A stretch of DNA of 64,000 nt from Flavobacterium galactosidilyticum (GTDB taxonomy: Bacteria; Bacteroidota; Bacteroidia; Flavobacteriales; Flavobacteriaceae). Below the pieces are notes generated by a model. That model did no database searches and was not told where the DNA came from. It saw only the letters and a program-made list of their open reading frames with translations. This document shows, piece after piece, positions 1 to 64,000 of this stretch. The stretch lies in contig NZ_CP087135.1 in assembly GCF_020911945.1 (NCBI RefSeq), positions 1,116,001 through 1,180,000 of the forward strand, given 5' to 3'. Every line of letters starts with the position of its first letter. The first letter of the stretch is position 1. A program made the translations under genes and the position numbers.

Positions 1-1437
1 GTATCTCTAATATTAATTATACTTTTTGTTGGCGCTTTAGTCACATTTCTGTCAGGCGATAAACTAGCTTCAAAAGTAGCGTTGTTCTTTGGATTGGCTG
101 CCGCAGCTTGTTCGATCGTATTATTAAATCATTTTAATCTTGGTGAAAATATTAGTTTCATCAGTCAGTGGATTTCAAAACCTAATGTTTCATTTGCTTT
201 AAAAGCTGATGGACTTTCAATAGCGATGGTGCTATTGACAACGGTTTTAACTGCAATTATTACTTTCTCTTCTTTTGAGAGTCAGTATAAAAATGCAAAA
301 TCTTTTTACGCACTTATTCTTTTCATGTCGTTTGCAATGGTGGGTACCTTTTTAGCGAGCGATGGACTTTTATATTATATTTTTTGGGAATTGTCACTTA
401 TTCCTATTTACTTCATCGCGTTAGTTTGGGGTAATGGAGATGTTGAAGAACGCAGAAAAGCAGTGGTTAAATTCTTTATTTACACACTTGCTGGTTCGTT
501 ATTTATGTTAATTGCATTTGTTTATTTGTATCAAAAATCCGGAAGTTTCCTTATCGAAGACTTATATAAAGTTACTTTATCATCAACTGAGCAGTTTTGG
601 ATATTCTTAGCTTTCTTTTTAGCGTATGCTATTAAAATTCCTTTAATTCCTTTCCATACTTGGCAAGCGAATGTGTACCAAAAAGCGCCTACTGTTGGAA
701 CCATGCTTTTATCTGGTATTATGCTTAAAATGGGATTATACAGTATCATTCGTTGGCAATTACCTCTTACGCCATTAGCTGCTGAAGAGTACAAATATGT
801 ATTTATCGCTATAGGAATTGCAGGAGTGATTTATGGTTCGATAGTAGCTTTAAAGCAAAGAGATTTAAAAAAATTACTAGCCTATTCTTCACTTGCGCAC
901 GTAGGATTGATTGCAGCTGGAACTTACACATTAACTATTGATGGATTGCGTGGTGCAGTTTTGCAAATGATTGCTCACGGATTTGTAGTGGTTGGTTTGT
1001 TTTATTCTGCTGAAATCATTTATAGAAGATATGAGACAAGAGTAATTGCTGAAATGGGAGGAATTCGTTCTCAGACTCCAAAGTTCACATCGATGTTTTT
1101 AATTTTGGTAATGGCATCTATTTCGTTGCCTGCTACTTTTAACTTTGTTGGGGAATTTACAGTATTGTATAGCTTATCACAAGTAAATCTGTGGTTTGCT
1201 ATTCTAGGCGGTACAACAATAATATTAGGTGCTTACTATATGTTAAGAATGTTTCAATATGCCATGTTAGGAGAAACTAATTCTAAAATGTTTGCTGACG
1301 TAAGCATGAATGAAGGAATTACATTAGTAGCAATTATTGCTGTTTTATTGTTTTTTGGGCTTTATCCAAAACCAATAATAGATTTGATCACACCAAGTCT
1401 AGAAGAAATCTTAAATCAAATTAATAGAATTAACTAG
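1..1437 (+). CDS. nuoM: NADH-quinone oxidoreductase subunit M (5' end outside window)
   Basis: Proton-pumping membrane subunit of respiratory complex I, in the inner membrane. The reading frame is open from base 1, so the true start lies upstream of the window; the visible part is about 478 codons, close to the whole protein. It is almost entirely hydrophobic helices. Family hallmarks are the glutamate in the helix reading WELSLIPIYF, the lysine helix KIPLIPFHTWQANVYQKAPT, and the segment DLKKLLAYSSLAHVGL. The stop is 12 bases before nuoN on the same strand, as in the usual nuoL-M-N order. An in-frame TTG at 82 is not credible as a start because similar hydrophobic sequence continues upstream of it. 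Confidence 0.95.
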   Translation, partial: VSLILIILFVGALVTFLSGDKLASKVALFFGLAAAACSIVLLNHFNLGENISFISQWISKPNVSFALKADGLSIAMVLLTTVLTAIITFSSFESQYKNAKSFYALILFMSFAMVGTFLASDGLLYYIFWELSLIPIYFIALVWGNGDVEERRKAVVKFFIYTLAGSLFMLIAFVYLYQKSGSFLIEDLYKVTLSSTEQFWIFLAFFLAYAIKIPLIPFHTWQANVYQKAPTVGTMLLSGIMLKMGLYSIIRWQLPLTPLAAEEYKYVFIAIGIAGVIYGSIVALKQRDLKKLLAYSSLAHVGLIAAGTYTLTIDGLRGAVLQMIAHGFVVVGLFYSAEIIYRRYETRVIAEMGGIRSQTPKFTSMFLILVMASISLPATFNFVGEFTVLYSLSQVNLWFAILGGTTIILGAYYMLRMFQYAMLGETNSKMFADVSMNEGITLVAIIAVLLFFGLYPKPIIDLITPSLEEILNQINRIN

Positions 1438-1449
1438 TCAGATAAAAAA

Positions 1450-2820
1450 ATGAATACATTAATAGCTATAATAGGATTAGGTGTTTTATGCCTTTTACTT
1501 GAAATTTTCAATTTGACTAAAGCCATTGTGCCTTTAACAATCGTTGGGTTGTTAGCCGTTCTTGGTTTAACTATATCTGAATTTAATTCGACAGAGAGTT
1601 ACTATAACAATATGATTGTTGTAAGTAAATTTTCAACTGCTTTCTCTTCATTGTTTATAGTGCTTACTATTTTCTTAGTTTCTTTAAGTGGTAACTTTTA
1701 TGAAAATCATCAATCTAAGATTTCAGATTATATGGCAATAAAAATATTTTTACTTTCAGGAGCTGTAGCAATGGTTTCTTTCGGAAATTTAGCGATGTTC
1801 TTTTTAGGAATAGAAGTATTATCTATTGCGCTTTACGTGCTTGCAGCAAGTGATCGTTTGAATCTAAAAAGTAATGAAGCTGGAATGAAGTATTTCCTAA
1901 TGGGATCGTTCGCTTCAGGGATTATTCTATTTGGTATTTGTATGATTTACGGTGCAATGGGAAGCTTTAACGTTAGTGATATTGCCGCAATGTCTCAATC
2001 TGCTGAATTGCCGGTATGGTTCCCAATAGGAATTGTGTTATTGACTATAGGAATGTTATTTAAGGTTGCTGCTGTTCCTTTTCACTTTTGGGCACCAGAT
2101 GTTTATGAAGGTTCTCCAACAATGACTACAGCATTGATGAGCACATTAGTAAAAGTGGTGGCTATGGCAACATTGTGCCAATTATTATCAGTAATGAATG
2201 CTGATATTTCTGAGTCATTCAAAATAGTGATTGTGATTATTTCTATGGCATCTATGACAATTGGTAATATTATGGCGTTACGTCAAGTTAATGTAAAGCG
2301 TATGCTTGCTTTTTCAGGTGTATCACATGCAGGTTTTATGTTAATGACTTTGTTAAGTTTGTCAACATCAGCGGGAAGTTTATTGTATTACGCCTCTGCG
2401 TATGCATTATCTGGAATTGCAGCCTTCAGTGTAATTATTTATGTTTGTAAAAATCGAGACAATGAAGATATTGTAAATTTCCACGGTTTAGGAAAAAACA
2501 ACCCTTTGTTAGCGGCTATTTTAACGGCTTCGTTACTTTCTATGGCAGGTATTCCTATTTTTGCTGGATTCTTCGCTAAATTGGTCTTGTTTAGTCAAAC
2601 AATCGAGGCTGGTTACCTAGCTTTAGTGATTGTAGCAGTCATCAATTCTATAATAAGTGTTGGATATTATTTCAAGTTGATCTTGGCAATGTACACTAAA
2701 GAACCAAATGAAGAAAGAAAAGCAACTCCATTTGTTATTTATGCAGTTGCAGTTATAGCCATTGTCTTGAATATCGCTTTAGGATTGTTTCCTTCGGTAG
2801 TACTTGATTTATTGGCATAA
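1450..2820 (+). CDS. nuoN: NADH-quinone oxidoreductase subunit N
   Basis: Third antiporter-like subunit of complex I, 456 residues, all transmembrane helices. It shows the conserved lysine/proline helix KVAAVPFHFWAPDVYEGSPT and the later segment NVKRMLAFSGVSHAGFML that are common to NuoL/M/N. It works with NuoM and NuoL to couple NADH oxidation to proton export. It directly follows nuoM and is closed by the hairpin at 2848-2880, so it is the last gene of the nuo operon. The ATG is preceded by an A-rich stretch rather than a Shine-Dalgarno, normal for Bacteroidota. Confidence 0.96.
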   Translation: MNTLIAIIGLGVLCLLLEIFNLTKAIVPLTIVGLLAVLGLTISEFNSTESYYNNMIVVSKFSTAFSSLFIVLTIFLVSLSGNFYENHQSKISDYMAIKIFLLSGAVAMVSFGNLAMFFLGIEVLSIALYVLAASDRLNLKSNEAGMKYFLMGSFASGIILFGICMIYGAMGSFNVSDIAAMSQSAELPVWFPIGIVLLTIGMLFKVAAVPFHFWAPDVYEGSPTMTTALMSTLVKVVAMATLCQLLSVMNADISESFKIVIVIISMASMTIGNIMALRQVNVKRMLAFSGVSHAGFMLMTLLSLSTSAGSLLYYASAYALSGIAAFSVIIYVCKNRDNEDIVNFHGLGKNNPLLAAILTASLLSMAGIPIFAGFFAKLVLFSQTIEAGYLALVIVAVINSIISVGYYFKLILAMYTKEPNEERKATPFVIYAVAVIAIVLNIALGLFPSVVLDLLA

Positions 2821-2847
2821 TAGTATAGACCACAATTATATAAATCA

Positions 2848-2880
2848 AACCATTCGTTCCTGCGAATGGTTTTTTTTTTT
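2848..2880 (+). terminator. Rho-independent terminator of the nuo operon
   Basis: Perfect 9-bp stem, AACCATTCG with CGAATGGTT, six-base loop, followed by nine further T. It lies 28 bases after the nuoN stop. Confidence 0.9.
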
Positions 2881-2994
2881 GGTTTACAGTTTTTCTAAAT
2901 GGTTGTGATTGTACTTTAAACTACAGATGTAATGTCAATTGGGTATTTACTAATGTTTATTCACAAGTAACAAATGAAATATGAATACAAACGG

Positions 2995-3031
2995 AAAAGG
3001 TCTTAGCATTTTAGTAAACGCTAAGACCTTT
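2995..3031 (-). terminator. Probable terminator of the sulfatase/glycosidase cluster
   Basis: Perfect 12-bp inverted repeat AAAGGTCTTAGC / GCTAAGACCTTT with a 12-base loop, 32 bases beyond the stop of the last sulfatase gene. On the minus strand only about four T follow, so it is weaker than the other hairpins here. The location at the end of a long co-directional cluster supports the call. Confidence 0.6.
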
Positions 3032-3062
3032 CAGATATAAGTTCTGTGTAAATTACCTTCTG

Positions 3063-4634
3063 CTAATTCTCGTCAGGCATCGGTGCAGTTGTATTACTTT
3101 TTTTATCTATTGGCATAGTTGCTTTCCATTGGCGTAATTGTGTGCCTAGATCTCTAGATAGAGTTTTCACAACTTCTAGATTTTGCGCTGCCACATCATT
3201 ATTTTCGCCTATATCAGTTTGTAAGTTATACAATTGCTTAGATTGGTCACGCATATCGTAAACCATTTTCCAATCTCCTTTTCTAATAGCACTTTGATAG
3301 TTGATACCAGGCCCATCGACCGCAGTCCACTTATTTGGAATATGAAAAATTAAACTCCTACTATCATCTTTGAAGTTGGCATTTTTTAAAATAGGCAAAA
3401 AACTTTTTCCGTCGATAGATTGTATGGTTTTATACTTAGGTACTTTTGCCATTTCCAGTAGAGTAGGGAAGAAATCCTCAATAATCACATACTGGTTTGC
3501 AATTGTTGCTGGTTTGGTTACACTTGGCCATTTTACAATCATTGGCACTCTTATTCCACCTTCGTTTACTGAGCCTTTTCCAGCTTTCAGTGGTAGATTT
3601 TGAGTGTGTTCTTTGCCACCTCTTGGCGGTATTGTACTTAAACCACCGTTGTCACTCATAAAAATAATAATAGTATTTTTATCTGCCTTTTTAGATACTA
3701 AATAATCCATTATATCACCTAAGCTAGTATCCATTCCTTCGATAAGACTGGCATATTTTGCTTCAATTGGATCTAATCCTGCATCTACATATTTTTGGTG
3801 GTAGCGAGGATCTGCCATTATAGGATCATGTATCGCATAATGCGCCATGTTTAAGTAGAAAGGTTGTCTGTCATTTATAGGTTTTTCTATTGTTTTAATC
3901 GCTTCTTTAGTAAGTGCATCGGTCAAAAAAGTGCCTGTGTCGTAGTACTCTTCTAAATCGGGAACCGACTGCCAACTTCCCTTTCCTGGTTTATTACCGT
4001 AAAAATCTTCTGATAAATAACTTTGCGGATGACCAGCAGAATGACCTGCTATATTAACAATAAAGCCCAAGTTCATAGGATTAGCTCCGGGAGTTCCTGC
4101 TGAGCCCCAATGTGCTTTACCAACATGAACTGTAAAATATCCTGTATCTTTCAATAGTTGTGGAAAAGTAGTGGCGTATTGCGTATGAGGGATTCCTGGT
4201 ACAGGACTTAATCCGTTGTAATTCCACTCAGATGATGAAAACTGACTGTCTGCAGCATCTGTAGGGTTGTTTTTTGCAGGGGAAGTCCAATTTGTAATTT
4301 TTGCGTGAGCAGAATTCATTCCAGTTAACATACTAACTCTTGTTGGTGTACAAACTGGTTGCGCATAAGCATTGGTAAATTTCATGCCTTCTCTTGCCAA
4401 TCGTTCCATATTTGGCGTATGGTAGCGTTTGTTTAATGGCATTGCACTTTCTCCAAAAGGCAGAGAAGTGTCCATCCAGCCCATATCATCGACCATAAAA
4501 ACAATAATATTTGGTCTGGATTGTGTTTGTTTTTTTGATGCTTGCGCAAAAGCTCCTCCAGAAAATACAAATGTGGTCAATACGCATAGACACAATTGCT
4601 TTATTCTAGATAAGTTGGTACTGTTTTTTTTCAT
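3063..4634 (-). CDS. Secreted S1-family sulfatase (first of three)
   Basis: Formylglycine-dependent sulfatase of 523 residues that should remove sulfate esters from sugars. The N-terminus is a signal peptide ending near AFA-Q (about residue 30). The metal-binding start of the alkaline-phosphatase fold reads NIIVFMVDDMGW. The modification motif C-T-P-T-R is at residues 95-99, Cys95 being the residue converted to formylglycine by a maturase that is not encoded in this window. The second metal site appears as IIFMSDNGGLS. Last gene of the glycan-utilisation cluster, 199 bases after the preceding sulfatase. The subfamily and sulfate position cannot be assigned from reading alone. Confidence 0.93.
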   Translation of the reverse strand: MKKNSTNLSRIKQLCLCVLTTFVFSGGAFAQASKKQTQSRPNIIVFMVDDMGWMDTSLPFGESAMPLNKRYHTPNMERLAREGMKFTNAYAQPVCTPTRVSMLTGMNSAHAKITNWTSPAKNNPTDAADSQFSSSEWNYNGLSPVPGIPHTQYATTFPQLLKDTGYFTVHVGKAHWGSAGTPGANPMNLGFIVNIAGHSAGHPQSYLSEDFYGNKPGKGSWQSVPDLEEYYDTGTFLTDALTKEAIKTIEKPINDRQPFYLNMAHYAIHDPIMADPRYHQKYVDAGLDPIEAKYASLIEGMDTSLGDIMDYLVSKKADKNTIIIFMSDNGGLSTIPPRGGKEHTQNLPLKAGKGSVNEGGIRVPMIVKWPSVTKPATIANQYVIIEDFFPTLLEMAKVPKYKTIQSIDGKSFLPILKNANFKDDSRSLIFHIPNKWTAVDGPGINYQSAIRKGDWKMVYDMRDQSKQLYNLQTDIGENNDVAAQNLEVVKTLSRDLGTQLRQWKATMPIDKKSNTTAPMPDEN

Positions 4635-4833
4635 TTTGTATTAGATTATAAATTTTTTATACTTGGCCACTAATCAACTGGTTTTGAAAAGAAGTAGTCA
4701 CGAATTTCAAAGACTTGCACGAACATATAATTGTTGCAGTTTCACAAATTCTTAATTTATAGAGACTGTGTATAAGTCCGTAAAGTCTGCATTATTGTTA
4801 ATTCATACAATTCCTATCAGACTTTTACAGTAA

Positions 4834-6939
4834 TTATTTTACTCTTTTTTTTAATTGAAATAAATCATTTCCGTCTAAGTTTTTCCATTCTGTTGCTGAT
4901 GATGTTTTCCATTTTAGGTCGATTGTTTCTTGTGCAGCGGATTTCTTTAATAAATAAACTGAGATTGGATGATATCCTGCTTTCAAAAATACCTCTTTAG
5001 ATAATTCTGTGCCGGGTTGATACCCAAAATCAGCATCAAAAAGGCTTGCATCATGCAAACGAACAAAAGCCTTAGAAGATGTATTCATCGAAAAACTATA
5101 TTTTCCATCCTTTGGTACTTTTACGAAAGTGGTGTAAAGAAACATTCCCTTTTTATTAGTTTGAGAATTATCATTAATTGTTTTCGTAATTTTTTGTTCC
5201 TTGGCTTTTAAATCTTTTACAGCAGCTACCCATGGGAAATCACCTTCAAAAAATTGTTGTACTACTCCGTGGTAAATTTTACCTGACACTATCAATGCAG
5301 GAATTAAAGCAGTATCATAAGGTCGAGGAGCTTCAACATCTGCATGTCTCAGTTGTAAAACTGAAGCTTTCATTTGTTGCTGCATTTTTTCAAAACCAGG
5401 TTTTGATGCTAGATTATTGATTTCTCTTGGATCATTTACTACATCATAAATTTCAAAATTATCTTCAGCAGATTTAATATCGTAACGAACGCCTTTATAA
5501 TTTCCAAATCGGATTAATTGTTGTTGCCCACGTTTTTTGTTTCTATGCGTTGGGTCAAATTCTTTGTAATTAGGTGTTCTACCTTCTCCTTCATATTCTA
5601 CATATACTAGAGTTTCTTTTTGTTTTCCTTTAGCGGTTAAAGAAGGCAATAATGAAACGCCATCTGTTCTTGCAGGAGCTGGAATACCGGCAATATCCGA
5701 AAAAGTAGCCATCCAATCCGATAACATTGAGGGCGTATTAATAACTTTGCCTGCTTGAATGCGGTTAGTCCAATTTACTAAAACAGGCATACGAATACCT
5801 CCTTCAAGAACATCTCTCTTGATGCCATCAAAAGCAGCATTACTTGCAAAAAATGTTGATTTGTAATCTACGAACGGTGCTGGAAGATAAGCTTCATTTG
5901 AAGCACCATTATCAGAAGAGAAAACTACTATAGTATTTTCTTCAATTTTTAGATCTTTCAATAATTGTAAAATATCACCAACTCCATCGTCAATACGACG
6001 ATTCGCAGTAGCGTAACGCTTGTAAGTATCTGGCCAGGAAATTTCTGCTGTAGCTGGATTATTATCGTTATCATAAGTTGCGGCCGCATACTCAGGATAT
6101 ACAAAACTATCAGGAACGCCAGAAGCCGTATTTATCATTTCGCCTTTTTTACCGGTCCATTGCACCCCTCCATTTAAGCCTAATCCCGCTGGATAAGCTT
6201 GTGTAGGTAATTCTAAAACGGCGTGTGGTGCATCGTAAGCTAGATACATAAAGAAAGGTTTATCAGCAGTTGTTCCTTCAGAATGCTCTACTATCTGTTT
6301 TTTGGCAACAGCCGTCCACAAATCTGTAGTGTACGATTTAGCCAATCCATCCGCTACATTTACGTAATTATCATAGACTTCTTTTTTGCCTCGATAAATA
6401 CCTTCGTACGGATAATGCTCATGGCCATCCATGTGCCGTATGTAACCGTAATACGAATCAAATCCTCTTTTCAAGGGATGAGCTGGCCAGTATGGACCTG
6501 TTTCTGCCACTCCTTGTAATCCCCATTTTCCAATTGCCATAGTCTGGTAACCAGCTTGTTTTAAAACTGTACCAAGGGTGTGATTGTCCTCGAGTGCTTT
6601 ATCAAATTGATTGTTTCGAACATGTGCATTTCCTTGATTTACTCCCGTTAATAAAGATCCTCTTGAAGGCGCACAAACTGGAGCATTGCAATATTGTTGT
6701 GTAAATATTGCTCCCGTAGCAGCCATTTGGTCTAAATAGGGAGTGATTTGGTATGGTTTTGAGCGATCATCACTCTTCATACGTTGGTTTTGAAAAAACA
6801 CTCCAATATCGCCGTACCCCATATCATCCACAAGAATATAGATAATATTAGGACGTTTGTTTTGGGCAGTTAATTGTAAACAACTGCATAGTGAAAATGC
6901 TACTACAATAAAATAACGACTGAATACTGTATTGTTCAT
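4834..6939 (-). CDS. Secreted S1-family sulfatase with C-terminal PA14-like domain
   Basis: Sulfatase of 701 residues, much longer than the usual 450-550. It has a signal peptide ending near LTAQ, the start motif NIIYILVDDMGYGD, and the formylglycine motif C-A-P-S-R at 89-93. The second metal site reads VVFSSDNGAS. The last 150 or so residues, from about 550, form an extra beta-rich domain with the pattern of PA14-type carbohydrate-binding modules (VKVPKDGKYSF, then a short VRLHD segment, then a GYHPISV strand). This suggests a sulfatase that also binds its polymer. It lies between the GH123-like gene and the other terminal sulfatase on the same strand. Confidence 0.92.
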   Translation of the reverse strand: MNNTVFSRYFIVVAFSLCSCLQLTAQNKRPNIIYILVDDMGYGDIGVFFQNQRMKSDDRSKPYQITPYLDQMAATGAIFTQQYCNAPVCAPSRGSLLTGVNQGNAHVRNNQFDKALEDNHTLGTVLKQAGYQTMAIGKWGLQGVAETGPYWPAHPLKRGFDSYYGYIRHMDGHEHYPYEGIYRGKKEVYDNYVNVADGLAKSYTTDLWTAVAKKQIVEHSEGTTADKPFFMYLAYDAPHAVLELPTQAYPAGLGLNGGVQWTGKKGEMINTASGVPDSFVYPEYAAATYDNDNNPATAEISWPDTYKRYATANRRIDDGVGDILQLLKDLKIEENTIVVFSSDNGASNEAYLPAPFVDYKSTFFASNAAFDGIKRDVLEGGIRMPVLVNWTNRIQAGKVINTPSMLSDWMATFSDIAGIPAPARTDGVSLLPSLTAKGKQKETLVYVEYEGEGRTPNYKEFDPTHRNKKRGQQQLIRFGNYKGVRYDIKSAEDNFEIYDVVNDPREINNLASKPGFEKMQQQMKASVLQLRHADVEAPRPYDTALIPALIVSGKIYHGVVQQFFEGDFPWVAAVKDLKAKEQKITKTINDNSQTNKKGMFLYTTFVKVPKDGKYSFSMNTSSKAFVRLHDASLFDADFGYQPGTELSKEVFLKAGYHPISVYLLKKSAAQETIDLKWKTSSATEWKNLDGNDLFQLKKRVK

Positions 6940-7024
6940 ATTTTAAGTTTTTTGACAGTTTTAAAAAGTAATAAAGTGACCGTATTAGATTAGTGCGTAT
7001 TTATATAATCGGACGCTCTTTTAG

Positions 7025-8767
7025 TTACAAAGTATTCAAAATGTGTTTTGCTTTTGCAACCATTTCTTCGGCACTTTGTTTCGATAACTTTTCAATTTCA
7101 AATTGCATTAAAACAGCGTTTAATGCTTTTGATTCTTTCTCTTTACTTTCTTTTTTAAACTCTTCTTTTAGGATTTTTATTTTTTCGAAATCCTGAATGC
7201 CTTCAATCAGTTTTTCAAAACGGATAGAAGATAGTGGTCCTGGATACACCTGGAAAGTATCTCCTGCGGGCCAAGCTGTAAATCGGCTGTCTTTCAACGG
7301 TTCTTTTGGCCAACTGTTATAAGCCCATCTCAAATAACCATCCATATTTTTTGCGGCGGTGTACCAACCGAGCCATACGTGTTCTGCTGCTGGTGAAAAC
7401 GTAAATCCATTTGGATATTTCTCGACACAGCAGGTATACCATGTGCTCATCTTACCTTGTTGCTGACGCTTTTTCAATATAGCATCTGGAAAACTGTGAT
7501 AGGAAGCGATGCAATAATCAAAAATATCTTGCTCTATTTCAGGGTGATATTCTCCAGCTAATGTAATTTTCCACTCGGGGTCTACTTGTTTCAAAAGTTT
7601 GATAACGGATTGCATAGCGGGCATAGGACGCTCATCCATTGCAATTGCAGTTATTGAAAACCATCCTTTTTGTTTAAGGTGTTTGGTGAAATCTTTAAGC
7701 ATTGAAGTCCAAAAAACATTGTATTCGTCAGAACCAATTGCTCCTGTAAACGTAGTGTTCTTGCCCAAATTCTCATCATAATATTGAAAGGCAATTTTCC
7801 AAGGAACCATACTATAACAATTGATGCGTTGATTGATTCCGCAGCTCATTACAAACGAAATATATTTGTCAAATAAACTATAATCATACATCCAGCTACC
7901 ATCTTTCTTTTTGGTCCATTTTACAAGACTTGGATAATCATCATAGGTTTGATGTCCCCAAGGTTCATCTACAATACTTGCTGTTATATTTTTCTGACCT
8001 GCGTCGGCTAGCATGGTATAGTATTTTTTCATTAAGTCAAAATGCACATCACTCCACAACTCCACATTATGCACTCTTGCAACGGCTGCGGGATGCTGCC
8101 AAAAATCAAGATTGAATGACCACTGCGATGGAGCAGGTAATGTTCTTTCTAGTACTTTAACGGTAAGTTTTAACTGGTAAATTTTATCTGCATTAACGGT
8201 AATGGTAGTAACATAATCGCCCTGTTTAGCATTTGATGGAATTTTAATACTTAACCAAATAGGTTGAACATTATTTGCCTTTAAAGTCGCCGTTGTCGCA
8301 ATGGTATTGATGGGATCAGCAACTAATGACGAAGCAAAATCTTCTGGTTTACGTAAGCCACAGCCCGCCACGAATTCATCCGTTATTACATAATCAACAA
8401 ATCCAGCGCTGGTATTGCTTTTAGATATTAGTTTTCCATTAGTTGATTTCAAATCGCTTATCGCTACTTTAATAGAAGGGACAGTAGTTTTGGCCCAAAC
8501 TAAAAGTTGTGCATTCAGTTTTTCTCCTTTCCAAGCGGTAAGCGTCAAATTATTTTCCTGTTTGATTTCAGGAAAAACATCTTGAGTGTAACGGATATTG
8601 CTATTGGCAAAAGTAACGCCAACTTTGCTTTTCATACTGTTCCATTTTGCGGCTTGTGCTACCGTATCAAAAACGGGTACTTTTTGCAATTGAAGGCTTA
8701 TATCCTGTGCATTTGCATTTGATAACATAAGAAGGGATATGAAAATCCATATAATTTTTTCTCTCAT
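7025..8767 (-). CDS. GH123-like glycoside hydrolase (DUF4091 family)
   Basis: Secreted protein of 580 residues with a signal peptide ending SNANAQ. The N-terminal part (about 25-210) is beta-sandwich-like; the C-terminal part is a TIM-barrel-like domain of the DUF4091/GH123 group. It has the adjacent acidic pair Asp378-Glu379 in IAMDERP, matching the Asp-Glu pair that serves substrate-assisted catalysis in GH123 beta-N-acetylgalactosaminidases. The aromatic-rich end (GYLRWAYNSWP) is also typical. Family membership is read from motifs; the GalNAc specificity is inference. It sits between the GH29 fucosidase and a sulfatase in one minus-strand run, consistent with trimming a HexNAc-containing sulfated glycan. 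Confidence 0.8.
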   Translation of the reverse strand: MREKIIWIFISLLMLSNANAQDISLQLQKVPVFDTVAQAAKWNSMKSKVGVTFANSNIRYTQDVFPEIKQENNLTLTAWKGEKLNAQLLVWAKTTVPSIKVAISDLKSTNGKLISKSNTSAGFVDYVITDEFVAGCGLRKPEDFASSLVADPINTIATTATLKANNVQPIWLSIKIPSNAKQGDYVTTITVNADKIYQLKLTVKVLERTLPAPSQWSFNLDFWQHPAAVARVHNVELWSDVHFDLMKKYYTMLADAGQKNITASIVDEPWGHQTYDDYPSLVKWTKKKDGSWMYDYSLFDKYISFVMSCGINQRINCYSMVPWKIAFQYYDENLGKNTTFTGAIGSDEYNVFWTSMLKDFTKHLKQKGWFSITAIAMDERPMPAMQSVIKLLKQVDPEWKITLAGEYHPEIEQDIFDYCIASYHSFPDAILKKRQQQGKMSTWYTCCVEKYPNGFTFSPAAEHVWLGWYTAAKNMDGYLRWAYNSWPKEPLKDSRFTAWPAGDTFQVYPGPLSSIRFEKLIEGIQDFEKIKILKEEFKKESKEKESKALNAVLMQFEIEKLSKQSAEEMVAKAKHILNTL

Positions 8768-8843
8768 AGGTACTAATTGTTACTACTATATTTTACTCAA
8801 ATAAAGTGATTAATCGCTTTTGCTTGATACTAGTTGAAATGTA

Positions 8844-10265
8844 TTACTTTCCTTCTACATGATAAGCAGAAAAATTGATTATATCTGGCTGTGAGACTGA
8901 TTCATTAATCAGCAATCGCACTTTTTTTGTAACTATAGTTTTCTCAGATAGATAAATATATTTATTTCCTATCGATGTGCCCTTATTAATAGTAATCCAT
9001 TTTCCGCTTTCATGTACTTGTATGCTAAAAGCTCTCACACGATGTCCTAAAGCGATATTTTCTTGAATTACGAATTGGTTTACTTCAGTTTCTTTGTCGA
9101 GTTTTAATTCAATTGTTTTTCCTTTTCCTTTGGTCACGGCTATGGGAGAATCGAACCTTCTTTGTATTTCATCACCCCATTCCTTTAGGCGTTGCACATC
9201 TTCCTTTGGCATAAGCCCTCTATTATCGGGAGTTAATCCCATAATTAAAGTGGCGTTTCGTCCAACTGATTGATAATAAATTTTCATTAATTCATCTAAT
9301 GGATAGATGCTCTTTTCATCTCCGGGTTCCCAGAACCATTCATGTCTGCCGTTGAAACCGCGCAAAGGAGCATCGGCCATCGCGGGTACCCAATAGTTAC
9401 CATTTACATCTCCACCTTTTAATAATGCAAATCCATTTTTAGAAATTCCTGGTATCGCACTTTCTCCTGAACCAGTAAAGTTGTAGGGAAATGTAGACCA
9501 ACAAGGATAACTTACTGTACCGCTTTCAGAACCTCCCCAACGCGCTTCAGCCAACTGATCGTTGTGGTAAAACAAGCAATCCGGTTGGTATTTCTTTACT
9601 ATTGGTAGTACATCTGGCGCACCTTTTTCTGGAGTACTGGCACCACCATCAAACCATATTTCGAACAAAGGACCATAATTAGTACAAATTTCTTTGACCA
9701 TTCCTTCTACCATTTTATTGTAGTAAGCCTGTCTTTTTTTCTGCATGGCACCATTAGGTTCACCATCTACAACAAAATCGTGAACTCCGAAAAACGAATT
9801 CCAACGAATCCCTAAGTAAACACCTGGCTTAATATCATGCTTGCGACACGCATCTGTAAAATCCTTAAAAAGATCCGCTTTTCCTTCTTTAAATTTTAAG
9901 CTTTTCATGGAATACGGATTCACATCCGATTGAAATAAAGCGAAACCTGTTTCATGGGTAACAGTAAGAATTGCAAATTTTGCGCCGGCAGCTTTTGCAG
10001 AAATTACCCATTGCTCGACATCTAATTGTTCTGGGTTGAAAATATTATAATCTTCAATAGGTGTGATCCTATTTGTGCTTTGGTTGTACTTTGATTTGTC
10101 AAAAACATGTAAATCATAATGAAAAACCACTCCTAGCTCTGCCTTCTGCCAAGCTAATTGCTGCTTATTGGGCAAAGGCAAGGACTTTACTTGTGCATGT
10201 ACCGAATTAACACACAGTAAAAAAATGGCTGCTAGCAGATTGGGATATTTTATGATTATTCTCAT
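8844..10265 (-). CDS. Secreted alpha-L-fucosidase, GH29
   Basis: 473 residues with a signal peptide ending SVHAQ. The GH29 catalytic domain is recognisable from GVVFHYDLHVF, the TVTHETGF strand and EIWFDGG, whose Asp206 is the expected nucleophile. The C-terminal 100 or so residues look like a discoidin/F5-8-type sandwich (strands around VNQFVIQENI and AFSIQVHESGKW), which in this family can bind sugar. The substrate would be terminal alpha-linked L-fucose. It follows the S1_11-like sulfatase, from which it is separated by a terminator at 10314, and precedes the GH123-like gene. Confidence 0.9.
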   Translation of the reverse strand: MRIIIKYPNLLAAIFLLCVNSVHAQVKSLPLPNKQQLAWQKAELGVVFHYDLHVFDKSKYNQSTNRITPIEDYNIFNPEQLDVEQWVISAKAAGAKFAILTVTHETGFALFQSDVNPYSMKSLKFKEGKADLFKDFTDACRKHDIKPGVYLGIRWNSFFGVHDFVVDGEPNGAMQKKRQAYYNKMVEGMVKEICTNYGPLFEIWFDGGASTPEKGAPDVLPIVKKYQPDCLFYHNDQLAEARWGGSESGTVSYPCWSTFPYNFTGSGESAIPGISKNGFALLKGGDVNGNYWVPAMADAPLRGFNGRHEWFWEPGDEKSIYPLDELMKIYYQSVGRNATLIMGLTPDNRGLMPKEDVQRLKEWGDEIQRRFDSPIAVTKGKGKTIELKLDKETEVNQFVIQENIALGHRVRAFSIQVHESGKWITINKGTSIGNKYIYLSEKTIVTKKVRLLINESVSQPDIINFSAYHVEGK

Positions 10266-10313
10266 TCGTAATTTTTAACTGTTTTTTCAACTTATAACTA
10301 AATATCAGTACTT

Positions 10314-10348
10314 AAAAAAAGAGATTAGTATTAAATACCAATCTCTTT
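10314..10348 (-). terminator. Terminator overlapping the end of the third sulfatase gene
   Basis: Two 13-base arms, 10320-10332 and 10334-10346, complementary except for one G-U pair, followed on the minus strand by a run of T (A-run at 10314-10320). The hairpin includes the stop codon of the sulfatase gene. It should separate the GH20/GH2/sulfatase unit from the GH29 gene downstream, which then depends on read-through or its own promoter. Confidence 0.8.
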
Positions 10349-11911
10349 TTTTGTAAAATTAAATTTGTTTTGCTTCAGTATTTTAGCATCTTGATCATCA
10401 TATTCATTAATTAACTGGTCCATTTTGAGATTCAGTTTATCAGTGATTTTTTTATACTTCTTTTGTCCGTACAAATTATTCATTTCGTTAGGATCTTTTT
10501 TCAAATCATATAATTCCCAAGAATTGACACGTTTGTAAAAACGCACTAATTTGTAACGCTCCGTTCGTATTCCAAAATGAGGTGAAACTGAATGTTCCCC
10601 GTTTTCATAATAATGGTAATAGATTGCATCACGTCCTTTAGCATTTTTATCTGTAAACAAAGGCAACATCGATTTTCCTTGTTCGTCTTTTGGTATCGCG
10701 ACACCTGCAGCATCAAGCATAGTAGGAGCAATATCTAAATTCATTACTAAATCATTAGAAACCGTTCCAGGCTTAATAACTCCTGGATAACGCATAACCA
10801 TTGGAGTTCTAAAAGATTCTTCGTATATAAAACGTTTGTCAAACCAGCCGTGTTCTCCTAAGTAAAATCCTTGATCAGACATGTAAATCACGATGGTATT
10901 CTCTGTCAAATTATTTTTGTCCAAATAATCTAAAGTACGACCAATATTTCTATCCAAAGAAACCGCTGTACTAAGATAATCTCGCATGTAGCGTTGGTAT
11001 TTCCATTCCGTTAATTCTTTTCCTTTTAAATTTCGAGCTTTGAAATCAGCAGCAATTGGCAAATAATAGTCATCGAATTTTTTGCGTTGTGCTGCGTTCA
11101 TTCTACCTATAGTTCCTTCCATAGTAGCCGCTGCATCGTCCTTAAAAACTTTAAGGTCGTATCCCATAACCATCGTTTCAGCTATTGACATATCCTGTAC
11201 TTTTGCAGCTTCCCGGTTTTTATAATCATCATAAAAATTGTGAGGTAGAGGGAAGATAACATTGTCAAAAGTTCCCATGTCTCTTGCATCTGGAATCCAA
11301 GTACGGTGTGTTGCTTTATGACCTATTACCAAACAAAAAGGTTTGTCTTTGTCACGGTTATCCAACCAATTTTCTGAAACATCTTCCACTATATCCGAAA
11401 CGTAACCTTCAGTTCTTTTTTTGGTTCCGTCCATCATTTGGAAATCTGGATTGTAGTAGTGCCCTTGTCCAGGTAGAATTTGCCAATAATCAAAACCTTG
11501 TGGTTGGGATTCTAAGTGCCATTTTCCAATCCATGCCGTTGAATAACCTGAACCTTTTAGTTGTTTTATAAAACTGTCCTGACTTCCGTCAAAGTGAGAG
11601 TTCTCATTATCCTTAAATCCATTTTTATGACTGTATTTTCCAGTTAAAATTACGGCACGACTTGGTCCGCAGATCGAATTGGTTACATAACCTTTATTAA
11701 ATAGTACTCCTTCTTTAGCAATACGATCAATATTAGTGGTCTTTGCATATTTATTACCGTAAGCACTTATCGCCTGAAAAGCATGATCGTCAGAAATGAT
11801 GATTACTATATTAGGTCTTTTTTTAGTTTCTGCTTTATTCTGCGCTAGTAATGGAGCAGAAAAAGAACATGCCAGTGCTAGAACTAGCGTTGATGTTTTA
11901 AATATTTTCAT
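10331..11911 (-). CDS. Secreted S1-family sulfatase, resembles N-acetylglucosamine-6-sulfatases
   Basis: 526 residues with a signal peptide ending LLAQ. The metal-binding motif reads NIVIIISDDHAFQ and the formylglycine motif is C-G-P-S-R at 81-85. The run NSICGPSRAVILTGKYSHKNGF-like around it, the IGKWHL motif and the ending (YKLVRFY...WELYDLKKDPNEMNNL) resemble the S1_11 group that removes 6-sulfate from GlcNAc. That assignment is by remembered motif similarity and needs a SulfAtlas comparison. It follows the GH2 gene after 6 bases, so both are in one operon, and the terminator at 10314 ends the unit. Confidence 0.92.
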   Translation of the reverse strand: MKIFKTSTLVLALACSFSAPLLAQNKAETKKRPNIVIIISDDHAFQAISAYGNKYAKTTNIDRIAKEGVLFNKGYVTNSICGPSRAVILTGKYSHKNGFKDNENSHFDGSQDSFIKQLKGSGYSTAWIGKWHLESQPQGFDYWQILPGQGHYYNPDFQMMDGTKKRTEGYVSDIVEDVSENWLDNRDKDKPFCLVIGHKATHRTWIPDARDMGTFDNVIFPLPHNFYDDYKNREAAKVQDMSIAETMVMGYDLKVFKDDAAATMEGTIGRMNAAQRKKFDDYYLPIAADFKARNLKGKELTEWKYQRYMRDYLSTAVSLDRNIGRTLDYLDKNNLTENTIVIYMSDQGFYLGEHGWFDKRFIYEESFRTPMVMRYPGVIKPGTVSNDLVMNLDIAPTMLDAAGVAIPKDEQGKSMLPLFTDKNAKGRDAIYYHYYENGEHSVSPHFGIRTERYKLVRFYKRVNSWELYDLKKDPNEMNNLYGQKKYKKITDKLNLKMDQLINEYDDQDAKILKQNKFNFTKKEIGI

Positions 11912-11917
11912 CTTTAT

Positions 11918-14365
11918 TTATTTTTTCATTTGAATAGTTGCCATAGCATTTTGTAAACCTTCACTAGTTGCTGAAAGCGAAAAATCACCTTCCTTATCCA
12001 TAGATTCTAAAATAATTTGGCATTTTCCGTTAAACAGGGAACGCTTCCAGTTACCATCTAAACATTTATCAGCCTCATGCGAACTTGGATCACCGTTTCC
12101 TACTCCTAAAATAGTTGCATTTCCGTTTAATTTAAACTGAATCATATTCATTGCATCTGGAATTTCTCTTCCTTGTTTGTCAAGAACCGTTACATTGATC
12201 ACAGAAACATCATTTCCGTCAGCAGCTATCGATTTGCGATCTGGTGTTAAAACAATTTGGTAAGGAGCAGTAGTAGTTTCAACAGCCGTGCGAATTGTTT
12301 TTCCATTTTTCGTACCGATAGCTTCTAATTTTCCAGGCTCATAAATAACATCCCATTCTAAATGTCCGTTGCGTGGCATAACTTTTTTACCAAGACTTTT
12401 TCCATTTAAAACTAGTTCGACTTCATCGGCATTACTGTTACACCATACATTTACTTTGTCACCAGTTTTGTGACCGTTCCAATGTGGATAAATTTTAATA
12501 ACATCTTTATCCGTCCACCAACTTTGGTAGTAATAGTAGGTGTTTTTTGGAAAACCACAAACATCCATTATTCCAAAATGTGAATTCACATTAGGCCACG
12601 TAAACGGAGTGGGTTCCCCGCGGTAATCAAAACCAGTCCAAACAAAACCGCCCATTAGCCAAGGTCTGTCTACGGTAAATTTCCACCACTCTTCGGCATT
12701 TTGTCCCCATCCTGGTTTATTCATGTCGTAATCTGGTAAATATCCTTTTTCTGGATCTTTTACATACATTCCTCTTGAACTTACCATACTTGAAACTTCG
12801 CTAAAAACGATTGGTTGTGTAGGATGTTCTTTGTGGTAATCATCTAATTCTTTAATGTGGTAGTTAAAACCTCTCACATCCATTTCCTGATTAATTCCTT
12901 TGAAATTAATGCCGTTATTTCCGCCATACGTACTCAAACGTGAAGGGTCTAATTCTCTTTGACGTTGTACTAAAGTATGCGCCATACGTCGTCCTAAATC
13001 TGTGTTTTGAACCCCAGTTTCTTCGTTTCCTAAGCTCCAAAGCATAATGCTTGCATGGTTGCGGTCTCTTTTTACCAATCGCTCAAATTGATCCAGATTT
13101 TCTTTACCTGTTCCTATAACACGAATCTCATCCATAACCATCATCCCTAGTTTATCACAAGCTTCCAAAACTGATTTTGACGGTGGATTATGGCTACAGC
13201 GATACGCATTGACTCCCATTTCTTTTAGAAGTTTTATTCTGTAAAATACTAAAGCATCTGGCACTGCCGATCCAACGCCTGCGTGATCTTGATGCACACA
13301 CATCCCTTTTATCTTCATCGATTCTCCGTTTAGAGAAAATCCTGTCGTAGCGTTATAATCAAAAGTTCGAACTCCAAATTCTGTTGAAAGAGTATCAATT
13401 ATTTTTCCGTCTTTTTTTACGATCGATACTAATCGATATAAATTAGGCGTGTTGAGCCCCCACAATAGCGGATTTTTGATAGAAAAATTCTGTTCAACTT
13501 GTTGTGTTTCGTTGTTTTTTATCTTTAATTTCTCTGTTCTAGTTGGGGTAACTTGTGTTCCTTTGGCATCCATCACATAAGAAGATACCGTACATTCTGC
13601 AGTTTTACCTTCTTGATTTTTTACTGTTGTTTGCGCAACTACTTTTGCTTGTGATTTCTCTACTTTCGCATACACATAAACGCCATATTCTGGAATGTGA
13701 ACGGGAGTAAAAGTTTCTAAAGCTACATTTCTATAGATACCCGCTCCTTCGTAAAACCAACCTTCATACTGAGTCGCATCAACGCGAAGAACGATTAAGT
13801 TTTCTTTGTCAAATTCGATAAAATCTGTGATATCGAAAGAGCTTTCGGTATAGCCACCAAAATTGCCTCCAATGTAATTATTGTTTACAAATAACTTAAA
13901 ATCACGATAAACACCTTCAAATCGAAGTACAAAACGTTGTCCTTCTTTTTCTTTATCTACATTAAAACGCTTTCTGTACCAACCCACGCTGTTCTCCGGG
14001 TAAAAACCACCAACAGGTCTGTAACCATGACTTTGAACGTCAAAATGTTTATGATATTCAAAAGGAAGTTCAACTGCCCAATCATGAGGCACATTTACCG
14101 TGCGCCATTTGCTATCGTCAAATTTTGGAGATACTGCACCGCCACCGCCACCAGCAATAGTAAAATTACGAACAATGCCGTAACTGAAATCTTTTTCAGG
14201 ATTATTAGCACTGCCTAAATGGAATTTCCAGTTTTTGTTAAGGGATTCGGTTTGTCTGGCTGTTGTTATTATACCATTTTTCTGTGCCTCGGTATTTTGA
14301 AAGGAGAGCAACAAAATTGAAATGAAAAACAATAATCCGTAGCCTTTTTTTAATGAAGTCGTCAT
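11918..14365 (-). CDS. Secreted GH2 beta-galactosidase-type enzyme
   Basis: 815 residues with a signal peptide ending NTEAQ. The GH2 sugar-binding domain (about 40-220) includes WRTVNVPHDW, followed by an Ig-like domain and the TIM barrel. The acid/base Glu448 is in LWSLGNEE and the nucleophile Glu523 is in IVFSEVSS. The C-terminal part (about 640-815) looks like the DUF4982 and GH2 C-terminal Ig-like domains common in Bacteroidota exo-beta-galactosidases. Six bases upstream of the sulfatase and 44 bases after GH20, so these three genes form one transcription unit. Beta-galactosidase is the most likely activity; beta-glucuronidase is not excluded. Confidence 0.9.
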   Translation of the reverse strand: MTTSLKKGYGLLFFISILLLSFQNTEAQKNGIITTARQTESLNKNWKFHLGSANNPEKDFSYGIVRNFTIAGGGGGAVSPKFDDSKWRTVNVPHDWAVELPFEYHKHFDVQSHGYRPVGGFYPENSVGWYRKRFNVDKEKEGQRFVLRFEGVYRDFKLFVNNNYIGGNFGGYTESSFDITDFIEFDKENLIVLRVDATQYEGWFYEGAGIYRNVALETFTPVHIPEYGVYVYAKVEKSQAKVVAQTTVKNQEGKTAECTVSSYVMDAKGTQVTPTRTEKLKIKNNETQQVEQNFSIKNPLLWGLNTPNLYRLVSIVKKDGKIIDTLSTEFGVRTFDYNATTGFSLNGESMKIKGMCVHQDHAGVGSAVPDALVFYRIKLLKEMGVNAYRCSHNPPSKSVLEACDKLGMMVMDEIRVIGTGKENLDQFERLVKRDRNHASIMLWSLGNEETGVQNTDLGRRMAHTLVQRQRELDPSRLSTYGGNNGINFKGINQEMDVRGFNYHIKELDDYHKEHPTQPIVFSEVSSMVSSRGMYVKDPEKGYLPDYDMNKPGWGQNAEEWWKFTVDRPWLMGGFVWTGFDYRGEPTPFTWPNVNSHFGIMDVCGFPKNTYYYYQSWWTDKDVIKIYPHWNGHKTGDKVNVWCNSNADEVELVLNGKSLGKKVMPRNGHLEWDVIYEPGKLEAIGTKNGKTIRTAVETTTAPYQIVLTPDRKSIAADGNDVSVINVTVLDKQGREIPDAMNMIQFKLNGNATILGVGNGDPSSHEADKCLDGNWKRSLFNGKCQIILESMDKEGDFSLSATSEGLQNAMATIQMKK

Positions 14366-14409
14366 GTTTTAATTTAGTATATAGTTTTAATTGTTTTTTT
14401 AAATGCTAT

Positions 14410-16179
14410 CTAAGGATGCAGGTCTGAAGTAAATACGACAACCCCAAGATCTCCCAGCCTTTTTGAGTGGGAATGAGCCTTGCTTTTGAATCTGTCCCAG
14501 TTCTTGTTTTCTACAGGCGACCACAAAACCTCTGATAAAGCCAGCATACGCGGCATAGTCATTTGTTCTAAATGGGGCACCGAAGAAATAAATTCGGTCC
14601 AAATACAGCCTTGGGATCCCAGTACAAAACGGGACTCGGCAGCTGTTAATTCCTTTGGTATGGGTTCGTAATCATATACTTTCTGTAACGTGTTAATAGT
14701 GAATTTTGCCGCAAGTGGTTGGGGAACGGCAAGGGTATCGGCCTGATATCTGTTAAAATAAAGCACCTTAGACGGAGTCATTATTACATCGTGTTGGAGT
14801 TTTGCCGCTTCAATTCCGCCTTTCTCCCCACGCCAGCTCATCACTGTCGCCTTGGGAGCCAACCCGCCTTCGAGTATTTCATCCCAACCTATCATTTTCC
14901 TGCCTTTGGACGTTATAAATTTGCCCATTCTTTTTATGAAATAACTTTGTAATTCCTTTACATTTTTCAGCCCTTCTGTTTTCATCCTTTGTTGACATAA
15001 AGTACAGTTTTCCCAACATTTTTTATCTACTTCGTCGCCCCCGATATGAATATAAGTGGATGGAAAAAGTTGCATCACTTCTTGTAATACGTCCTGCAGG
15101 AACGCAAAAGTTTGTTCCTTTCCTGCACAAAAATTAGCTTCAGCACCAGGGAGTGGCCCCATTGAAGATCTCACTTGCTGTGGTTTTTCAGTGCAACCAA
15201 ATTGAGGATAAGCCGCTAAAGCCGCATCTGAATGACCGGGCATTTCAATCTCTGGGACCACCGTCACATTTCTTGCTGCGGCATAGGCAACAACTTCCTT
15301 AACTTGTTCTTGAGTGTAATAACCGCCATAGCTAAATGGTTCACCTGATAGCTTTTGATTGTTTTTGTAAAAAATACTTCTTGGCATTTCTGTTCTCCAA
15401 GCACCAACAGATGTTAGTTTTGGATATTTTTTTATTTCCAATCTCCAACCTTCTGCATCGGCTAAATGCCAATGGAAAACATTCATTTTGTAAGTAGCTA
15501 GTAAATCAATATATTTTTTGACAGCCTCTGTTGAGTAAAAATGTCTACTGACATCTAGCATCATTCCTCTCCACTGAAAACGCGGATAATCTGTTATAGT
15601 AAGTCCTGGAATTTCGAGTTTTTGATTGGTACGAATAGCAGGCATGGTTTGTAGTAAAGTTTGAATACCATAGAAAATTCCTTTATCTGTATTTGCAGAT
15701 ATAGTAATTCCTTTGTCAGTAACATTCAGTTTGTAGCCTTCTTTTCCAATACCATCTATTTTCGAAATCAACAATTGAATAGTTGATTTATTAACTGACG
15801 AAGCGTCTTTGATTTTAATTCCCGAGAGCGATTCGATGGTTGCCTTTAAATAGGAAGCGTGTTTAGTAAGAATGGTTTGTTTCTGATTATAATAAATAGT
15901 TGTATTTACGTTGATAGTATAAATTAAATCAGCGGTCTGCATGCTAACTGGTTGAGGAATGATGTTTATTTTTTGACTAGTATTGCTGCCACAACGCTTC
16001 ATAATCGTATCTTCAGAAACAAGAAAATTTGTTTTACGATCCAATTCTTCTTTATTAGAAACTGATAAAATGATGCTATTTTTACTGAAATCATTAAAAA
16101 TTCCGTTCTTTGAAAAGCCACTTGTGGACATTCCAAAAACTAGATATAATACTATTATTTTAATAAATTTAAAATGCAT
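14410..16179 (-). CDS. Secreted beta-N-acetylhexosaminidase, GH20
   Basis: 589 residues from the ATG at 16179, which directly precedes a signal peptide (MHFKFIKIIVLYLVFG). A TTG 24 bases upstream is also in frame but less likely. The GH20b-like N-terminal domain is followed by the barrel, with WRGMMLDVSRHFY, NVFHWHLAD and VVPEIEMPGHSDAA. The catalytic pair Asp382-Glu383 is in HIGGDEVDKK. It releases terminal beta-linked GlcNAc or GalNAc. First gene of a unit that continues with GH2 and a sulfatase, and preceded by the shared operator/promoter at 16259-16304. Confidence 0.94.
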   Translation of the reverse strand: MHFKFIKIIVLYLVFGMSTSGFSKNGIFNDFSKNSIILSVSNKEELDRKTNFLVSEDTIMKRCGSNTSQKINIIPQPVSMQTADLIYTINVNTTIYYNQKQTILTKHASYLKATIESLSGIKIKDASSVNKSTIQLLISKIDGIGKEGYKLNVTDKGITISANTDKGIFYGIQTLLQTMPAIRTNQKLEIPGLTITDYPRFQWRGMMLDVSRHFYSTEAVKKYIDLLATYKMNVFHWHLADAEGWRLEIKKYPKLTSVGAWRTEMPRSIFYKNNQKLSGEPFSYGGYYTQEQVKEVVAYAAARNVTVVPEIEMPGHSDAALAAYPQFGCTEKPQQVRSSMGPLPGAEANFCAGKEQTFAFLQDVLQEVMQLFPSTYIHIGGDEVDKKCWENCTLCQQRMKTEGLKNVKELQSYFIKRMGKFITSKGRKMIGWDEILEGGLAPKATVMSWRGEKGGIEAAKLQHDVIMTPSKVLYFNRYQADTLAVPQPLAAKFTINTLQKVYDYEPIPKELTAAESRFVLGSQGCIWTEFISSVPHLEQMTMPRMLALSEVLWSPVENKNWDRFKSKAHSHSKRLGDLGVVVFTSDLHP

Positions 16180-16258
16180 CGATTTTTTTTTAGATTTGAG
16201 CAACTTTCTTAAATTCAGCTGGCATAATAGTTTGATGTAAGCTAAAAAAAGATATTCT

Positions 16259-16304
16259 CAAAAATAGAATACATTCTTTGTTAAATACACCAGTGCCTAC
16301 CAGT
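16259..16304 (-). promoter_or_regulatory. PUL operator plus -7 box ahead of GH20
   Basis: On the minus strand, 18-bp box ACTGGTAGGCACTGGTGT (16304-16287), then exactly 20 bases, then TATTTTTG (16266-16259), matching the Bacteroidota -7 consensus TAnnTTTG. The box contains two ACTGGT units 10 bp apart and is preceded by an A-run. The same arrangement occurs before susC and before the large GH2 gene. The box sits where the -33 TTTG would be, which suggests an activator site. Confidence 0.75.
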
Positions 16305-16320
16305 TTTTTTTGTTGTATAT

Positions 16321-16363
16321 ATAAAAAAAAGCATAATTGTCATTTTTGAAATTTATGCTTTTT
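16321..16363 (-). terminator. Second hairpin downstream of susD
   Basis: 11-bp perfect stem AAAAAGCATAA / TTATGCTTTTT with a 16-base loop, followed on the minus strand by a run of eight T. It lies in tandem with the stronger hairpin at 16424-16466, just before the GH20 promoter, and probably backs it up in insulating the two units. Confidence 0.6.
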
Positions 16364-16423
16364 AAATAGGGTTCACTTTTGTTTTCGACAGATTTTAGGG
16401 GGTAATGAATTTTTAGCCAATTA

Positions 16424-16466
16424 ATAACAAAAAGAAAGAGGCTTTTTACGAATAAAAAGCCTCTTT
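16424..16466 (-). terminator. Terminator after susC-susD
   Basis: Perfect 14-bp stem AAAGAGGCTTTTTA / TAAAAAGCCTCTTT with a 4-base loop, 32 bases after the susD stop, followed on the minus strand by CTTTTTG. It should reduce or end transcription from the susC promoter. Confidence 0.85.
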
Positions 16467-16498
16467 CCAAAATATATAACCAATTCAAAAAAAATATA

Positions 16499-18262
16499 TT
16501 ACCAGTTTGGATTTTGTGTATATCCAGCTAACGTAATTTGGTTTAAAGGGATAGGTAATAAATAATCTCTATCCGCTCTAAATTTATATCCTGTTGCCAT
16601 AGCACTTACGTTTTTGTATGTTTCTACGTAACCATTAGCATCTGTTTTATAGATATCAATATTTGGTACGCCAGTCCATTGTGCTTTTTTAGCACCTAAT
16701 GGTTTTTTACCAATGATTAACTCATCTGCTCCAGCCCATCTCCAGATATCGTCATGACGGAAACCTTCAACAGCTAACTCGATACGTCTTTCTCTTCTTA
16801 CTTCATTAATAAGAGGTGATAATGCTGGGAATCCCCAATTAGGGTCAGTTACTATACTTCCAATTACTAAATTTGGCATAGAAACTCTAGCTCTTAACTT
16901 ATTAATTGTTAGATCTAAGTCTGCTTGAGTAATGGTTCCAAGTTCTGCTTTTGCTTCAGCGTGAATCAATAATATCTCAGCATATCTAAAGAAGATAAGC
17001 CCTTGATCACCCATTCCGTTAAATTGCTTTACATAATTTGGATCTGTTCCTTTGTAACGCATAAAACCAGTTGAACAATTGTCTTCTGTTGCTTGATCTA
17101 CAATTGGGTTTTTGAATTCGTCATTTGCAGCTCCTCCTGGTTTGTTATTAGTACGAGGATGCATATTATCATTCACATAAATAGATTGGTTCAATCTAGG
17201 ATCTCTGTTTTTTACAATATCAATTAATGTAGCATCACCTTGATAAAGTGCACTTGAACTAATTGGTTTACCATCAATACATAAGTAATCATCGACTAAG
17301 CTCTTTGTTAATCCTTTACCAGTTCCTAGAGCTGAATATTGTGCCCAACGCGTAGTAAAGTTTGAAGCGACATCGTATCTTCTCCAGAACATTACTTCTT
17401 TACTACTATCATAGTTAGACTGGTTGAAAACAGACCAATATCCTCTATTAGCTCCAGTAGTTTTATTATCTAAATCAAAGTAACCAGAATCCATAATTGC
17501 TTTAGATACAGTAGCTGCTTTAGTTAGGTATTTGTCTCCATTGGATCCCGTTACCCCAAAGGCAGTTCCTGCGTGGTATTTTTCCCAAGTCCCTTCGTAC
17601 AATGCAATTCTAGCTTGTAATGCCATGGCAACTTCTCTGTAAATACGGTTGCTTGATGCTCCACTTTTGGTAGGTAAATAAAGAACTGCCTTATCAAGGT
17701 CAGCCAATATATTATCGGCAATTATTGATCTTGATGCTCTTGGTGCTTTCAAAAACTCAATATCACTTGGTGTTAACGCTTTATCAATCCAAGGTAAATC
17801 GCCAAATTTTTTCATTAAGTCAAAGTACAATAATGCTCTAAAATAATGTGCTTCACCTACTTGCGCCTTAATTACATCAAAAGGCTCTGTGCTTTTAGTA
17901 TAGTTTTGGAGAAAATAATTTACGTTTCTAATTCTTCCCCAATCACCTGTACTCCAGCCTCCACCAGAAGAGGGTACAATACGCTCTCCATTAAGGATGT
18001 TTCCATTGAAGTTAAGGTGCACCATGTTATCTGATCCTTCATCAGCATCTAAACCGTAAATTCCTTGGGTCATAAACCCTTGATAAGATGGAAGATAGTT
18101 ATTGTAAAAATTATTAGTGTATAATTGCAAATCGTTTTTAGTTTTCCAAAATTCACCGTCACTAATATTAACCTCTGGCGAACGCTCCAAGAAGTCTTTT
18201 TCGCAGGAAGTAAGTGCCATAAGGCAAACTAATCCTGCACTAAAATATTTTATAAATTTCAT
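16499..18262 (-). CDS. susD: SusD/RagB-family glycan-binding lipoprotein
   Basis: 587 residues. The lipoprotein signal ends in LTSC with Cys20 as the lipidated residue, followed by the typical EKDFLERSPE. The body is helical TPR-like, with SusD segments such as FRALLYFDLMKKFGDLPW and the C-terminal NEVRRERRIELAVEGFRHDDIWRW and YLLPIPLNQI. It caps the SusC barrel on the cell surface and binds the glycan. It starts 30 bases after susC. The gene symbol is used in the family sense; the ligand is inferred from the neighbouring enzymes. Confidence 0.95.
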   Translation of the reverse strand: MKFIKYFSAGLVCLMALTSCEKDFLERSPEVNISDGEFWKTKNDLQLYTNNFYNNYLPSYQGFMTQGIYGLDADEGSDNMVHLNFNGNILNGERIVPSSGGGWSTGDWGRIRNVNYFLQNYTKSTEPFDVIKAQVGEAHYFRALLYFDLMKKFGDLPWIDKALTPSDIEFLKAPRASRSIIADNILADLDKAVLYLPTKSGASSNRIYREVAMALQARIALYEGTWEKYHAGTAFGVTGSNGDKYLTKAATVSKAIMDSGYFDLDNKTTGANRGYWSVFNQSNYDSSKEVMFWRRYDVASNFTTRWAQYSALGTGKGLTKSLVDDYLCIDGKPISSSALYQGDATLIDIVKNRDPRLNQSIYVNDNMHPRTNNKPGGAANDEFKNPIVDQATEDNCSTGFMRYKGTDPNYVKQFNGMGDQGLIFFRYAEILLIHAEAKAELGTITQADLDLTINKLRARVSMPNLVIGSIVTDPNWGFPALSPLINEVRRERRIELAVEGFRHDDIWRWAGADELIIGKKPLGAKKAQWTGVPNIDIYKTDANGYVETYKNVSAMATGYKFRADRDYLLPIPLNQITLAGYTQNPNW

Positions 18263-18292
18263 ATTCTTATATTTTTAGAATTATTGTTTTCT

Positions 18293-21200
18293 TTACAAAG
18301 TGATGTTAGCTCCTACAGAAACAGTTCTTTGAAGCGGATAGTTTTTAGCATCAGAGAATGTGTTTTCTGGATCTAAAACAGAGTGATCACTCATTTTAGT
18401 AAATGTACCTAGATTGTCAACACTAATGTAAAAACGTAGTTTTTGTATTTTTATTTGGCTCGAAATGTAGTTAGGAAGTGTATATCCTACTTGCACATTT
18501 TTGATACGTAAATAAGCTGCGTTAATTAAATATTTAGTTTGAGTTTCCGTATTCTTCCACCAGTTTCCGCCGCCTATGTAGGCTTTAGGGAAAAATCCAT
18601 TAGGAGTTTCAGGAGTCCATCTGTCTAAGTGTTCCGTAAATAATGAGCTTTGCCATTCGCTACCCACAATTCCAAAATACATATTACTAGTAGTGTAGTA
18701 ATCTCTTTTTCCAACACCTTGAATGAAGATGCTGTAATCAAATCCTTTATAGCTACCATCAGTGAACAAACTATAACTGTATCGTGGAGTTGAGTTACCA
18801 ATTACTTTTCTATCACCAGGATTAGCAACAGTAGAAGTACCATAAGTAATATCTCCATTACCATCTAAATCAACATATTTGATGTCTCCAGGAGACCAGT
18901 TTGATAAGCCTAGTTGCTTTACGTTTGGCAAATCATCTGCTGCTGTAAAGTAACGGTCTGTTACAAATCCCCAAATATCGCCCATATTTTCTCCTTCGAA
19001 CCAGTTGTTTAACAATTTGTTAGGATTAGGATATTTGGTTACGCGTCCTTGGTAATCGCTTAAAACACCTCTAACACCATATTTGAAATCACCTATGTTG
19101 TCATTCCACGCTAATGTCAATTCGAAACCTTTCGTTTCTAATGCAGTACTATTTGTTCTAGGCGCTGCTATTCCTAAAACGCCAGGTAATTCTTGTGCTG
19201 GACCGATATAATCATCCATTTTTCGGATGTAAGTATCAAATGTAGCTGTTAATCTTCTGTTTAAAAATGAAGCATCAACTCCAAAGTTTCTAGTGGTTGC
19301 CGTGATCCAAGATAAAGTAGGGTCTACTAATCCAGGAGTGTTTACGTACGGTTGTCTTGTTGGACCAAAAAACCAGTTACTTGATGTAGGAGAAACTGTT
19401 TGTAAACTTGGATAAAAAGGATAATTTCCTAGTAGGTCTGGAGCTTGATCTCCTAATGAACCATAAGAAGCTCTGAATTTAAGTGTGTTCACTACATCAG
19501 CGATACCTTCTTTCCAAAAGCTCTCTTTATTTACGTTCCAACCCACTGAAACTCCTGGGTAGGCTTTCCAACGTACGTCTTTTAAGAAACGTGAAGTACC
19601 ATCATAACGACCAGTAACTTCTAATAAATACTTATCATCATACGAATAGTTAATTCGTCCAAAGTATCCTTGAATAGCTAACTTGTAAGCATTATCAGAA
19701 ACGGAAGGTGTTGTTCCATAAGAGGTGCTAATAGATGGAATTTTATCTGAGTATAAGTTATTATTAGAACCATTTAAAGATGAAAACGTTGTTAATTCCT
19801 GAACATATCCTCCTAATAATTTAACTTGATGCTTTCCAAGGTTCAGATCATAATTAGTAAATGCATTTGTAATGTTTTTTTGGTACTTATTGAAAGATCT
19901 AGCAAAACCATTTGGAGCAGTACCACCTATTTCTCTTAGCATACCGCTTGGCAATGCTGTATAAAGAGTTTTTACATGACTAGTGGAACTGTTAAATGAG
20001 CCATCGTACGTGTAGTTTACTGTACCAGACCAGTTTTTAGCAAATTTAGCTACAAACTCTCCTGTGAATATTGGTTTATCGTTTGTAGATATATTTCTAC
20101 CACCATCTTTTAAAAGTAAAACATCACTCTCGTCAGAAATACCTCCGTCTGGATTGTATAAGGCTAAGTTAGGGTGTTTTCTACCAATTTGGTGCATATA
20201 ATTCCCTCCCGTTTTACCATTGTAAGTGTTTGGAGTGTCAAATTTGTCTTGTGAAAAGGCACCTCTAAAATTAAATGTAAGCCAATCCGTAAGATTACTT
20301 GAAAGGTTAGCACGAAGGTTATAACGTCTGTAGTTATCATCACCATAGCGGTACATTCCTTCCTTTTTGTTGTATCCTAAACCAACATAATAATTAGAAT
20401 TGTCAGTAGCACCACTTACACCAAGATTGTGTTGCTGGCTCATTGACACATCTTTAAAATAGATTTTATACCAGTCGTTGTTAGCATTTGCGCCTCCCCA
20501 AGCTTTGTACGAATCGCCTGTTGTATTTGCAACTGTTTCAGTTTTTAGCGTTCCATTTTGAAATGCCGCCATTCTGTCTATAGTTTCTTGATTAAAGAAA
20601 GGAGCTCCTCCGCCATTAGCTAGCGACTGATTGTAGATTTTTGCAAACTCTAATGAGTTTAACATTGTAGGAAGTCCAATTGGAGATTCAAAAGTAAAAT
20701 TGTTGTTATAGGTTATAGCAACAGGCTGTCCTTTTTTCCCCTGTTTTGTTTTAATCAAAATTACACCATAGGGAGCACTTGAACCGTAAACTGCAGATGC
20801 AGCAGCATCTTTAATAACTGAAACACTTTCCACATCATTTGCATTGATAGAGTTAATGTCTCCACCTTGTATTCCATCAATAACGATTAATGGTGATCCA
20901 GCAGAACCTAATCCTGTAAATCCACGAATATTAATTGACTGTGTTGCGTTTGGCGCTCCACCATTACTAATAATGTTCAAACCACCTACAGCACCTTGCA
21001 AACCTTGAGATAATCTAGTGATTGGTCTATCTTTTAAAACTTTAGCGTCAATTTGAGTAACTGATCCTGTTAGGTTTGTTTTTTTCTGAGAACCATACCC
21101 TACAATTACTACTTCGTTCATTTGTTGAGCCTCAGATTTCATTACAATCTTAAGGTTTTTATTGTCTCTAATTTGTATTTCCTGATTGTTAAATCCAATA

Positions 21201-21517
21201 TAAGAAAAAACTAAAATTTCTCCCTTGTTAGCGTCAATTGTAAAATTACCGTCCATGTCAGTAGAAACTCCAGTTTTACTGCCTTTTTTCATTACATTAA
21301 CTCCAGGTAGCGTGTTTCCTTGCTCATCTACTACTGTTCCTGTAATTTTTTCGAATGCAATACTATTGATAGATAATGGAGCGCGTGATTCTGAAACTTC
21401 TCTCGCATTTCCATTGTCAGCATAAGCTGTCCCAACCATAAAGGTTCCTAGAACAAGCTGTGCAAATACGATCTTTCTTATTTTGAAAATCGTTTTAGTG
21501 TTATGATTTTTAACCAT
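18293..21517 (-). CDS. susC: SusC/RagA-family TonB-dependent glycan importer
   Basis: 1074 residues. An N-terminal export signal is followed by a carboxypeptidase-regulatory-like domain (about 58-130; ITGTVVDEQGNTLPGVNV, SYIGFNNQEI), then the TonB box region and plug (NEVVIVGYGSQKKTNLTGSV; GLGSAGSPLIVIDGI), then the 22-strand barrel ending in an aromatic-containing strand. No STN signalling domain is present, so it is not expected to pair with an anti-sigma factor. It heads the susC-susD unit, whose putative promoter is about 450 bases upstream, giving an unusually long leader. Confidence 0.96.
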   Translation of the reverse strand: MVKNHNTKTIFKIRKIVFAQLVLGTFMVGTAYADNGNAREVSESRAPLSINSIAFEKITGTVVDEQGNTLPGVNVMKKGSKTGVSTDMDGNFTIDANKGEILVFSYIGFNNQEIQIRDNKNLKIVMKSEAQQMNEVVIVGYGSQKKTNLTGSVTQIDAKVLKDRPITRLSQGLQGAVGGLNIISNGGAPNATQSINIRGFTGLGSAGSPLIVIDGIQGGDINSINANDVESVSVIKDAAASAVYGSSAPYGVILIKTKQGKKGQPVAITYNNNFTFESPIGLPTMLNSLEFAKIYNQSLANGGGAPFFNQETIDRMAAFQNGTLKTETVANTTGDSYKAWGGANANNDWYKIYFKDVSMSQQHNLGVSGATDNSNYYVGLGYNKKEGMYRYGDDNYRRYNLRANLSSNLTDWLTFNFRGAFSQDKFDTPNTYNGKTGGNYMHQIGRKHPNLALYNPDGGISDESDVLLLKDGGRNISTNDKPIFTGEFVAKFAKNWSGTVNYTYDGSFNSSTSHVKTLYTALPSGMLREIGGTAPNGFARSFNKYQKNITNAFTNYDLNLGKHQVKLLGGYVQELTTFSSLNGSNNNLYSDKIPSISTSYGTTPSVSDNAYKLAIQGYFGRINYSYDDKYLLEVTGRYDGTSRFLKDVRWKAYPGVSVGWNVNKESFWKEGIADVVNTLKFRASYGSLGDQAPDLLGNYPFYPSLQTVSPTSSNWFFGPTRQPYVNTPGLVDPTLSWITATTRNFGVDASFLNRRLTATFDTYIRKMDDYIGPAQELPGVLGIAAPRTNSTALETKGFELTLAWNDNIGDFKYGVRGVLSDYQGRVTKYPNPNKLLNNWFEGENMGDIWGFVTDRYFTAADDLPNVKQLGLSNWSPGDIKYVDLDGNGDITYGTSTVANPGDRKVIGNSTPRYSYSLFTDGSYKGFDYSIFIQGVGKRDYYTTSNMYFGIVGSEWQSSLFTEHLDRWTPETPNGFFPKAYIGGGNWWKNTETQTKYLINAAYLRIKNVQVGYTLPNYISSQIKIQKLRFYISVDNLGTFTKMSDHSVLDPENTFSDAKNYPLQRTVSVGANITL

Positions 21518-21724
21518 ACTTTAGTTTATTTTGTTAGTTTATGACTAAATAAAATTCAGCAATTCCAGTTAGGTAATTCCTGTTTTTTTTGAGGGTTTTT
21601 GCTATAAAGCAATTTTCCCTTTTTCGTGCAATAGGTGCTAAATCGTTTTTCCTTTCTTCATAAATTCTGGTTATATTAATAATTAGTTTAGTTAATGTTA
21701 TAATTTGGTTTATATCAAAATCGA

Positions 21725-21771
21725 ATACCAGTATCTTTTGCTAAAAAAATCATAAATTATACCTACCAGAT
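21725..21771 (-). promoter_or_regulatory. Extra half-sites of the PUL operator in the susC leader
   Basis: Minus-strand CTGGTAGGTATA (complement ends near 21759-21770) and ATACTGGTAT (21734-21725) repeat half of the 18-bp operator. Neither is followed by a TAnnTTTG box at 20 bp. They may be auxiliary binding sites between the main promoter and the susC start, or chance similarity. Confidence 0.35.
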
Positions 21772-21838
21772 GGCAAATAGAATTAATGCTGCTTTTGTTT
21801 TGGCTTGCGATAATCCTAAACATATTCAATGTGACACC

Positions 21839-21884
21839 TTAATTCGACCTGCTAAACCTAAACCGATTTAGCAGGTCGAATTAA
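21839..21884. repeat. 18-bp perfect inverted repeat in the susC leader
   Basis: Arms 21839-21856 and 21867-21884 (TTAATTCGACCTGCTAAA and its reverse complement) with a 10-base loop. It is not followed by a T-run, so it is not a clear terminator. If transcription starts at the 21966 box, this hairpin lies in the susC leader RNA. It could be a dispersed palindromic repeat. Confidence 0.8.
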
Positions 21885-21965
21885 GTGTGTTTTAATGATT
21901 TAAACCTCATCGTTTACTTGGTTTGTTTTTCAGTATTTCATAAAAAAATCTTAAAATACTATTCT

Positions 21966-22011
21966 CAAAAATATAACATTATAAGTGAAAAATATACCTG
22001 TACCTACCAGT
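21966..22011 (-). promoter_or_regulatory. PUL operator plus -7 box ahead of susC
   Basis: Minus-strand box ACTGGTAGGTACAGGTAT (22011-21994), 20 bases, then TATTTTTG (21973-21966). It differs from the other two copies in 3 of 18 positions and keeps the same spacing and the preceding A-run. The susC ATG is 449 bases downstream. Confidence 0.7.
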
Positions 22012-22161
22012 TTTTTTATCTCTTAAATAAAAAAAAGTAATTAAATTTATTTTAATGTAATTTATTGGTAATGAAAAAACCACATATTCTTTGTTTTTAG
22101 TAAAAATTATGTAATAATTGGATTACCTTAAAACATAACTAGTGAGGGTTATTTTTCTTCT

Positions 22162-22204
22162 AAAAAAAAAAGAGTAACAAGGTTGTGAAACCCTATTACT
22201 CTTT
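22162..22204 (-). terminator. Terminator after the large GH2 gene
   Basis: 16-bp stem with two G-U pairs (arms 22169-22184 and 22189-22204, 4-base loop), followed on the minus strand by a run of T (A-run 22162-22170). It lies 60 bases after the GH2 stop and separates this gene from susC. Confidence 0.85.
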
Positions 22205-22263
22205 TTTAAAATTAATTAACGTCTGAAGTATGTTACTGTACTTTTTATCTATAACTCCAACTA

Positions 22264-25200
22264 TTATTTAGTTGCCGTTTTTAATTTAGAGTTTGCATAC
22301 TCTTTAGACAATTTCAACATAGACTCTTTAGTTCCTTTTTCAAAAGGAATTAAGAAGTAAGAATACCCTTGAGCTACGTTTCCTTTGATCTTGTATTTAT
22401 CTTGTGGTTGCGCTCCCCAACTATCATCTCCCGCTACACCTCTTTGACCTAAATCAATATTAAGCTCTACTAAGTCGCGCTCTTTTATGTCATTAATGTG
22501 TTTACTAGCGTTGATTTGTGGCACTCCGTCAGAGATGTATTTAGCTTCAATTTTAGATGCATTACCGTAATCTAAACCATCTGCAGTATCAAAATCTTCC
22601 ATAGGCATGTGCAACGCGCTGATCCCTAATCCTTGTTTAACATTTTCAGCAACAACAAGAAGTCCGTTGTCTTTATTGTCTGTTAATGCAACCCATCTAA
22701 CACTAGTTTTATACCCATTTTCTTGAGGTCTTACATAAGGAACATATTGGTCACTTACACTAGACTCATATAGATCTACAAAAGCAGAGTGGTATCTGTC
22801 TGAGTAGTTTTCCCATGGACCACGACCAAAATAAGTCATTTTGTTATACTGTTTTGGCAATTGCATACGCATTCCAAGTCTTGGTAAATCTGCTTTATAA
22901 TCTGTTTTATCAAGAACATTGTCCACCTTCACAATTCCATTACCATCGATTTGATAGGTGCTAAAGAATTTTGTATTTACACCTGGCAAGTCATACGTTA
23001 CTTTTAATTCAATTAAATTATCAGCAATCTTTTTTGTTGTCATGCTTGTAACTTCAGAGAATAAAGTCGCTTTTTTCCATTCAATATTACCAGAATACAT
23101 TCTGTTTCCTGCATCATTGTCCGTTACCGCTCTCCAGAAGTTAGGTTTTGGTCCTTTTCCGTCTTTTATAAGCTCGTTCCCTTTGTAAACATAAGACGTG
23201 ATACGTCCTTGTTTTTTATTAAATTCTAAACTAACAACGCTATTTGAAACAACTACTCCGTTAGCTGTTTCTTTTACTTTTAGCGCCGCACCTTGAGCAA
23301 CAGCTGCCTGCTCTAATACATGTAATCTGTCTACTTTTATTTGCTCATGAGCTACTTCAAAACCTTTAGGTAGTAGTCCCCAATCCTTTTTAGTAACGGC
23401 AGATATTTCAACAAAATACTCTGTATTTTTTTTGAAATCAATTCCTTTCAAGTCGATGCGGATTAATTTACCAGTTTGCGTTTCAACATCTAAAGTTTGA
23501 GCTGGAATGCTTTTCAGTATTTTACCATCTGCTTTAATTTTAGCAATTAAATCAAATTCATTCAGGTTCGTAAAGTCATATAAGTTTTCAACTAAGACGC
23601 GTAATTCATTATGACCGTTAATTCCTTTTTGCTTAAAGTTGATAAACTCATGTGCTTTCTTTACTTCATATAGAGCCGGTTGTGGCGATCTATCTGGAAA
23701 TACAATTCCGTTGTTCAAGAATGAATTATCCGTTGGCATATTTTTACCATAATCTCCACCATAAGCGTAGAAACGTTCTCCTTTTTCATTTGTTTTCCAA
23801 ATCGATTGGTCAACCCAGTCCCAAATAAACCCACCTTGTAAATTTTCATGTTGTTCGATAATGTCCCAGTAATCTTGGAAGTTACCTGTACTGTTTCCCA
23901 TGGCGTGAGCATACTCACTTGGAATAAAAGGTCTATCCGTTTTAGATCTTCCTATTTCTTCAAACGCAGCAGGTGATGGGTATTGAGGAACAATAATATC
24001 TGTATTCCAGTCCATGTCATAATTGCTACCGTCGTAATCTTTGTAAGGACGCTCATATTGAACCGGTCTTTTAGACTTGTCCATTGCTTTGATTGCTTTG
24101 TAACCAGCATAGAAATTCACTCCGTTTCCAGCTTCATTACCCATTGACCAAATGATAACTGATGGGTGATTTTTATCACGAGCAACCATACGAGTCATTC
24201 TGTCTACGTGTGCATTTTCCCAACTTGGTTTTTTAGCTAAAGAGCGGTCTCCGTAGTACATACCGTGAGATTCGATGTTAGCTTCGTCAACTACATAAAT
24301 ACCATGTTCGTCACATAATTCATAAAATCTACTTCCACGTGGATAATGACTCAAACGCACTGCGTTAATATTGTTTTCTTTCCAAAGGCGAATGTCTTTC
24401 ATAATCATTTCTTCGGACATTACGTGACCCGTTTCTGGATCTGTTTCTTGAGCATTTACACCTTTCAGTTTAATGCTTTTACCATTTACTAAGAGCAATC
24501 CGTTTTTGATTTCAACACTTCTAAAACCAATTTGACGAGTAGTAGATTCGATTGTTTTTCCTTTAGAATCTAATACATCAATATTTAAAGTATATAAATT
24601 AGGATGCTCTGCGCTCCAAACTTTTACGTTTTCTATAGATGTTTCAAAAGCTAATTTTCCTATTGCGTCTTTATCGATAGTAAGTGCTTGAGTTCCTTTT
24701 TGTAGGATCTGTTTTTCATCAAGAATACTATAAGAAACTTTTAATTTTTGGTTTTTATCCAAATGATTTTTTAATTCAACATCTAAACTGAAAAGTCCTT
24801 TTTCATAGGCTTTATCTAACGTAGAAACCACTTCAAAATCTTTGATTCTCACTTTTGGTTGAGCGTATATGTATACACTGCGCTCAATTCCACTTATTCT
24901 CCAGAAATCTTGACATTCTAAATAACTACCATCAGTCCATCTAAAAATTTGAAGAGCAATGGTATTTTTTCCAGGTTTTGCGTATTTAGTAATGTTAAAT
25001 TCTGCTGGCAATTTACTACCTTGAGAGTAACCAACATATTCACCGTTTAACCAAACAAAACCACCTGATTTCATTGCACCTATGTGAAGGAAAATTTCTT
25101 TTCCGTTCCAGTCATTTGCGATGTCAAAATCCCTACGGTACGATCCTACTGGATTGTTTTCGTGAGGAACCTTACCCGGATATTTAGGATATATTCCGTC

Positions 25201-25605
25201 TAGCTCCATATCCTTTGCGATAGGTGCTTTATAATCAGCAAATTCATATTGATGATTTACGTAAATAGGAATACCGTAACCTTCTACTTCCCAGTTAGAC
25301 GGTACTTTAATATTATCCCAACCGCTTAAATTCTCTGAAGGATTCATAAAAGTAGTTGGACGATCTTTTGGAGAGTCAACATATTTAAATTTCCACAAAC
25401 CATCTAGTATTTGCTTATACTTTGCTGTTCCATTTAATGCCTCAGCAGCAGATGTAAATGATGTAAATGTGGCATGACCAGGTTCTTTGTTTTCACTTAT
25501 TACATTTTCATTTTCAATATAATGCCATATATCAGCTTTCTGGCCGTAGGAATTCATACCGAAAAGAAACAAAGAGCTAATGACTAATAGGCTGTTGATT
25601 TTCAT
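22264..25605 (-). CDS. Secreted LacZ-type GH2 beta-galactosidase
   Basis: 1113 residues from the ATG at 25605, which is followed immediately by a signal peptide (MKINSLLVISSLFLFG, ending NSYGQ). A TTG 54 bases upstream is in frame but would bury the signal peptide. Full five-domain LacZ layout with a C-terminal beta-galactosidase small-chain domain (about 780-1080). The acid/base Glu491 is in IIWSMGNEAGNG and the nucleophile Glu564 is in FIPSEYAHAMGN. It removes terminal beta-galactose. It forms its own unit between the operator at 25798-25843 and the terminator at 22162-22204. Confidence 0.94.
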   Translation of the reverse strand: MKINSLLVISSLFLFGMNSYGQKADIWHYIENENVISENKEPGHATFTSFTSAAEALNGTAKYKQILDGLWKFKYVDSPKDRPTTFMNPSENLSGWDNIKVPSNWEVEGYGIPIYVNHQYEFADYKAPIAKDMELDGIYPKYPGKVPHENNPVGSYRRDFDIANDWNGKEIFLHIGAMKSGGFVWLNGEYVGYSQGSKLPAEFNITKYAKPGKNTIALQIFRWTDGSYLECQDFWRISGIERSVYIYAQPKVRIKDFEVVSTLDKAYEKGLFSLDVELKNHLDKNQKLKVSYSILDEKQILQKGTQALTIDKDAIGKLAFETSIENVKVWSAEHPNLYTLNIDVLDSKGKTIESTTRQIGFRSVEIKNGLLLVNGKSIKLKGVNAQETDPETGHVMSEEMIMKDIRLWKENNINAVRLSHYPRGSRFYELCDEHGIYVVDEANIESHGMYYGDRSLAKKPSWENAHVDRMTRMVARDKNHPSVIIWSMGNEAGNGVNFYAGYKAIKAMDKSKRPVQYERPYKDYDGSNYDMDWNTDIIVPQYPSPAAFEEIGRSKTDRPFIPSEYAHAMGNSTGNFQDYWDIIEQHENLQGGFIWDWVDQSIWKTNEKGERFYAYGGDYGKNMPTDNSFLNNGIVFPDRSPQPALYEVKKAHEFINFKQKGINGHNELRVLVENLYDFTNLNEFDLIAKIKADGKILKSIPAQTLDVETQTGKLIRIDLKGIDFKKNTEYFVEISAVTKKDWGLLPKGFEVAHEQIKVDRLHVLEQAAVAQGAALKVKETANGVVVSNSVVSLEFNKKQGRITSYVYKGNELIKDGKGPKPNFWRAVTDNDAGNRMYSGNIEWKKATLFSEVTSMTTKKIADNLIELKVTYDLPGVNTKFFSTYQIDGNGIVKVDNVLDKTDYKADLPRLGMRMQLPKQYNKMTYFGRGPWENYSDRYHSAFVDLYESSVSDQYVPYVRPQENGYKTSVRWVALTDNKDNGLLVVAENVKQGLGISALHMPMEDFDTADGLDYGNASKIEAKYISDGVPQINASKHINDIKERDLVELNIDLGQRGVAGDDSWGAQPQDKYKIKGNVAQGYSYFLIPFEKGTKESMLKLSKEYANSKLKTATK

Positions 25606-25797
25606 ATTCGAAAGGTTATAAATTAGGTGTTTTATTTTGTTCTTTTTTTTTGGTTTCAATGTAAACTCTCCAGTTGTAAATATCTAAAGAGGTTGTTTTT
25701 TTAAGGCTCCTTTTATTAATGTAAAAAAGACCATTTAAGTTTAAACAAAATGTTTTGCTAATGTGGATTCTCTTTTTGATTGGAAATCTTAAAAAGC

Positions 25798-25843
25798 CAA
25801 ATATATATTGAAATTTGAATACGACACACCAGTGCCTACCAGT
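25798..25843 (-). promoter_or_regulatory. PUL operator plus -7 box ahead of the LacZ-type GH2
   Basis: Minus-strand box ACTGGTAGGCACTGGTGT (25843-25826), identical to the copy before GH20, then 20 bases, then TATATTTG (25805-25798), another TAnnTTTG match. The GH2 ATG is about 190 bases further on. It lies in the 559-base divergent region between the GH2 gene and the plus-strand oxidoreductase; I see nothing else distinctive in that region. Confidence 0.75.
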
Positions 25844-26164
25844 TTTTATTGCGACATATGTAAAAAAAAATACTTTTTTTTAATTAGTCCTATATTATTT
25901 CAGAAATAGGTAAGGGATGAGTGTATTATAGAGCTACAGGACTAAAAATGGATAATAGAAAAATTTACTTTTTACAAATTGTAGGCTATCGTTGAGTGTA
26001 TTAGGTCTCTTCTCCATTGATCTAACGTTATTGATTGATTTTTGTAAACGCTCATTAATAAAGTGGTCTTATTTTTACAGAAACCAAAATGTTTAAAAAC
26101 GTAAAAGGTTGAAAAATATAGCTATTTTTACTCGATAATTGCAGTGATATTAAATCAAGGAAAA

Positions 26165-27157
26165 ATGATTAACAAGAATACAAATAATGAAATAATTCGA
26201 TGGGGGATTTTAGGATGTGGAAGCGTTACTGAAAAAAAAAGTGGGCCAGCTTATCAAAAAACAGAAGGATTTGAAGTGGTAGCGGTGATGAGAAGAGATA
26301 GCGATAAAGCTGCTGACTATGCAACGAGACACGGAATTAGTAAATATTATACTGATGCCGACGCTTTGATTAATGATCCCGAAATTGATGCGATATACAT
26401 AGCAACACCGCCAGATACACATAAGTATTATGGACTTAAAGTAGCCGAAGCTGGAAAAATTTGTTGCATCGAGAAACCTTTAGCGCCAAGCTACCAAGAC
26501 TGCATGGCGATTTATGAAGCGTTTTACGAGAAAGATTTACCATTATTTGTAGCGTATTATAGGCGTTCGTTACCTCGTTTTAAACAGATAGAAGCGTGGC
26601 TCGATGACAATAAAATTGGAGAAGTGAGACACATAAGCTGGCATTTAAGTAAGCCGGCAACACCGCAAGATTTAGAAAAAACCTATAATTGGCGCACTGA
26701 CGTTACGATTGCCACTGCAGGTTATTTTGATGACTTAGCTAGCCATGGATTGGATTTGTTTGTACACCTTTTAGGAGATGTAAAAGAAGCAAAAGGAATT
26801 TCCTTAAATCAGCAGGGTTTATATTCTTCTAAAGATGCAGTTACTGCTTGCTGGCAACATGAATCTGGAATTACTGGAACTGGGAGTTGGAATTTTGGCT
26901 GTAGCACCCGAGAAGATGCTGTTGAGATTTTTGGTAGTAAAGGTAAAATAACGTTCTCTGTTTTTAATGAGGAACCTGTAGTGCTTTCCAACGAGCAAGG
27001 CAGAACTACACTTTTTATTGAAAATCCTGAAAATATTCAGCTGTGTCATGTAGAGCAAATTCGGGAGCAACTGCTAGGCAATAGTATTCATCCTTCTAAT
27101 GGATGTAGTGCGACGCATACAGCTTGGATTATGGATAAGATTGTTGAGAACATTTAA
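26165..27157 (+). CDS. Gfo/Idh/MocA-family oxidoreductase
   Basis: 330 residues from the ATG at 26165 (a GTG 21 bases upstream is also in frame). The Rossmann fold starts IIRWGILGCGSVTEKKSGPAY-like with a GxGxxT/A pattern, followed by YIATPPDTH and the conserved EKPLAPS, whose lysine is the usual catalytic residue. It probably oxidises or reduces a sugar or sugar acid with NAD(P). No signal peptide, so cytoplasmic, which argues against the lipoprotein GH109 glycosidases of the same fold. It is divergent from the GH2 gene and may use sugars released by the locus, but this is inference. Confidence 0.88.
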   Translation: MINKNTNNEIIRWGILGCGSVTEKKSGPAYQKTEGFEVVAVMRRDSDKAADYATRHGISKYYTDADALINDPEIDAIYIATPPDTHKYYGLKVAEAGKICCIEKPLAPSYQDCMAIYEAFYEKDLPLFVAYYRRSLPRFKQIEAWLDDNKIGEVRHISWHLSKPATPQDLEKTYNWRTDVTIATAGYFDDLASHGLDLFVHLLGDVKEAKGISLNQQGLYSSKDAVTACWQHESGITGTGSWNFGCSTREDAVEIFGSKGKITFSVFNEEPVVLSNEQGRTTLFIENPENIQLCHVEQIREQLLGNSIHPSNGCSATHTAWIMDKIVENI

Positions 27158-27347
27158 TTACAAAAACATTTTTTTAGTTCACCATCCAATTTGCAACAAA
27201 AATTAAGCGTAATGTATTTGAAGTTTCTACAGGACTGTCATTGCGCTAACATTTCCTAATATAAACTTAAAAACCAAACAGCTCCACTTTCAATTAGCTA
27301 ATTTTGCAGTACAGAATTAGTTTCAATTTTGATTAACATAAAGTAAG

Positions 27348-28064
27348 ATGGAAAATAAAATAAAAGTACAGATTTGGTCGGATATAATGTGTCCGTTTTG
27401 TTATATAGGAAAGAGAAGAATTGAGGAAGCTTTAAGTCTTTTTGAACATAAAGATGCTGTTGCAATTGAATGGAAAAGTTTTCAGTTAGATGCTAGTTTT
27501 GTAGCTTCTCCAGATGACAATATGGTAGAACATTTAGCACATAAATATGGAAAAGGTGCTGAGTGGGCTCAAGGAATGCTGGACAACATGACGCAAAATG
27601 CTAAAACTGCAGGATTAGATTTTCATTTCGATAAAGCAATTTTGGCAAATTCTTTCAACGCACACCGCATGCTGCATTTGGCAAAAAAGTATCAGTTAGC
27701 AAATGATTTAGAAGAATTATTGTTTAAAGCGTATTTGACAGAAGGTAAAAACATAGACGATAATAATACTTTAAAAAAATTAGGAGTTTCAGTAGGATTA
27801 AATGCGGAAGCTATTGATGAGGTGCTGAATTCTGATGCCTACGGAAGTGATGTAAAGCAAGATATTCAAAATGCAAATTCAATAGGAGTGCAAGGAGTTC
27901 CGTTTTTTGTTTTCGATAATAAGTATGCTGTTTCGGGTGCGCAACCTGCAACTGCCTTTTTAGAAATTTTACAAAAAGTATGGGAAGAAGGAAACTTTGA
28001 TTCGAAAGTGACTTTGATCAATACAACTGAAGGAGATTCTTGTGGAATTGATGGTTGTGACTAA
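27348..28064 (+). CDS. DsbA-family oxidoreductase, FrnE-like
   Basis: 238 residues, no signal peptide. Thioredoxin fold with the active site C15-P-F-C18 in SDIMCPFCYIGKRR, the helical insertion of DsbA proteins, and the cis-proline segment VQGVPFFVF. This matches the cytoplasmic FrnE-like branch (polyketide FrnE / 2-hydroxychromene isomerase superfamily), probably a disulfide oxidoreductase. The C-terminus carries two extra cysteines (SCGIDGCD). Single gene closed by a terminator at 28092. Confidence 0.88.
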   Translation: MENKIKVQIWSDIMCPFCYIGKRRIEEALSLFEHKDAVAIEWKSFQLDASFVASPDDNMVEHLAHKYGKGAEWAQGMLDNMTQNAKTAGLDFHFDKAILANSFNAHRMLHLAKKYQLANDLEELLFKAYLTEGKNIDDNNTLKKLGVSVGLNAEAIDEVLNSDAYGSDVKQDIQNANSIGVQGVPFFVFDNKYAVSGAQPATAFLEILQKVWEEGNFDSKVTLINTTEGDSCGIDGCD

Positions 28065-28091
28065 AGCTTAAATAGCTCTAAAAAACAAAAT

Positions 28092-28124
28092 TCCCGCTGG
28101 TACTCGTGCCAACGGGAGTTTTTT
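28092..28124 (+). terminator. Terminator after the DsbA-like gene
   Basis: Stem TCCCGCTGG / CCAACGGGA with one mismatch, 8-base loop, then GTTTTTT. It starts 27 bases after the stop codon. Confidence 0.75.
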
Positions 28125-28154
28125 AAATATTGTAATTTGTAATCTAGAGCAAAT

Positions 28155-28781
28155 TTATCTTTTAATTATGGTGATATTTGGACTTACTGCCTCATTAGCA
28201 TTGCTACTTCTGTAGTACTTATCATCATTGTTGTTTTGATTATGCTGATAGGCATAATTAGTTTGGTTGTTAGATAATACTTTTCCACCATTTACATTCC
28301 CTACTGTATCTACAATTTGTCCGCGACGGTTGTACATAATTTGTAAGCCACCTACTTGTTCTAGGGCGTAACGATTATACGTCATGTAAACAGAACCTAC
28401 ACGTTTTACTCTGTTATTTGAGTCATAATTAATAAACACATTACCTACTTGTCTCACTCTACCCATGTTGTCGTGCGCCACTTTTACTCCGTAATTTTTG
28501 TTTTTATAAAATTTTGGAGCGCCATAAGTACGATTGACATCACCGCGACTATTTGTTTTATAATATAGTTCGCTACCTTTTGAAGGGCGAGTGTTGAAGT
28601 CTAATTGACCGTCAGGAAATATGAAGAATTCAATTCCTCTTTCTGTAAACACAATTGGTTCACCATTTCTAAAATCTACGGGAGATTTTTTTTCTACAGA
28701 AAAAGCGATTTTTTCTGCTGCGTTAGCTGCACTACCTCCTAAAAGGAAAATACTAGCTACTACTAAAGTAATTTTTTTCAT
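28155..28781 (-). CDS. Secreted protein with internal 20-residue repeats, function unknown
   Basis: 208 residues with a clear signal peptide ending ANAAE. The middle (about 95-170) repeats a unit of roughly 20-22 residues three or four times (GRVRQVGNVFINYDSNN, NRVKRVGSVYMTYNRYA, QVGGLQIMYNRRGQ), each predicted as a pair of strands and reminiscent of short YD/RHS-type beta units. The C-terminus is Asn-rich and probably disordered. I do not recognise a functional family. The gene is monocistronic and convergent with the DsbA-like gene. Confidence 0.8.
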   Translation of the reverse strand: MKKITLVVASIFLLGGSAANAAEKIAFSVEKKSPVDFRNGEPIVFTERGIEFFIFPDGQLDFNTRPSKGSELYYKTNSRGDVNRTYGAPKFYKNKNYGVKVAHDNMGRVRQVGNVFINYDSNNRVKRVGSVYMTYNRYALEQVGGLQIMYNRRGQIVDTVGNVNGGKVLSNNQTNYAYQHNQNNNDDKYYRSSNANEAVSPNITIIKR

Positions 28782-29188
28782 GATACATCTATTTTGAATT
28801 TTTGCCTACTCGTTAGCTTTTCGGCTTTCGCTTTTTTATGCTTATTTGATAAGAGATATTCAAGTAGCATGCCATAAAATTAAACCGTAGTGCTGTGTTA
28901 CTATTGGATTTACGTATTTGTAAATTGTAACTAGCTGTAAATAAGGTTAATGCTATTTTTTATAGAACATAAAAATAATTTTAAAAGCGAGTTTTTTTAA
29001 GTTTTTTTTAATAAAACGAAGTCGAATTTCGGCTTTTCTGTTTTAGATGTAATGAAGTAAAGTTGCTAGATATAGAATTGTTTTTTAAATTTTTGTACCA
29101 TTTTTAAGCGAGCCTACAAATCAATAATTTTCTAAAATAGCATTAAAAGATAAATTTAGGTCATTTAAAATTATGATATACCTATTAT
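28782..29188. other. Intergenic region, nothing recognised
   Basis: About 400 bases of very AT-rich DNA between a minus-strand gene start and the terminator of the efflux operon. No open frame of note, tRNA or long repeat was seen on either strand. It must hold the promoter of the secreted repeat-protein gene, but I could not pick one. Confidence 0.6.
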
Positions 29189-29225
29189 AAAGAAAGGCTT
29201 CCAATGTAGTTGGAAGCCTTTCTTT
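29189..29225 (-). terminator. Terminator of the RND efflux operon
   Basis: Perfect 16-bp stem (29189-29204 and 29210-29225; GAAAGGCTTCCAA pairing with TTGGAAGCCTTTC at its core) with a 5-base loop. It lies 18 bases after the acrB-type stop. Confidence 0.85.
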
Positions 29226-29242
29226 ATATGTAAAAATGAAAT

Positions 29243-32200
29243 TTAAACCGTATGTTTCGGATTAAAACCATCTTCACTCAATTCTCTATGCTCATAATCA
29301 GCAACCATTTCAGTTTCATAATCGATTTTTTCGCCTTTGCTGAATTTAGCAATTATTTTCTCCATAATTTCATAAATTACAGGAACTACAATCAAGGTTA
29401 AGAACAATGAACTGAGTAATCCTCCTATAATTACCCAAGCCAAACCGTTTTTCCATTCTGCCCCAGCTCCAGAAGCTAATGCAATTGGAAGCATACCAAA
29501 TATCATTGCGATGGTAGTCATCAAAATAGGACGCAATCGTGCGTGATTCGCTTGAATTAATGCCATTCTGATGCTTTCACCAGCAGCTCTTCGTTGGTTG
29601 GTATAATCCACAAGCATAATGGCATTTTTACAAACCAAACCAATCAACATGATGATACCAAGAATGGTAAATATATTCAGTGAGTTATTGGTCAAAGCCA
29701 AAGCTAATAACACTCCAATAAATGAAAGCGGAATCGCAAACAATACCACAAACGGGTGAACGAAGCTGTCGTACAATCCAACCATTACTAAATAAACTAA
29801 AATAATAGCGGCCAATAAGGCAATTCCTAAAGTACCAAAACCTTCGCTTTGATTTTCCTGATCACCTCCCCAAATATAGTTTACACCAACTGGTTTCTCC
29901 AGTTTATCTATTTTTTCCTGCCATTGTGTAACAATTGTTCCAGCCGGAACCCCAACATTTTGACCTTGTACCGTTACCGATGCTGTCTTGTCTCTACGCT
30001 CTAATTTACTTGGGCCAGAATCTTCAGTGATTGTTGCGAATTGATTTAATTTGATTTGCTGACCAGCATTGTTGATGAAGATTAAATTACTAACATCAGA
30101 CATGTTTTTTCTGTCAAAAGCATTGTATTTAATGTTGATATCATATTCATATTCACCCGCTCTAAATTTCCCATCGGTATTACCGCTGTAAGCCGTTTGC
30201 ATGGTCAAACCTACGGTTTGCAAGTTTAATCCTAAAGCAGCCATTTTATCTCTATCTACTTGCACGTTTATCTCTGGATTTCCGTCTTCTACTGTTAATT
30301 TAATCTCAGTAGTACCCGGAATTGTGCGCAATTCAGCTTCAGCTAATTTTGCGAATTTCATAGCGCTTTCAACGTTTGGACCTGTTACAATTAATCCTAA
30401 AGTAGCATCTTCAGCTGTTCCTAAAAGACCTACAGGAACGGTCTTTACTTTGGCACCTACTAAAACTTTCTCTAATTTACGTTTTGTTTTTGCAGCATAT
30501 ACAGATGCATCATCCGTACGGTCTTTTTGATCAATCATCTTAACGTTAATCTCAGATTTGTACGCTGTTGCTTGCGATGCTCCAAGACCTTCACTAGTTT
30601 GTCCTACTGTTGTAATTTGACTGAAAACATATGCTTCTTTTTTCAAGAAAGCTTCTGCTTTTTGAGTCATAAAGTTAGTTTGTTCTAACGAAGCGTCTTT
30701 TGGCATTTCAATTTGAACTAAGAACTCACCACTATCCGATGCAGCGAAAAACTCACCACCAATAAAACCACCACCAAGTAAGGAAATAATAGACCCAAAG
30801 AAAATCACTAATACTACTACAATTGTTTTTATATAATGATCCAAACACCAGCTTAACAAGTTAGAAACCCAGTTTGTAAAACGTGTTAAATAGCTTTCGA
30901 ATCCAAGAATGACTTTTCCAAAAGCATTTTTACCTTCAATATGTTCTAGTTTTCCAAAACGAGAAGACAACCATGGTATGATAGTAAACGAAGCTAATAA
31001 TGAGAATAATGTTGAAATAATTACAGTTACACAAAATTGCGTAATGATGTTTGAAACCAATCCAGAACTCATTGCAATTGGTAAAAATACGACCACAATT
31101 ACTAAGGTAATAGAGGTTACTGTTGCGCCAATTTCGGCAGTTCCGTCATAAGAAGCTCGGATTCGGCTCTTACCCATTTCCATGTGCCTATATATATTTT
31201 CTATTACCACAATGGCATCATCAACCACAATTCCGACGACGAGTGATAATCCTAACAAACTCATTAGGTTAAGGGTATAACCCAATAAGTAAATACCAAT
31301 AAATGTTGCAATCAATGAAGCTGGAATTGCTACCATTACAATCAATGAGTTTCGAACACTATGTAAAAAGAACAACATTACAACGGCTACTAAAAAAATA
31401 GCAATTAATAAATCATGTACAACAGAGTCAGCTGCTTCTAATGTAAAAACGGTACTGTCTTTTGCAACTTCAAGTTGAAGTTGTTCCGATTTGTAATCGC
31501 TTTCAAGAGAGACGATCTCTTTCAATAATTCTTCACTTACAGCAACAGCATTGGCATCGGATTGTTTTACGATTTGAAGAATAATGGCGCTTTTTTGGTT
31601 TATACGCGCAATTTTCTCGACAGTTTTTTGAGTATCTTGAACGTCGGCAATATCGCCTAGACGAACTTGTATACCGTTTTGGGAGGAAACCACTAAATTT
31701 CTTAATTCCTCAACACTTTTATATTTACCCGCTAAACGAATTAATATTTTTTGTTCACGAGTTTGAATATTTCCTGTTGGAAAATCTAGATTTGAGGACA
31801 AAATAACTTGCTGTACTTGTGGAACTGATAGTCCGTAACCTTGCATTTTTACTGCGTCAAGATTAACTTGAATTTCGCGTTCTTCTCCACCAATAATATT
31901 TACTTGAGCGACACCTTGAACACGTGATAAAATAGGCGCAATCTTTTTGTCAATTAAATCAAAAAATTTAGCCTCGTCCATTTTGCCACTAGCACCAATG
32001 GTCATAATAGGCAAATCACTTAGCGAGAATTTTGTTAATGAAGGCGGGTCAGTATCGTTTGGTAAATCACTTAGAATAGCGTTTATTTTACGTTGAGCAT
32101 CATTCATAGAAACATCAACATTGGCATTTGAAGTCAATGTAATCGATACTATCGAGAGGCTTTCGTATGACTTAGACTCTATTTTTTTTATATTTTCTAA

Positions 32201-32419
32201 AGACGCAATAGCATCTTCAACTTTTTTGGTGACTGTGTTTTCTATTTCACTGGGAGAAGCTCCTGGATATACAGTAGAAACAGTAATAACGTTTGTTTCA
32301 AATTTCGGAATCAGTTCGTAGCCTAACTGGCTGTAGCTAAATAATCCGCCAAGAGTCAAGATTGTAAATAATACGATGACTAATGAAGGACGTTTTATGG
32401 ATATTTCTGCTAATTTCAT
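29243..32419 (-). CDS. acrB: RND multidrug efflux transporter, AcrB/HAE1 type
   Basis: 1058 residues, the inner-membrane proton-driven pump of a tripartite efflux system. Twelve transmembrane segments with two large periplasmic loops. Helix 4 carries the proton-relay pair Asp400-Asp401 in GIVVDDAIVVIENIYRHM, and helix 10 has GLVCKNAIMLVDYTN. The N-terminus shows LGYELIPKFETNVITV, typical for Bacteroidota HAE1 pumps. Last gene of the tetR-tolC-acrA-acrB operon, 46 bases after the adaptor. Substrates cannot be read from the sequence; export of toxic compounds is the family role. Confidence 0.95.
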   Translation of the reverse strand: MKLAEISIKRPSLVIVLFTILTLGGLFSYSQLGYELIPKFETNVITVSTVYPGASPSEIENTVTKKVEDAIASLENIKKIESKSYESLSIVSITLTSNANVDVSMNDAQRKINAILSDLPNDTDPPSLTKFSLSDLPIMTIGASGKMDEAKFFDLIDKKIAPILSRVQGVAQVNIIGGEEREIQVNLDAVKMQGYGLSVPQVQQVILSSNLDFPTGNIQTREQKILIRLAGKYKSVEELRNLVVSSQNGIQVRLGDIADVQDTQKTVEKIARINQKSAIILQIVKQSDANAVAVSEELLKEIVSLESDYKSEQLQLEVAKDSTVFTLEAADSVVHDLLIAIFLVAVVMLFFLHSVRNSLIVMVAIPASLIATFIGIYLLGYTLNLMSLLGLSLVVGIVVDDAIVVIENIYRHMEMGKSRIRASYDGTAEIGATVTSITLVIVVVFLPIAMSSGLVSNIITQFCVTVIISTLFSLLASFTIIPWLSSRFGKLEHIEGKNAFGKVILGFESYLTRFTNWVSNLLSWCLDHYIKTIVVVLVIFFGSIISLLGGGFIGGEFFAASDSGEFLVQIEMPKDASLEQTNFMTQKAEAFLKKEAYVFSQITTVGQTSEGLGASQATAYKSEINVKMIDQKDRTDDASVYAAKTKRKLEKVLVGAKVKTVPVGLLGTAEDATLGLIVTGPNVESAMKFAKLAEAELRTIPGTTEIKLTVEDGNPEINVQVDRDKMAALGLNLQTVGLTMQTAYSGNTDGKFRAGEYEYDINIKYNAFDRKNMSDVSNLIFINNAGQQIKLNQFATITEDSGPSKLERRDKTASVTVQGQNVGVPAGTIVTQWQEKIDKLEKPVGVNYIWGGDQENQSEGFGTLGIALLAAIILVYLVMVGLYDSFVHPFVVLFAIPLSFIGVLLALALTNNSLNIFTILGIIMLIGLVCKNAIMLVDYTNQRRAAGESIRMALIQANHARLRPILMTTIAMIFGMLPIALASGAGAEWKNGLAWVIIGGLLSSLFLTLIVVPVIYEIMEKIIAKFSKGEKIDYETEMVADYEHRELSEDGFNPKHTV

Positions 32420-32465
32420 ATATTTATATTTTTGGTCTTAAAGTCATAAAGTTTTTGACTTATGA

Positions 32466-33533
32466 TTATTTTATAATCTCCACTTTAGATCCGTCTTGAA
32501 GGTTGATTTGACCTGTGATAATTACAGTTTCACCCTCTGAAAGTCCGTTCAAAATCTCCACTTTATCACCCAGAATTCTTCCAGCTGTAACCGTTTTTAG
32601 TTTAGCAGTTCCATTTTCGATTACAAACATTTCGTTGCTGCTCACACTTCCTATAAAGGCATTTCTAGGAACGATTAATAAGGATTTTTTCCCTTGGTTT
32701 GCAGTAAATTGAGCAGTTCCGTACATTCCTGCTTTTAAATCTTTTGAAGCGTTATTTGTAATTTCTATTTCAACAGGAAAGTTCAAACTGCTATCTGCTT
32801 TTGAAGCGATAAAAGTAATTTTTCCTGAAAAAGTTTTATCTGGATAAACACTTGCAGTTACATTTGTGGCACTACCCACTTTTAAACTAGCGATTTGGTC
32901 TTCATTCACAGTAACTTTTAATTTCAATCTAGAAACATTTACGATATCAAATAAAGGTGTTGCTGGCATTGCCGAAATTATTGAACCTACTTCGATGTGT
33001 TTTTTATTAATAAAACCGCTAATTGGAGCTTTAATTCTGGTATCGCCCACATTAATGTTTGCTTGCGTTAACTGTGATTTTGCATTTACCATTGCTAGTT
33101 TAGCTTGATCGAGTTGTTGCTTAGTAACACCTCCTGTTTTGAATGCATTTTCAAATCGGCTGTAATCAGCAACTGCGTTTTGATAGATAGCATTTGCATT
33201 TTGAGCAGTTACATTTACAATATCACTTCTTACAATAGCTAGCGTTTGTCCTACGGTAACAAAATCACCTTCTTTTACAATTATTTTTGTTATTTTTCCT
33301 GATTTTTCAGCAGAATAACTTAACTCCTGAATTGGTTCAAAAATACCATTAGCAGAAAAATCTAAGGCAACTTCTTGATTTGTTGCTGTTGATGTTTTTA
33401 CAGAAACGCTTGCGTTTTTCTCTGCTACAATAGCGGTTTTAGCTTCGTTTTCTTTTTTATTATTCATTAACGTATATGCGATAACGCCTAATGACGCTAC
33501 GATTGCTACTATGATTAGTACTATTTTTTTCAT
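32466..33533 (-). CDS. acrA: RND efflux periplasmic adaptor, AcrA/MFP type
   Basis: 355 residues with an N-terminal membrane anchor (about 4-22). Order: lipoyl half (GKITKIIVKEGDFVTVGQTLAIV), short helical hairpin (about 105-155), second lipoyl half (TRIKAPISGFINKKHIEVGSII), beta-barrel and membrane-proximal domain. It bridges the AcrB-type pump and the TolC-type channel. Five bases separate it from the upstream outer-membrane factor gene, so the two are co-transcribed. Confidence 0.94.
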   Translation of the reverse strand: MKKIVLIIVAIVASLGVIAYTLMNNKKENEAKTAIVAEKNASVSVKTSTATNQEVALDFSANGIFEPIQELSYSAEKSGKITKIIVKEGDFVTVGQTLAIVRSDIVNVTAQNANAIYQNAVADYSRFENAFKTGGVTKQQLDQAKLAMVNAKSQLTQANINVGDTRIKAPISGFINKKHIEVGSIISAMPATPLFDIVNVSRLKLKVTVNEDQIASLKVGSATNVTASVYPDKTFSGKITFIASKADSSLNFPVEIEITNNASKDLKAGMYGTAQFTANQGKKSLLIVPRNAFIGSVSSNEMFVIENGTAKLKTVTAGRILGDKVEILNGLSEGETVIITGQINLQDGSKVEIIK

Positions 33534-33538
33534 TTTTA

Positions 33539-34903
33539 TTAGTTATTTATAAGTGTTTTTAATTCTCCTTTTGATTTGATTAATTGTATTTCAGCCAGTT
33601 TGTACTCTAATATTGCTGATGTATAGTTGTTTTGCGCCTCAGTCAATGCGTTTTCAGCATCTAACAAATCAGTTAATGACGCCAATCCTTGTACATAATT
33701 GTTTCTGGTATTATCTAAAACCTCTTTGGCTAATTGTGCATTTTCTTTTTGATTGTTAATAGTAATCAAACTATTGTCAATTTGCGTTTTAGCATTTGCA
33801 AAAGAAAGATCAAGTGCTAATTTAGTATCATCCAGATCTTCTTTTATAGTTTTTAAGTTGATGTCTGCTTGCCTAACTTTAGCTCTTGTTCCAAAACCTG
33901 TAAAAATAGGCACTCTAAGGTTTAAACCAATTGAAGAGAAATCAGACCAGTATACGCCATCAGAAGGTTTTGCACCAATAGGCATTTTAGGACCTTGACC
34001 AATGTAGTTGTAACCAGCACTCAGTGATAATGTTGGGTAATATCCAGCTTCAATTGACTTTTTCTGGTAATTTAAAAGTTCTTCTTGTTTTTTCAGAAGT
34101 AAAAATTCACTTCTGTTAGCCGTATTTGGAACTTCAGATAAAGATTGAGGACTTACTTCAAATGCAGTTTGTGGAATCTCGATTTGAGTTTCTATAGGCA
34201 TTCCCATATAAAATTTCAAAGCATTTTCTTGAATTTGTACAGCGTTCAATACTTGTTGACGCATGGTGTTGATATTTGAAATCTTAACTAAAATACGATC
34301 TAAGTCGATTTTTTTAGCTAAACCATTGTCATATTGACCTTTGATAATATTTTTTACTTTACTAGTAGTTTTATAAGTGCTGTCAATAACAATTAGTTTT
34401 TGGCGTTGCACATATACTTGATAATAATTATTAGCAACACGCTCAATTACTTGCTCTTCTGTCAATTGATTGTTGATTTGGTAAAACTCTCTAGTCGATT
34501 TTGCTGCTTTTAAGCCCGTAAAAACGGATTGATCAAATATGGCTTGTGTCAAAGAAACTCCTGCAGTTGAACTCCATTTTTGTCCAAAAGCTGCTTGGAT
34601 AACTGTTCCTGGCTGTCCAAAAGCGGATCCGTCAATTACAGTTGTTTGCAATACAGGATTATAGGTTAAGCTTCCGTTTGCTGAAATTTGAGGTAAAGCT
34701 CTAGAACGAACTTCTTGTATTTGATATTCGCTATTTTCTACTTTTAATTGTGCTTTTTTAGCATCAGCTTTATTTTCTAAAGCATAAGTGATCGCTTCTT
34801 TTAGCGTAAGCGTTTTTACTGGACCTGTTGCAGTAGCACTCAAGTTTTGAGATTGCGCTGCTAAGCCAATTGTCAGCATCGCTATTAAAATTATTCTCTT
34901 CAT
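33539..34903 (-). CDS. tolC: TolC-family outer-membrane efflux protein
   Basis: 454 residues with a signal peptide ending AAQS. Two repeats of long coiled-coil helices typical of outer-membrane factors, with the LTLKEAITYALENKADAKKA start and NYVQGLASLTDLLDAENALTEAQ near the end. It forms the exit duct of the efflux system. Its ATG overlaps the tetR stop by one base (TAATG), so translation is coupled to the regulator gene. Confidence 0.94.
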   Translation of the reverse strand: MKRIILIAMLTIGLAAQSQNLSATATGPVKTLTLKEAITYALENKADAKKAQLKVENSEYQIQEVRSRALPQISANGSLTYNPVLQTTVIDGSAFGQPGTVIQAAFGQKWSSTAGVSLTQAIFDQSVFTGLKAAKSTREFYQINNQLTEEQVIERVANNYYQVYVQRQKLIVIDSTYKTTSKVKNIIKGQYDNGLAKKIDLDRILVKISNINTMRQQVLNAVQIQENALKFYMGMPIETQIEIPQTAFEVSPQSLSEVPNTANRSEFLLLKKQEELLNYQKKSIEAGYYPTLSLSAGYNYIGQGPKMPIGAKPSDGVYWSDFSSIGLNLRVPIFTGFGTRAKVRQADINLKTIKEDLDDTKLALDLSFANAKTQIDNSLITINNQKENAQLAKEVLDNTRNNYVQGLASLTDLLDAENALTEAQNNYTSAILEYKLAEIQLIKSKGELKTLINN

Positions 34904-35499
34904 TATATAGTGTAGTTAAGTAATTGATTTTCTAATTCGATTATTCCAGCGGGAGTTGCCATGGCTCTGGTGTGATATTCTAAAACTTCTAGTTCAATTT
35001 TTTGGCCTTCTTTTTCAGAACTTATGTTTTCTCTAATGGTGAAGACAAGATTGTAATAAAATTGAATATAGTTTTTGACATTTATGTTTTCTCGATATAA
35101 TCCCTGTTGGATCCCTTTTATTATATTTTGTTCAAATGTGGTGTTACATTCATTTATTTCCCTATCCATTACTGTTTGGTATATTTCGGGATAGTGTTTT
35201 TTTAATTGATAAACTGGAGAATTGTCGGATGATTTAAACATCTCTTTAAACATTTTTCTAATTTCAAAATTCTCTTCGATGGCATTGTAGTTTTTAGAAA
35301 TTATAGTATTAATAATTTCATGTATTTCCTTGTGAACTGTTGCGGTGCTCTCTTCAATAAGCAACTCTTTATTGCAAAAATATTTATAAATTGTTTTTTT
35401 TGAAATACTCATTTCTCCCGCAATATCATCCATCGTTACACTTTTAAAACCTAGTTTTAAAAACATATCGCTTGCTTTATTTATAATTTTTTCTTTCAT
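34903..35499 (-). CDS. TetR-family transcriptional regulator of the efflux operon
   Basis: 198 residues. N-terminal helix-turn-helix (about 1-48) with GFKSVTMDDIAGEMSISKKTIYKYF, which is diagnostic of TetR, followed by a variable helical ligand domain. First gene of the efflux operon. A 28-bp dyad directly above its -7 box (35588-35615) is the likely autoregulatory operator. The same dyad precedes yceI at 37381, so it probably controls that gene as well. Confidence 0.93.
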   Translation of the reverse strand: MKEKIINKASDMFLKLGFKSVTMDDIAGEMSISKKTIYKYFCNKELLIEESTATVHKEIHEIINTIISKNYNAIEENFEIRKMFKEMFKSSDNSPVYQLKKHYPEIYQTVMDREINECNTTFEQNIIKGIQQGLYRENINVKNYIQFYYNLVFTIRENISSEKEGQKIELEVLEYHTRAMATPAGIIELENQLLNYTI

Positions 35500-35575
35500 C
35501 TTTTTATCCTGAAATACTATCAGTGTTTTTTAATAGAGTTAAAATTGATGGGCAAATGATTTATTAATTGCGATG

Positions 35576-35615
35576 CAAATGTACAAAGGAAACTTTTAAC
35601 ACTAAAATAGTTTCC
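35576..35615 (-). promoter_or_regulatory. Promoter and TetR-type operator of the efflux operon
   Basis: Minus-strand -7 box TACATTTG (35583-35576), four bases, then a 28-bp imperfect dyad (35588-35615) with arms GGAAACT and AGTTTCC. The dyad occupies the spacer and -33 region, a repressor position. The same geometry (same -7 octamer, 4-bp gap, 28-bp dyad) occurs before yceI. Confidence 0.7.
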
Positions 35616-35654
35616 ATGATGTTTAGAATTATTTAACAGTAAGTAATTATGACT

Positions 35655-35815
35655 CTATACGCTAAATTCTAAATTAGCAATCAGTTTAATATCTTGACCT
35701 AGCGCTAAACCACCAGTTTGATTGAAAGAATTAAAGGTAAGGCCAAAGTCTTTTCTATTAATTTTTCCTGTAACTTCAAAAGCTGCCTTTTGATCACCAT
35801 TAAAGTCATTGATAC
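35655..35815 (-). pseudogene. yceI: 3' part of a yceI gene split by a cassette
   Basis: About 53 codons encoding GINDFNGDQKAAFEVTGKIN followed by RKDFGLTFNSF and ending LIANLEFSV, the C-terminal quarter of a YceI-like lipocalin-fold protein. The N-terminal three quarters lie at 36947-37307 on the same strand. The open frame extends artificially into the inserted attC-like DNA. Joining G36947 to G35815 restores a continuous frame, giving AEFI-GINDF across the junction and a protein of about 172 residues, the usual YceI length. Confidence 0.85.
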
Positions 35816-35943
35816 CGGTTCGGGGCTTTGCGATGGTGGGGCAATCGAAGCACAAATCTTCAATTTTGCACTAAAGTTCAACCGAAGAACAACCGTTGAA
35901 CTTTGCAGTTTCGCCCCACTATTGCAAAACCCTTGTTAGCGGC
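35816..35943 (-). other. attC-like imperfect palindrome at the cassette end
   Basis: Outer arms 35823-35842 and 35913-35932 match at 17 of 20 positions when one is reverse-complemented, with transitions that still allow G-T pairs. The inner arms AAAGTTCAAC (35873-35882) and GTTGAACTTT (35895-35904) are perfect. The inverse core is GTTAGCGGC on the plus strand at 35935-35943. Integron attC sites have conserved ends and poorly conserved but foldable interiors, as here. Confidence 0.7.
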
Positions 35944-35950
35944 TGGCATT

Positions 35951-36280
35951 TTAGTGTGCTGCTGATTTTGAGAAAAAATTCATTACGATAACTCCTGTCA
36001 CAATTAAAATAATTCCAATAATTGCTGGAATGTCTAACGATTGCTTAAATACCACAACCGAAATTATAGCTGTCAAGACAATTCCTAAACCACCCCAAAT
36101 TGCATAAGCTATTCCCAAAGGAATGGATTTTAAAGCTTGCGACAAAAAGAAAAAGCAAGCAATATATGCCACAATTGTTATCGCTGTTGGCAATAATTTT
36201 GAAAAACCGTCTGATGCTTTCATAAAGCTCGAACCTACAACTTCAAGTACGATTGCTAATGATAAAAATAAATATTTCAT
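35951..36280 (-). CDS. Small multidrug resistance (SMR) efflux protein
   Basis: 109 residues forming four transmembrane helices, the standard SMR length. The essential membrane glutamate is Glu13 in AIVLEVVGSSFMK, and the YAIWGGLGIV loop-helix matches the EmrE/QacE branch. It exports cationic compounds as a proton-coupled dimer. It lies in the cassette inserted in yceI, downstream of the Crp-type gene on the same strand (71-base gap), and ends 7 bases before the attC-like site. Confidence 0.93.
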   Translation of the reverse strand: MKYLFLSLAIVLEVVGSSFMKASDGFSKLLPTAITIVAYIACFFFLSQALKSIPLGIAYAIWGGLGIVLTAIISVVVFKQSLDIPAIIGIILIVTGVIVMNFFSKSAAH

Positions 36281-36351
36281 TGTTCTTTTGTTTTAACTGA
36301 TGCAAAGAAACAAAAATTAAAAAGTGCTTTTTTTGACAAATGTCAAAATCG

Positions 36352-36912
36352 TTATTTCTTTCTAATACGGCTCAATGTTTCTTGCGAAATACCCAAATAA
36401 GAAGCAATATGTCCTAAAGAAATTCTTTGCAAAGCTTCGGGTTGGTTTTTCAAAAGCCAATGATAATGCTGTTCTGCGGTATGTGTTTGTAATAAAAAAG
36501 AACGTTCCTCTAAAATTTTGCAATATTCTTCTGCCATTTTTCTACCAATCGTATTCATTTCCTGCGATGATTTGTAGAAACTTTCAAGGTCATTGCTTGA
36601 GATATAATATAAAGTGGTGTCTTCTAAAAACTGAATGTTTTCAATTGAAGGTTGGCTAAAAAATAATGGCATTACTGAACCTAAAATTCCGCTCTCAAAA
36701 CCAAACCAAACATTAATTTCTCTTTCATTGATATTATAAAACGAACGAACAAGCCCTTTTTCAATTACGAATAAATTTGAAACAATTTGTCCTTCTTTGA
36801 GCAAAAAATCGCCTTTTTGTTTTATCAGACTTTTAATTTTTTCGTTAAGTTCTGTTTCGATTTCAGAGGTCAGATTTCCGTATTTTTTAAGTTGTTTTAT
36901 GAGAGGGTTCAT
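36352..36912 (-). CDS. Crp/Fnr-family transcriptional regulator
   Basis: 186 residues. The N-terminal cyclic-nucleotide-binding-type beta roll (about 25-120; FLLKEGQIVSNLFVIEKGLVRSFY) is followed by a C-terminal helix-turn-helix (ISLGHIASYLGISQETLSRIRKK). The domain lacks an obvious cAMP-contact signature, as is common in Bacteroidota members. Its ATG overlaps the stop codon of the truncated yceI reading frame (ATGA), so it is probably translated by coupling from yceI. It is the first gene of the inserted cassette and may regulate the SMR gene after it. Confidence 0.9.
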   Translation of the reverse strand: MNPLIKQLKKYGNLTSEIETELNEKIKSLIKQKGDFLLKEGQIVSNLFVIEKGLVRSFYNINEREINVWFGFESGILGSVMPLFFSQPSIENIQFLEDTTLYYISSNDLESFYKSSQEMNTIGRKMAEEYCKILEERSFLLQTHTAEQHYHWLLKNQPEALQRISLGHIASYLGISQETLSRIRKK

Positions 36913-37307
36913 TCTTTGTACGGTGTTGGTTTATGCTTGCCGCTAACTATAAACTCTGCATCAAGCTCAACTGCTTTAGTTACGTTTTTGATCGTTAAAT
37001 TACCTTTCAGGAAATTGATGTTTTTATTTATTTTCTCGAATGATGTTGACTTAAACTGAATAATTGGATATTCATTCACATCAAATAAGTCATTCATTTT
37101 CAAATGAGAATCCATTTGTTCCAATTTTGCGTCTTTGTTATTTACATCTAATGAAAATTCGATGGAAGCATCTGCTATCTCATTATTTTCAATGTCAATA
37201 TGACCGTTGAATTTATTTATTGTTCCTGCTAAATAAGCTATTATTGAATGTCTCATTTTAATAAGAACATCAGATTGACTGGAATCAATTGTCCATTTCG
37301 TTTTCAT
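36909..37307 (-). pseudogene. yceI: 5' part of the split yceI gene
   Basis: Encodes 132 residues: 119 of genuine YceI sequence (KWTIDSSQSDVLIKMRHSII, then FLKGNLTIKNVTKAVELDAEFI) followed by 13 residues read from the inserted cassette. YceI-like proteins bind isoprenoid or amphipathic molecules in a lipocalin-type barrel. No signal peptide, so a cytoplasmic version. It still has an intact promoter/operator (37369-37408), so it can drive the two cassette genes; the last four bases overlap the Crp-type start. Confidence 0.85.
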
Positions 37308-37368
37308 AATTTGGTTATTGTGGTGAGAATTTAATTGACTTCCCCTTCAGTAGTATCAGTCAATAAAA

Positions 37369-37408
37369 AAATTTTGTGCAAATGTAAATCGGAAACTTTG
37401 AATACCAA
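37369..37408 (-). promoter_or_regulatory. yceI promoter with the same operator as the efflux operon
   Basis: Minus-strand -7 box TACATTTG (37376-37369), a 4-base gap, then a 28-bp dyad (37381-37408) with arms GGAAACTT and AAGTTTCC. Layout, length and arms match the site before tetR at 35576-35615. Confidence 0.7.
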
Positions 37409-37550
37409 AGAAGTTTCCTTTGTATTTTGTTTTATTTAACATTTGTGAAAGTTTAAAATTTAACTTTATTGAGTTTCTTTGTACTGTATATGTCAAAAAG
37501 ACTGGTTTAGCTACCTTTTTTTCTAACTTGAACTTTAAACAAAAAAAATA

Positions 37551-38525
37551 ATGCATACCATTTCTCAGTATCAAAAATTTCTTGCCGATTATTTACAGTC
37601 ACAATATGAATCGAAAGAGCCTAAAAATTTGTATGAACCCATTCATTATATTTTAGATTTAGGAGGCAAGCGAATTCGTCCAGTATTGACTTTAATGGCA
37701 GCCGAAATTTTTGATGCCGATTATAAAAAAGCATTGCCAGCTGCGCTAGCGGTTGAAGTTTTTCATAACTTTTCGCTGGTTCATGATGATATTATGGATG
37801 ATGCGCCACTGCGAAGAGGGAAAGAAACGGTGCATGAAAAATGGGATCTAAACACGGGTATTCTCTCTGGTGATGCAATGTTAATATTGGCTTATCAGTA
37901 TTTTGAGCAATACGAACCAGCTGTTTTTAGAGACTTAGCTAAGTTATTTAGTAAAACAGCACTGGAAGTTTGTGAAGGTCAACAATGGGATGTTGATTTT
38001 GAAAAACGCAATGATGTTACCATTCCGGAATACTTGAAGATGATTCAGTACAAGACTGCTGTTCTAGTTGCTGCGGCAATGAAAATGGGCGCTATTATCG
38101 CAGAAACGACCGTAGAGAACGCTGATTTAATTTATGATTTTGGATTAAATCTTGGTTTGGCTTTTCAATTACAGGATGATTATCTAGACGCTTTTGGTAA
38201 TCCAGAAACCTTTGGTAAACAAGTTGGCGGAGACATTATTGAAAATAAAAAAACGTATTTGTACTTAAAAGCTATGGCTTTTTCTAGTGAAAAAGACGCG
38301 ATGGAGTTAACGCACTTATTTTCTATTCATCCAGAAGATAGCTCCGATAAAATAGAGGTTGTAAAAGAGCTTTTTAACAGTTCAGGTGCTGCCAAAGCTA
38401 CTCAAGATGCTATACATGATTTTACTTTTCTAGCTTTTCAAACTTTGGACAAAATGAAAATTAGTGCCGATAAAAAAGAGATGTTGAGAAATTTTGGCGA
38501 GAACTTAATGGGAAGAAAAGTTTAA
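37551..38525 (+). CDS. Polyprenyl synthetase (trans-prenyltransferase)
   Basis: 324 residues. Both aspartate-rich motifs are present: DDIMD at 79-83, followed by APLRRG, and DDYLD at 209-213. It also has GGKRIRP near the start for diphosphate binding. It condenses isopentenyl diphosphate onto an allylic diphosphate to make geranylgeranyl or longer chains for quinones or carotenoids; chain length cannot be decided by reading. Plus strand, divergent from yceI, followed after 72 bases by a small conserved gene. Confidence 0.93.
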   Translation: MHTISQYQKFLADYLQSQYESKEPKNLYEPIHYILDLGGKRIRPVLTLMAAEIFDADYKKALPAALAVEVFHNFSLVHDDIMDDAPLRRGKETVHEKWDLNTGILSGDAMLILAYQYFEQYEPAVFRDLAKLFSKTALEVCEGQQWDVDFEKRNDVTIPEYLKMIQYKTAVLVAAAMKMGAIIAETTVENADLIYDFGLNLGLAFQLQDDYLDAFGNPETFGKQVGGDIIENKKTYLYLKAMAFSSEKDAMELTHLFSIHPEDSSDKIEVVKELFNSSGAAKATQDAIHDFTFLAFQTLDKMKISADKKEMLRNFGENLMGRKV

Positions 38526-38597
38526 AAAAACCTTAGTAATGTCAATCGAATTAACAATTACAATTTCTAAAATCTGCGATCTTAAATCAAAAATTAC

Positions 38598-38951
38598 ATG
38601 TATTTAGCTCCCATAAATGCGGATTCGTTATTATTAGAAGCGGAAAAAGAAACCTTATATCTTAAATTAGTGGAACAACTTAATAAGGACTTTAATCTTG
38701 CTAATGAAGCAATTGATTTTCCTATGAGTATTTCTCCAAATGAATTAAAGTTACAACTGCATGAAAAAATCTACCGACTGATTCAATACAAGTTTGCCGA
38801 ATATCTCAATTTGCTATACATAATTGACGTTTCTGAAGAAGAAATAAAAAAACTTGACGGCTCTGATTTAGTCATTTTAGCGGAGCAAGTGGCGTTTTTA
38901 ATCTTAAAAAGAGAATGGCAAAAAGTTTGGTTTAGGAATAAATATCGCTAA
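38598..38951 (+). CDS. Small conserved protein, function unknown
   Basis: 117 residues, soluble, mostly helical and acidic, with no signal peptide or transmembrane segment. I do not recognise a named family. The codon use looks coding, and it follows the polyprenyl synthetase on the same strand, so the two may be co-transcribed. Confidence 0.75.
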   Translation: MYLAPINADSLLLEAEKETLYLKLVEQLNKDFNLANEAIDFPMSISPNELKLQLHEKIYRLIQYKFAEYLNLLYIIDVSEEEIKKLDGSDLVILAEQVAFLILKREWQKVWFRNKYR

Positions 38952-38977
38952 TACACCTCATTATTTTGCGGATTTCG

Positions 38978-39463
38978 TTAAAAGTAAACTCTTACAAAAG
39001 GCATAAAAGCACTTCCGTAGATACTGTTTTTATCATCCAATACATTATAACGTGCACCTATTGTTACGTTGCCAGAGCGATATCCTGCACCTATAAATAG
39101 TGCTGTATTCCAATAGTTTTGGGAGTTGCTGTTGGATCCTTCCAGGTTTACATTTACTCGCAGTTGCTCTAATTCTGCTGAAAGTTGAATTTGTCGTATC
39201 GGATTTAGTAATCCAATAATACTTCCTCCATAAAAATGAAAGGCGTAATAATCTTTTTGCTTCAAATATTTATACTGCAAACCCACACCTAAAGCTGCAT
39301 ATTCACTGAAGTTATAAATAGCACTTGGAGCAATTGAAATATCAGTATAACCAGAGCCTAAACCTAAGGCAAGATCACCACCAATTTGTACATTTTTCCA
39401 AAATTGATTTTCTTGTGGAGGCATGTTAGGTTGCTGTGCAATCGTAATAGTTGTAAATAACAA
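38978..39463 (-). CDS. Outer-membrane barrel-like protein, degenerate start (paralog of 43198-43740)
   Basis: The encoded protein is about 90 percent identical to the one at 43198-43740 across the mature part (SGYTDISIAPSAIYN; NPIRQIQLSAELEQLRVNV; ending AFMPFVRVYF). Alternating residues and the terminal Phe suggest a small beta-barrel. The region upstream still encodes a signal peptide (KKKLSF...FLAIITLLFTTITIAQ) in frame, but the codon matching the paralog's ATG is AAC, next to long A and T runs. Translation would need TTG at 39463, an upstream ATT, or the gene is dead. Confidence 0.6.
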   Translation of the reverse strand: MLFTTITIAQQPNMPPQENQFWKNVQIGGDLALGLGSGYTDISIAPSAIYNFSEYAALGVGLQYKYLKQKDYYAFHFYGGSIIGLLNPIRQIQLSAELEQLRVNVNLEGSNSNSQNYWNTALFIGAGYRSGNVTIGARYNVLDDKNSIYGSAFMPFVRVYF

Positions 39464-39642
39464 GGTGATAATCGCTAAAAATGATTTAATAGGATACTGA
39501 AAACTAAGTTTTTTTTTGTTAAAAAAAAATATTTTTTATTATTTTTTTTTATATAATATTGTAATAATTAATCTTAAAAGTGTGAATAAAGTGATTTTTT
39601 TGAAAAATATAAAAAAATAAAAACTTTTATTAACTATTAATT

Positions 39643-40476
39643 ATGACTAACAAATCAAAATTGGCATTCGACCTGCTGGAGCAGGAAATGGAAGTGATCT
39701 GTAAAGAGGATCAGGTTCGATTCGTTGGGGGAAGCGGTGGGTATACCTGGCAACAAATAATGGAAGCAATCAATAGCGGGAACATTGGACTAGTACCAGC
39801 TGGCTCATACGTTATGAGTAGCAGTGGTGACTCATTCACCTTTTTTGGGGGTGAATTAAATGAAGTGATTGTATCAAAAAAGAGTCCAGCTGCAGGTTCG
39901 TCTAGTGGGTTTGTTTTTTGGGACTGGTCAGACCATTCCGGTGGATCAGGGTCTTTCAGGTTAAGTAGTGGAGGATATGTTCAGGGCGGTGGTGGTTCAT
40001 CAGGTGGTGGTTCATCAGGTGGTGGTTCAACTGGCGATGGAGGTTATAACCCAACTAATTATGAATTAGCTAGAGATATTACTGCAGGAGCAATATCAAC
40101 CGGGCTATCCTTTAATGAATTTTATGCAAATATGTCCGTTGCTATATTTAGTAATACTCCCGTAACTGCAAATGATCTTTTAAAAAATATATTTGATAAT
40201 AATCCTGCAGGTTCCTTTGTGGATGATCTAAGAGCCGTGCAACAATTTAAAGGTATTGCAATTCTTAGTTTGACAGGTAAGCTGTTAGGGTACTCACAGG
40301 CATATGATAGTTTAGGTACCTTAAAAGACGATATACTCGATGGTGGTGGTGTATCTGCAGTAAATGTAGCAGATGCTGCCATAAATGTAGGTTCTTTATT
40401 TATAAAATCAAATGTAGTAGGGTTAGCTGTTTCGGGTGGTTGGCTATTAATTAAAGGACAACTTGACGATCAGTAG
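39643..40476 (+). CDS. Putative GG-leader secreted protein, candidate toxin
   Basis: 277 residues of unknown family. The N-terminus (1-30) is acidic/hydrophobic and ends KEDQVRFVGG, like double-glycine leaders cleaved by peptidase-containing ABC exporters. A Gly/Ser-rich stretch (about 90-137) contains three tandem repeats of GGGSS. The C-terminal half is helical, ending in a long hydrophobic stretch (ADAAINVGSLFIKSNVVGLA) that could insert in membranes. Two bases later a small membrane protein gene follows, the layout of a toxin and immunity pair. Bacteriocin-like function is inference; no exporter gene is nearby. Confidence 0.6.
   Translation: MTNKSKLAFDLLEQEMEVICKEDQVRFVGGSGGYTWQQIMEAINSGNIGLVPAGSYVMSSSGDSFTFFGGELNEVIVSKKSPAAGSSSGFVFWDWSDHSGGSGSFRLSSGGYVQGGGGSSGGGSSGGGSTGDGGYNPTNYELARDITAGAISTGLSFNEFYANMSVAIFSNTPVTANDLLKNIFDNNPAGSFVDDLRAVQQFKGIAILSLTGKLLGYSQAYDSLGTLKDDILDGGGVSAVNVADAAINVGSLFIKSNVVGLAVSGGWLLIKGQLDDQ
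39988..40032 (+). repeat. Three 15-bp tandem repeats coding the Gly/Ser linker
   Basis: GGTGGTGGTTCATCA occurs twice exactly and a third time ending ACT instead of TCA, in frame. Each copy encodes Gly-Gly-Gly-Ser-Ser/Thr, so copy-number change would alter linker length without a frameshift. Confidence 0.9.
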
Positions 40477-40478
40477 TT

Positions 40479-40898
40479 ATGGTATATAAATTATTCTATA
40501 TTATTTATAACGCCTATTATAAACATGGTGAGTATAAAAATGATATCCCTTCCCTAACGGTTGGAGGAATTTTTTTGGGTTGTTTTTTTGGAATTGGATT
40601 ATCAATTTCAACCATAATAGATTTGATGGATCCGGTATATGATCCGGTAAATAAAACATTATCAAAACCAAGTACATTGACTTCAATTTTAGCAGTAATT
40701 TTTTATGGTAGTATCGTTTATTTTGTTTTTTATTATAACAAAAGATACCGGAAAATATACGAAACTTATAAAGGAGATGTGTTTTTAAATAGTCAATTTG
40801 CAAAATATATTGGTTTTACTGCTGTTATTATTATTATAGTATCGCCGCTTATTATCTCATTGCTATATAATAAAATTTGTCGAGGGTATTGGGTTTAA
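40479..40898 (+). CDS. Small membrane protein, candidate immunity partner
   Basis: 139 residues with three predicted transmembrane helices (about 28-48, 70-88 and 108-130) and positively charged loops (NKRYRKIYETYKGD). I do not recognise a named family. It begins 2 bases after the stop of the GG-leader protein gene, so the two are certainly co-transcribed. Small polytopic membrane proteins with that position often protect the producer against a membrane-active peptide. This role is inferred from context only. Confidence 0.6.
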   Translation: MVYKLFYIIYNAYYKHGEYKNDIPSLTVGGIFLGCFFGIGLSISTIIDLMDPVYDPVNKTLSKPSTLTSILAVIFYGSIVYFVFYYNKRYRKIYETYKGDVFLNSQFAKYIGFTAVIIIIVSPLIISLLYNKICRGYWV

Positions 40899-41003
40899 TT
40901 TTATGTGCCATTGAAAAATTATATTAGGGCAGAATACAAACATGGATTAAGATTTCTTTAAACGATTGTATCTATTGTTCCATTAAAAAAAATGTAGTTA
41001 TAT

Positions 41004-41564
41004 ATGAAAAAAAAACTAGTGTTTGTAGGTAATAAACCACCTATGCGAGAAACATTGGCCAATGAAATAGATTCATTCGATTATGTTATGCGCATCAACC
41101 GAATGAATTATGTGGGTCATACTGGAAATAGAATTGATGGCCTGTGTTTAGAGGCAAATGATGCATTTAAGTATGAATTTAAAGGAGGTGAAAACAAAAA
41201 ATCCATAAAAAATGCAGGTCAGATTCTTATGAGACCTTTCTGGCACAGCAAATTCTCAAATTGGGACGAGTATTTAACCGAAGAGCAATATAAAAACATT
41301 GAGTTAATTGAAGATCGATTTGCTATAAATGAAACAGGATTTGAACGTTTAACTACATCTATTTTGTTATTAGGCTATTTACTAAATTCACATTGGAATG
41401 ATGAGTATGATATTTATATAACTTGTCTGGATGTAGAAAATCGCGCGTTGTTAATCGACAATTTCCCTATTTGGAATTGGCATAAGGGTTCAGGTTTGTA
41501 TGAACAACGCTTTTTAATGGATAAATTAAAAAACAAACAAATATTCAGGCTAGAGGATGAATGA
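41004..41564 (+). CDS. Sialyltransferase-like glycosyltransferase (GT29/GT42 type)
   Basis: 186 residues. The N-terminus LVFVGNKPPMRETLANEIDS, then FDYVMRINRMN and TGNRIDGL, follows the pattern of sialyltransferase nucleotide-binding motifs (VGN, Ile-Asp-x-x-Asp-x-Val-x-Arg-x-Asn, Gly-x-x-x-Asp). The protein is short for a full GT29 domain. It overlaps the next gene by 8 bases; that gene encodes a CMP-sialate synthetase-like protein, which strengthens the idea that the donor is a CMP-nonulosonic acid. The acceptor is unknown. Confidence 0.65.
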   Translation: MKKKLVFVGNKPPMRETLANEIDSFDYVMRINRMNYVGHTGNRIDGLCLEANDAFKYEFKGGENKKSIKNAGQILMRPFWHSKFSNWDEYLTEEQYKNIELIEDRFAINETGFERLTTSILLLGYLLNSHWNDEYDIYITCLDVENRALLIDNFPIWNWHKGSGLYEQRFLMDKLKNKQIFRLEDE

Positions 41565-42228
41565 TATACCAATAATTGTTCCTGTTAAGTCAATTAGCAT
41601 ACGATGTCCATATAAGAACTATTTTCTTCTCCCTTATACTTTAGATTATTTGAAAGCCGAAGGAAAAAAAAATGTCTGGGTTGTTTCTGACGCAGAGGAT
41701 CTCTTAAAAACGGCAGAAGATTATGGGTATAGAACTTTTTTGGAAACTAGAAATGAAGGTCAAGACGAGCTTTCTTCCTGCTGGTCTTTTCTTCAAAATA
41801 ATAACTTCGAACGTTTTATCCTGTGTCCGGTTACACATCCATTTAAATCAATTGGGTTGATAGATGAAATGGGGTACCTTATGACTAAGAATTATGATAC
41901 TCTTGATTTTATTGCTACATCTAATACTATGCCAGATAGAGAACAATATTTTATAGAACAAAATGAGGAAGCCGAGTATCGATTTAAAAAAACATTGAAT
42001 AATAGAAAAGGAAAACTTAGCAAACCATCGGAAACCATTATTGATGGTTCCATGTATTTAATAAAAAGAGCATTCTTAAATAAGGTAGTATTATCAGGAG
42101 ATACAAATGCAACATTTTGGAGCGGTCGTTTCTCTTGCGTAAAAAATAATGTCCCATTTCTTGACATTGATAGTCCCGAAGATCTTGAAAAATTTAAATT
42201 TATTTGCAATCTAACAAAACAGGTTTAA
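41557..42228 (+). CDS. Acylneuraminate cytidylyltransferase-like protein
   Basis: 223 residues with a nucleotidyltransferase fold. The start IPIIVPVKSISIRCPYKN is a variant of the IPARxGSKRxPxKN motif that binds CTP in CMP-sialate synthetases, and the end FLDIDSPEDLEKFKF is the typical C-terminal motif of that family. It would activate a sialic-acid-like sugar for the glycosyltransferases on either side. Overlaps the previous gene by 8 bases and precedes a GT2 gene by 4. The substitution of GSK by SIS leaves the activity to be tested. Confidence 0.7.
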   Translation: MNDIPIIVPVKSISIRCPYKNYFLLPYTLDYLKAEGKKNVWVVSDAEDLLKTAEDYGYRTFLETRNEGQDELSSCWSFLQNNNFERFILCPVTHPFKSIGLIDEMGYLMTKNYDTLDFIATSNTMPDREQYFIEQNEEAEYRFKKTLNNRKGKLSKPSETIIDGSMYLIKRAFLNKVVLSGDTNATFWSGRFSCVKNNVPFLDIDSPEDLEKFKFICNLTKQV

Positions 42229-42232
42229 ACTT

Positions 42233-43132
42233 ATGCCACAAACAACCGTACTTATTCCTACTTACAATTGCGCAAAATATATAGTACCAGCCATAAAAAG
42301 TGTTCTTGCCCAGAAATATGCTGACTATGAATTGTTAATCATTGATGATGGCAGTACCGATACTACGGAGGAAATTGTTTCTAAAATATCGGATAGTCGC
42401 ATTGTTTACCTTAAAAACAGTTGCAATAAAGGCATTGTATATACTTTAAACAAAGGTATTGAGATGGCAAAAGGTGAATACATTGCCCGAATGGATGCCG
42501 ATGATATTGTTCTAGGAAACCGTTTGCAGGCGCAAACCGATTTTCTTACTAAGAACCCTGATTATGGGATTGTTGGCGGCTGGTATCAGGTGACTAATGA
42601 GAATGGAAAAATAATTGATACCGTAGAAGGTGTCACAGACTACGGCAGCGCACAATTGGGACTGTTATTTCGCAATCAGTTTACTCATTCTGCCGTTACC
42701 ATGCGTACTGATTTAGCAAAGCAATTAAAGTACGATCCTGAGTTTCAATATTGTGAAGATTATGATCTTTGGGTGCGTTTTGCAGAAGTTAGCAAAGTCG
42801 CTAATTTGCCAGCTTATTATCTCAGTTATCGCTGGTATAGTGAGAATAGTTGTAATCGTAAACAAAAAGAATTAAAACAAGCTATTTTAAATTTATTATC
42901 ACGTGAGTTAGATAAAATAGAAGTGGAGCATACGGCTGAAGAGTTGATGTTGCATGCTGGGGTTTGTTTTGGTATGGCGCCTAAGCTGTTTAAAAATGAA
43001 GAAAAAATAAATGGACTAAATCAATGGTACGATAAGGTTTTTGCTTCAGAAGTTTTGATTCAACGATATGATGAGGAATGGTTACTAGATTTTAGAAAAA
43101 ATATTTTAGGAAAGTATTGCGGGATATATTAA
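42233..43132 (+). CDS. Family 2 glycosyltransferase
   Basis: 299 residues, GT-A fold. TVLIPTYNCAKYIVPAI opens the domain, followed by LLIIDDGSTDTTEEIV and the metal-binding DxD region IARMDADDIVLGNRL. The acceptor-side motif reads YCEDYDLWVRFAEV. No transmembrane segment. Third gene of a compact cluster with the sialyltransferase-like and cytidylyltransferase-like genes, probably building a surface glycan. Confidence 0.92.
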   Translation: MPQTTVLIPTYNCAKYIVPAIKSVLAQKYADYELLIIDDGSTDTTEEIVSKISDSRIVYLKNSCNKGIVYTLNKGIEMAKGEYIARMDADDIVLGNRLQAQTDFLTKNPDYGIVGGWYQVTNENGKIIDTVEGVTDYGSAQLGLLFRNQFTHSAVTMRTDLAKQLKYDPEFQYCEDYDLWVRFAEVSKVANLPAYYLSYRWYSENSCNRKQKELKQAILNLLSRELDKIEVEHTAEELMLHAGVCFGMAPKLFKNEEKINGLNQWYDKVFASEVLIQRYDEEWLLDFRKNILGKYCGIY

Positions 43133-43197
43133 ATCTAAAGGAATCCTAGATGTTTTTTATGTTAAGATAAGTTTAGCTCCGTTTATGTGGATTTCCC

Positions 43198-43740
43198 TCA
43201 AAAATAAACCCTTACAAAAGGCATAAAAGCACTTCCGTAAATGCTGTTTTTATCATCCAAAACATTATAACGGGCGCCAATTGTAGCATTTCCGGATCTG
43301 TATCCTGCGCCAACAAATAATGCGGTGTTCCAATAATCTTGGGAGTTGCTATTGGATCCAACTAAATTAACATTTACTCGTAATTGTTCTAGTTCTGCCG
43401 AAAGTTGGATTTGTCGTATCGGATTTAGTAATCCAATAATACTTCCACCATAGAAATGAGAAGCGTAATAATTTTTTTGTTTTAGATATTTATATTGCAA
43501 ACCTAAACCTAAAGCTGCATATTCGTTGAGGTTGTAAATAGCACTTGGAGCAATTGAAATATCAGTATAACCAGAGCCAAACCCCAAACCAAGACCGCCT
43601 CCAAATTGCACATTTCTCCAAAACTGATTTTCTGGCTGTGGAGCCATGTTAGTCTGTTGTGCAATCGTAATAGTTGTAAAAAACAAGGTGATAATCGCTA
43701 GTAATGATGGATAACCATTTAAAAAGGATTTCTTTTTCAT
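43198..43740 (-). CDS. Outer-membrane barrel-like protein (intact paralog)
   Basis: 180 residues with a signal peptide ending TITIAQ and an intact ATG. The mature part looks like a small beta-barrel ending in Phe (FVRVYF), typical of outer-membrane proteins. It is about 90 percent identical to the product at 38978-39463, on the same strand. The two copies bracket the candidate toxin and glycosylation genes. Function unknown. Confidence 0.8.
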   Translation of the reverse strand: MKKKSFLNGYPSLLAIITLFFTTITIAQQTNMAPQPENQFWRNVQFGGGLGLGFGSGYTDISIAPSAIYNLNEYAALGLGLQYKYLKQKNYYASHFYGGSIIGLLNPIRQIQLSAELEQLRVNVNLVGSNSNSQDYWNTALFVGAGYRSGNATIGARYNVLDDKNSIYGSAFMPFVRVYF

Positions 43741-43858
43741 GAGTTTTAAATTTTTAACAAGATAGTATGTAAAAGTATCTTAAAATAAAGTATAAATTTA
43801 TTGTATTATTGTACTTTTGCCAAACTATTTTAACAAAAAAGTATATTCACTCAATATT

Positions 43859-46633
43859 ATGGATAGGTTTTCATTTTTAAACGCAGCACACACCGAATTT
43901 TTCGCACAGTTATACGATCAATATTTAGAAAATCCAGATAGCGTTGAGCCTAGTTGGAGAAGTTTTTTTCAAGGTTTCGATTTTGGAATGACGACTTACA
44001 ATGAGGAGAGCAAAGTGGAACAAATTGCAAATTTTGCTTCAAACAACTCAGATTGCAGTTTGGTTTCTGATAAACTTCAAAAAGAATTCAATGTATTGAA
44101 ATTAATTGATGGATATCGTTCTCGCGGCCATTTGTTTACTAAAACGAATCCCGTTAGAGAAAGACGCGCTTCATCACCAACACTTGCTATTGAAAACTTC
44201 GGACTTTCGTCTGCAGATTTAAATACCGTTTTTGATGCCGCAAAGGCAATTCACATTGCGCCTTGTACACTTAAGGAAATCATCTTACACTTAGATTCAA
44301 TATATTGTCAGCATATAGGGGTTGAATATATGTATATTCGTAATCCGGAGGTAAAAGAATGGATCCAAAAGAAATTAGGTGTTAATGATAACCAACCTGC
44401 ATTTTCAACGGATGAAAAAAAATCAATTCTGAATAAATTAAACCAAGCCGTTTCTTTTGAAAACTTTTTGCATACAAAATATGTAGGTCAAAAACGTTTT
44501 TCTCTTGAAGGTGGGGAGTCTGTAATTCCTGCTCTGGATGCTTTAATCGAAAAAGCGGCAGAAAAAGGAGTGGAACACTTTGTTATGGGAATGGCGCACC
44601 GTGGTCGTTTGAATGTTTTAGCGAATATCTTCGGAAAATCGACTCAGGATATTTTTGGAGAATTTGACGGTAAAGACTACGATCAAGAATATTTTGATGG
44701 TGATGTAAAATACCACTTAGGACTTACGGCTGAAAAAGTGACTAAGTCTGGAAAAAATATAAATATTAATTTAGCTCCAAATCCTTCACATCTTGAAACA
44801 GTAGGTGCTGTTATTGAGGGAATCACAAGAGCAAAACAAGATAGATATTTCCCTAACGATTTTTCTAAAGTATTGCCCATCGCCGTTCACGGAGATGCTG
44901 CAATTGCTGGTCAGGGAATTTTGTACGAAATTGTACAAATGGCGCAATTAGATGGATACAAAACTGGCGGAACAATTCATATTGTTATCAATAATCAAGT
45001 TGGTTTTACCACTAATTATATTGACGCGCGTTCTTCAAAGTATTGTACTGATGTTGCTAAGGTAACACTTTCACCAGTATTACACGTAAATGCTGATGAT
45101 GCTGAAGCGGTGGTACACGCCATGTCTTTTGCCTTAGATTATAGAATGCAGTTTGGTCGTGATGTATTTATCGATTTGTTAGGATACAGAAAATATGGGC
45201 ATAATGAAGGTGACGAACCTCGTTTTACACAACCGGTTCTTTATAAATTAATAGCGAAACATGAAAATCCAAGAGATATTTATGCTGATAAATTATTGGC
45301 TGCTGGAGTTATTGATGCCACTTACGTAAAAGGCTTGGAGGTAGAGTACAAGTCTAATCTTGAAGTGAATCTTGAAGAATCACGTAAAAAAGATTTGACG
45401 ATAATTACTCCATTTATGCAAAATGAATGGCAAGGTTTTACAAGAGTTTCTAACGATGGAATGCTTGAAAAATTTGATACTTCTTACACTAAAGAAGGAC
45501 TTACGGCTGTTGCAAATGCAGTGTGTAATTTACCATCAGATAAAAAGTTTATTAATAAAATTCAGAAACTAATCAACGATAGAAAAACAATGTTTTTCGA
45601 CACTAATAAGTTAGATTGGGGAATGGCAGAGCATTTAGCGTACGGGTCATTGTTGCAGGAAGGATATGATGTTCGTATTTCTGGACAAGATGTAGAGCGT
45701 GGTACTTTTTCGCACCGTCATGCTGTTGTAAAAGTAGAAGATTCAGAGGAAGAGGTAACTCTTATAAATAGTTTAGAAGGTAAAAAAGGGAAGTTTAATA
45801 TCTTCAACTCTTTACTGTCAGAATATGGTGTACTTGGTTTTGACTACGGTTATGCATTAGCAAATCCAAATACATTGACGATTTGGGAAGCACAGTTTGG
45901 AGATTTCTCTAATGGAGCCCAAATTATGATTGACCAATACATTTCTTGTGGCGAAGATAAATGGAACAACCAGAACGGAATTGTTTTGTTATTGCCTCAC
46001 GGATATGAAGGGCAAGGAGCAGAGCATTCTTCTGCTAGAATGGAAAGATACTTACAGCTTTGTGCGAGACACAATATGTATGTTGCTGATTGTACAACGC
46101 CAGCGAACTTCTTTCACTTGTTAAGACGACAAATGAAAACAACTTTCCGTAAACCACTTGTTGTGTTTACACCAAAGAGTTTGTTGCGTGATCCAAGATG
46201 TGTATCTCCAATAGAAGATTTCACACAAGGAACTTTCCAAGAAACTTTCGATGATGAAACAGTAAATAAAGCGGAAGTGAAAACATTAGTTTTCTGTACT
46301 GGAAAATTCTATTATGATATCGTTGCCGAAAGAGAAATTAACGGTCGTAATGATGTTGCAGTGGTTAGAATTGAGCAATTGTTTCCACTTCCAGTAGAAC
46401 AGTTGAAAGCTATTGTTGCTAAATATCCAAATGCTGATGATTATGTTTGGGCACAGGAAGAGCCTAAAAACATGGGGGCGTATAGTTATATGTTAATGAA
46501 TTTTGACTTAGTCAAATGGAGATTAGCTTCGTTAAAAGCATACGCGGCACCAGCAGCAGGAAGTTATACAAGAGCAAAACGCCGTCACGCCGATGCGATT
46601 CAAATGGTATTTGATAAAGATTTATTTAGATAA
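43859..46633 (+). CDS. sucA: 2-oxoglutarate dehydrogenase E1 component
   Basis: 924 residues from the ATG at 43859, where the conserved MDRFSFLNAAHTEFFAQLYDQY begins; a TTG 42 bases upstream is in frame but unlikely. It decarboxylates 2-oxoglutarate with thiamine diphosphate in the TCA cycle. Motifs: GMAHRGRLNVLANI, HGDAAIAGQG for the cofactor, and YRKYGHNEGDEPRFTQP; the C-terminal domain carries LLPHGYEGQGAEHSSAR. The stop codon overlaps the ATG of a small DUF4160 gene by one base; sucB follows after two small genes. Confidence 0.96.
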   Translation: MDRFSFLNAAHTEFFAQLYDQYLENPDSVEPSWRSFFQGFDFGMTTYNEESKVEQIANFASNNSDCSLVSDKLQKEFNVLKLIDGYRSRGHLFTKTNPVRERRASSPTLAIENFGLSSADLNTVFDAAKAIHIAPCTLKEIILHLDSIYCQHIGVEYMYIRNPEVKEWIQKKLGVNDNQPAFSTDEKKSILNKLNQAVSFENFLHTKYVGQKRFSLEGGESVIPALDALIEKAAEKGVEHFVMGMAHRGRLNVLANIFGKSTQDIFGEFDGKDYDQEYFDGDVKYHLGLTAEKVTKSGKNININLAPNPSHLETVGAVIEGITRAKQDRYFPNDFSKVLPIAVHGDAAIAGQGILYEIVQMAQLDGYKTGGTIHIVINNQVGFTTNYIDARSSKYCTDVAKVTLSPVLHVNADDAEAVVHAMSFALDYRMQFGRDVFIDLLGYRKYGHNEGDEPRFTQPVLYKLIAKHENPRDIYADKLLAAGVIDATYVKGLEVEYKSNLEVNLEESRKKDLTIITPFMQNEWQGFTRVSNDGMLEKFDTSYTKEGLTAVANAVCNLPSDKKFINKIQKLINDRKTMFFDTNKLDWGMAEHLAYGSLLQEGYDVRISGQDVERGTFSHRHAVVKVEDSEEEVTLINSLEGKKGKFNIFNSLLSEYGVLGFDYGYALANPNTLTIWEAQFGDFSNGAQIMIDQYISCGEDKWNNQNGIVLLLPHGYEGQGAEHSSARMERYLQLCARHNMYVADCTTPANFFHLLRRQMKTTFRKPLVVFTPKSLLRDPRCVSPIEDFTQGTFQETFDDETVNKAEVKTLVFCTGKFYYDIVAEREINGRNDVAVVRIEQLFPLPVEQLKAIVAKYPNADDYVWAQEEPKNMGAYSYMLMNFDLVKWRLASLKAYAAPAAGSYTRAKRRHADAIQMVFDKDLFR

Positions 46634-46866
46634 TGCCAACGGACTTAGTGATTGATGGATTTCGATTTTTCTTTTATAGTAATGAGCATTTGCCAAAGCA
46701 TATTCATATTGAGAAAGCAGAAAAGACTGCTAAATTTAATCTGGAAAATGTAGAATTAGTGAAATCTTCGGGATTTAATTCTACTCAATTAAAAACAATG
46801 CGTAATTTAGTAGAAGTAAATCAACAACTTTTAATACAAAAATGGGATGAGTTTTTCAGTAATTAG
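46633..46866 (+). CDS. DUF4160 protein, half of a candidate toxin-antitoxin pair
   Basis: 77 residues. The FRFFFYSNEHLPKHIHIE signature is that of DUF4160. Its ATG shares one base with the sucA stop (TAATG) and its 3' end overlaps the next gene by 20 bases, so all are translationally coupled. DUF4160 genes commonly sit next to DUF2442 genes and have been suggested to form toxin-antitoxin-like pairs; no activity is shown by the sequence itself. Confidence 0.85.
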   Translation: MPTDLVIDGFRFFFYSNEHLPKHIHIEKAEKTAKFNLENVELVKSSGFNSTQLKTMRNLVEVNQQLLIQKWDEFFSN

Positions 46867-47083
46867 TAAATCAAAAAATGCAGTAGACATTGTTTTTTCT
46901 GAAAACAAAATGATTGTTTTCTTAGAAGATGGTCGAGAGCTCGCAGTTCCTTTGGAATGGTTTCCTAGATTAAGAAAAGCAACGAAAGAGCAGCTTAAAA
47001 AATGGAGATTCATCGGTAAAGGAGAAGGTGTTCATTGGGAAGAGATTGACGAAGATGTTTCGATTGAGAATTTATTAGAATAA
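46847..47083 (+). CDS. DUF2442 protein, partner of DUF4160
   Basis: 78 residues. The conserved core VFLEDGRELAVPLEWFPRLRKAT is diagnostic of DUF2442. It overlaps the DUF4160 gene by 20 bases and ends 27 bases before sucB. Small, acidic at the C-terminus (DEDVSIENLLE). Its position between two TCA-cycle genes that normally adjoin is unusual. Confidence 0.85.
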   Translation: MSFSVISKSKNAVDIVFSENKMIVFLEDGRELAVPLEWFPRLRKATKEQLKKWRFIGKGEGVHWEEIDEDVSIENLLE

Positions 47084-47110
47084 AATAACACACAAATAAA
47101 ATTATAAAAG

Positions 47111-48334
47111 ATGATTTTAGAAATGAAAGTCCCATCACCAGGGGAATCAATCAAAGAAGTTGAAATTGCAACTTGGTTAGTAAAAGACGGAGACTATGTT
47201 GAGAAAGACCAAGCAATTGCTGAGGTTGATTCAGACAAAGCAACATTAGAATTGCCAGCAGAAGCAAGCGGAATTATTACATTGAAAGCAGAAGAAGGCG
47301 ATGCTGTTGCAGTAGGAGCGGTAGTTTGCTTAATTGATACAGCAGCTGCAAAACCAGCTGGTGATGCACCAGTTGCTCAAGCTGCTAAAACAGTTGAAGC
47401 ACCAAAAGCTGAAGTTAAAGCTGAAGCGCAAAAAGCAGCTCCAGCTCCAACCTATGCTTCTGGAACGCCATCTCCAGCAGCAAGAAAAATATTAGACGAG
47501 AAAAATATAGCGCCAGCTTCTATAACTGGAACTGGAAAAGACGGAAGAATTACTAAAGATGATGCTGTAAATGCAGTGCCATCAATGGGAACTCCTACTG
47601 GTGGATCTCGTGGTTCAGAAAGAACTAAATTATCAATGTTGCGTCGTAAAGTAGCTGAAAGATTAGTGGCTGCTAAAAACGAAACGGCTATGTTGACTAC
47701 TTTCAATGAAGTAAACATGACGCCAATCAATATGATTCGTAATGAATATAAAGATGCGTTTAAAGCAAAACACGGTGGTGTAGGTCTTGGTTATATGTCT
47801 TTCTTTACAAAAGCGGTAACAAGAGCATTACAATTGTATCCAGATGTAAACTCAATGATGGATGGTGATCACAAGATTGCTTTCGATTTTTGCGATATTT
47901 CAATTGCAGTTTCAGGACCAAAAGGATTAATGGTTCCTGTTGTTCGCAATGCTGAAAATTTAACTTTCCGTGGTGTAGAAGCTGATATTAAAAGATTAGC
48001 TATTAAGGCACGTGACGGACAAATCACTGTTGATGATATGACAGGTGGAACTTTTACAATCACTAATGGTGGTGTATTTGGTTCTATGTTATCTACTCCA
48101 ATTATCAATCCTCCACAATCAGGAATTCTTGGAATGCACAACATTATTGAGCGTCCTATTGCTGTAAATGGTAAAGTGGAAATTCACCCAATGATGTATG
48201 TGGCACTTTCTTATGACCATAGAATTATTGATGGTCGTGAGTCAGTAGGTTTCTTAGTTGCTGTAAAAGAAGCTTTAGAAAACCCAATGGAATTATTGAT
48301 GGAAAACAATCCTAAAAAAGCTTTAGAATTGTAA
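47111..48334 (+). CDS. sucB: 2-oxoglutarate dehydrogenase E2 (dihydrolipoamide succinyltransferase)
   Basis: 407 residues. The lipoyl domain (1-77) has the attachment Lys43 in [13 protein letters not shown]. An Ala/Pro-rich linker and the E3-binding domain (about 115-152; [13 protein letters not shown]) follow, then the catalytic domain with His370 and Asp374 in [14 protein letters not shown]. It transfers the succinyl group to CoA. Last gene of the suc unit, closed by the terminator at 48357. Confidence 0.97.
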
Positions 48335-48356
48335 ATGCAAATATAGTTTAAAGATT

Positions 48357-48393
48357 AACCCCAAATGATTTATTTCATTTGGGGTTTTCTTTT
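48357..48393 (+). terminator. Terminator of the sucA-sucB operon
   Basis: Perfect 12-bp stem AACCCCAAATGA / TCATTTGGGGTT with a 6-base loop, then TTCTTTTT, 23 bases after the sucB stop. Confidence 0.9.
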
Positions 48394-48419
48394 TATATTC
48401 GGGTAAATAAAAGTGGATT

Positions 48420-49208
48420 ATGAAAATAAAATTAATGTTGCTGCCCTTTATCTTATTTGTAACTGTAGTATTTGCAAACCCACCTATTCAAAAACGCGTT
48501 TTAGTTTATACTAAAAACGGTAAAGGATTTGTACATACTAACATTGCTACTAGTGTTGAAGCCTTAAAGAAAATTGGAATACTAAACAATTTAATAGTAG
48601 ATGTTTCAGAAGATCCTTCAGTCATGACTTCTGAAAAGTTAGCGAAGTATAATTGTCTTGTTTTTTCGAATACTAATAATGAAATATTTGAAACCGAAGA
48701 ACAGCGCCGAGCTTTTGTGTCTTACATTCACAATGGTGGTGCTTTTGTAGGGATTCATATCGCTTCAGGTTCGGAGCGCAATTGGCCATGGTTTCACGAA
48801 ATGATTGGTGGTTTGTTTAAAAGGCATCCTGCATTTCAATCATTCGAAATTAAAGTGATTGATAAAAATCATCCATCGACAGTTATGCTTCCTGAAATTT
48901 GGAAAAAAGAAGATGAATGTTATTTTATGACTGAACTCAACCCAAATAGTCACGTTTTATTAGCCGCTGATTTGAGAACCGTAATAGATACTGAAAAAGA
49001 AGTCTATCCTGGACGTGTATTTGGAGATTACTTTCCTTTAGCTTGGTGTCATCAGTTTGAAGGAGCTAGAGTGTTCTATACTGCTTTAGGGCATGCTGAC
49101 AAAGATTATTTAGATCCTTTGTTTATTAAGCATCTTACGGGAGGAATCTTATGGGCATTAGATAAAAACTCAAAAAAGCCTAACAGGAATAAAAAAGCAA
49201 GAATTTAA
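48420..49208 (+). CDS. Secreted ThuA-like protein
   Basis: 262 residues with a signal peptide ending VVFAN. ThuA domain (trehalose-utilisation type, glutamine-amidotransferase-like fold) with RVLVYTKNGKGFVHTNI, the strand-loop FVSYIHNGGAFVGIHIASG, and PLAWCHQFEGARVFYTALGH near the end. In Bacteroidota these secreted proteins are linked to carbohydrate use, but the reaction is not established. Monocistronic between the suc terminator and a convergent protease-like gene. Confidence 0.9.
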   Translation: MKIKLMLLPFILFVTVVFANPPIQKRVLVYTKNGKGFVHTNIATSVEALKKIGILNNLIVDVSEDPSVMTSEKLAKYNCLVFSNTNNEIFETEEQRRAFVSYIHNGGAFVGIHIASGSERNWPWFHEMIGGLFKRHPAFQSFEIKVIDKNHPSTVMLPEIWKKEDECYFMTELNPNSHVLLAADLRTVIDTEKEVYPGRVFGDYFPLAWCHQFEGARVFYTALGHADKDYLDPLFIKHLTGGILWALDKNSKKPNRNKKARI

Positions 49209-49247
49209 AACGCATCGTTAATAATTTTACAAGTAGTAACTCCAAGT

Positions 49248-49688
49248 TTACTTTAGTAAATACAGATAGTGGTTGTAATAATCTACAATTGCTTTGCCTT
49301 TCATTAATATGTCAGCGCCAATGATTCCATGAACTGGTTTGACTTTATGTTGCATTAGTGCTTCATTTACATGCGATAAATCAAAGATAACCAGATCAAA
49401 AGAATTGTCTTTCCAATTGCCTAATTGCAAGTTATTATCTGTAGCTATTTGTGTAAACATCCCTGTTGCTCCTGCACCTGAGGCCTTAGTTTTTGATGTT
49501 TGTGCTTGTAATAAAAATAAAGTTACACTTTCAAAACCTATGCAGCTGCTGGAAGCACCAGTATCTACAATAAAATTTCCTGGCACACCGTTTATTTTGG
49601 CTTTTATCAAAAGATGCTGGGTTTTAGTAATCTTAAATTTTACTTTCTTGTAGTTTTCTTTCTTAAGGATATCGTGTAGGTTCTTCAT
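49248..49688 (-). CDS. Retropepsin-like aspartic protease family protein
   Basis: 146 residues, one domain. The active-site motif is Asp42-Thr43-Gly44 in NFIVDTGASSSCIG, and the second hydrophobic-Gly motif reads VHGIIGADIL. One catalytic Asp per chain means it would act as a dimer, like retropepsins. No signal peptide is visible, so it is probably cytoplasmic. Convergent with the ThuA-like gene. Substrate unknown. Confidence 0.85.
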   Translation of the reverse strand: MKNLHDILKKENYKKVKFKITKTQHLLIKAKINGVPGNFIVDTGASSSCIGFESVTLFLLQAQTSKTKASGAGATGMFTQIATDNNLQLGNWKDNSFDLVIFDLSHVNEALMQHKVKPVHGIIGADILMKGKAIVDYYNHYLYLLK

Positions 49689-50109
49689 CGGGGCTGAATT
49701 TGTCTCAGTATCTTTTAATTTTTTGCTCTGAATTTCACAAGAGCTTTTTACAAAGATACAGGAAGGTTTAATTATTTATTCTTCTTTCTTGGAATACTTA
49801 ATGCGCTATTTTTACTTCTAACTTGAGTTTGTACTCTTTCAGGTTACTTCAAAGTTTGAAATAGTTTTTCAGAAAATCTAATGCGTTTCAAAATTTTTAG
49901 TAAAGTATCTTTCGAACCAAGTTGCAAAGAATGTTTAGGAATGTAGATTTTTGTGATTTTTCAGATTTCAGATTAAATTTTTGTTTTTTTAAGTAGTTTT
50001 CTATAAGCTTAACGCTACAAATAGCATATTAGGTTTAAATACTAATAGTATTACATTGGGAATTTTTGTTAATAGTTGTAATTTTGCCAGTTAATATTTT
50101 TGATACCTA
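49689..50109. other. Divergent intergenic region, nothing recognised
   Basis: About 420 AT-rich bases between the start regions of the retropepsin-like gene and tatD. It must hold both promoters. No coding frame, tRNA or clear repeat was seen. Confidence 0.6.
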
Positions 50110-50877
50110 ATGATAATAACTGACACTCATACCCATCTGTATAGCGAAGAATTTGATCAAGATAGAGATGCAATGATACAACGCGCTTTGAATGCTGGGG
50201 TTTCTCGTTTTTTTATTCCTGCCATCGACTCTACTTGTACCGCTAGTATGTATGAATTAGAAAAGAGTTATCCAGACAATGTTTTTTTAATGATGGGTTT
50301 GCACCCAACATATGTTAAAGACAATTATTTGGATGAATTAATGCATGTGGAAAGTGAATTGTCGAAAAGAAAATTCTACGCCATAGGAGAAATTGGAATT
50401 GATTTGTATTGGGATAAAACCCGTTTAGAAGAGCAAAAAATTGCTTTTAGAACCCAAATTCGATTGGCTAAAAAACATAAATTACCCATAGTAATCCATT
50501 GTCGGGAAGCATTTGAAGAGATTTTTCAAATATTAGAAGATGAGAAATCAGATGAATTATTTGGTATTTTTCATTGTTTCACCGGGACATACGAGCAAGC
50601 GCTTCAAGCTATTTCGTATAATATGAAATTGGGAATTGGTGGTGTAGTCACCTTCAAAAATGGAAAAATTGACCAGTTTCTAAACCAAATTGATTTGAAA
50701 CATGTAGTTCTAGAGACTGATTCTCCTTATCTAGCACCTATTCCATATCGAGGAAAAAGAAATGAAAGTAGTTATGTTGTTGCTGTTCTGGACAAGTTGT
50801 CCCAAATTTATAGCCTTTCGGCCAATGAAATTGCGAACATCACTACTGCGAATTCTAAAGCTATTTTTGGGATTTAA
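50110..50877 (+). CDS. tatD: TatD-family metal-dependent hydrolase/DNase
   Basis: 255 residues. The metal ligands His7 and His9 are in TDTHTHLYSEEF, Glu is in AIGEIGIDLYWD, the central motif is IVIHCREAF, later FHCFTGT, and the final Asp is in LETDSPYLAP. The family hydrolyses nucleic acids or D-aminoacyl esters. First gene of a three-gene plus-strand run with an acyltransferase-like gene and asparaginase. Confidence 0.94.
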   Translation: MIITDTHTHLYSEEFDQDRDAMIQRALNAGVSRFFIPAIDSTCTASMYELEKSYPDNVFLMMGLHPTYVKDNYLDELMHVESELSKRKFYAIGEIGIDLYWDKTRLEEQKIAFRTQIRLAKKHKLPIVIHCREAFEEIFQILEDEKSDELFGIFHCFTGTYEQALQAISYNMKLGIGGVVTFKNGKIDQFLNQIDLKHVVLETDSPYLAPIPYRGKRNESSYVVAVLDKLSQIYSLSANEIANITTANSKAIFGI

Positions 50878-50943
50878 AATAGAATTCACAATATTTAGAT
50901 ATTTTTTTTGTTCATTTGCCAATATTAAAATTTAAGAACCAAA

Positions 50944-52080
50944 ATGCATAGATTTGACGCGATTCGGCCTTTTTATGATTCCGAAATAAACCAAGCACTT
51001 CACAAAGTTGTTAATCATCCGATGATGAAAGCATTGATGAGTTTTACGTTCCCAGATGTTTTAGACGATGTTTGGAAAGAACAACTGCTACGCACGCATT
51101 CGATTCGAGATTTCCAATGTAATTTTATATATCAATCCGTACAAAGAGTTTTAGAAAAAAGCTCGAACGGATTAACTACATCTGGTTTTGAAAACCTAGA
51201 GCCTAACACTTCTTACTTATTTATTTCTAATCATCGTGATATTCTTTTAGATACCACTTTGTTGAACACCGCTTTATTTGAGCATAATCTAACTATGACC
51301 GCTTCAGCTATTGGTGATAATTTAGTCAAAATGCCATTCTTGAATACATTGGCTAAGCTAAATAGAAACTTCTTAGTGCAACGTGGCTTAACGCCAAGAG
51401 AAATGCTGCAAAGTTCTAAATTGTTGTCAGAGTATATTGGACATTTATTGTTGCACGAAAATCGTTCCGTTTGGATTGCACAGCGAGAAGGTAGAACTAA
51501 GGACGGAAAGGACGAAACGAATCCTGGTATATTGAAAATGCTTGGAATGGGTTCTGATGAAAAGAATTTGATGGACTATTTTAAGAAAATCAAAATTGTA
51601 CCAGTTTCTATTTCGTATGAATACGATCCTACTGATGCTCTAAAAATGCCTCAATTGATGGCCGAAGCCAATAATGAAGTATATGTCAAAGATAAGAATG
51701 AGGATTTCATGACCATTTTGAGCGGTGCTCAAGGGCAAAAGAAAGGTATTCACATTCATATAGGTACTGTTCTTGATACTGAAATTGAACAAATAAAGGC
51801 TAGTGATGAGAGTTCAAATAAGCAAATTGTAACTTTAGCAGGAGTTATTGATGATGCTATTTTGAGTAATTATAAATTATGGCCTACTAATTATATAGCT
51901 TACGATCTTGTAAATAAGACCAATAGTTTTGCTCATTTATATACCGAAAACGAGAAATCATTATTTGAGCGCCGATTAGAAATGCGTATTGACCATGATA
52001 ATCCGGTAGCATTAGATGGTTTCTTGGCTATGTATGCTAATCCAGTTGTGAATAAATTGAAATACCACGATGTTGTGTAA
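50944..52080 (+). CDS. PlsC-like acyltransferase domain protein
   Basis: 378 residues. The acyltransferase active-site region reads LFISNHRDILLDTTLL, a variant of the NHX4D motif of glycerolipid acyltransferases (an Asp is two and six residues after the His rather than five). The later block VWIAQREGRTKDGKDETNPG resembles the FPEGTRS substrate motif. No transmembrane segment is obvious. Probably transfers an acyl chain to a lipid precursor. Its 3' end overlaps ansA by 11 bases. Confidence 0.8.
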   Translation: MHRFDAIRPFYDSEINQALHKVVNHPMMKALMSFTFPDVLDDVWKEQLLRTHSIRDFQCNFIYQSVQRVLEKSSNGLTTSGFENLEPNTSYLFISNHRDILLDTTLLNTALFEHNLTMTASAIGDNLVKMPFLNTLAKLNRNFLVQRGLTPREMLQSSKLLSEYIGHLLLHENRSVWIAQREGRTKDGKDETNPGILKMLGMGSDEKNLMDYFKKIKIVPVSISYEYDPTDALKMPQLMAEANNEVYVKDKNEDFMTILSGAQGQKKGIHIHIGTVLDTEIEQIKASDESSNKQIVTLAGVIDDAILSNYKLWPTNYIAYDLVNKTNSFAHLYTENEKSLFERRLEMRIDHDNPVALDGFLAMYANPVVNKLKYHDVV

Positions 52081-53098
52081 ATCTAAAATACTACTAATCT
52101 ATACTGGTGGAACCATTGGTATGCGAAAAGATTTTGAAACAGGCGCTTTAAAGGCATTCAATTTTAGTAAATTATTGCAGCGAGTTCCTGAGCTGAAACA
52201 ATTAGATTGTGAGATAGAAACTTTTTCTTTTAAACATCCTATTGATTCTTCGAATATGAATCCTGCTGAATGGGCTAAAATTGCTACAATCATTGAAGAT
52301 AATTACACTTCATTTGACGGATTTGTAGTGCTTCACGGTTCTGATACTATGTCGTATTCCGCATCAGCGTTGAGTTTTATGTTGGAGAACCTGGCAAAAC
52401 CAGTAATTTTTACGGGTTCGCAGTTGCCAATAGGCGATTTGCGTACGGATGCTAAGGAGAATTTGATAACAGCTATACAAATCGCTTCGTTACGAAAAGA
52501 CAATCAACCCGTTATTAGAGAAGTCTGTCTTTATTTCGAATATAAATTATTCCGAGGCAATAGAACTACAAAAGTCAATGCCGAACATTTCAAAGCATTT
52601 AAATCGCCTAATTACGCTGATTTAGTCGAATCAGGTGTGCATTTAAAATTAAATCCAGAGTTATTTTTGCCTTTGTGTAAGGATAAAAAGCTAAAAGTTC
52701 ATATTGATTTAGATACTAATGTAACAATCATTAAAATGTTCCCTGGAATCAGTGAAGCTGTTTTATCTGCTATTTTAGATATTCCAAGTCTGAAGGGAAT
52801 TGTTTTAGAAACCTACGGAGCTGGAAACGCTACAACAGAAGATTGGTTTTTAAACTTATTAAGTAAAGCAATTGCTAGTGGTTTACATATTATAAACGTC
52901 ACACAATGTTCAGCAGGAAGTGTTAATATGGGACAGTATGAAACTAGTACAGGACTAAAGAAAATAGGAGTGATTTCGGGAAATGACATCACTACTGAGG
53001 CAGCCATTACAAAATTAATGTTTCTATTGGGTCAAAAAACACCAGCAAAAGACTTCAAAACTATTTTTGAAACTTCATTACGTGGAGAAATGCTGTAA
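52070..53098 (+). CDS. ansA: Type I (cytoplasmic) L-asparaginase
   Basis: 342 residues, no signal peptide. Catalytic threonines Thr15 in YTGGTIGM and Thr93 in LHGSDTMSYSA, with Asp92 and Lys129 (RTDAKEN) completing the family's active site. It hydrolyses L-asparagine to aspartate and ammonia. The start at 52070 overlaps the acyltransferase gene by 11 bases, so translation is probably coupled. tRNA-Ser follows 61 bases downstream. Confidence 0.94.
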   Translation: MLCKSKILLIYTGGTIGMRKDFETGALKAFNFSKLLQRVPELKQLDCEIETFSFKHPIDSSNMNPAEWAKIATIIEDNYTSFDGFVVLHGSDTMSYSASALSFMLENLAKPVIFTGSQLPIGDLRTDAKENLITAIQIASLRKDNQPVIREVCLYFEYKLFRGNRTTKVNAEHFKAFKSPNYADLVESGVHLKLNPELFLPLCKDKKLKVHIDLDTNVTIIKMFPGISEAVLSAILDIPSLKGIVLETYGAGNATTEDWFLNLLSKAIASGLHIINVTQCSAGSVNMGQYETSTGLKKIGVISGNDITTEAAITKLMFLLGQKTPAKDFKTIFETSLRGEML

Positions 53099-53159
53099 TA
53101 ATTAGGTTTTAACTTTTCTAACTCATTTTTTTTGATGTTCTTTGCAGCCGTTACAAAAT

Positions 53160-53244
53160 AGAGAGGTGGCCGAGTGGCTGAAGGCGCACGCTTGGAAAGC
53201 GTGTATATGGCAACATATCGAGGGTTCGAATCCCTTTCTCTCTG
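53160..53244 (+). tRNA. tRNA-Ser (anticodon GGA)
   Basis: Folds as a class II tRNA: 7-bp acceptor AGAGAGG / TCTCTCT with one G-U, D-arm GGCCGAGTGGCTGAAGGC, anticodon loop TTGGAAA giving GGA, a long variable arm (TATATGGCAACATAT), and T-loop GGTTCGAATCC. CCA is not encoded. Confidence 0.95.
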
Positions 53245-53340
53245 CAATAAACACTGATAATTAGCTAGTTGTGTCTTTTATACCCAGTTTTACACCCAGT
53301 TTTGTAAGGCGCTAAAGAAATTTTTCAGTGATGATTACCA

Positions 53341-53370
53341 AAAAAGCCAACTGTTGAGTTGGCTTTTTTT
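53341..53370 (+). terminator. Hairpin terminator downstream of tRNA-Ser
   Basis: 12-bp stem AAAAAGCCAACT / AGTTGGCTTTTT, 4-base loop, extra T. It may end the tRNA transcript or belong to lost DNA. Confidence 0.7.
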
Positions 53371-53423
53371 ATTTAAGATTGAATTGTACTTATATTTTAA
53401 ATATGTTGTTTTTTGTTGACTTG

Positions 53424-53492
53424 TTTAACATGACTATTATAACGTGTTAACTTTTTTCTGTTTTTTTAACATGACAATACAAACGTGTCAAC
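53424..53492. repeat. Two 28-bp tandem dyads, operator-like
   Basis: Copies at 53424-53451 and 53465-53492 agree at 24 of 28 bases and share TTTAACATGAC at the left and AACGTGT-AAC at the right. Each is an imperfect palindrome. They lie just beyond the 3' end of the Fic remnant. Confidence 0.7.
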
Positions 53493-53501
53493 AAAATTGA
53501 A

Positions 53502-53669
53502 TTATTTGAACTTGAGTTTTTGTGGCGCATTTTGTAAAAAGTCATAAAGCGCAATATTAATATAAAAGTTTTCTTTACCTATTTTATGCAAAGTAATCAG
53601 ATTTAATTCTATTAATTGATCCAAGTATTTTGAAGCTGTTTGTCTTGTGATACCTAAATCTTCATCTTT
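53502..53669 (-). pseudogene. C-terminal remnant of a Fic-family protein
   Basis: About 55 codons reading EDLGITRQTASKYLDQLIEL and ending LITLHKIGKENFYINIALYD-FLQ, the winged-helix tail found at the end of many bacterial Fic AMPylase proteins. The Fic catalytic domain (HPFxxGNG) is absent. Upstream it abuts a transposase-like fragment in another frame, so the gene is dead. Confidence 0.65.
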
Positions 53670-53675
53670 CTAAAT

Positions 53676-53815
53676 TTCTAATATGTATTCCTAAATAATC
53701 TGAAACTTCTTGACGAGTTTTAAATTTATTCTTCTTTATATAAATCAAAGATTTAATTTTTTCCTCACCTGTTAGAATTTTCTGTTTAGATAGTAAGCTT
53801 GTAAGCTCAGCTTAA
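53676..53815 (-). pseudogene. N-terminal helix-turn-helix remnant of a transposase
   Basis: Reads LTGEEKIKSLIYIKKNKFKT then RQEVSDYLGIHIRNLER before a TGA, with a TAA further upstream. The pattern is that of the N-terminal HTH of IS630-like or related transposases. No catalytic domain follows. The rest of 53816-54007 shows nothing recognisable. Confidence 0.5.
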
Positions 53816-54007
53816 GTTTCTATAATGTCTAAAGTGGCCGTTTTTCCCATGCGTATATATGCAAATTTCATGCGCCATTACACAACTGAATTAGTATTAT
53901 TTGACAGAGAAAACTAAAAGGTTAGATATTTTTTTTAACGATGAGGAAGAGATTTGTTTAGTTTGATTTATAGGTTTTAAAACTGAAAATCTTTAAAATA
54001 AAAACGT

Positions 54008-54041
54008 AAAAAACGCATTCATTAATTTGAATGCGTTTTTT
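54008..54041 (-). terminator. Terminator of the 54065-54628 gene
   Basis: Perfect 14-bp stem AAAAAACGCATTCA / TGAATGCGTTTTTT with a 6-base loop, 24 bases past the stop. Confidence 0.85.
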
Positions 54042-54064
54042 ATGTCCAATTTATTTGAAATATT

Positions 54065-54628
54065 TTAGTCTTTCCAGCCCCAAGGTGCTGCAGGTGTAGG
54101 AACTGTTTTTGTTAAGTCAAATTTTACTGTAAACAATCGGTCGGAGCCTATGCGTCTTAGATTGTAGGTAAATGATGTTTCATCTAAAGTGATCCACCAA
54201 ACATTGGCGGCAGCAGTTGGAAGTAGATTACACGTTTGTTGGTCTGCTGGGAAGAATTGGAGTGTTGACGAACCAGAATTAGTTGTCGTGCCGCCATATT
54301 GGGTAACCTTGTCTTCGGAACCATCTTCATGACGGTGATCGTGTTTGAGTTTGATTCGGTTATTTTTATACGTTAAAACCCAAGTTCTTGATTTGTCATC
54401 TGATACAAAAAAAGGAATCCGAATGGTGTTTTCATCGCAATTGCGAATGTGCATCACTAGTTTTTTATCTCGAAAAGTGTCATTGTCTGCTCCTTCTGTT
54501 ACTTTGCCTTCAAAAGACTTTCCGCATTGTTTTTGTAAATTCTCCCAAAATTGTTTTGCTCCTGATTTCTCTTGGCAATAAGCAAAAATAGAGAATAGCA
54601 TTGTGCATAAAACTAGTGTCTTTTTCAT
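54065..54628 (-). CDS. Secreted protein of unknown function
   Basis: 187 residues with a signal peptide ending AYCQ. The mature part is beta-rich with several Cys (positions near the start and at QQTCNLLP), suggesting a small barrel or lipocalin-like fold, but I do not recognise a named family. Features such as WENLQKQCGKSFEGKV and WWITLDETSFTYNLRRIG are consistent with a conserved protein. Single gene between decayed DNA and a divergent nitrilase gene. Confidence 0.8.
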   Translation of the reverse strand: MKKTLVLCTMLFSIFAYCQEKSGAKQFWENLQKQCGKSFEGKVTEGADNDTFRDKKLVMHIRNCDENTIRIPFFVSDDKSRTWVLTYKNNRIKLKHDHRHEDGSEDKVTQYGGTTTNSGSSTLQFFPADQQTCNLLPTAAANVWWITLDETSFTYNLRRIGSDRLFTVKFDLTKTVPTPAAPWGWKD

Positions 54629-54698
54629 TTCTTGTTTTTGCTAATATAAGGAACATAAATTACTGTTATTATGCTTAATTTTATGAAAAAATAAAAAG

Positions 54699-55472
54699 AT
54701 GCAAGTTTTATTGATTCAAGCTCCTTTGGTTTGGGAAAACCCAAATTTAAATCGTGATTATTTCGAAGGGAGAATTAATTCTATTTCTGGAAAGGTAGAT
54801 TTAATTGTTCTTCCTGAAATGTTTTCGACAGCATTTACTATGAATCCCAGTGCTGTTGCTGAAACAATGCATGGAGAAACAGTGTTGTGGATGCAATATT
54901 TGGCCAAAGCTAAAAATAGCGCCATAACAGGAAGTGTCGTTATTGAAGAGAATGGTAACTACTACAATAGAATGTTGTTTGTGTTTCCTTTGGGTGAAAT
55001 ACAGTATTATGATAAAAGACATTTGTTTACACTCGCCGGTGAAGAGAAAGTATATACAGCTGGAACTCAAAAATTGATTGTTGATTATTTAGGCTGGAAA
55101 ATTTGTCCTTTAGTTTGTTATGATTTGCGTTTCCCTGTTTTTTCAAGAAATGTTGAAGAGTATGATTTACTGATTTATGTAGCGAGCTGGCCAAAAGTTA
55201 GAACGACAGCTTGGGATGCGTTATTGAAAGCACGAGCGATTGAGAACGTTAGCTATGTAATTGGTGTGAACAGAACGGGAGAAGATGCAAGTGGACACAG
55301 CTATATTGGTCATTCCCAAGTTTTCGATTCATTGGGAGAATATGTGGTAGAGCCGCAAGAATCTGAGGCTATGTTCAAAGCAACATTAGATAAATCAAAA
55401 CTAACTGAAATCAGAAAAAAGTTTGCATTCTTAAGCGATAAAGATACTTTTGAAATTAAAACTAAAAACTAG
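54699..55472 (+). CDS. Nitrilase-family amidohydrolase, omega-amidase-like
   Basis: 257 residues. Catalytic triad Glu40 (IVLPEMFSTAF), Lys106 (YYDKRHLF) and Cys140 (ICPLVCYDLRFP). The FSTAFT and DLRFPVFSR contexts match the omega-amidase (2-oxoglutaramate/2-oxosuccinamate) branch of carbon-nitrogen hydrolases. Cytoplasmic. Its 3' end overlaps the convergent lipoprotein gene by 11 bases. Confidence 0.9.
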   Translation: MQVLLIQAPLVWENPNLNRDYFEGRINSISGKVDLIVLPEMFSTAFTMNPSAVAETMHGETVLWMQYLAKAKNSAITGSVVIEENGNYYNRMLFVFPLGEIQYYDKRHLFTLAGEEKVYTAGTQKLIVDYLGWKICPLVCYDLRFPVFSRNVEEYDLLIYVASWPKVRTTAWDALLKARAIENVSYVIGVNRTGEDASGHSYIGHSQVFDSLGEYVVEPQESEAMFKATLDKSKLTEIRKKFAFLSDKDTFEIKTKN

Positions 55473-57126
55473 ATTTTTTCTTGGTATCTGTTTTCTTTTT
55501 TGGTTCTGGCGTATAGGGAATGTTTAAGTCAAAAACTTGTTCAACATCCCAATTAGGTCTAACATCTATTTCTTTTGAAAAATAAATTACTTCTTCGGGA
55601 GCTCGTTTTTCTATATAATTACCCGTATCGTAAATTTTATTTTTGTTTGTATCATATATAGCTCGAAGTGTAAATTGTGCTGGTTCGAGAAGATTAAAAT
55701 AGACAGTTGAATTACTCTCCGCATATTCAGAAGCCAAAACATCACCCTTTGAATCTGTCAATTCAACGATAACGGGAAATTTTTTGACGTTTTGTAATTT
55801 TACAATAATGTTTCCATAATCGGCAGTGTTTAGGGTACTCACTTTATATGATAAGGTGTCATTAGATTTTTCGAAAAAATCACTCAAAGCACCTGGTAAA
55901 ATGGTGAAGGTGTATTTTTCTGAAGGTTCTTTCTTGAAATCAAAAAATAATTTTTGATTGAACTCGTCGTATTCTGTGGTGAAAGCAACAGCAATAGAGT
56001 CTTTGTTAATCAATCTCATTTTTGAGTTGTCAAATTTCACCAATGGCGTAGCGGTTTCTAAAGTGAACCGATTTCTAAAATGTAAGGTGCCACTGTATAA
56101 AGCAGTGATGTTAAGAGTGTCTTTTTTCTGGTCTTTAATTTTAAAAGTGAATTCTTTTGTGTATTTATCTTTTGTTATCGCTACTGCCAAAGAATCAGCT
56201 TTTAAAGGTTTAAACCATATCTGGAGCGAATCCTTCTTAGGAAACTGAGTAACAATTGTGGGTAAAATTTCGTTGTTCTTTTTTAAAACTATTTTTGGTC
56301 TGGATTGAACTTGGTTTATATCTCCTTCATAACCTATAAGAAGCCTGTTTCCTGATGCTTGTGTAGGTTTAAAAGCGTTGAAAGGCAATACTTCTTTGAA
56401 AAGTTCTAACTCGTATATCGTGTCAGATGGCACAGTAATAAACTCTTTATAAAACCCAATTTTATCTGTTTTTGGGTTGTATTTATTGTTGTTATTTTGG
56501 TCTTTCATAGCCAAAAGTAGATACTTTCCAGCTTTTAAATTCTCTAATCGAAACGTTTTTAAGCTGTCTAAAGTATTAGTAATATACCTTGGGGTTTCTT
56601 TGTAAATAATTGAATCTTTAAAGCTCTCATTGACTTCGTAGAGCATTATTGAAACGAACGATTCTACTTCTTTGTCAATAGCACTTTTTACTTTTCCTTC
56701 AATACTTAATGAATCAATGTAGTCACCAGTGGAAAATACGTATTTGAATTGGTTCAATGTATTTCCTTCGTTATTATCTGCTATACTTTGCCCGAAATTA
56801 AAGCTGTATGTTGTGTTGGGTTGTAGGGTATCTTTTATCTTAATAGTCATGTATTTGCTAGCAGTGGTTGGCAGAATTAGTGGTTCCTGCTTCATTGGTG
56901 GCGAAATAATCAGTTGCTTGTTTAGGTTTTTGAGTTTTATATATTCGTCAAACTCTAATTTGATTTCACTTCCCTTAAAATTTGTGTTGAAGTTCTTTGG
57001 AAAACTCATTTTTAAAACGGGAGCAATTGTGTCTTTCATTCCGCCAGTAATAGAGCCTCGCTTGGCACAACTAGCTAACGAAAGAGTTAATATGATATAT
57101 ATAAGGAGTGTTTTATTTTTAAACAT
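55462..57126 (-). CDS. Lipoprotein with N-terminal Ig-like (Big_5) domain
   Basis: 554 residues from the ATG at 57126, which fits the lipoprotein signal (FKNKTLLIYIILTLSLASC); an upstream TTG is in frame but unlikely. After the lipidated Cys comes CAKRGSITGGMKDTIAPVL, the usual opening of flavobacterial Ig-like-domain lipoproteins, then APVL...FPKNFNTNFKG and IKLEFDEYIKL of the Big_5 domain. The rest is beta-rich repeats and a Lys-rich tail. Function unknown, probably cell-envelope-associated. Convergent with the nitrilase gene. Confidence 0.88.
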   Translation of the reverse strand: MFKNKTLLIYIILTLSLASCAKRGSITGGMKDTIAPVLKMSFPKNFNTNFKGSEIKLEFDEYIKLKNLNKQLIISPPMKQEPLILPTTASKYMTIKIKDTLQPNTTYSFNFGQSIADNNEGNTLNQFKYVFSTGDYIDSLSIEGKVKSAIDKEVESFVSIMLYEVNESFKDSIIYKETPRYITNTLDSLKTFRLENLKAGKYLLLAMKDQNNNNKYNPKTDKIGFYKEFITVPSDTIYELELFKEVLPFNAFKPTQASGNRLLIGYEGDINQVQSRPKIVLKKNNEILPTIVTQFPKKDSLQIWFKPLKADSLAVAITKDKYTKEFTFKIKDQKKDTLNITALYSGTLHFRNRFTLETATPLVKFDNSKMRLINKDSIAVAFTTEYDEFNQKLFFDFKKEPSEKYTFTILPGALSDFFEKSNDTLSYKVSTLNTADYGNIIVKLQNVKKFPVIVELTDSKGDVLASEYAESNSTVYFNLLEPAQFTLRAIYDTNKNKIYDTGNYIEKRAPEEVIYFSKEIDVRPNWDVEQVFDLNIPYTPEPKKKTDTKKKSSF

Positions 57127-57360
57127 AAAATTTGAGAAATTAAGTTTACAAAATAACAATTATATTTGCTCTCATCGAAACTTTTATGTTTTTTTTATAT
57201 CACCAATAAGTACGCTTAATATTGTTTCGTTTTTAGATTGATTTACTTTCTTATTACTTGTTTTGTAAAAGTAAAATGTCAATTTTTGATGAATGCAATA
57301 GAATACAAGTCTATTGAAGGATAAATGTGGAAAAGACTTTAGTTTTTAATAAATTATAAA

Positions 57361-57762
57361 ATGAGAAAAATAGAACATATAGGAATTGCAGTAAAAGATT
57401 TAGAAGTATCAAATTTAGTTTTTGAAAAACTCTTTGGCGCTCCAGCATACAAGTTTGAAGTGGTACAAAGTGAAGGAGTAAGCACTTCTTTTTTTATGAA
57501 TGGACCTAATAAAATTGAGCTTTTGGCTGCTACTAATCCAGAAAGTCCAATTGCTAAATTTTTAGAAAAAAAGGGAGAGGGAATACATCACATCGCGTTT
57601 GATGTTGAAGATATTGTTTCAGAGATTGCTCGTTTAAAAAAGGAAGGATTTATTGTTTTGAACGAAATTCCAAAAAAGGGTGCTGATAACAAATGGGTTG
57701 CTTTTTTGCACCCTAAAAGTACTAATGGAGTTTTGATAGAACTTTGTCAGGAAATAAAATAA
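57361..57762 (+). CDS. mce: Methylmalonyl-CoA epimerase
   Basis: 133 residues, vicinal-oxygen-chelate fold with two beta-alpha-beta-beta-beta modules. Metal ligands are His6 in IEHIGIAVKDL, a His in GIHHIAFDVED, and Glu in GVLIELCQE. It interconverts the (R) and (S) forms of methylmalonyl-CoA on the way between propionyl-CoA and succinyl-CoA. Length and sequence are standard for the family. Single gene, followed by a tRNA. Confidence 0.93.
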   Translation: MRKIEHIGIAVKDLEVSNLVFEKLFGAPAYKFEVVQSEGVSTSFFMNGPNKIELLAATNPESPIAKFLEKKGEGIHHIAFDVEDIVSEIARLKKEGFIVLNEIPKKGADNKWVAFLHPKSTNGVLIELCQEIK

Positions 57763-57885
57763 GTACTGTTCTAATATTCAGTTAGTTTGTATATCAGAGA
57801 AATTTATTATCTAAATTTTTGAAAATCTAATTAAAAAATAGTTGTAGTAAACCAAAAATAGTAGTAATATTGCAAACTCTAAACC

Positions 57886-57959
57886 GGTCCTATAGCTCAG
57901 CTGGTTAGAGCACCTGACTCATAATCAGGTGGTCCCTGGTTCGAGCCCAGGTGGGACCA
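57886..57959 (+). tRNA. tRNA with CAU anticodon (elongator Met or Ile2)
   Basis: 74 bases: acceptor GGTCCTA / TGGGACC, D-loop AGCTCAGCTGGTTAGAGC, anticodon loop CTCATAA, T-arm CCTGGTTCGAGCCCAGG, discriminator A. The anticodon CAU could be elongator Met or lysidine-modified Ile; it is not the initiator type, since its acceptor begins with a G-C pair. CCA is not encoded. Confidence 0.93.
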
Positions 57960-57970
57960 CTAGTAAAATC

Positions 57971-58000
57971 AAGCCTTCGCAGAAATGTGAAGGCTTTTTT
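57971..58000 (+). terminator. Terminator after the CAU tRNA
   Basis: 8-bp stem AAGCCTTC / GAAGGCTT, 10-base loop, then TTTTG, 11 bases after the tRNA. Confidence 0.75.
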
Positions 58001-58123
58001 GTTTCTATCAGTACAACATATGTACAACAAATTGTCGACTTCGCAAAGATACTAAACTTTTCATTCTGTTTCAATTAGCTATATTTTTTAGTATTTTTAC
58101 TCTTAAAAAAAAATATTAGAATT

Positions 58124-58876
58124 ATGAAAAATATAATTGAAGAAATTTTTTTCTTTCTTCATGAACAAATTGAAAAGTTAAATTCGATCTTTAGTTCTAA
58201 GATATCGCCTCTCATATTAGCTCCATTATTACCTTTTTCAGTTGTGATTATTAGTGTTATTCAATTGAGTGGCGGTGTTTTTATTTTATTCAATTCAATA
58301 GTAATATTTATAGGAATTATTTTCACTTTCTTACTTGGAGCATCTTCATTTTATTTCTACAAAAATGAAAATATTTATACGATAATTAAAAGAAAAAAAT
58401 CGAATAAGAATCTGTCTCAATTTAAGAGTAATTCTAATATCGTAAATTTCAGTAATGAAAAAAGTATTTTAGAAATTCTTGAAAAGAACAAGGGTAAAAT
58501 TGGGCATTATTATTTCGAGCTCAGAAAAATAGATGTTTTTGAATTTGACACTTCATTAAATGACTTCACAAATTTAATTTCTAATTGTTTCAACGATAAG
58601 TCCAATGATAGTTATGCTTTTAATTTAGAAATTAGCGCTTACCATGCTCACTATTTTATTAGGGAGTTCTTAATTCCATTCTTGGGAAAACTAGATCCGA
58701 ATTTTATTATATCCAAAAATCATATTGTTTCACTTTTAAAATACAAAAAAGATAATAATTATCTTCCAATAAGCGAAGGGTCATTTTCAAACTTAGGAAG
58801 AGTAAAGTATACTGAAGATCAGAAGAAATTATATGATGATGACCGCATCGCTTTTAAAGCTAGTCAATCGAAATAA
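58124..58876 (+). CDS. Membrane protein of unknown function
   Basis: 250 residues. Two transmembrane segments near the N-terminus (about 27-50 and 53-77), then a basic stretch (KRKKSNKN) and a cytoplasmic domain of about 165 residues, Asn/Lys/Phe-rich. I do not recognise a family. Low GC and no close neighbours of known role. It overlaps the following small gene by 44 bases in another frame. Confidence 0.65.
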   Translation: MKNIIEEIFFFLHEQIEKLNSIFSSKISPLILAPLLPFSVVIISVIQLSGGVFILFNSIVIFIGIIFTFLLGASSFYFYKNENIYTIIKRKKSNKNLSQFKSNSNIVNFSNEKSILEILEKNKGKIGHYYFELRKIDVFEFDTSLNDFTNLISNCFNDKSNDSYAFNLEISAYHAHYFIREFLIPFLGKLDPNFIISKNHIVSLLKYKKDNNYLPISEGSFSNLGRVKYTEDQKKLYDDDRIAFKASQSK

Positions 58877-59078
58877 GAGCGAATTATTGATTTTGGAGTT
58901 ACTACATGAATGTTTTGAGAAAATGGACGAGGAGGAACTTAAAGTGGCACCTAACGACTTGTATCTTCTTTTACGCAAGCAAAACAACAGAATTTCTATT
59001 TCTGCTAATGAAATAAGAAACATTTTGAAACGATGGAATTTCATTCCCGAAGATAATTGGAAAAACCGGTCAAATTGA
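58833..59078 (+). pseudogene. Small gene truncated by the IS21 element
   Basis: 81 codons with coding character (KSELLILELLHECFEKMDEE; ISISANEIRNILKRWNFIPE, winged-helix-like). The stop TGA at 59076-59078 lies inside the left terminal repeat of the IS, so the original C-terminus is missing. The part beyond the right IS end shows no clear continuation. It could be the second part of a larger gene or a frameshifted extension of the one before. Confidence 0.55.
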
Positions 59079-59158
59079 CCACCACTTTCCAGTGTAAATT
59101 GACCACCAGTTCCGGAGCAAACTGACCACCACTTTCCAGTTCAAATTGACCACCTAAT
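59075..59158 (+). repeat. Left-end tandem transposase-binding repeats
   Basis: Four copies of TTGACCACC (third with CTGACCACC) at a regular 24-bp period, each followed by a variable 15-base tail ending in AAA or AAAC. Matching inverted copies fill 61605-61684 at the right end. Confidence 0.85.
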
Positions 59159-59237
59159 TTTGGGGTAAATTGATTATTAAAAACTACTGACTTTTTCATG
59201 TTGTTAGCACCATACATTCGTTAAAAAAATACGGATT

Positions 59238-60785
59238 ATGGCAAACAAAATAACAGACATGAGTAAAATTAGAAAAGTAATTAAATTCTATTGTGAAGGA
59301 AAGAGTAAGTTGTTTATAAGTAGCTACTTATCCCTTTCCAGGAATACGGTAAAGAAGTATATTTCTTTATTTGAAGTTCTCGGATTAAACTTTGAATTAA
59401 TTGATAGAAAAACAGATGCAGAACTAGAACTTTTGTTTTCACAGACTACTGTGGAATCCATTAGTCCCAAATTGCAGATCCTATACGATTTTTTCCCTAA
59501 AATGGAACGTGAACTAAAGAAAGTTGGCGTTACCGTACAACATATGTGGGAGCAATATATTGCCGTAAACCCCGATGGTTACAGGAGTTCGCAATTTGCT
59601 CATCATTACAAAGTATGGGGTAAACGAGTCAATCCTGTAATGCATATGAATCACAAAGCCGGTGATAAAATGTATGTGGATTATGCCGGAAAAACACTCT
59701 CCATCATTGATAAAGATACCGGAGAAATCAAAGAAGTACAGTTTTTTGTAGCCATATTGGGAGCCAGCCAATATACCTATGCAGAAGCTTCCATGAGCCA
59801 ACAAAAGGAAGATTTTGTTACTTCGGTAGAAAATGCCATGCGTTTTTTTGAAGGTACTCCTGCGGCAATTGTTCCCGATAATTTAAAATCTGCAGTGATA
59901 AAAAGCAGTCGTTTTGAGCCAACAATCAATGAAACCCTGGCTGATTTAGCGGAATATTATCAAACCACAATCTTACCTGCCAGGGCTTATAAACCAAGGG
60001 ATAAATCATTGGTTGAAGGTGCGGTAAAGATATTGTACAGAAGGATTTACGTAACTCTAAAAGAAACCAAATTCTTTTCTCTAGAAGAATTAAACCAGCA
60101 GATATGGGATTTATTAGATGCTCATAATAGTCGAAAACTCACAGGACGTCCTTACTCCCGTAAAGAATTGTTTTTAGAAGATGAGAAACAAAAACTACGC
60201 CCACTACCACAAGAACGCTTTGAAATCAAATACCAATCCTTTGCAACGGTGATGCAAAACGGACATGTCCAATTAAGTCAAGACAAAAATTACTATAGTG
60301 TTCCGTATCAATATGTAAAGAAAAAAGCGAAACTCTTGTATACCAAATCAACGGTAGAGATCTATTACAAATACAATCGAATAGCCATTCATCCGAGGAA
60401 TTACAAACCTTATGTCTATACCACAACCCCAGAACATTTAGCCAGTACACACCAATTTGTAGCCCAATGGAGCGCTGCCCGCTTCATTGATTGGGCCAGT
60501 AGTATTGATGAATCCGTAGGAGAATATATTTTGCAAATAATCGAAAGCAGAAACCACCCCGAACAAGCCTATAAAAGTTGTCTGGGAATACTAAACTTCG
60601 AGAAAAAGGTAGGCAAGTAGCGATTAATAAATGCCTGTAAACGGGCACTTGATTTTAAAATTTACAATTTTAAGACCATACAAAATATTTTAGAAAACAA
60701 CCTAGACCATATTGATTTTGAACAAGAACCCGAGCAGGAACTCCCTGTTCACGGCAACATCAGAGGAAAACAGTATTATAATTAA
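59238..60785 (+). pseudogene. istA: IS21-family transposase with in-frame stop codon
   Basis: N-terminal HTH, then the DDE catalytic core with Asp148 (MYVDYAGK), Asp214 (VPDNLKSA) and Glu260 (SLVEGAVKILY). The frame is stopped by TAG at 60618-60620 after 460 residues, but it continues in the same frame for 54 more codons (RLINACKRALDF ... GNIRGKQYYN) to a natural stop at 60785, giving the usual length of about 515. A single C-to-T change (CAG to TAG) would explain it. The catalytic core is complete, so residual activity is possible. Confidence 0.85.
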
Positions 60786-60802
60786 ATTAAAACCCAATAA
60801 TC

Positions 60803-61540
60803 ATGAATGAATCCACAGTAACAAAAATGAAACAAATGAAGCTTTATGGTATGCATAATGCTTTTAAAACCGCCATTGAAAGCGGGAAAACTGACCATTA
60901 CACACTTGATCAGTTTGTATCGATGCTTATTGATGCCGAATGGGATGAAAGACATAATCGTCGCATTGAACGCAGTATCAAAAATGCCCGATTCCATTAC
61001 AAATCAAATATTGAAAGTATCAATTTTGACCAAACCCGTAATCTGGATCGAAACATGGTGCTACGTCTGGCAGAATGCGAATTTGTAGAGAAAAACGAAA
61101 ACATTTTAATCACAGGAAGTACTGGTGTAGGTAAGAGTTATTTAGGTACAGCATTAGGTTATCAAGCCTGTATACAGGGTTTTAAGGTAAGTTATTTTAA
61201 TACTTCAAAGTTGTTTGCTAAATTAAAAATGGCCAAAGCAGATGGTTCTTATCTTCGAGAACTGGCAAGAATAGAACGGCAAGATGTTATTATACTGGAC
61301 GATTTTGGACTCCAAGCATTAGATAGTCATAACCGAATTACCCTTTTAGAGATCATTGAAGACAGGCATAATAATGGTTCTATAATTGTAACATCACAAA
61401 TCCCAGTGCAAGGCTGGTATGACATCATTGGAGAAAAAACAATAGCTGATGCAATTTTGGATAGGCTGATACATCAATCTCACCGAATCGAATTGCACGG
61501 AGAATCTATGAGAAAAAAAAGGGGCATAAACAAAAGCTAA
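60803..61540 (+). CDS. istB: IS21-family helper ATPase
   Basis: 245 residues. Walker A GSTGVGKS at 105-112, Walker B VIILDDFG, then the AAA+ sensor region TSQIPVQGWYD. It assembles on target DNA and stimulates IstA. Starts 17 bases after the original istA stop, as normal for the family. Appears intact. Confidence 0.94.
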   Translation: MNESTVTKMKQMKLYGMHNAFKTAIESGKTDHYTLDQFVSMLIDAEWDERHNRRIERSIKNARFHYKSNIESINFDQTRNLDRNMVLRLAECEFVEKNENILITGSTGVGKSYLGTALGYQACIQGFKVSYFNTSKLFAKLKMAKADGSYLRELARIERQDVIILDDFGLQALDSHNRITLLEIIEDRHNNGSIIVTSQIPVQGWYDIIGEKTIADAILDRLIHQSHRIELHGESMRKKRGINKS

Positions 61541-61790
61541 TATTTAAGTATATTTGAATACTAATTAACAGATGAAAAAAAGTAGTTTTTAATGAAAAAT
61601 GGAGGTGGTCATTTTGCTCCGGAATTAGGTGGTCATTTTGAATTGGAATCAGGTGCTCACTTTAAATTGGAATTGGGTGGTCAATATCACTGGAATTTGC
61701 AATCTGTTTTCTAAATTAATAAGTATTGTTTACTTTTAAATATTTTGGATAAATTTAAGTTGGTTTAAAATTATTTTTTCTTTTTAATGA

Positions 61791-61850
61791 TAATTTTAAG
61801 TGTTATATGTATTTTTTTAACAAAAAAAATACATATAACACTTAAAATTA
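61791..61850. repeat. 28-bp perfect inverted repeat with 4-base loop
   Basis: Arms 61791-61818 and 61823-61850 pair perfectly around AACA. The centre is a T-run and A-run, so it could act as a bidirectional terminator between the IS and the repeat-protein gene, but it is longer than any other hairpin in the window. The surrounding 61685-62010 holds no coding frame. Confidence 0.85.
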
Positions 61851-62010
61851 AAATGATGTTTGTCAATTATTTTTTTATTTATTAATATTAACGTTTGTTT
61901 TTTATTTTTTATTTTTTAGAGTACTTTTACCCGCAAATTACAGTCCAGATTTATAGTTATTTTAAAGAAATCCCCAGACTACAAAAATTTAAAACTTAGA
62001 AAGAAAATTT

Positions 62011-64000
62011 ATGGAGAAAAATTACTCGTTCACACAAAAAAAAATAAGTCTTTATAACAAACTCTCTTATTTTTTAGCGTTATTTTTTGCTACTATTTTG
62101 TTAAACACTAATGTATATGCTCAAAACTGTACAACTAATGCTGGTTTAAGTAGAACTATTTGTGAGAACACTCCTTTTACTCTAAATGGAGTGGTAGGAG
62201 GAAATATTGTAAGCAGTAAATGGACTCAAGTTTCTGGCCCATCTGTAGTTATTGAGAATCCCAATATTCTTAACACGAATGTTTTAGGTGCGGTAGGCGG
62301 AAATGTCTATACCTTTAGGCTTTCATCAGTTTGTACTGCTGGAGTTAGTTTTCAAGATGTAGTTATTACTGTTAATAAAATAACTACAGCTAGAACAGGA
62401 GCTAATATAATGGGTTGCCCAGGAACGTATAATTTATCCGGAAATGCACCTTTGAATAGTGGCGAAACAGGTTTGTGGACTATTGTTGGTAGTAATGCAT
62501 CAGGGGTAGTTATATCCACCCCTTCCTCACCTACCTCTGCAATTACTTTTCCTACAGGCTCTATAGGGACGTCCACATTAAGATGGACCATTACAGGTCC
62601 GGGTCCCGCCAGTACCAGATGTAGTTCTCAAGCAGATATGACTGTTACTAATTATGGTGGCGTAGTAATCGCAAATGCTGGTCCAGATCAAAATTTATCT
62701 GCCTGTTATGATGCTAAGCAAGGTGCAAATTTGAATGCATCAGTAGCTGGAAATGGAACTGGAACGCAAATAGGAACATGGGGTTTTGTGTCTGGCCCTT
62801 CAGTTCCAGTTATTAGTAGTGTTAATAATCCTACTACCGGTATATCAAATTTAGTGGAAGGAAGTTATGTCTTTAGATGGACGGTAATGGGGCCTTGTGC
62901 TCAGGGTTCAGATACAGTTACTATTAATGTTCCTGCCGCAACGCAAGGAATAACTACTGCTGTAGCTACTAATCCTAATCAAAATTTTTGTAGTGGTGTA
63001 ACACAAACTTTGCTACAAGGAAATGTTCCCCTACGTGCAGGAGAAACGGTAGAATGGACTCAAATAGCGGGTCCAACAGTTACAATAGTAAATCCAAATA
63101 GTCCAACAACACAAGTGACCGGTCTAGATGGAACTAGCAATTATACTTTTAGATATACTATTAAAGGAGGAGCAGCCAATCCATCATGTTCGAATTTTGC
63201 AGATGTAAATATTCGTTATTATTTAGGATCGGCTACTATTTCTTTAAACGGTGGAGTAAATGTATTAAGCCTTGCAGAAAACATAACTGCTGGTACAGTA
63301 TCGATCACTACTACTGGGGGAAATGCAAATGCACCTCAATTGATATCTTCACCTGCTGGTACTTCACCAGTTTTTAGTATAAGCGGCAACAACTTAAATT
63401 TTTCAAATCTTTTAAAGGCAGGAACATATACCTTTAGAGTTAGGCATTATACTAATGGTGACATTAAGACATCATGTAGTGAAGCTTTTGATGATGTTAA
63501 TATTATTGTTTCTCTTAGTCCACCTGGAGCTAATGGGGGTACAAGTCTTGCATTAGCATGCGGAGTCACTTCTGGAACTCTTTCTGGAAATGTACCAGAT
63601 GCGACCAAAGGTCATATAGGTAGATGGTCACAGTTAAATGGTCCAACTACGACTACGTTTTCTAATGTGTTTTCTACAAATCCAGTAATTTCAAATTTAA
63701 TGCCTGGTATTTATACCTATAGATGGACTATCACTGGTGGTCTTTCAGGTATTGATAAATTTAGTGATGTTACTATTACGGTTTCTGCTCCGCCTACCTC
63801 TACGATTACACCTAATCTTGTAACGAGTTGTGCAGGTAATTCTTTATTATTAACGGGAAATGAGTTAGTAGGAGGAACAACAGGATTATGGCAATATGTT
63901 TCCGGACCAGGAACTCCTACATTTTCTGATCCTACTAAAACAACAACTAGTGTAATGGGTTTGTTACCATCTAGTACTTATGTTTTTAGTTGGACAGTTA
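62011..64000 (+). CDS. Giant secreted PKD/Ig-like repeat protein (3' end outside window)
   Basis: Open from the ATG at 62011 to the window edge, 663 codons so far. The signal peptide ends NTNVYAQ. The rest is a string of similar modules of about 85-95 residues, roughly six complete plus a partial one. Each has a Cys, LSGN/LNG, a W-T segment with SGP, a Y-x-F-R-W-T strand, and ends D-V-x-I-T-V, the pattern of PKD/Ig-like adhesin repeats. Such proteins in gliding flavobacteria are type IX secreted adhesins; a C-terminal sorting domain would lie outside the window. Confidence 0.85.
   Translation, partial: MEKNYSFTQKKISLYNKLSYFLALFFATILLNTNVYAQNCTTNAGLSRTICENTPFTLNGVVGGNIVSSKWTQVSGPSVVIENPNILNTNVLGAVGGNVYTFRLSSVCTAGVSFQDVVITVNKITTARTGANIMGCPGTYNLSGNAPLNSGETGLWTIVGSNASGVVISTPSSPTSAITFPTGSIGTSTLRWTITGPGPASTRCSSQADMTVTNYGGVVIANAGPDQNLSACYDAKQGANLNASVAGNGTGTQIGTWGFVSGPSVPVISSVNNPTTGISNLVEGSYVFRWTVMGPCAQGSDTVTINVPAATQGITTAVATNPNQNFCSGVTQTLLQGNVPLRAGETVEWTQIAGPTVTIVNPNSPTTQVTGLDGTSNYTFRYTIKGGAANPSCSNFADVNIRYYLGSATISLNGGVNVLSLAENITAGTVSITTTGGNANAPQLISSPAGTSPVFSISGNNLNFSNLLKAGTYTFRVRHYTNGDIKTSCSEAFDDVNIIVSLSPPGANGGTSLALACGVTSGTLSGNVPDATKGHIGRWSQLNGPTTTTFSNVFSTNPVISNLMPGIYTYRWTITGGLSGIDKFSDVTITVSAPPTSTITPNLVTSCAGNSLLLTGNELVGGTTGLWQYVSGPGTPTFSDPTKTTTSVMGLLPSSTYVFSWTV

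Follow-up and report, generated by a model that had tools for sequence, protein, structure and literature searches.

A cassette insertion in yceI of Flavobacterium galactosidilyticum and its probable source, a chromosomal integron whose recombinase is not an IntI

Sedentary chromosomal integrons of the Vibrio superintegron type contain tandem cassettes on one strand with homogeneous attC sites, AAC/GTT cores, complementarity between the ends of each cassette and an attI beside the recombinase, and insertions at secondary sites are known for them; at secondary sites, IntI and IntI1 use a GWT target triplet. Archaeal XerA resolves chromosome dimers at dif. In the available text of PMC7790495 and PMC4792948, it was through I2 that integron integrases became able to recombine single-stranded attC, and deletion of I2 inactivates IntI1. 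The former also describes I2 as necessary, as docking the extrahelical bases and as present in no other protein; the latter, as far as its text was available, allows that integrons could in theory use the ordinary double-strand route. The profile of Cury et al. is described in the accessible part of PMC8352920 as based on the additional domain. The passages available from the IntegronFinder 2.0 paper name a complete Salinibacter integron as new for Bacteroidetes, and those from reviews already list Bacteroidota among the phyla with integrons, kind unstated. The system described here has the DNA-side features of the Vibrio-type systems, including a probable secondary-site insertion, and its enzyme is not an IntI by profile score or domain make-up.

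The window, the whole stretch of 64,000 nucleotides that was analysed (1,116,001-1,180,000 of a 3.53-Mb genome in one contig, 99.99% complete), includes a yceI gene that a 1,131-bp insert splits with base precision (Table 1), as read over window positions 35000-38200. On the minus strand, the junctions read ...GAATTTATAG followed by TTAGCGGCAAGC at the start of the insert and CCCCGAACCG followed by GTATCAATGAC at its end. The boundary is ambiguous by one base, a G common to both junctions; there is no target duplication, and the yceI frame rejoins as AEFI-GINDF once 35816-36946 is taken out. The two halves match PF04264 at profile positions 1-111 and 109-150. Within the insert are a crp-like gene (cNMP-binding domain, PF00027) and an SMR-efflux gene (PF00893), both on the same strand as yceI, with one attC-type palindrome at the end and no transposase gene in the ORF reading. 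The truncated yceI ORF extends into the cassette to 36909 (132 aa), and its TGA stop codon and the ATG start codon of the crp-like gene overlap, so that co-transcription of the cassette genes with truncated yceI, possibly with translational coupling, is plausible.

Table 1. Features at the interrupted yceI locus, in window positions.
Feature	Position	Strand	Basis
5′ part of yceI	36947..37307	-	sequence reading, Pfam
Integrated gene cassette, TTAGCGGC...GAACCG, 1131 bp, target TATAG^GTATC	35816..36946	-	junctions and empty site
Crp/Fnr-like regulator gene, 186 aa	36352..36912	-	ORF, Pfam PF00027
SMR-family efflux pump gene, 109 aa	35951..36280	-	PF00893
attC site, R″ core CAGCCGCTAAC at 35935-35945	35814..35945	-	covariance model R1, 101.7 bits; fold
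3′ part of yceI	35655..35815	-	sequence reading, Pfam, empty site
tetR-family gene, within the 3′ flank of the empty-site comparison	34903..35499	-	ORF, Pfam

In 12 of the 13 orthologous loci examined in relatives, the separately searched flanks of the insert adjoin each other to the base, and the insertion in yceI is therefore precise and without duplication. The alignments often end 2-34 bases before the junction and were extended without gaps, contiguity being computed by arithmetic; those of L068 and L074 reach the junction on the 5′ side. The thirteenth locus (L090, about 72% identity) is one base off contiguity. The protein runs uninterrupted across the junction in eight of the ten loci tried, and YceI orthologue frames are 175-219 aa among the best 29 foreign matches versus 145 aa in the window genome. 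No cassette insertion in yceI was seen in the relatives examined, the nearest of which has 92% identity in the N-part of YceI. The clean split claimed in the original prediction is thus upheld by the junctions, the Pfam halves and the empty site, and the uninterrupted homologues whose lack would have spoken against the cassette reading do exist in relatives.

When reconstituted as single-stranded DNA, the cassette end folds at -34.6 and -36.9 kcal/mol for the two strands (z -6.0 and -6.5), and none of 200 shuffled sequences folds as well, so the attC-type fold foreseen for the rejoined palindrome is present. Further copies of the palindrome, also anticipated, are numerous: they occur in an array at another place in the genome, the best with 92% identity over 122 bp, and among the matches to the attC covariance model, R1. 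This model, whose training set lacked the window site and contained the 92%-identical array site, finds the window attC with an E value of 1.1e-19. The insertion reduced the R′ core of the window attC to G. An exact GTTAGCGGC at window position 2508 was rejected as a second site; it is a chance match inside a long ORF read as nuoN.

The array has at least 33 attC sites and adjoins a tyrosine recombinase gene; the integron lies at 203-243 kb of the same genome (G000), ~0.9 Mb from the yceI insert, in the order recombinase, attI, attC array, and relatives of the palindrome were found at 199-242 kb. As in Vibrio-type superintegrons, the cassettes are in tandem; each is bounded at G^TT and has at its end a palindromic attC, the cores of which are AAC/GTT. 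All 33 sites are on the minus strand at a median spacing of 767.5 bp and are 124-134 bp as modelled. In the whole genome (at most 150 candidates scored), R1 has 45 matches at E<=1, of which 33 are in the array, two beside copies of a 328-aa integrase (195 and 199 kb) and one in the window; the other nine are lone, weak or also beside copies of the 328-aa integrase. A stricter stem finder listed no site in the window on either strand; of five further stretches of the genome, four gave none and one gave 3. In 30 of 31 measurable array cassettes, the start is complementary to the core of its own attC at 6 or more of 8 positions, with a mean of 6.3 to its own attC versus 2.5 to that of the next cassette.

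R1 was built from 48 of the 51 non-redundant sites that a stem finder listed in this genome and relatives; a near-duplicate, a noise site and a longer site were excluded. Of the aligned cells, 91.4% pair, versus 53.7% when shuffled and 32-43% with partners slid, and 258 versus 84 cells are changed on both sides of the stem. Two weaker measures give 16 pairs with two-sided change versus a shuffled mean of 14.0, and 38 further pair types versus 39.3. Since the finder demanded pairing in the first 10 stem positions, the outer-stem pairing is partly built in, and the six inner pairs, which were no selection criterion, are the fairer evidence; each has 14-22 sequences changed on both sides. This covariation implies a selected fold and argues that the hairpin form matters. 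The outer arms are both 18 nt in 38 of the 48 sites, the central spacer is 1-nt/5-nt in 46, and the bottom strand folds better in 34, a weak strand preference. Unlike in Vibrio-type sites, the outer stem is symmetric, with an invariant A (48/48) facing C (45/48) in place of the conserved bulge, and such stems would fit an enzyme without I2.

The array recombinase has a tyrosine-recombinase catalytic core (PF00589, 130 bits), and alignment columns R204, H294, R297 and Y329, presumably the catalytic residues, are invariant. A search of the genome for an IntI-like integrase, proposed with the original prediction, thus has a partial answer: there is an array-linked tyrosine recombinase, but it is not an IntI. 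It scores 210.6 bits on TIGR02249 (IntI), for which the curated cut-off is 265, and unlike the Vibrio-type enzyme it has an N-terminal extension, of about 70 aa, and no I2 ‘additional domain’. The KDR to HxLRHS spacing is 58 residues versus 99 in IntI1 and seven other rows, which were called IntI by this spacing. Across the set, the patch II-III spacing is 55-66 residues in 73 of 81 rows and 99 in 8, class 1 IntI1 among them, and these eight constitute one 100% branch in a quick tree with SH-aLRT support only. When aligned to 2A3V, chain residues 182-245 are skipped against 22 query residues. A separate fold comparison barely covers the N-terminal extension.

With 230.8 on NF040815 (XerA; cut-off 220), the protein appears to be a XerA-like tyrosine recombinase and is most likely the enzyme of the array's cassettes; unlike archaeal XerA (NF040815; PDB 5hxy), it adjoins cassettes and an attI. 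A paralogue at 3.276 Mb, similar in layout by eye, scores 208.4 on NF040815, below the cut-off. The attC-linked Bacteroidota enzymes are not one clade in the tree. Nine of the 80 named loci (L187, L194, L233, L236, L237, L253, L259, L263 and L264) were dropped from the spacing and tree sets for stops or shortness, and of these L187, L194 and L236 have attC matches. The integrases in phage records are all distant (1,648, each with <60% identity). Relatives of the recombinase also occur in frames of 564-614 aa, with ~250 extra N-terminal residues, in L041, L042 and 11 further genomes.

The 3′ flanks of the recombinase genes share an alignable stretch of ~100 bp that contains a dyad and stops at ...AG^, beyond which they diverge; all 12 aligned flanks read ...AG^ where the alignment ends and 11 read AGTT, with most of the upstream block and dyad missing in G026 and the more distant loci G022, G027, G028 and G055 outside the alignment. 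The block is the attI expected beside an integron recombinase. Among 13 relatives inspected around recombinase homologues, 11 have attC downstream on the same strand, L065 has the divergent layout, and L060 has no attC beside the recombinase, its contig ending 1.1 kb further on. Among 80 named loci, the best of at least 592 matching stretches, 22 have a total of 71 R1 matches: 67 follow the recombinase on its own strand, 3 precede it on the opposite strand and 1 precedes it on the same strand. The array is thus mostly 3′ of the recombinase and on its strand, unlike in Vibrio-type superintegrons. Within these 80 loci, attC accompanies the recombinase in 22 of 41 from Bacteroidota. Where 1.5 kb or more of downstream sequence is present, 19 of 23 Bacteroidota loci have it (L215, L218 and L222 in the divergent layout alone); none of the 39 loci (538 kb) not assigned to Bacteroidota does.

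The system is widespread in Bacteroidota. In the genus, R1 matches at E<=1e-4 are present in 134 of 150 genomes, this one included, some with only one (at most 22 candidates were scored per genome), and the recombinase at E<=1e-50 in 84, with some copies broken by stops. Matches to attC were found in 81 of the 84 genomes with the recombinase versus 53 of the 66 without (Fisher p 0.0024), so attC sites also occur without an array-type recombinase in cis. Blocks resembling attI (dyad and ...AG^TT) with a cassette are present in the congeners L287, L290, L300, L304, L307, L309 and L315; we read them as dispersed platforms apart from the integrase, as tblastn of the 9-kb loci found no recombinase relative near them, except for a weak 31.6% match before the block in L315.

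Taken with the cognate array, the attI and the recombinase elsewhere in the genome, the single 3′ attC and the precise empty site argue that the insert is an integron cassette at a secondary site, as originally predicted, and the claim that the target is neither attI nor attC is borne out, with no attI block at the yceI site. Very probably, the insert is a cassette of a Bacteroidota-type chromosomal integron with a non-IntI recombinase that inserted off-target in yceI. It would have been excised as a circle by attC x attC recombination (G^TT), and the circle would have recombined through its single attC into the non-attI, non-attC site TATAG^GTATC, leaving one attC at the 3′ end and no target duplication. 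The insertion would most likely have been made by the array's own XerA-like recombinase, without an I2 helix and probably acting on folded single strands. The target triplet, G^GT, does not conform to GWT. Like the attG insertions of Loot et al. (2024, Nat Microbiol), as presented in papers that cite them, this event brought a cassette through a single attC into a part of the chromosome that is not an attI or attC; it differs from them in being natural, in its recombinase and in its G^GT target.

Two other actors could be considered. Insertion of cassettes at secondary sites is known for IntI enzymes (PMC2426708, in its available text; attG work as cited in the accessible parts of PMC12901181 and PMC12444791), and a canonical IntI, temporarily present on a plasmid, might have made the insertion, with the resident recombinase being a bystander phage- or Xer-like enzyme. 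We consider this improbable, given that an I2-less recombinase is linked to arrays and to an attI and that IntI is over the cut-off in none of the 150 genus genomes, this one included, though 134 have attC; in this search, 14 control genomes also scored below the cut-off and there was no positive control. By that absence, a canonical IntI is ruled out as the resident enzyme. Alternatively, the array-linked recombinase might serve attI only and the single-strand step be carried out by XerC/XerD or by the 328-aa integrase of IS91-like elements (so named by eye, from a neighbouring transposase at two copies), as there are 17 PF00589 matches in the genome, the 16 besides the array recombinase being candidate actors, and four of the five copies of the 328-aa integrase have attC-like sites beside them (G000 195.4, 199.3, 2171.7 and 2176.3 kb). 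At the two copies that were read, however, the AAC core of attC borders directly on the constant sequence TTTAGTTC, as would follow from insertion of the element into attC (the other two were only located), and the 328-aa enzyme and the XerC-like one each have a long branch of their own in the tree. The 328-aa integrases are for these reasons held less likely as the array enzyme, and the alternative as a whole seems slightly more improbable still than a visiting IntI.

That an ordinary transposon or an assembly join caused the split has nothing in its favour beyond the existence of an insert, and we give it almost no credence; it is contradicted by the empty site and the R1 score, and the insert has no transposase gene and no target duplication and lies in a single nearly complete contig.

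Insertion by the array recombinase at sites other than attI or attC could have further examples. From the best-scoring lists, not at random, 22 lone or near-lone attC sites were examined, the window site included. At 14 of them (L299 doubtful), a candidate start was found that mismatches at no more than 2 of 11 positions, and as seven of these 14 have an attI-like block, and hence are not random targets, no target consensus is claimed. Among the other lone sites of the window genome, L155 (TTTTAG^ATATT, candidate target G^AT) is the only clean further candidate and plausibly a second off-target cassette; its left flank gave no match for an empty-site comparison. In another genome, the lone cassette L322 reads ATATAAAG^GTGC, with G^GT as candidate target. 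L155 and L322 share AG before the cut with attI, too few cases for a motif. L156, L157 and L159 resemble decayed cassettes and no clean start was found. The right junction of L158 (G000 2.116 Mb), the flanks of which gave no match, coincides with the end of an IS-like sequence, and L158 was for this reason rejected as a second clean off-target cassette. Separately, in three genomes (L158 rc 6962 onward, L304 and L321), attC is joined precisely at its R′ core by an IS-like sequence and by a short element with inverted repeats (TCAGGCTGTGAAAAAA and close variants), which suggests an element that targets attC.

None of the titles and abstract openings from a literature search, which covered few subscription papers and no bioRxiv preprints, describes this cassette system with an I2-less recombinase. 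The system is not categorically new, since Bacteroidota are already listed with integrons and NCBI titles of the recombinase family contain the words integron integrase. On balance we favour a broader reading, in which it would be a second Bacteroidota integron lineage, with a recombinase of non-IntI origin that never had I2 and handles folded, bulge-less attC, and also a hidden source of tet(X), lnu(H), arr and perhaps blaVEB on plasmids of other bacteria and of off-target chromosomal seeding as in yceI. A widespread I2-less cassette system without the conserved attC bulge offers a natural comparison by which the requirement for I2 can be tested. Such systems would escape surveys in which the additional domain is the mark of an integron, and they also give context for resistance genes such as tet(X).

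On the Empedobacter brevis plasmid NZ_CP043636.1 (L184; 1564-3086 and 7888-10169), tet(X2), lnu(H) and arr-marR each have a cassette start on one side and an attC of the array type on the other, with complementarity at 9 of 9 core bases, and tet(X2) and lnu(H) there are cassettes of this type. The tet(X2) stretch matches 298 plasmid records at >=80% identity, 171 of them from Escherichia. Directly 3′ of a shortened recombinase relative, in one record read for each, are tet(X3) on an Acinetobacter indicus plasmid (L326, 4004-6146) and blaVEB-3 on a Klebsiella michiganensis plasmid (L327, 4142-5763). Both segments start at G^TT, where the first cassette at attI would be. After tet(X3), the attC match is weak and partial (15 bits) and R1 found none after blaVEB-3 in L327, so these are less sure as cassettes of this integron type. 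The crp-SMR cassette matches 29 plasmid records, none over 80% or more of its length. Relatives of the recombinase at E<=1e-45 are present in 50 Acinetobacter plasmid records. The Chryseobacterium plasmids NZ_CP041688.1 (L182) and NZ_CP094530.1 carry recombinases that are 67-68% identical, and on the former six attC matches follow the recombinase on the same strand.
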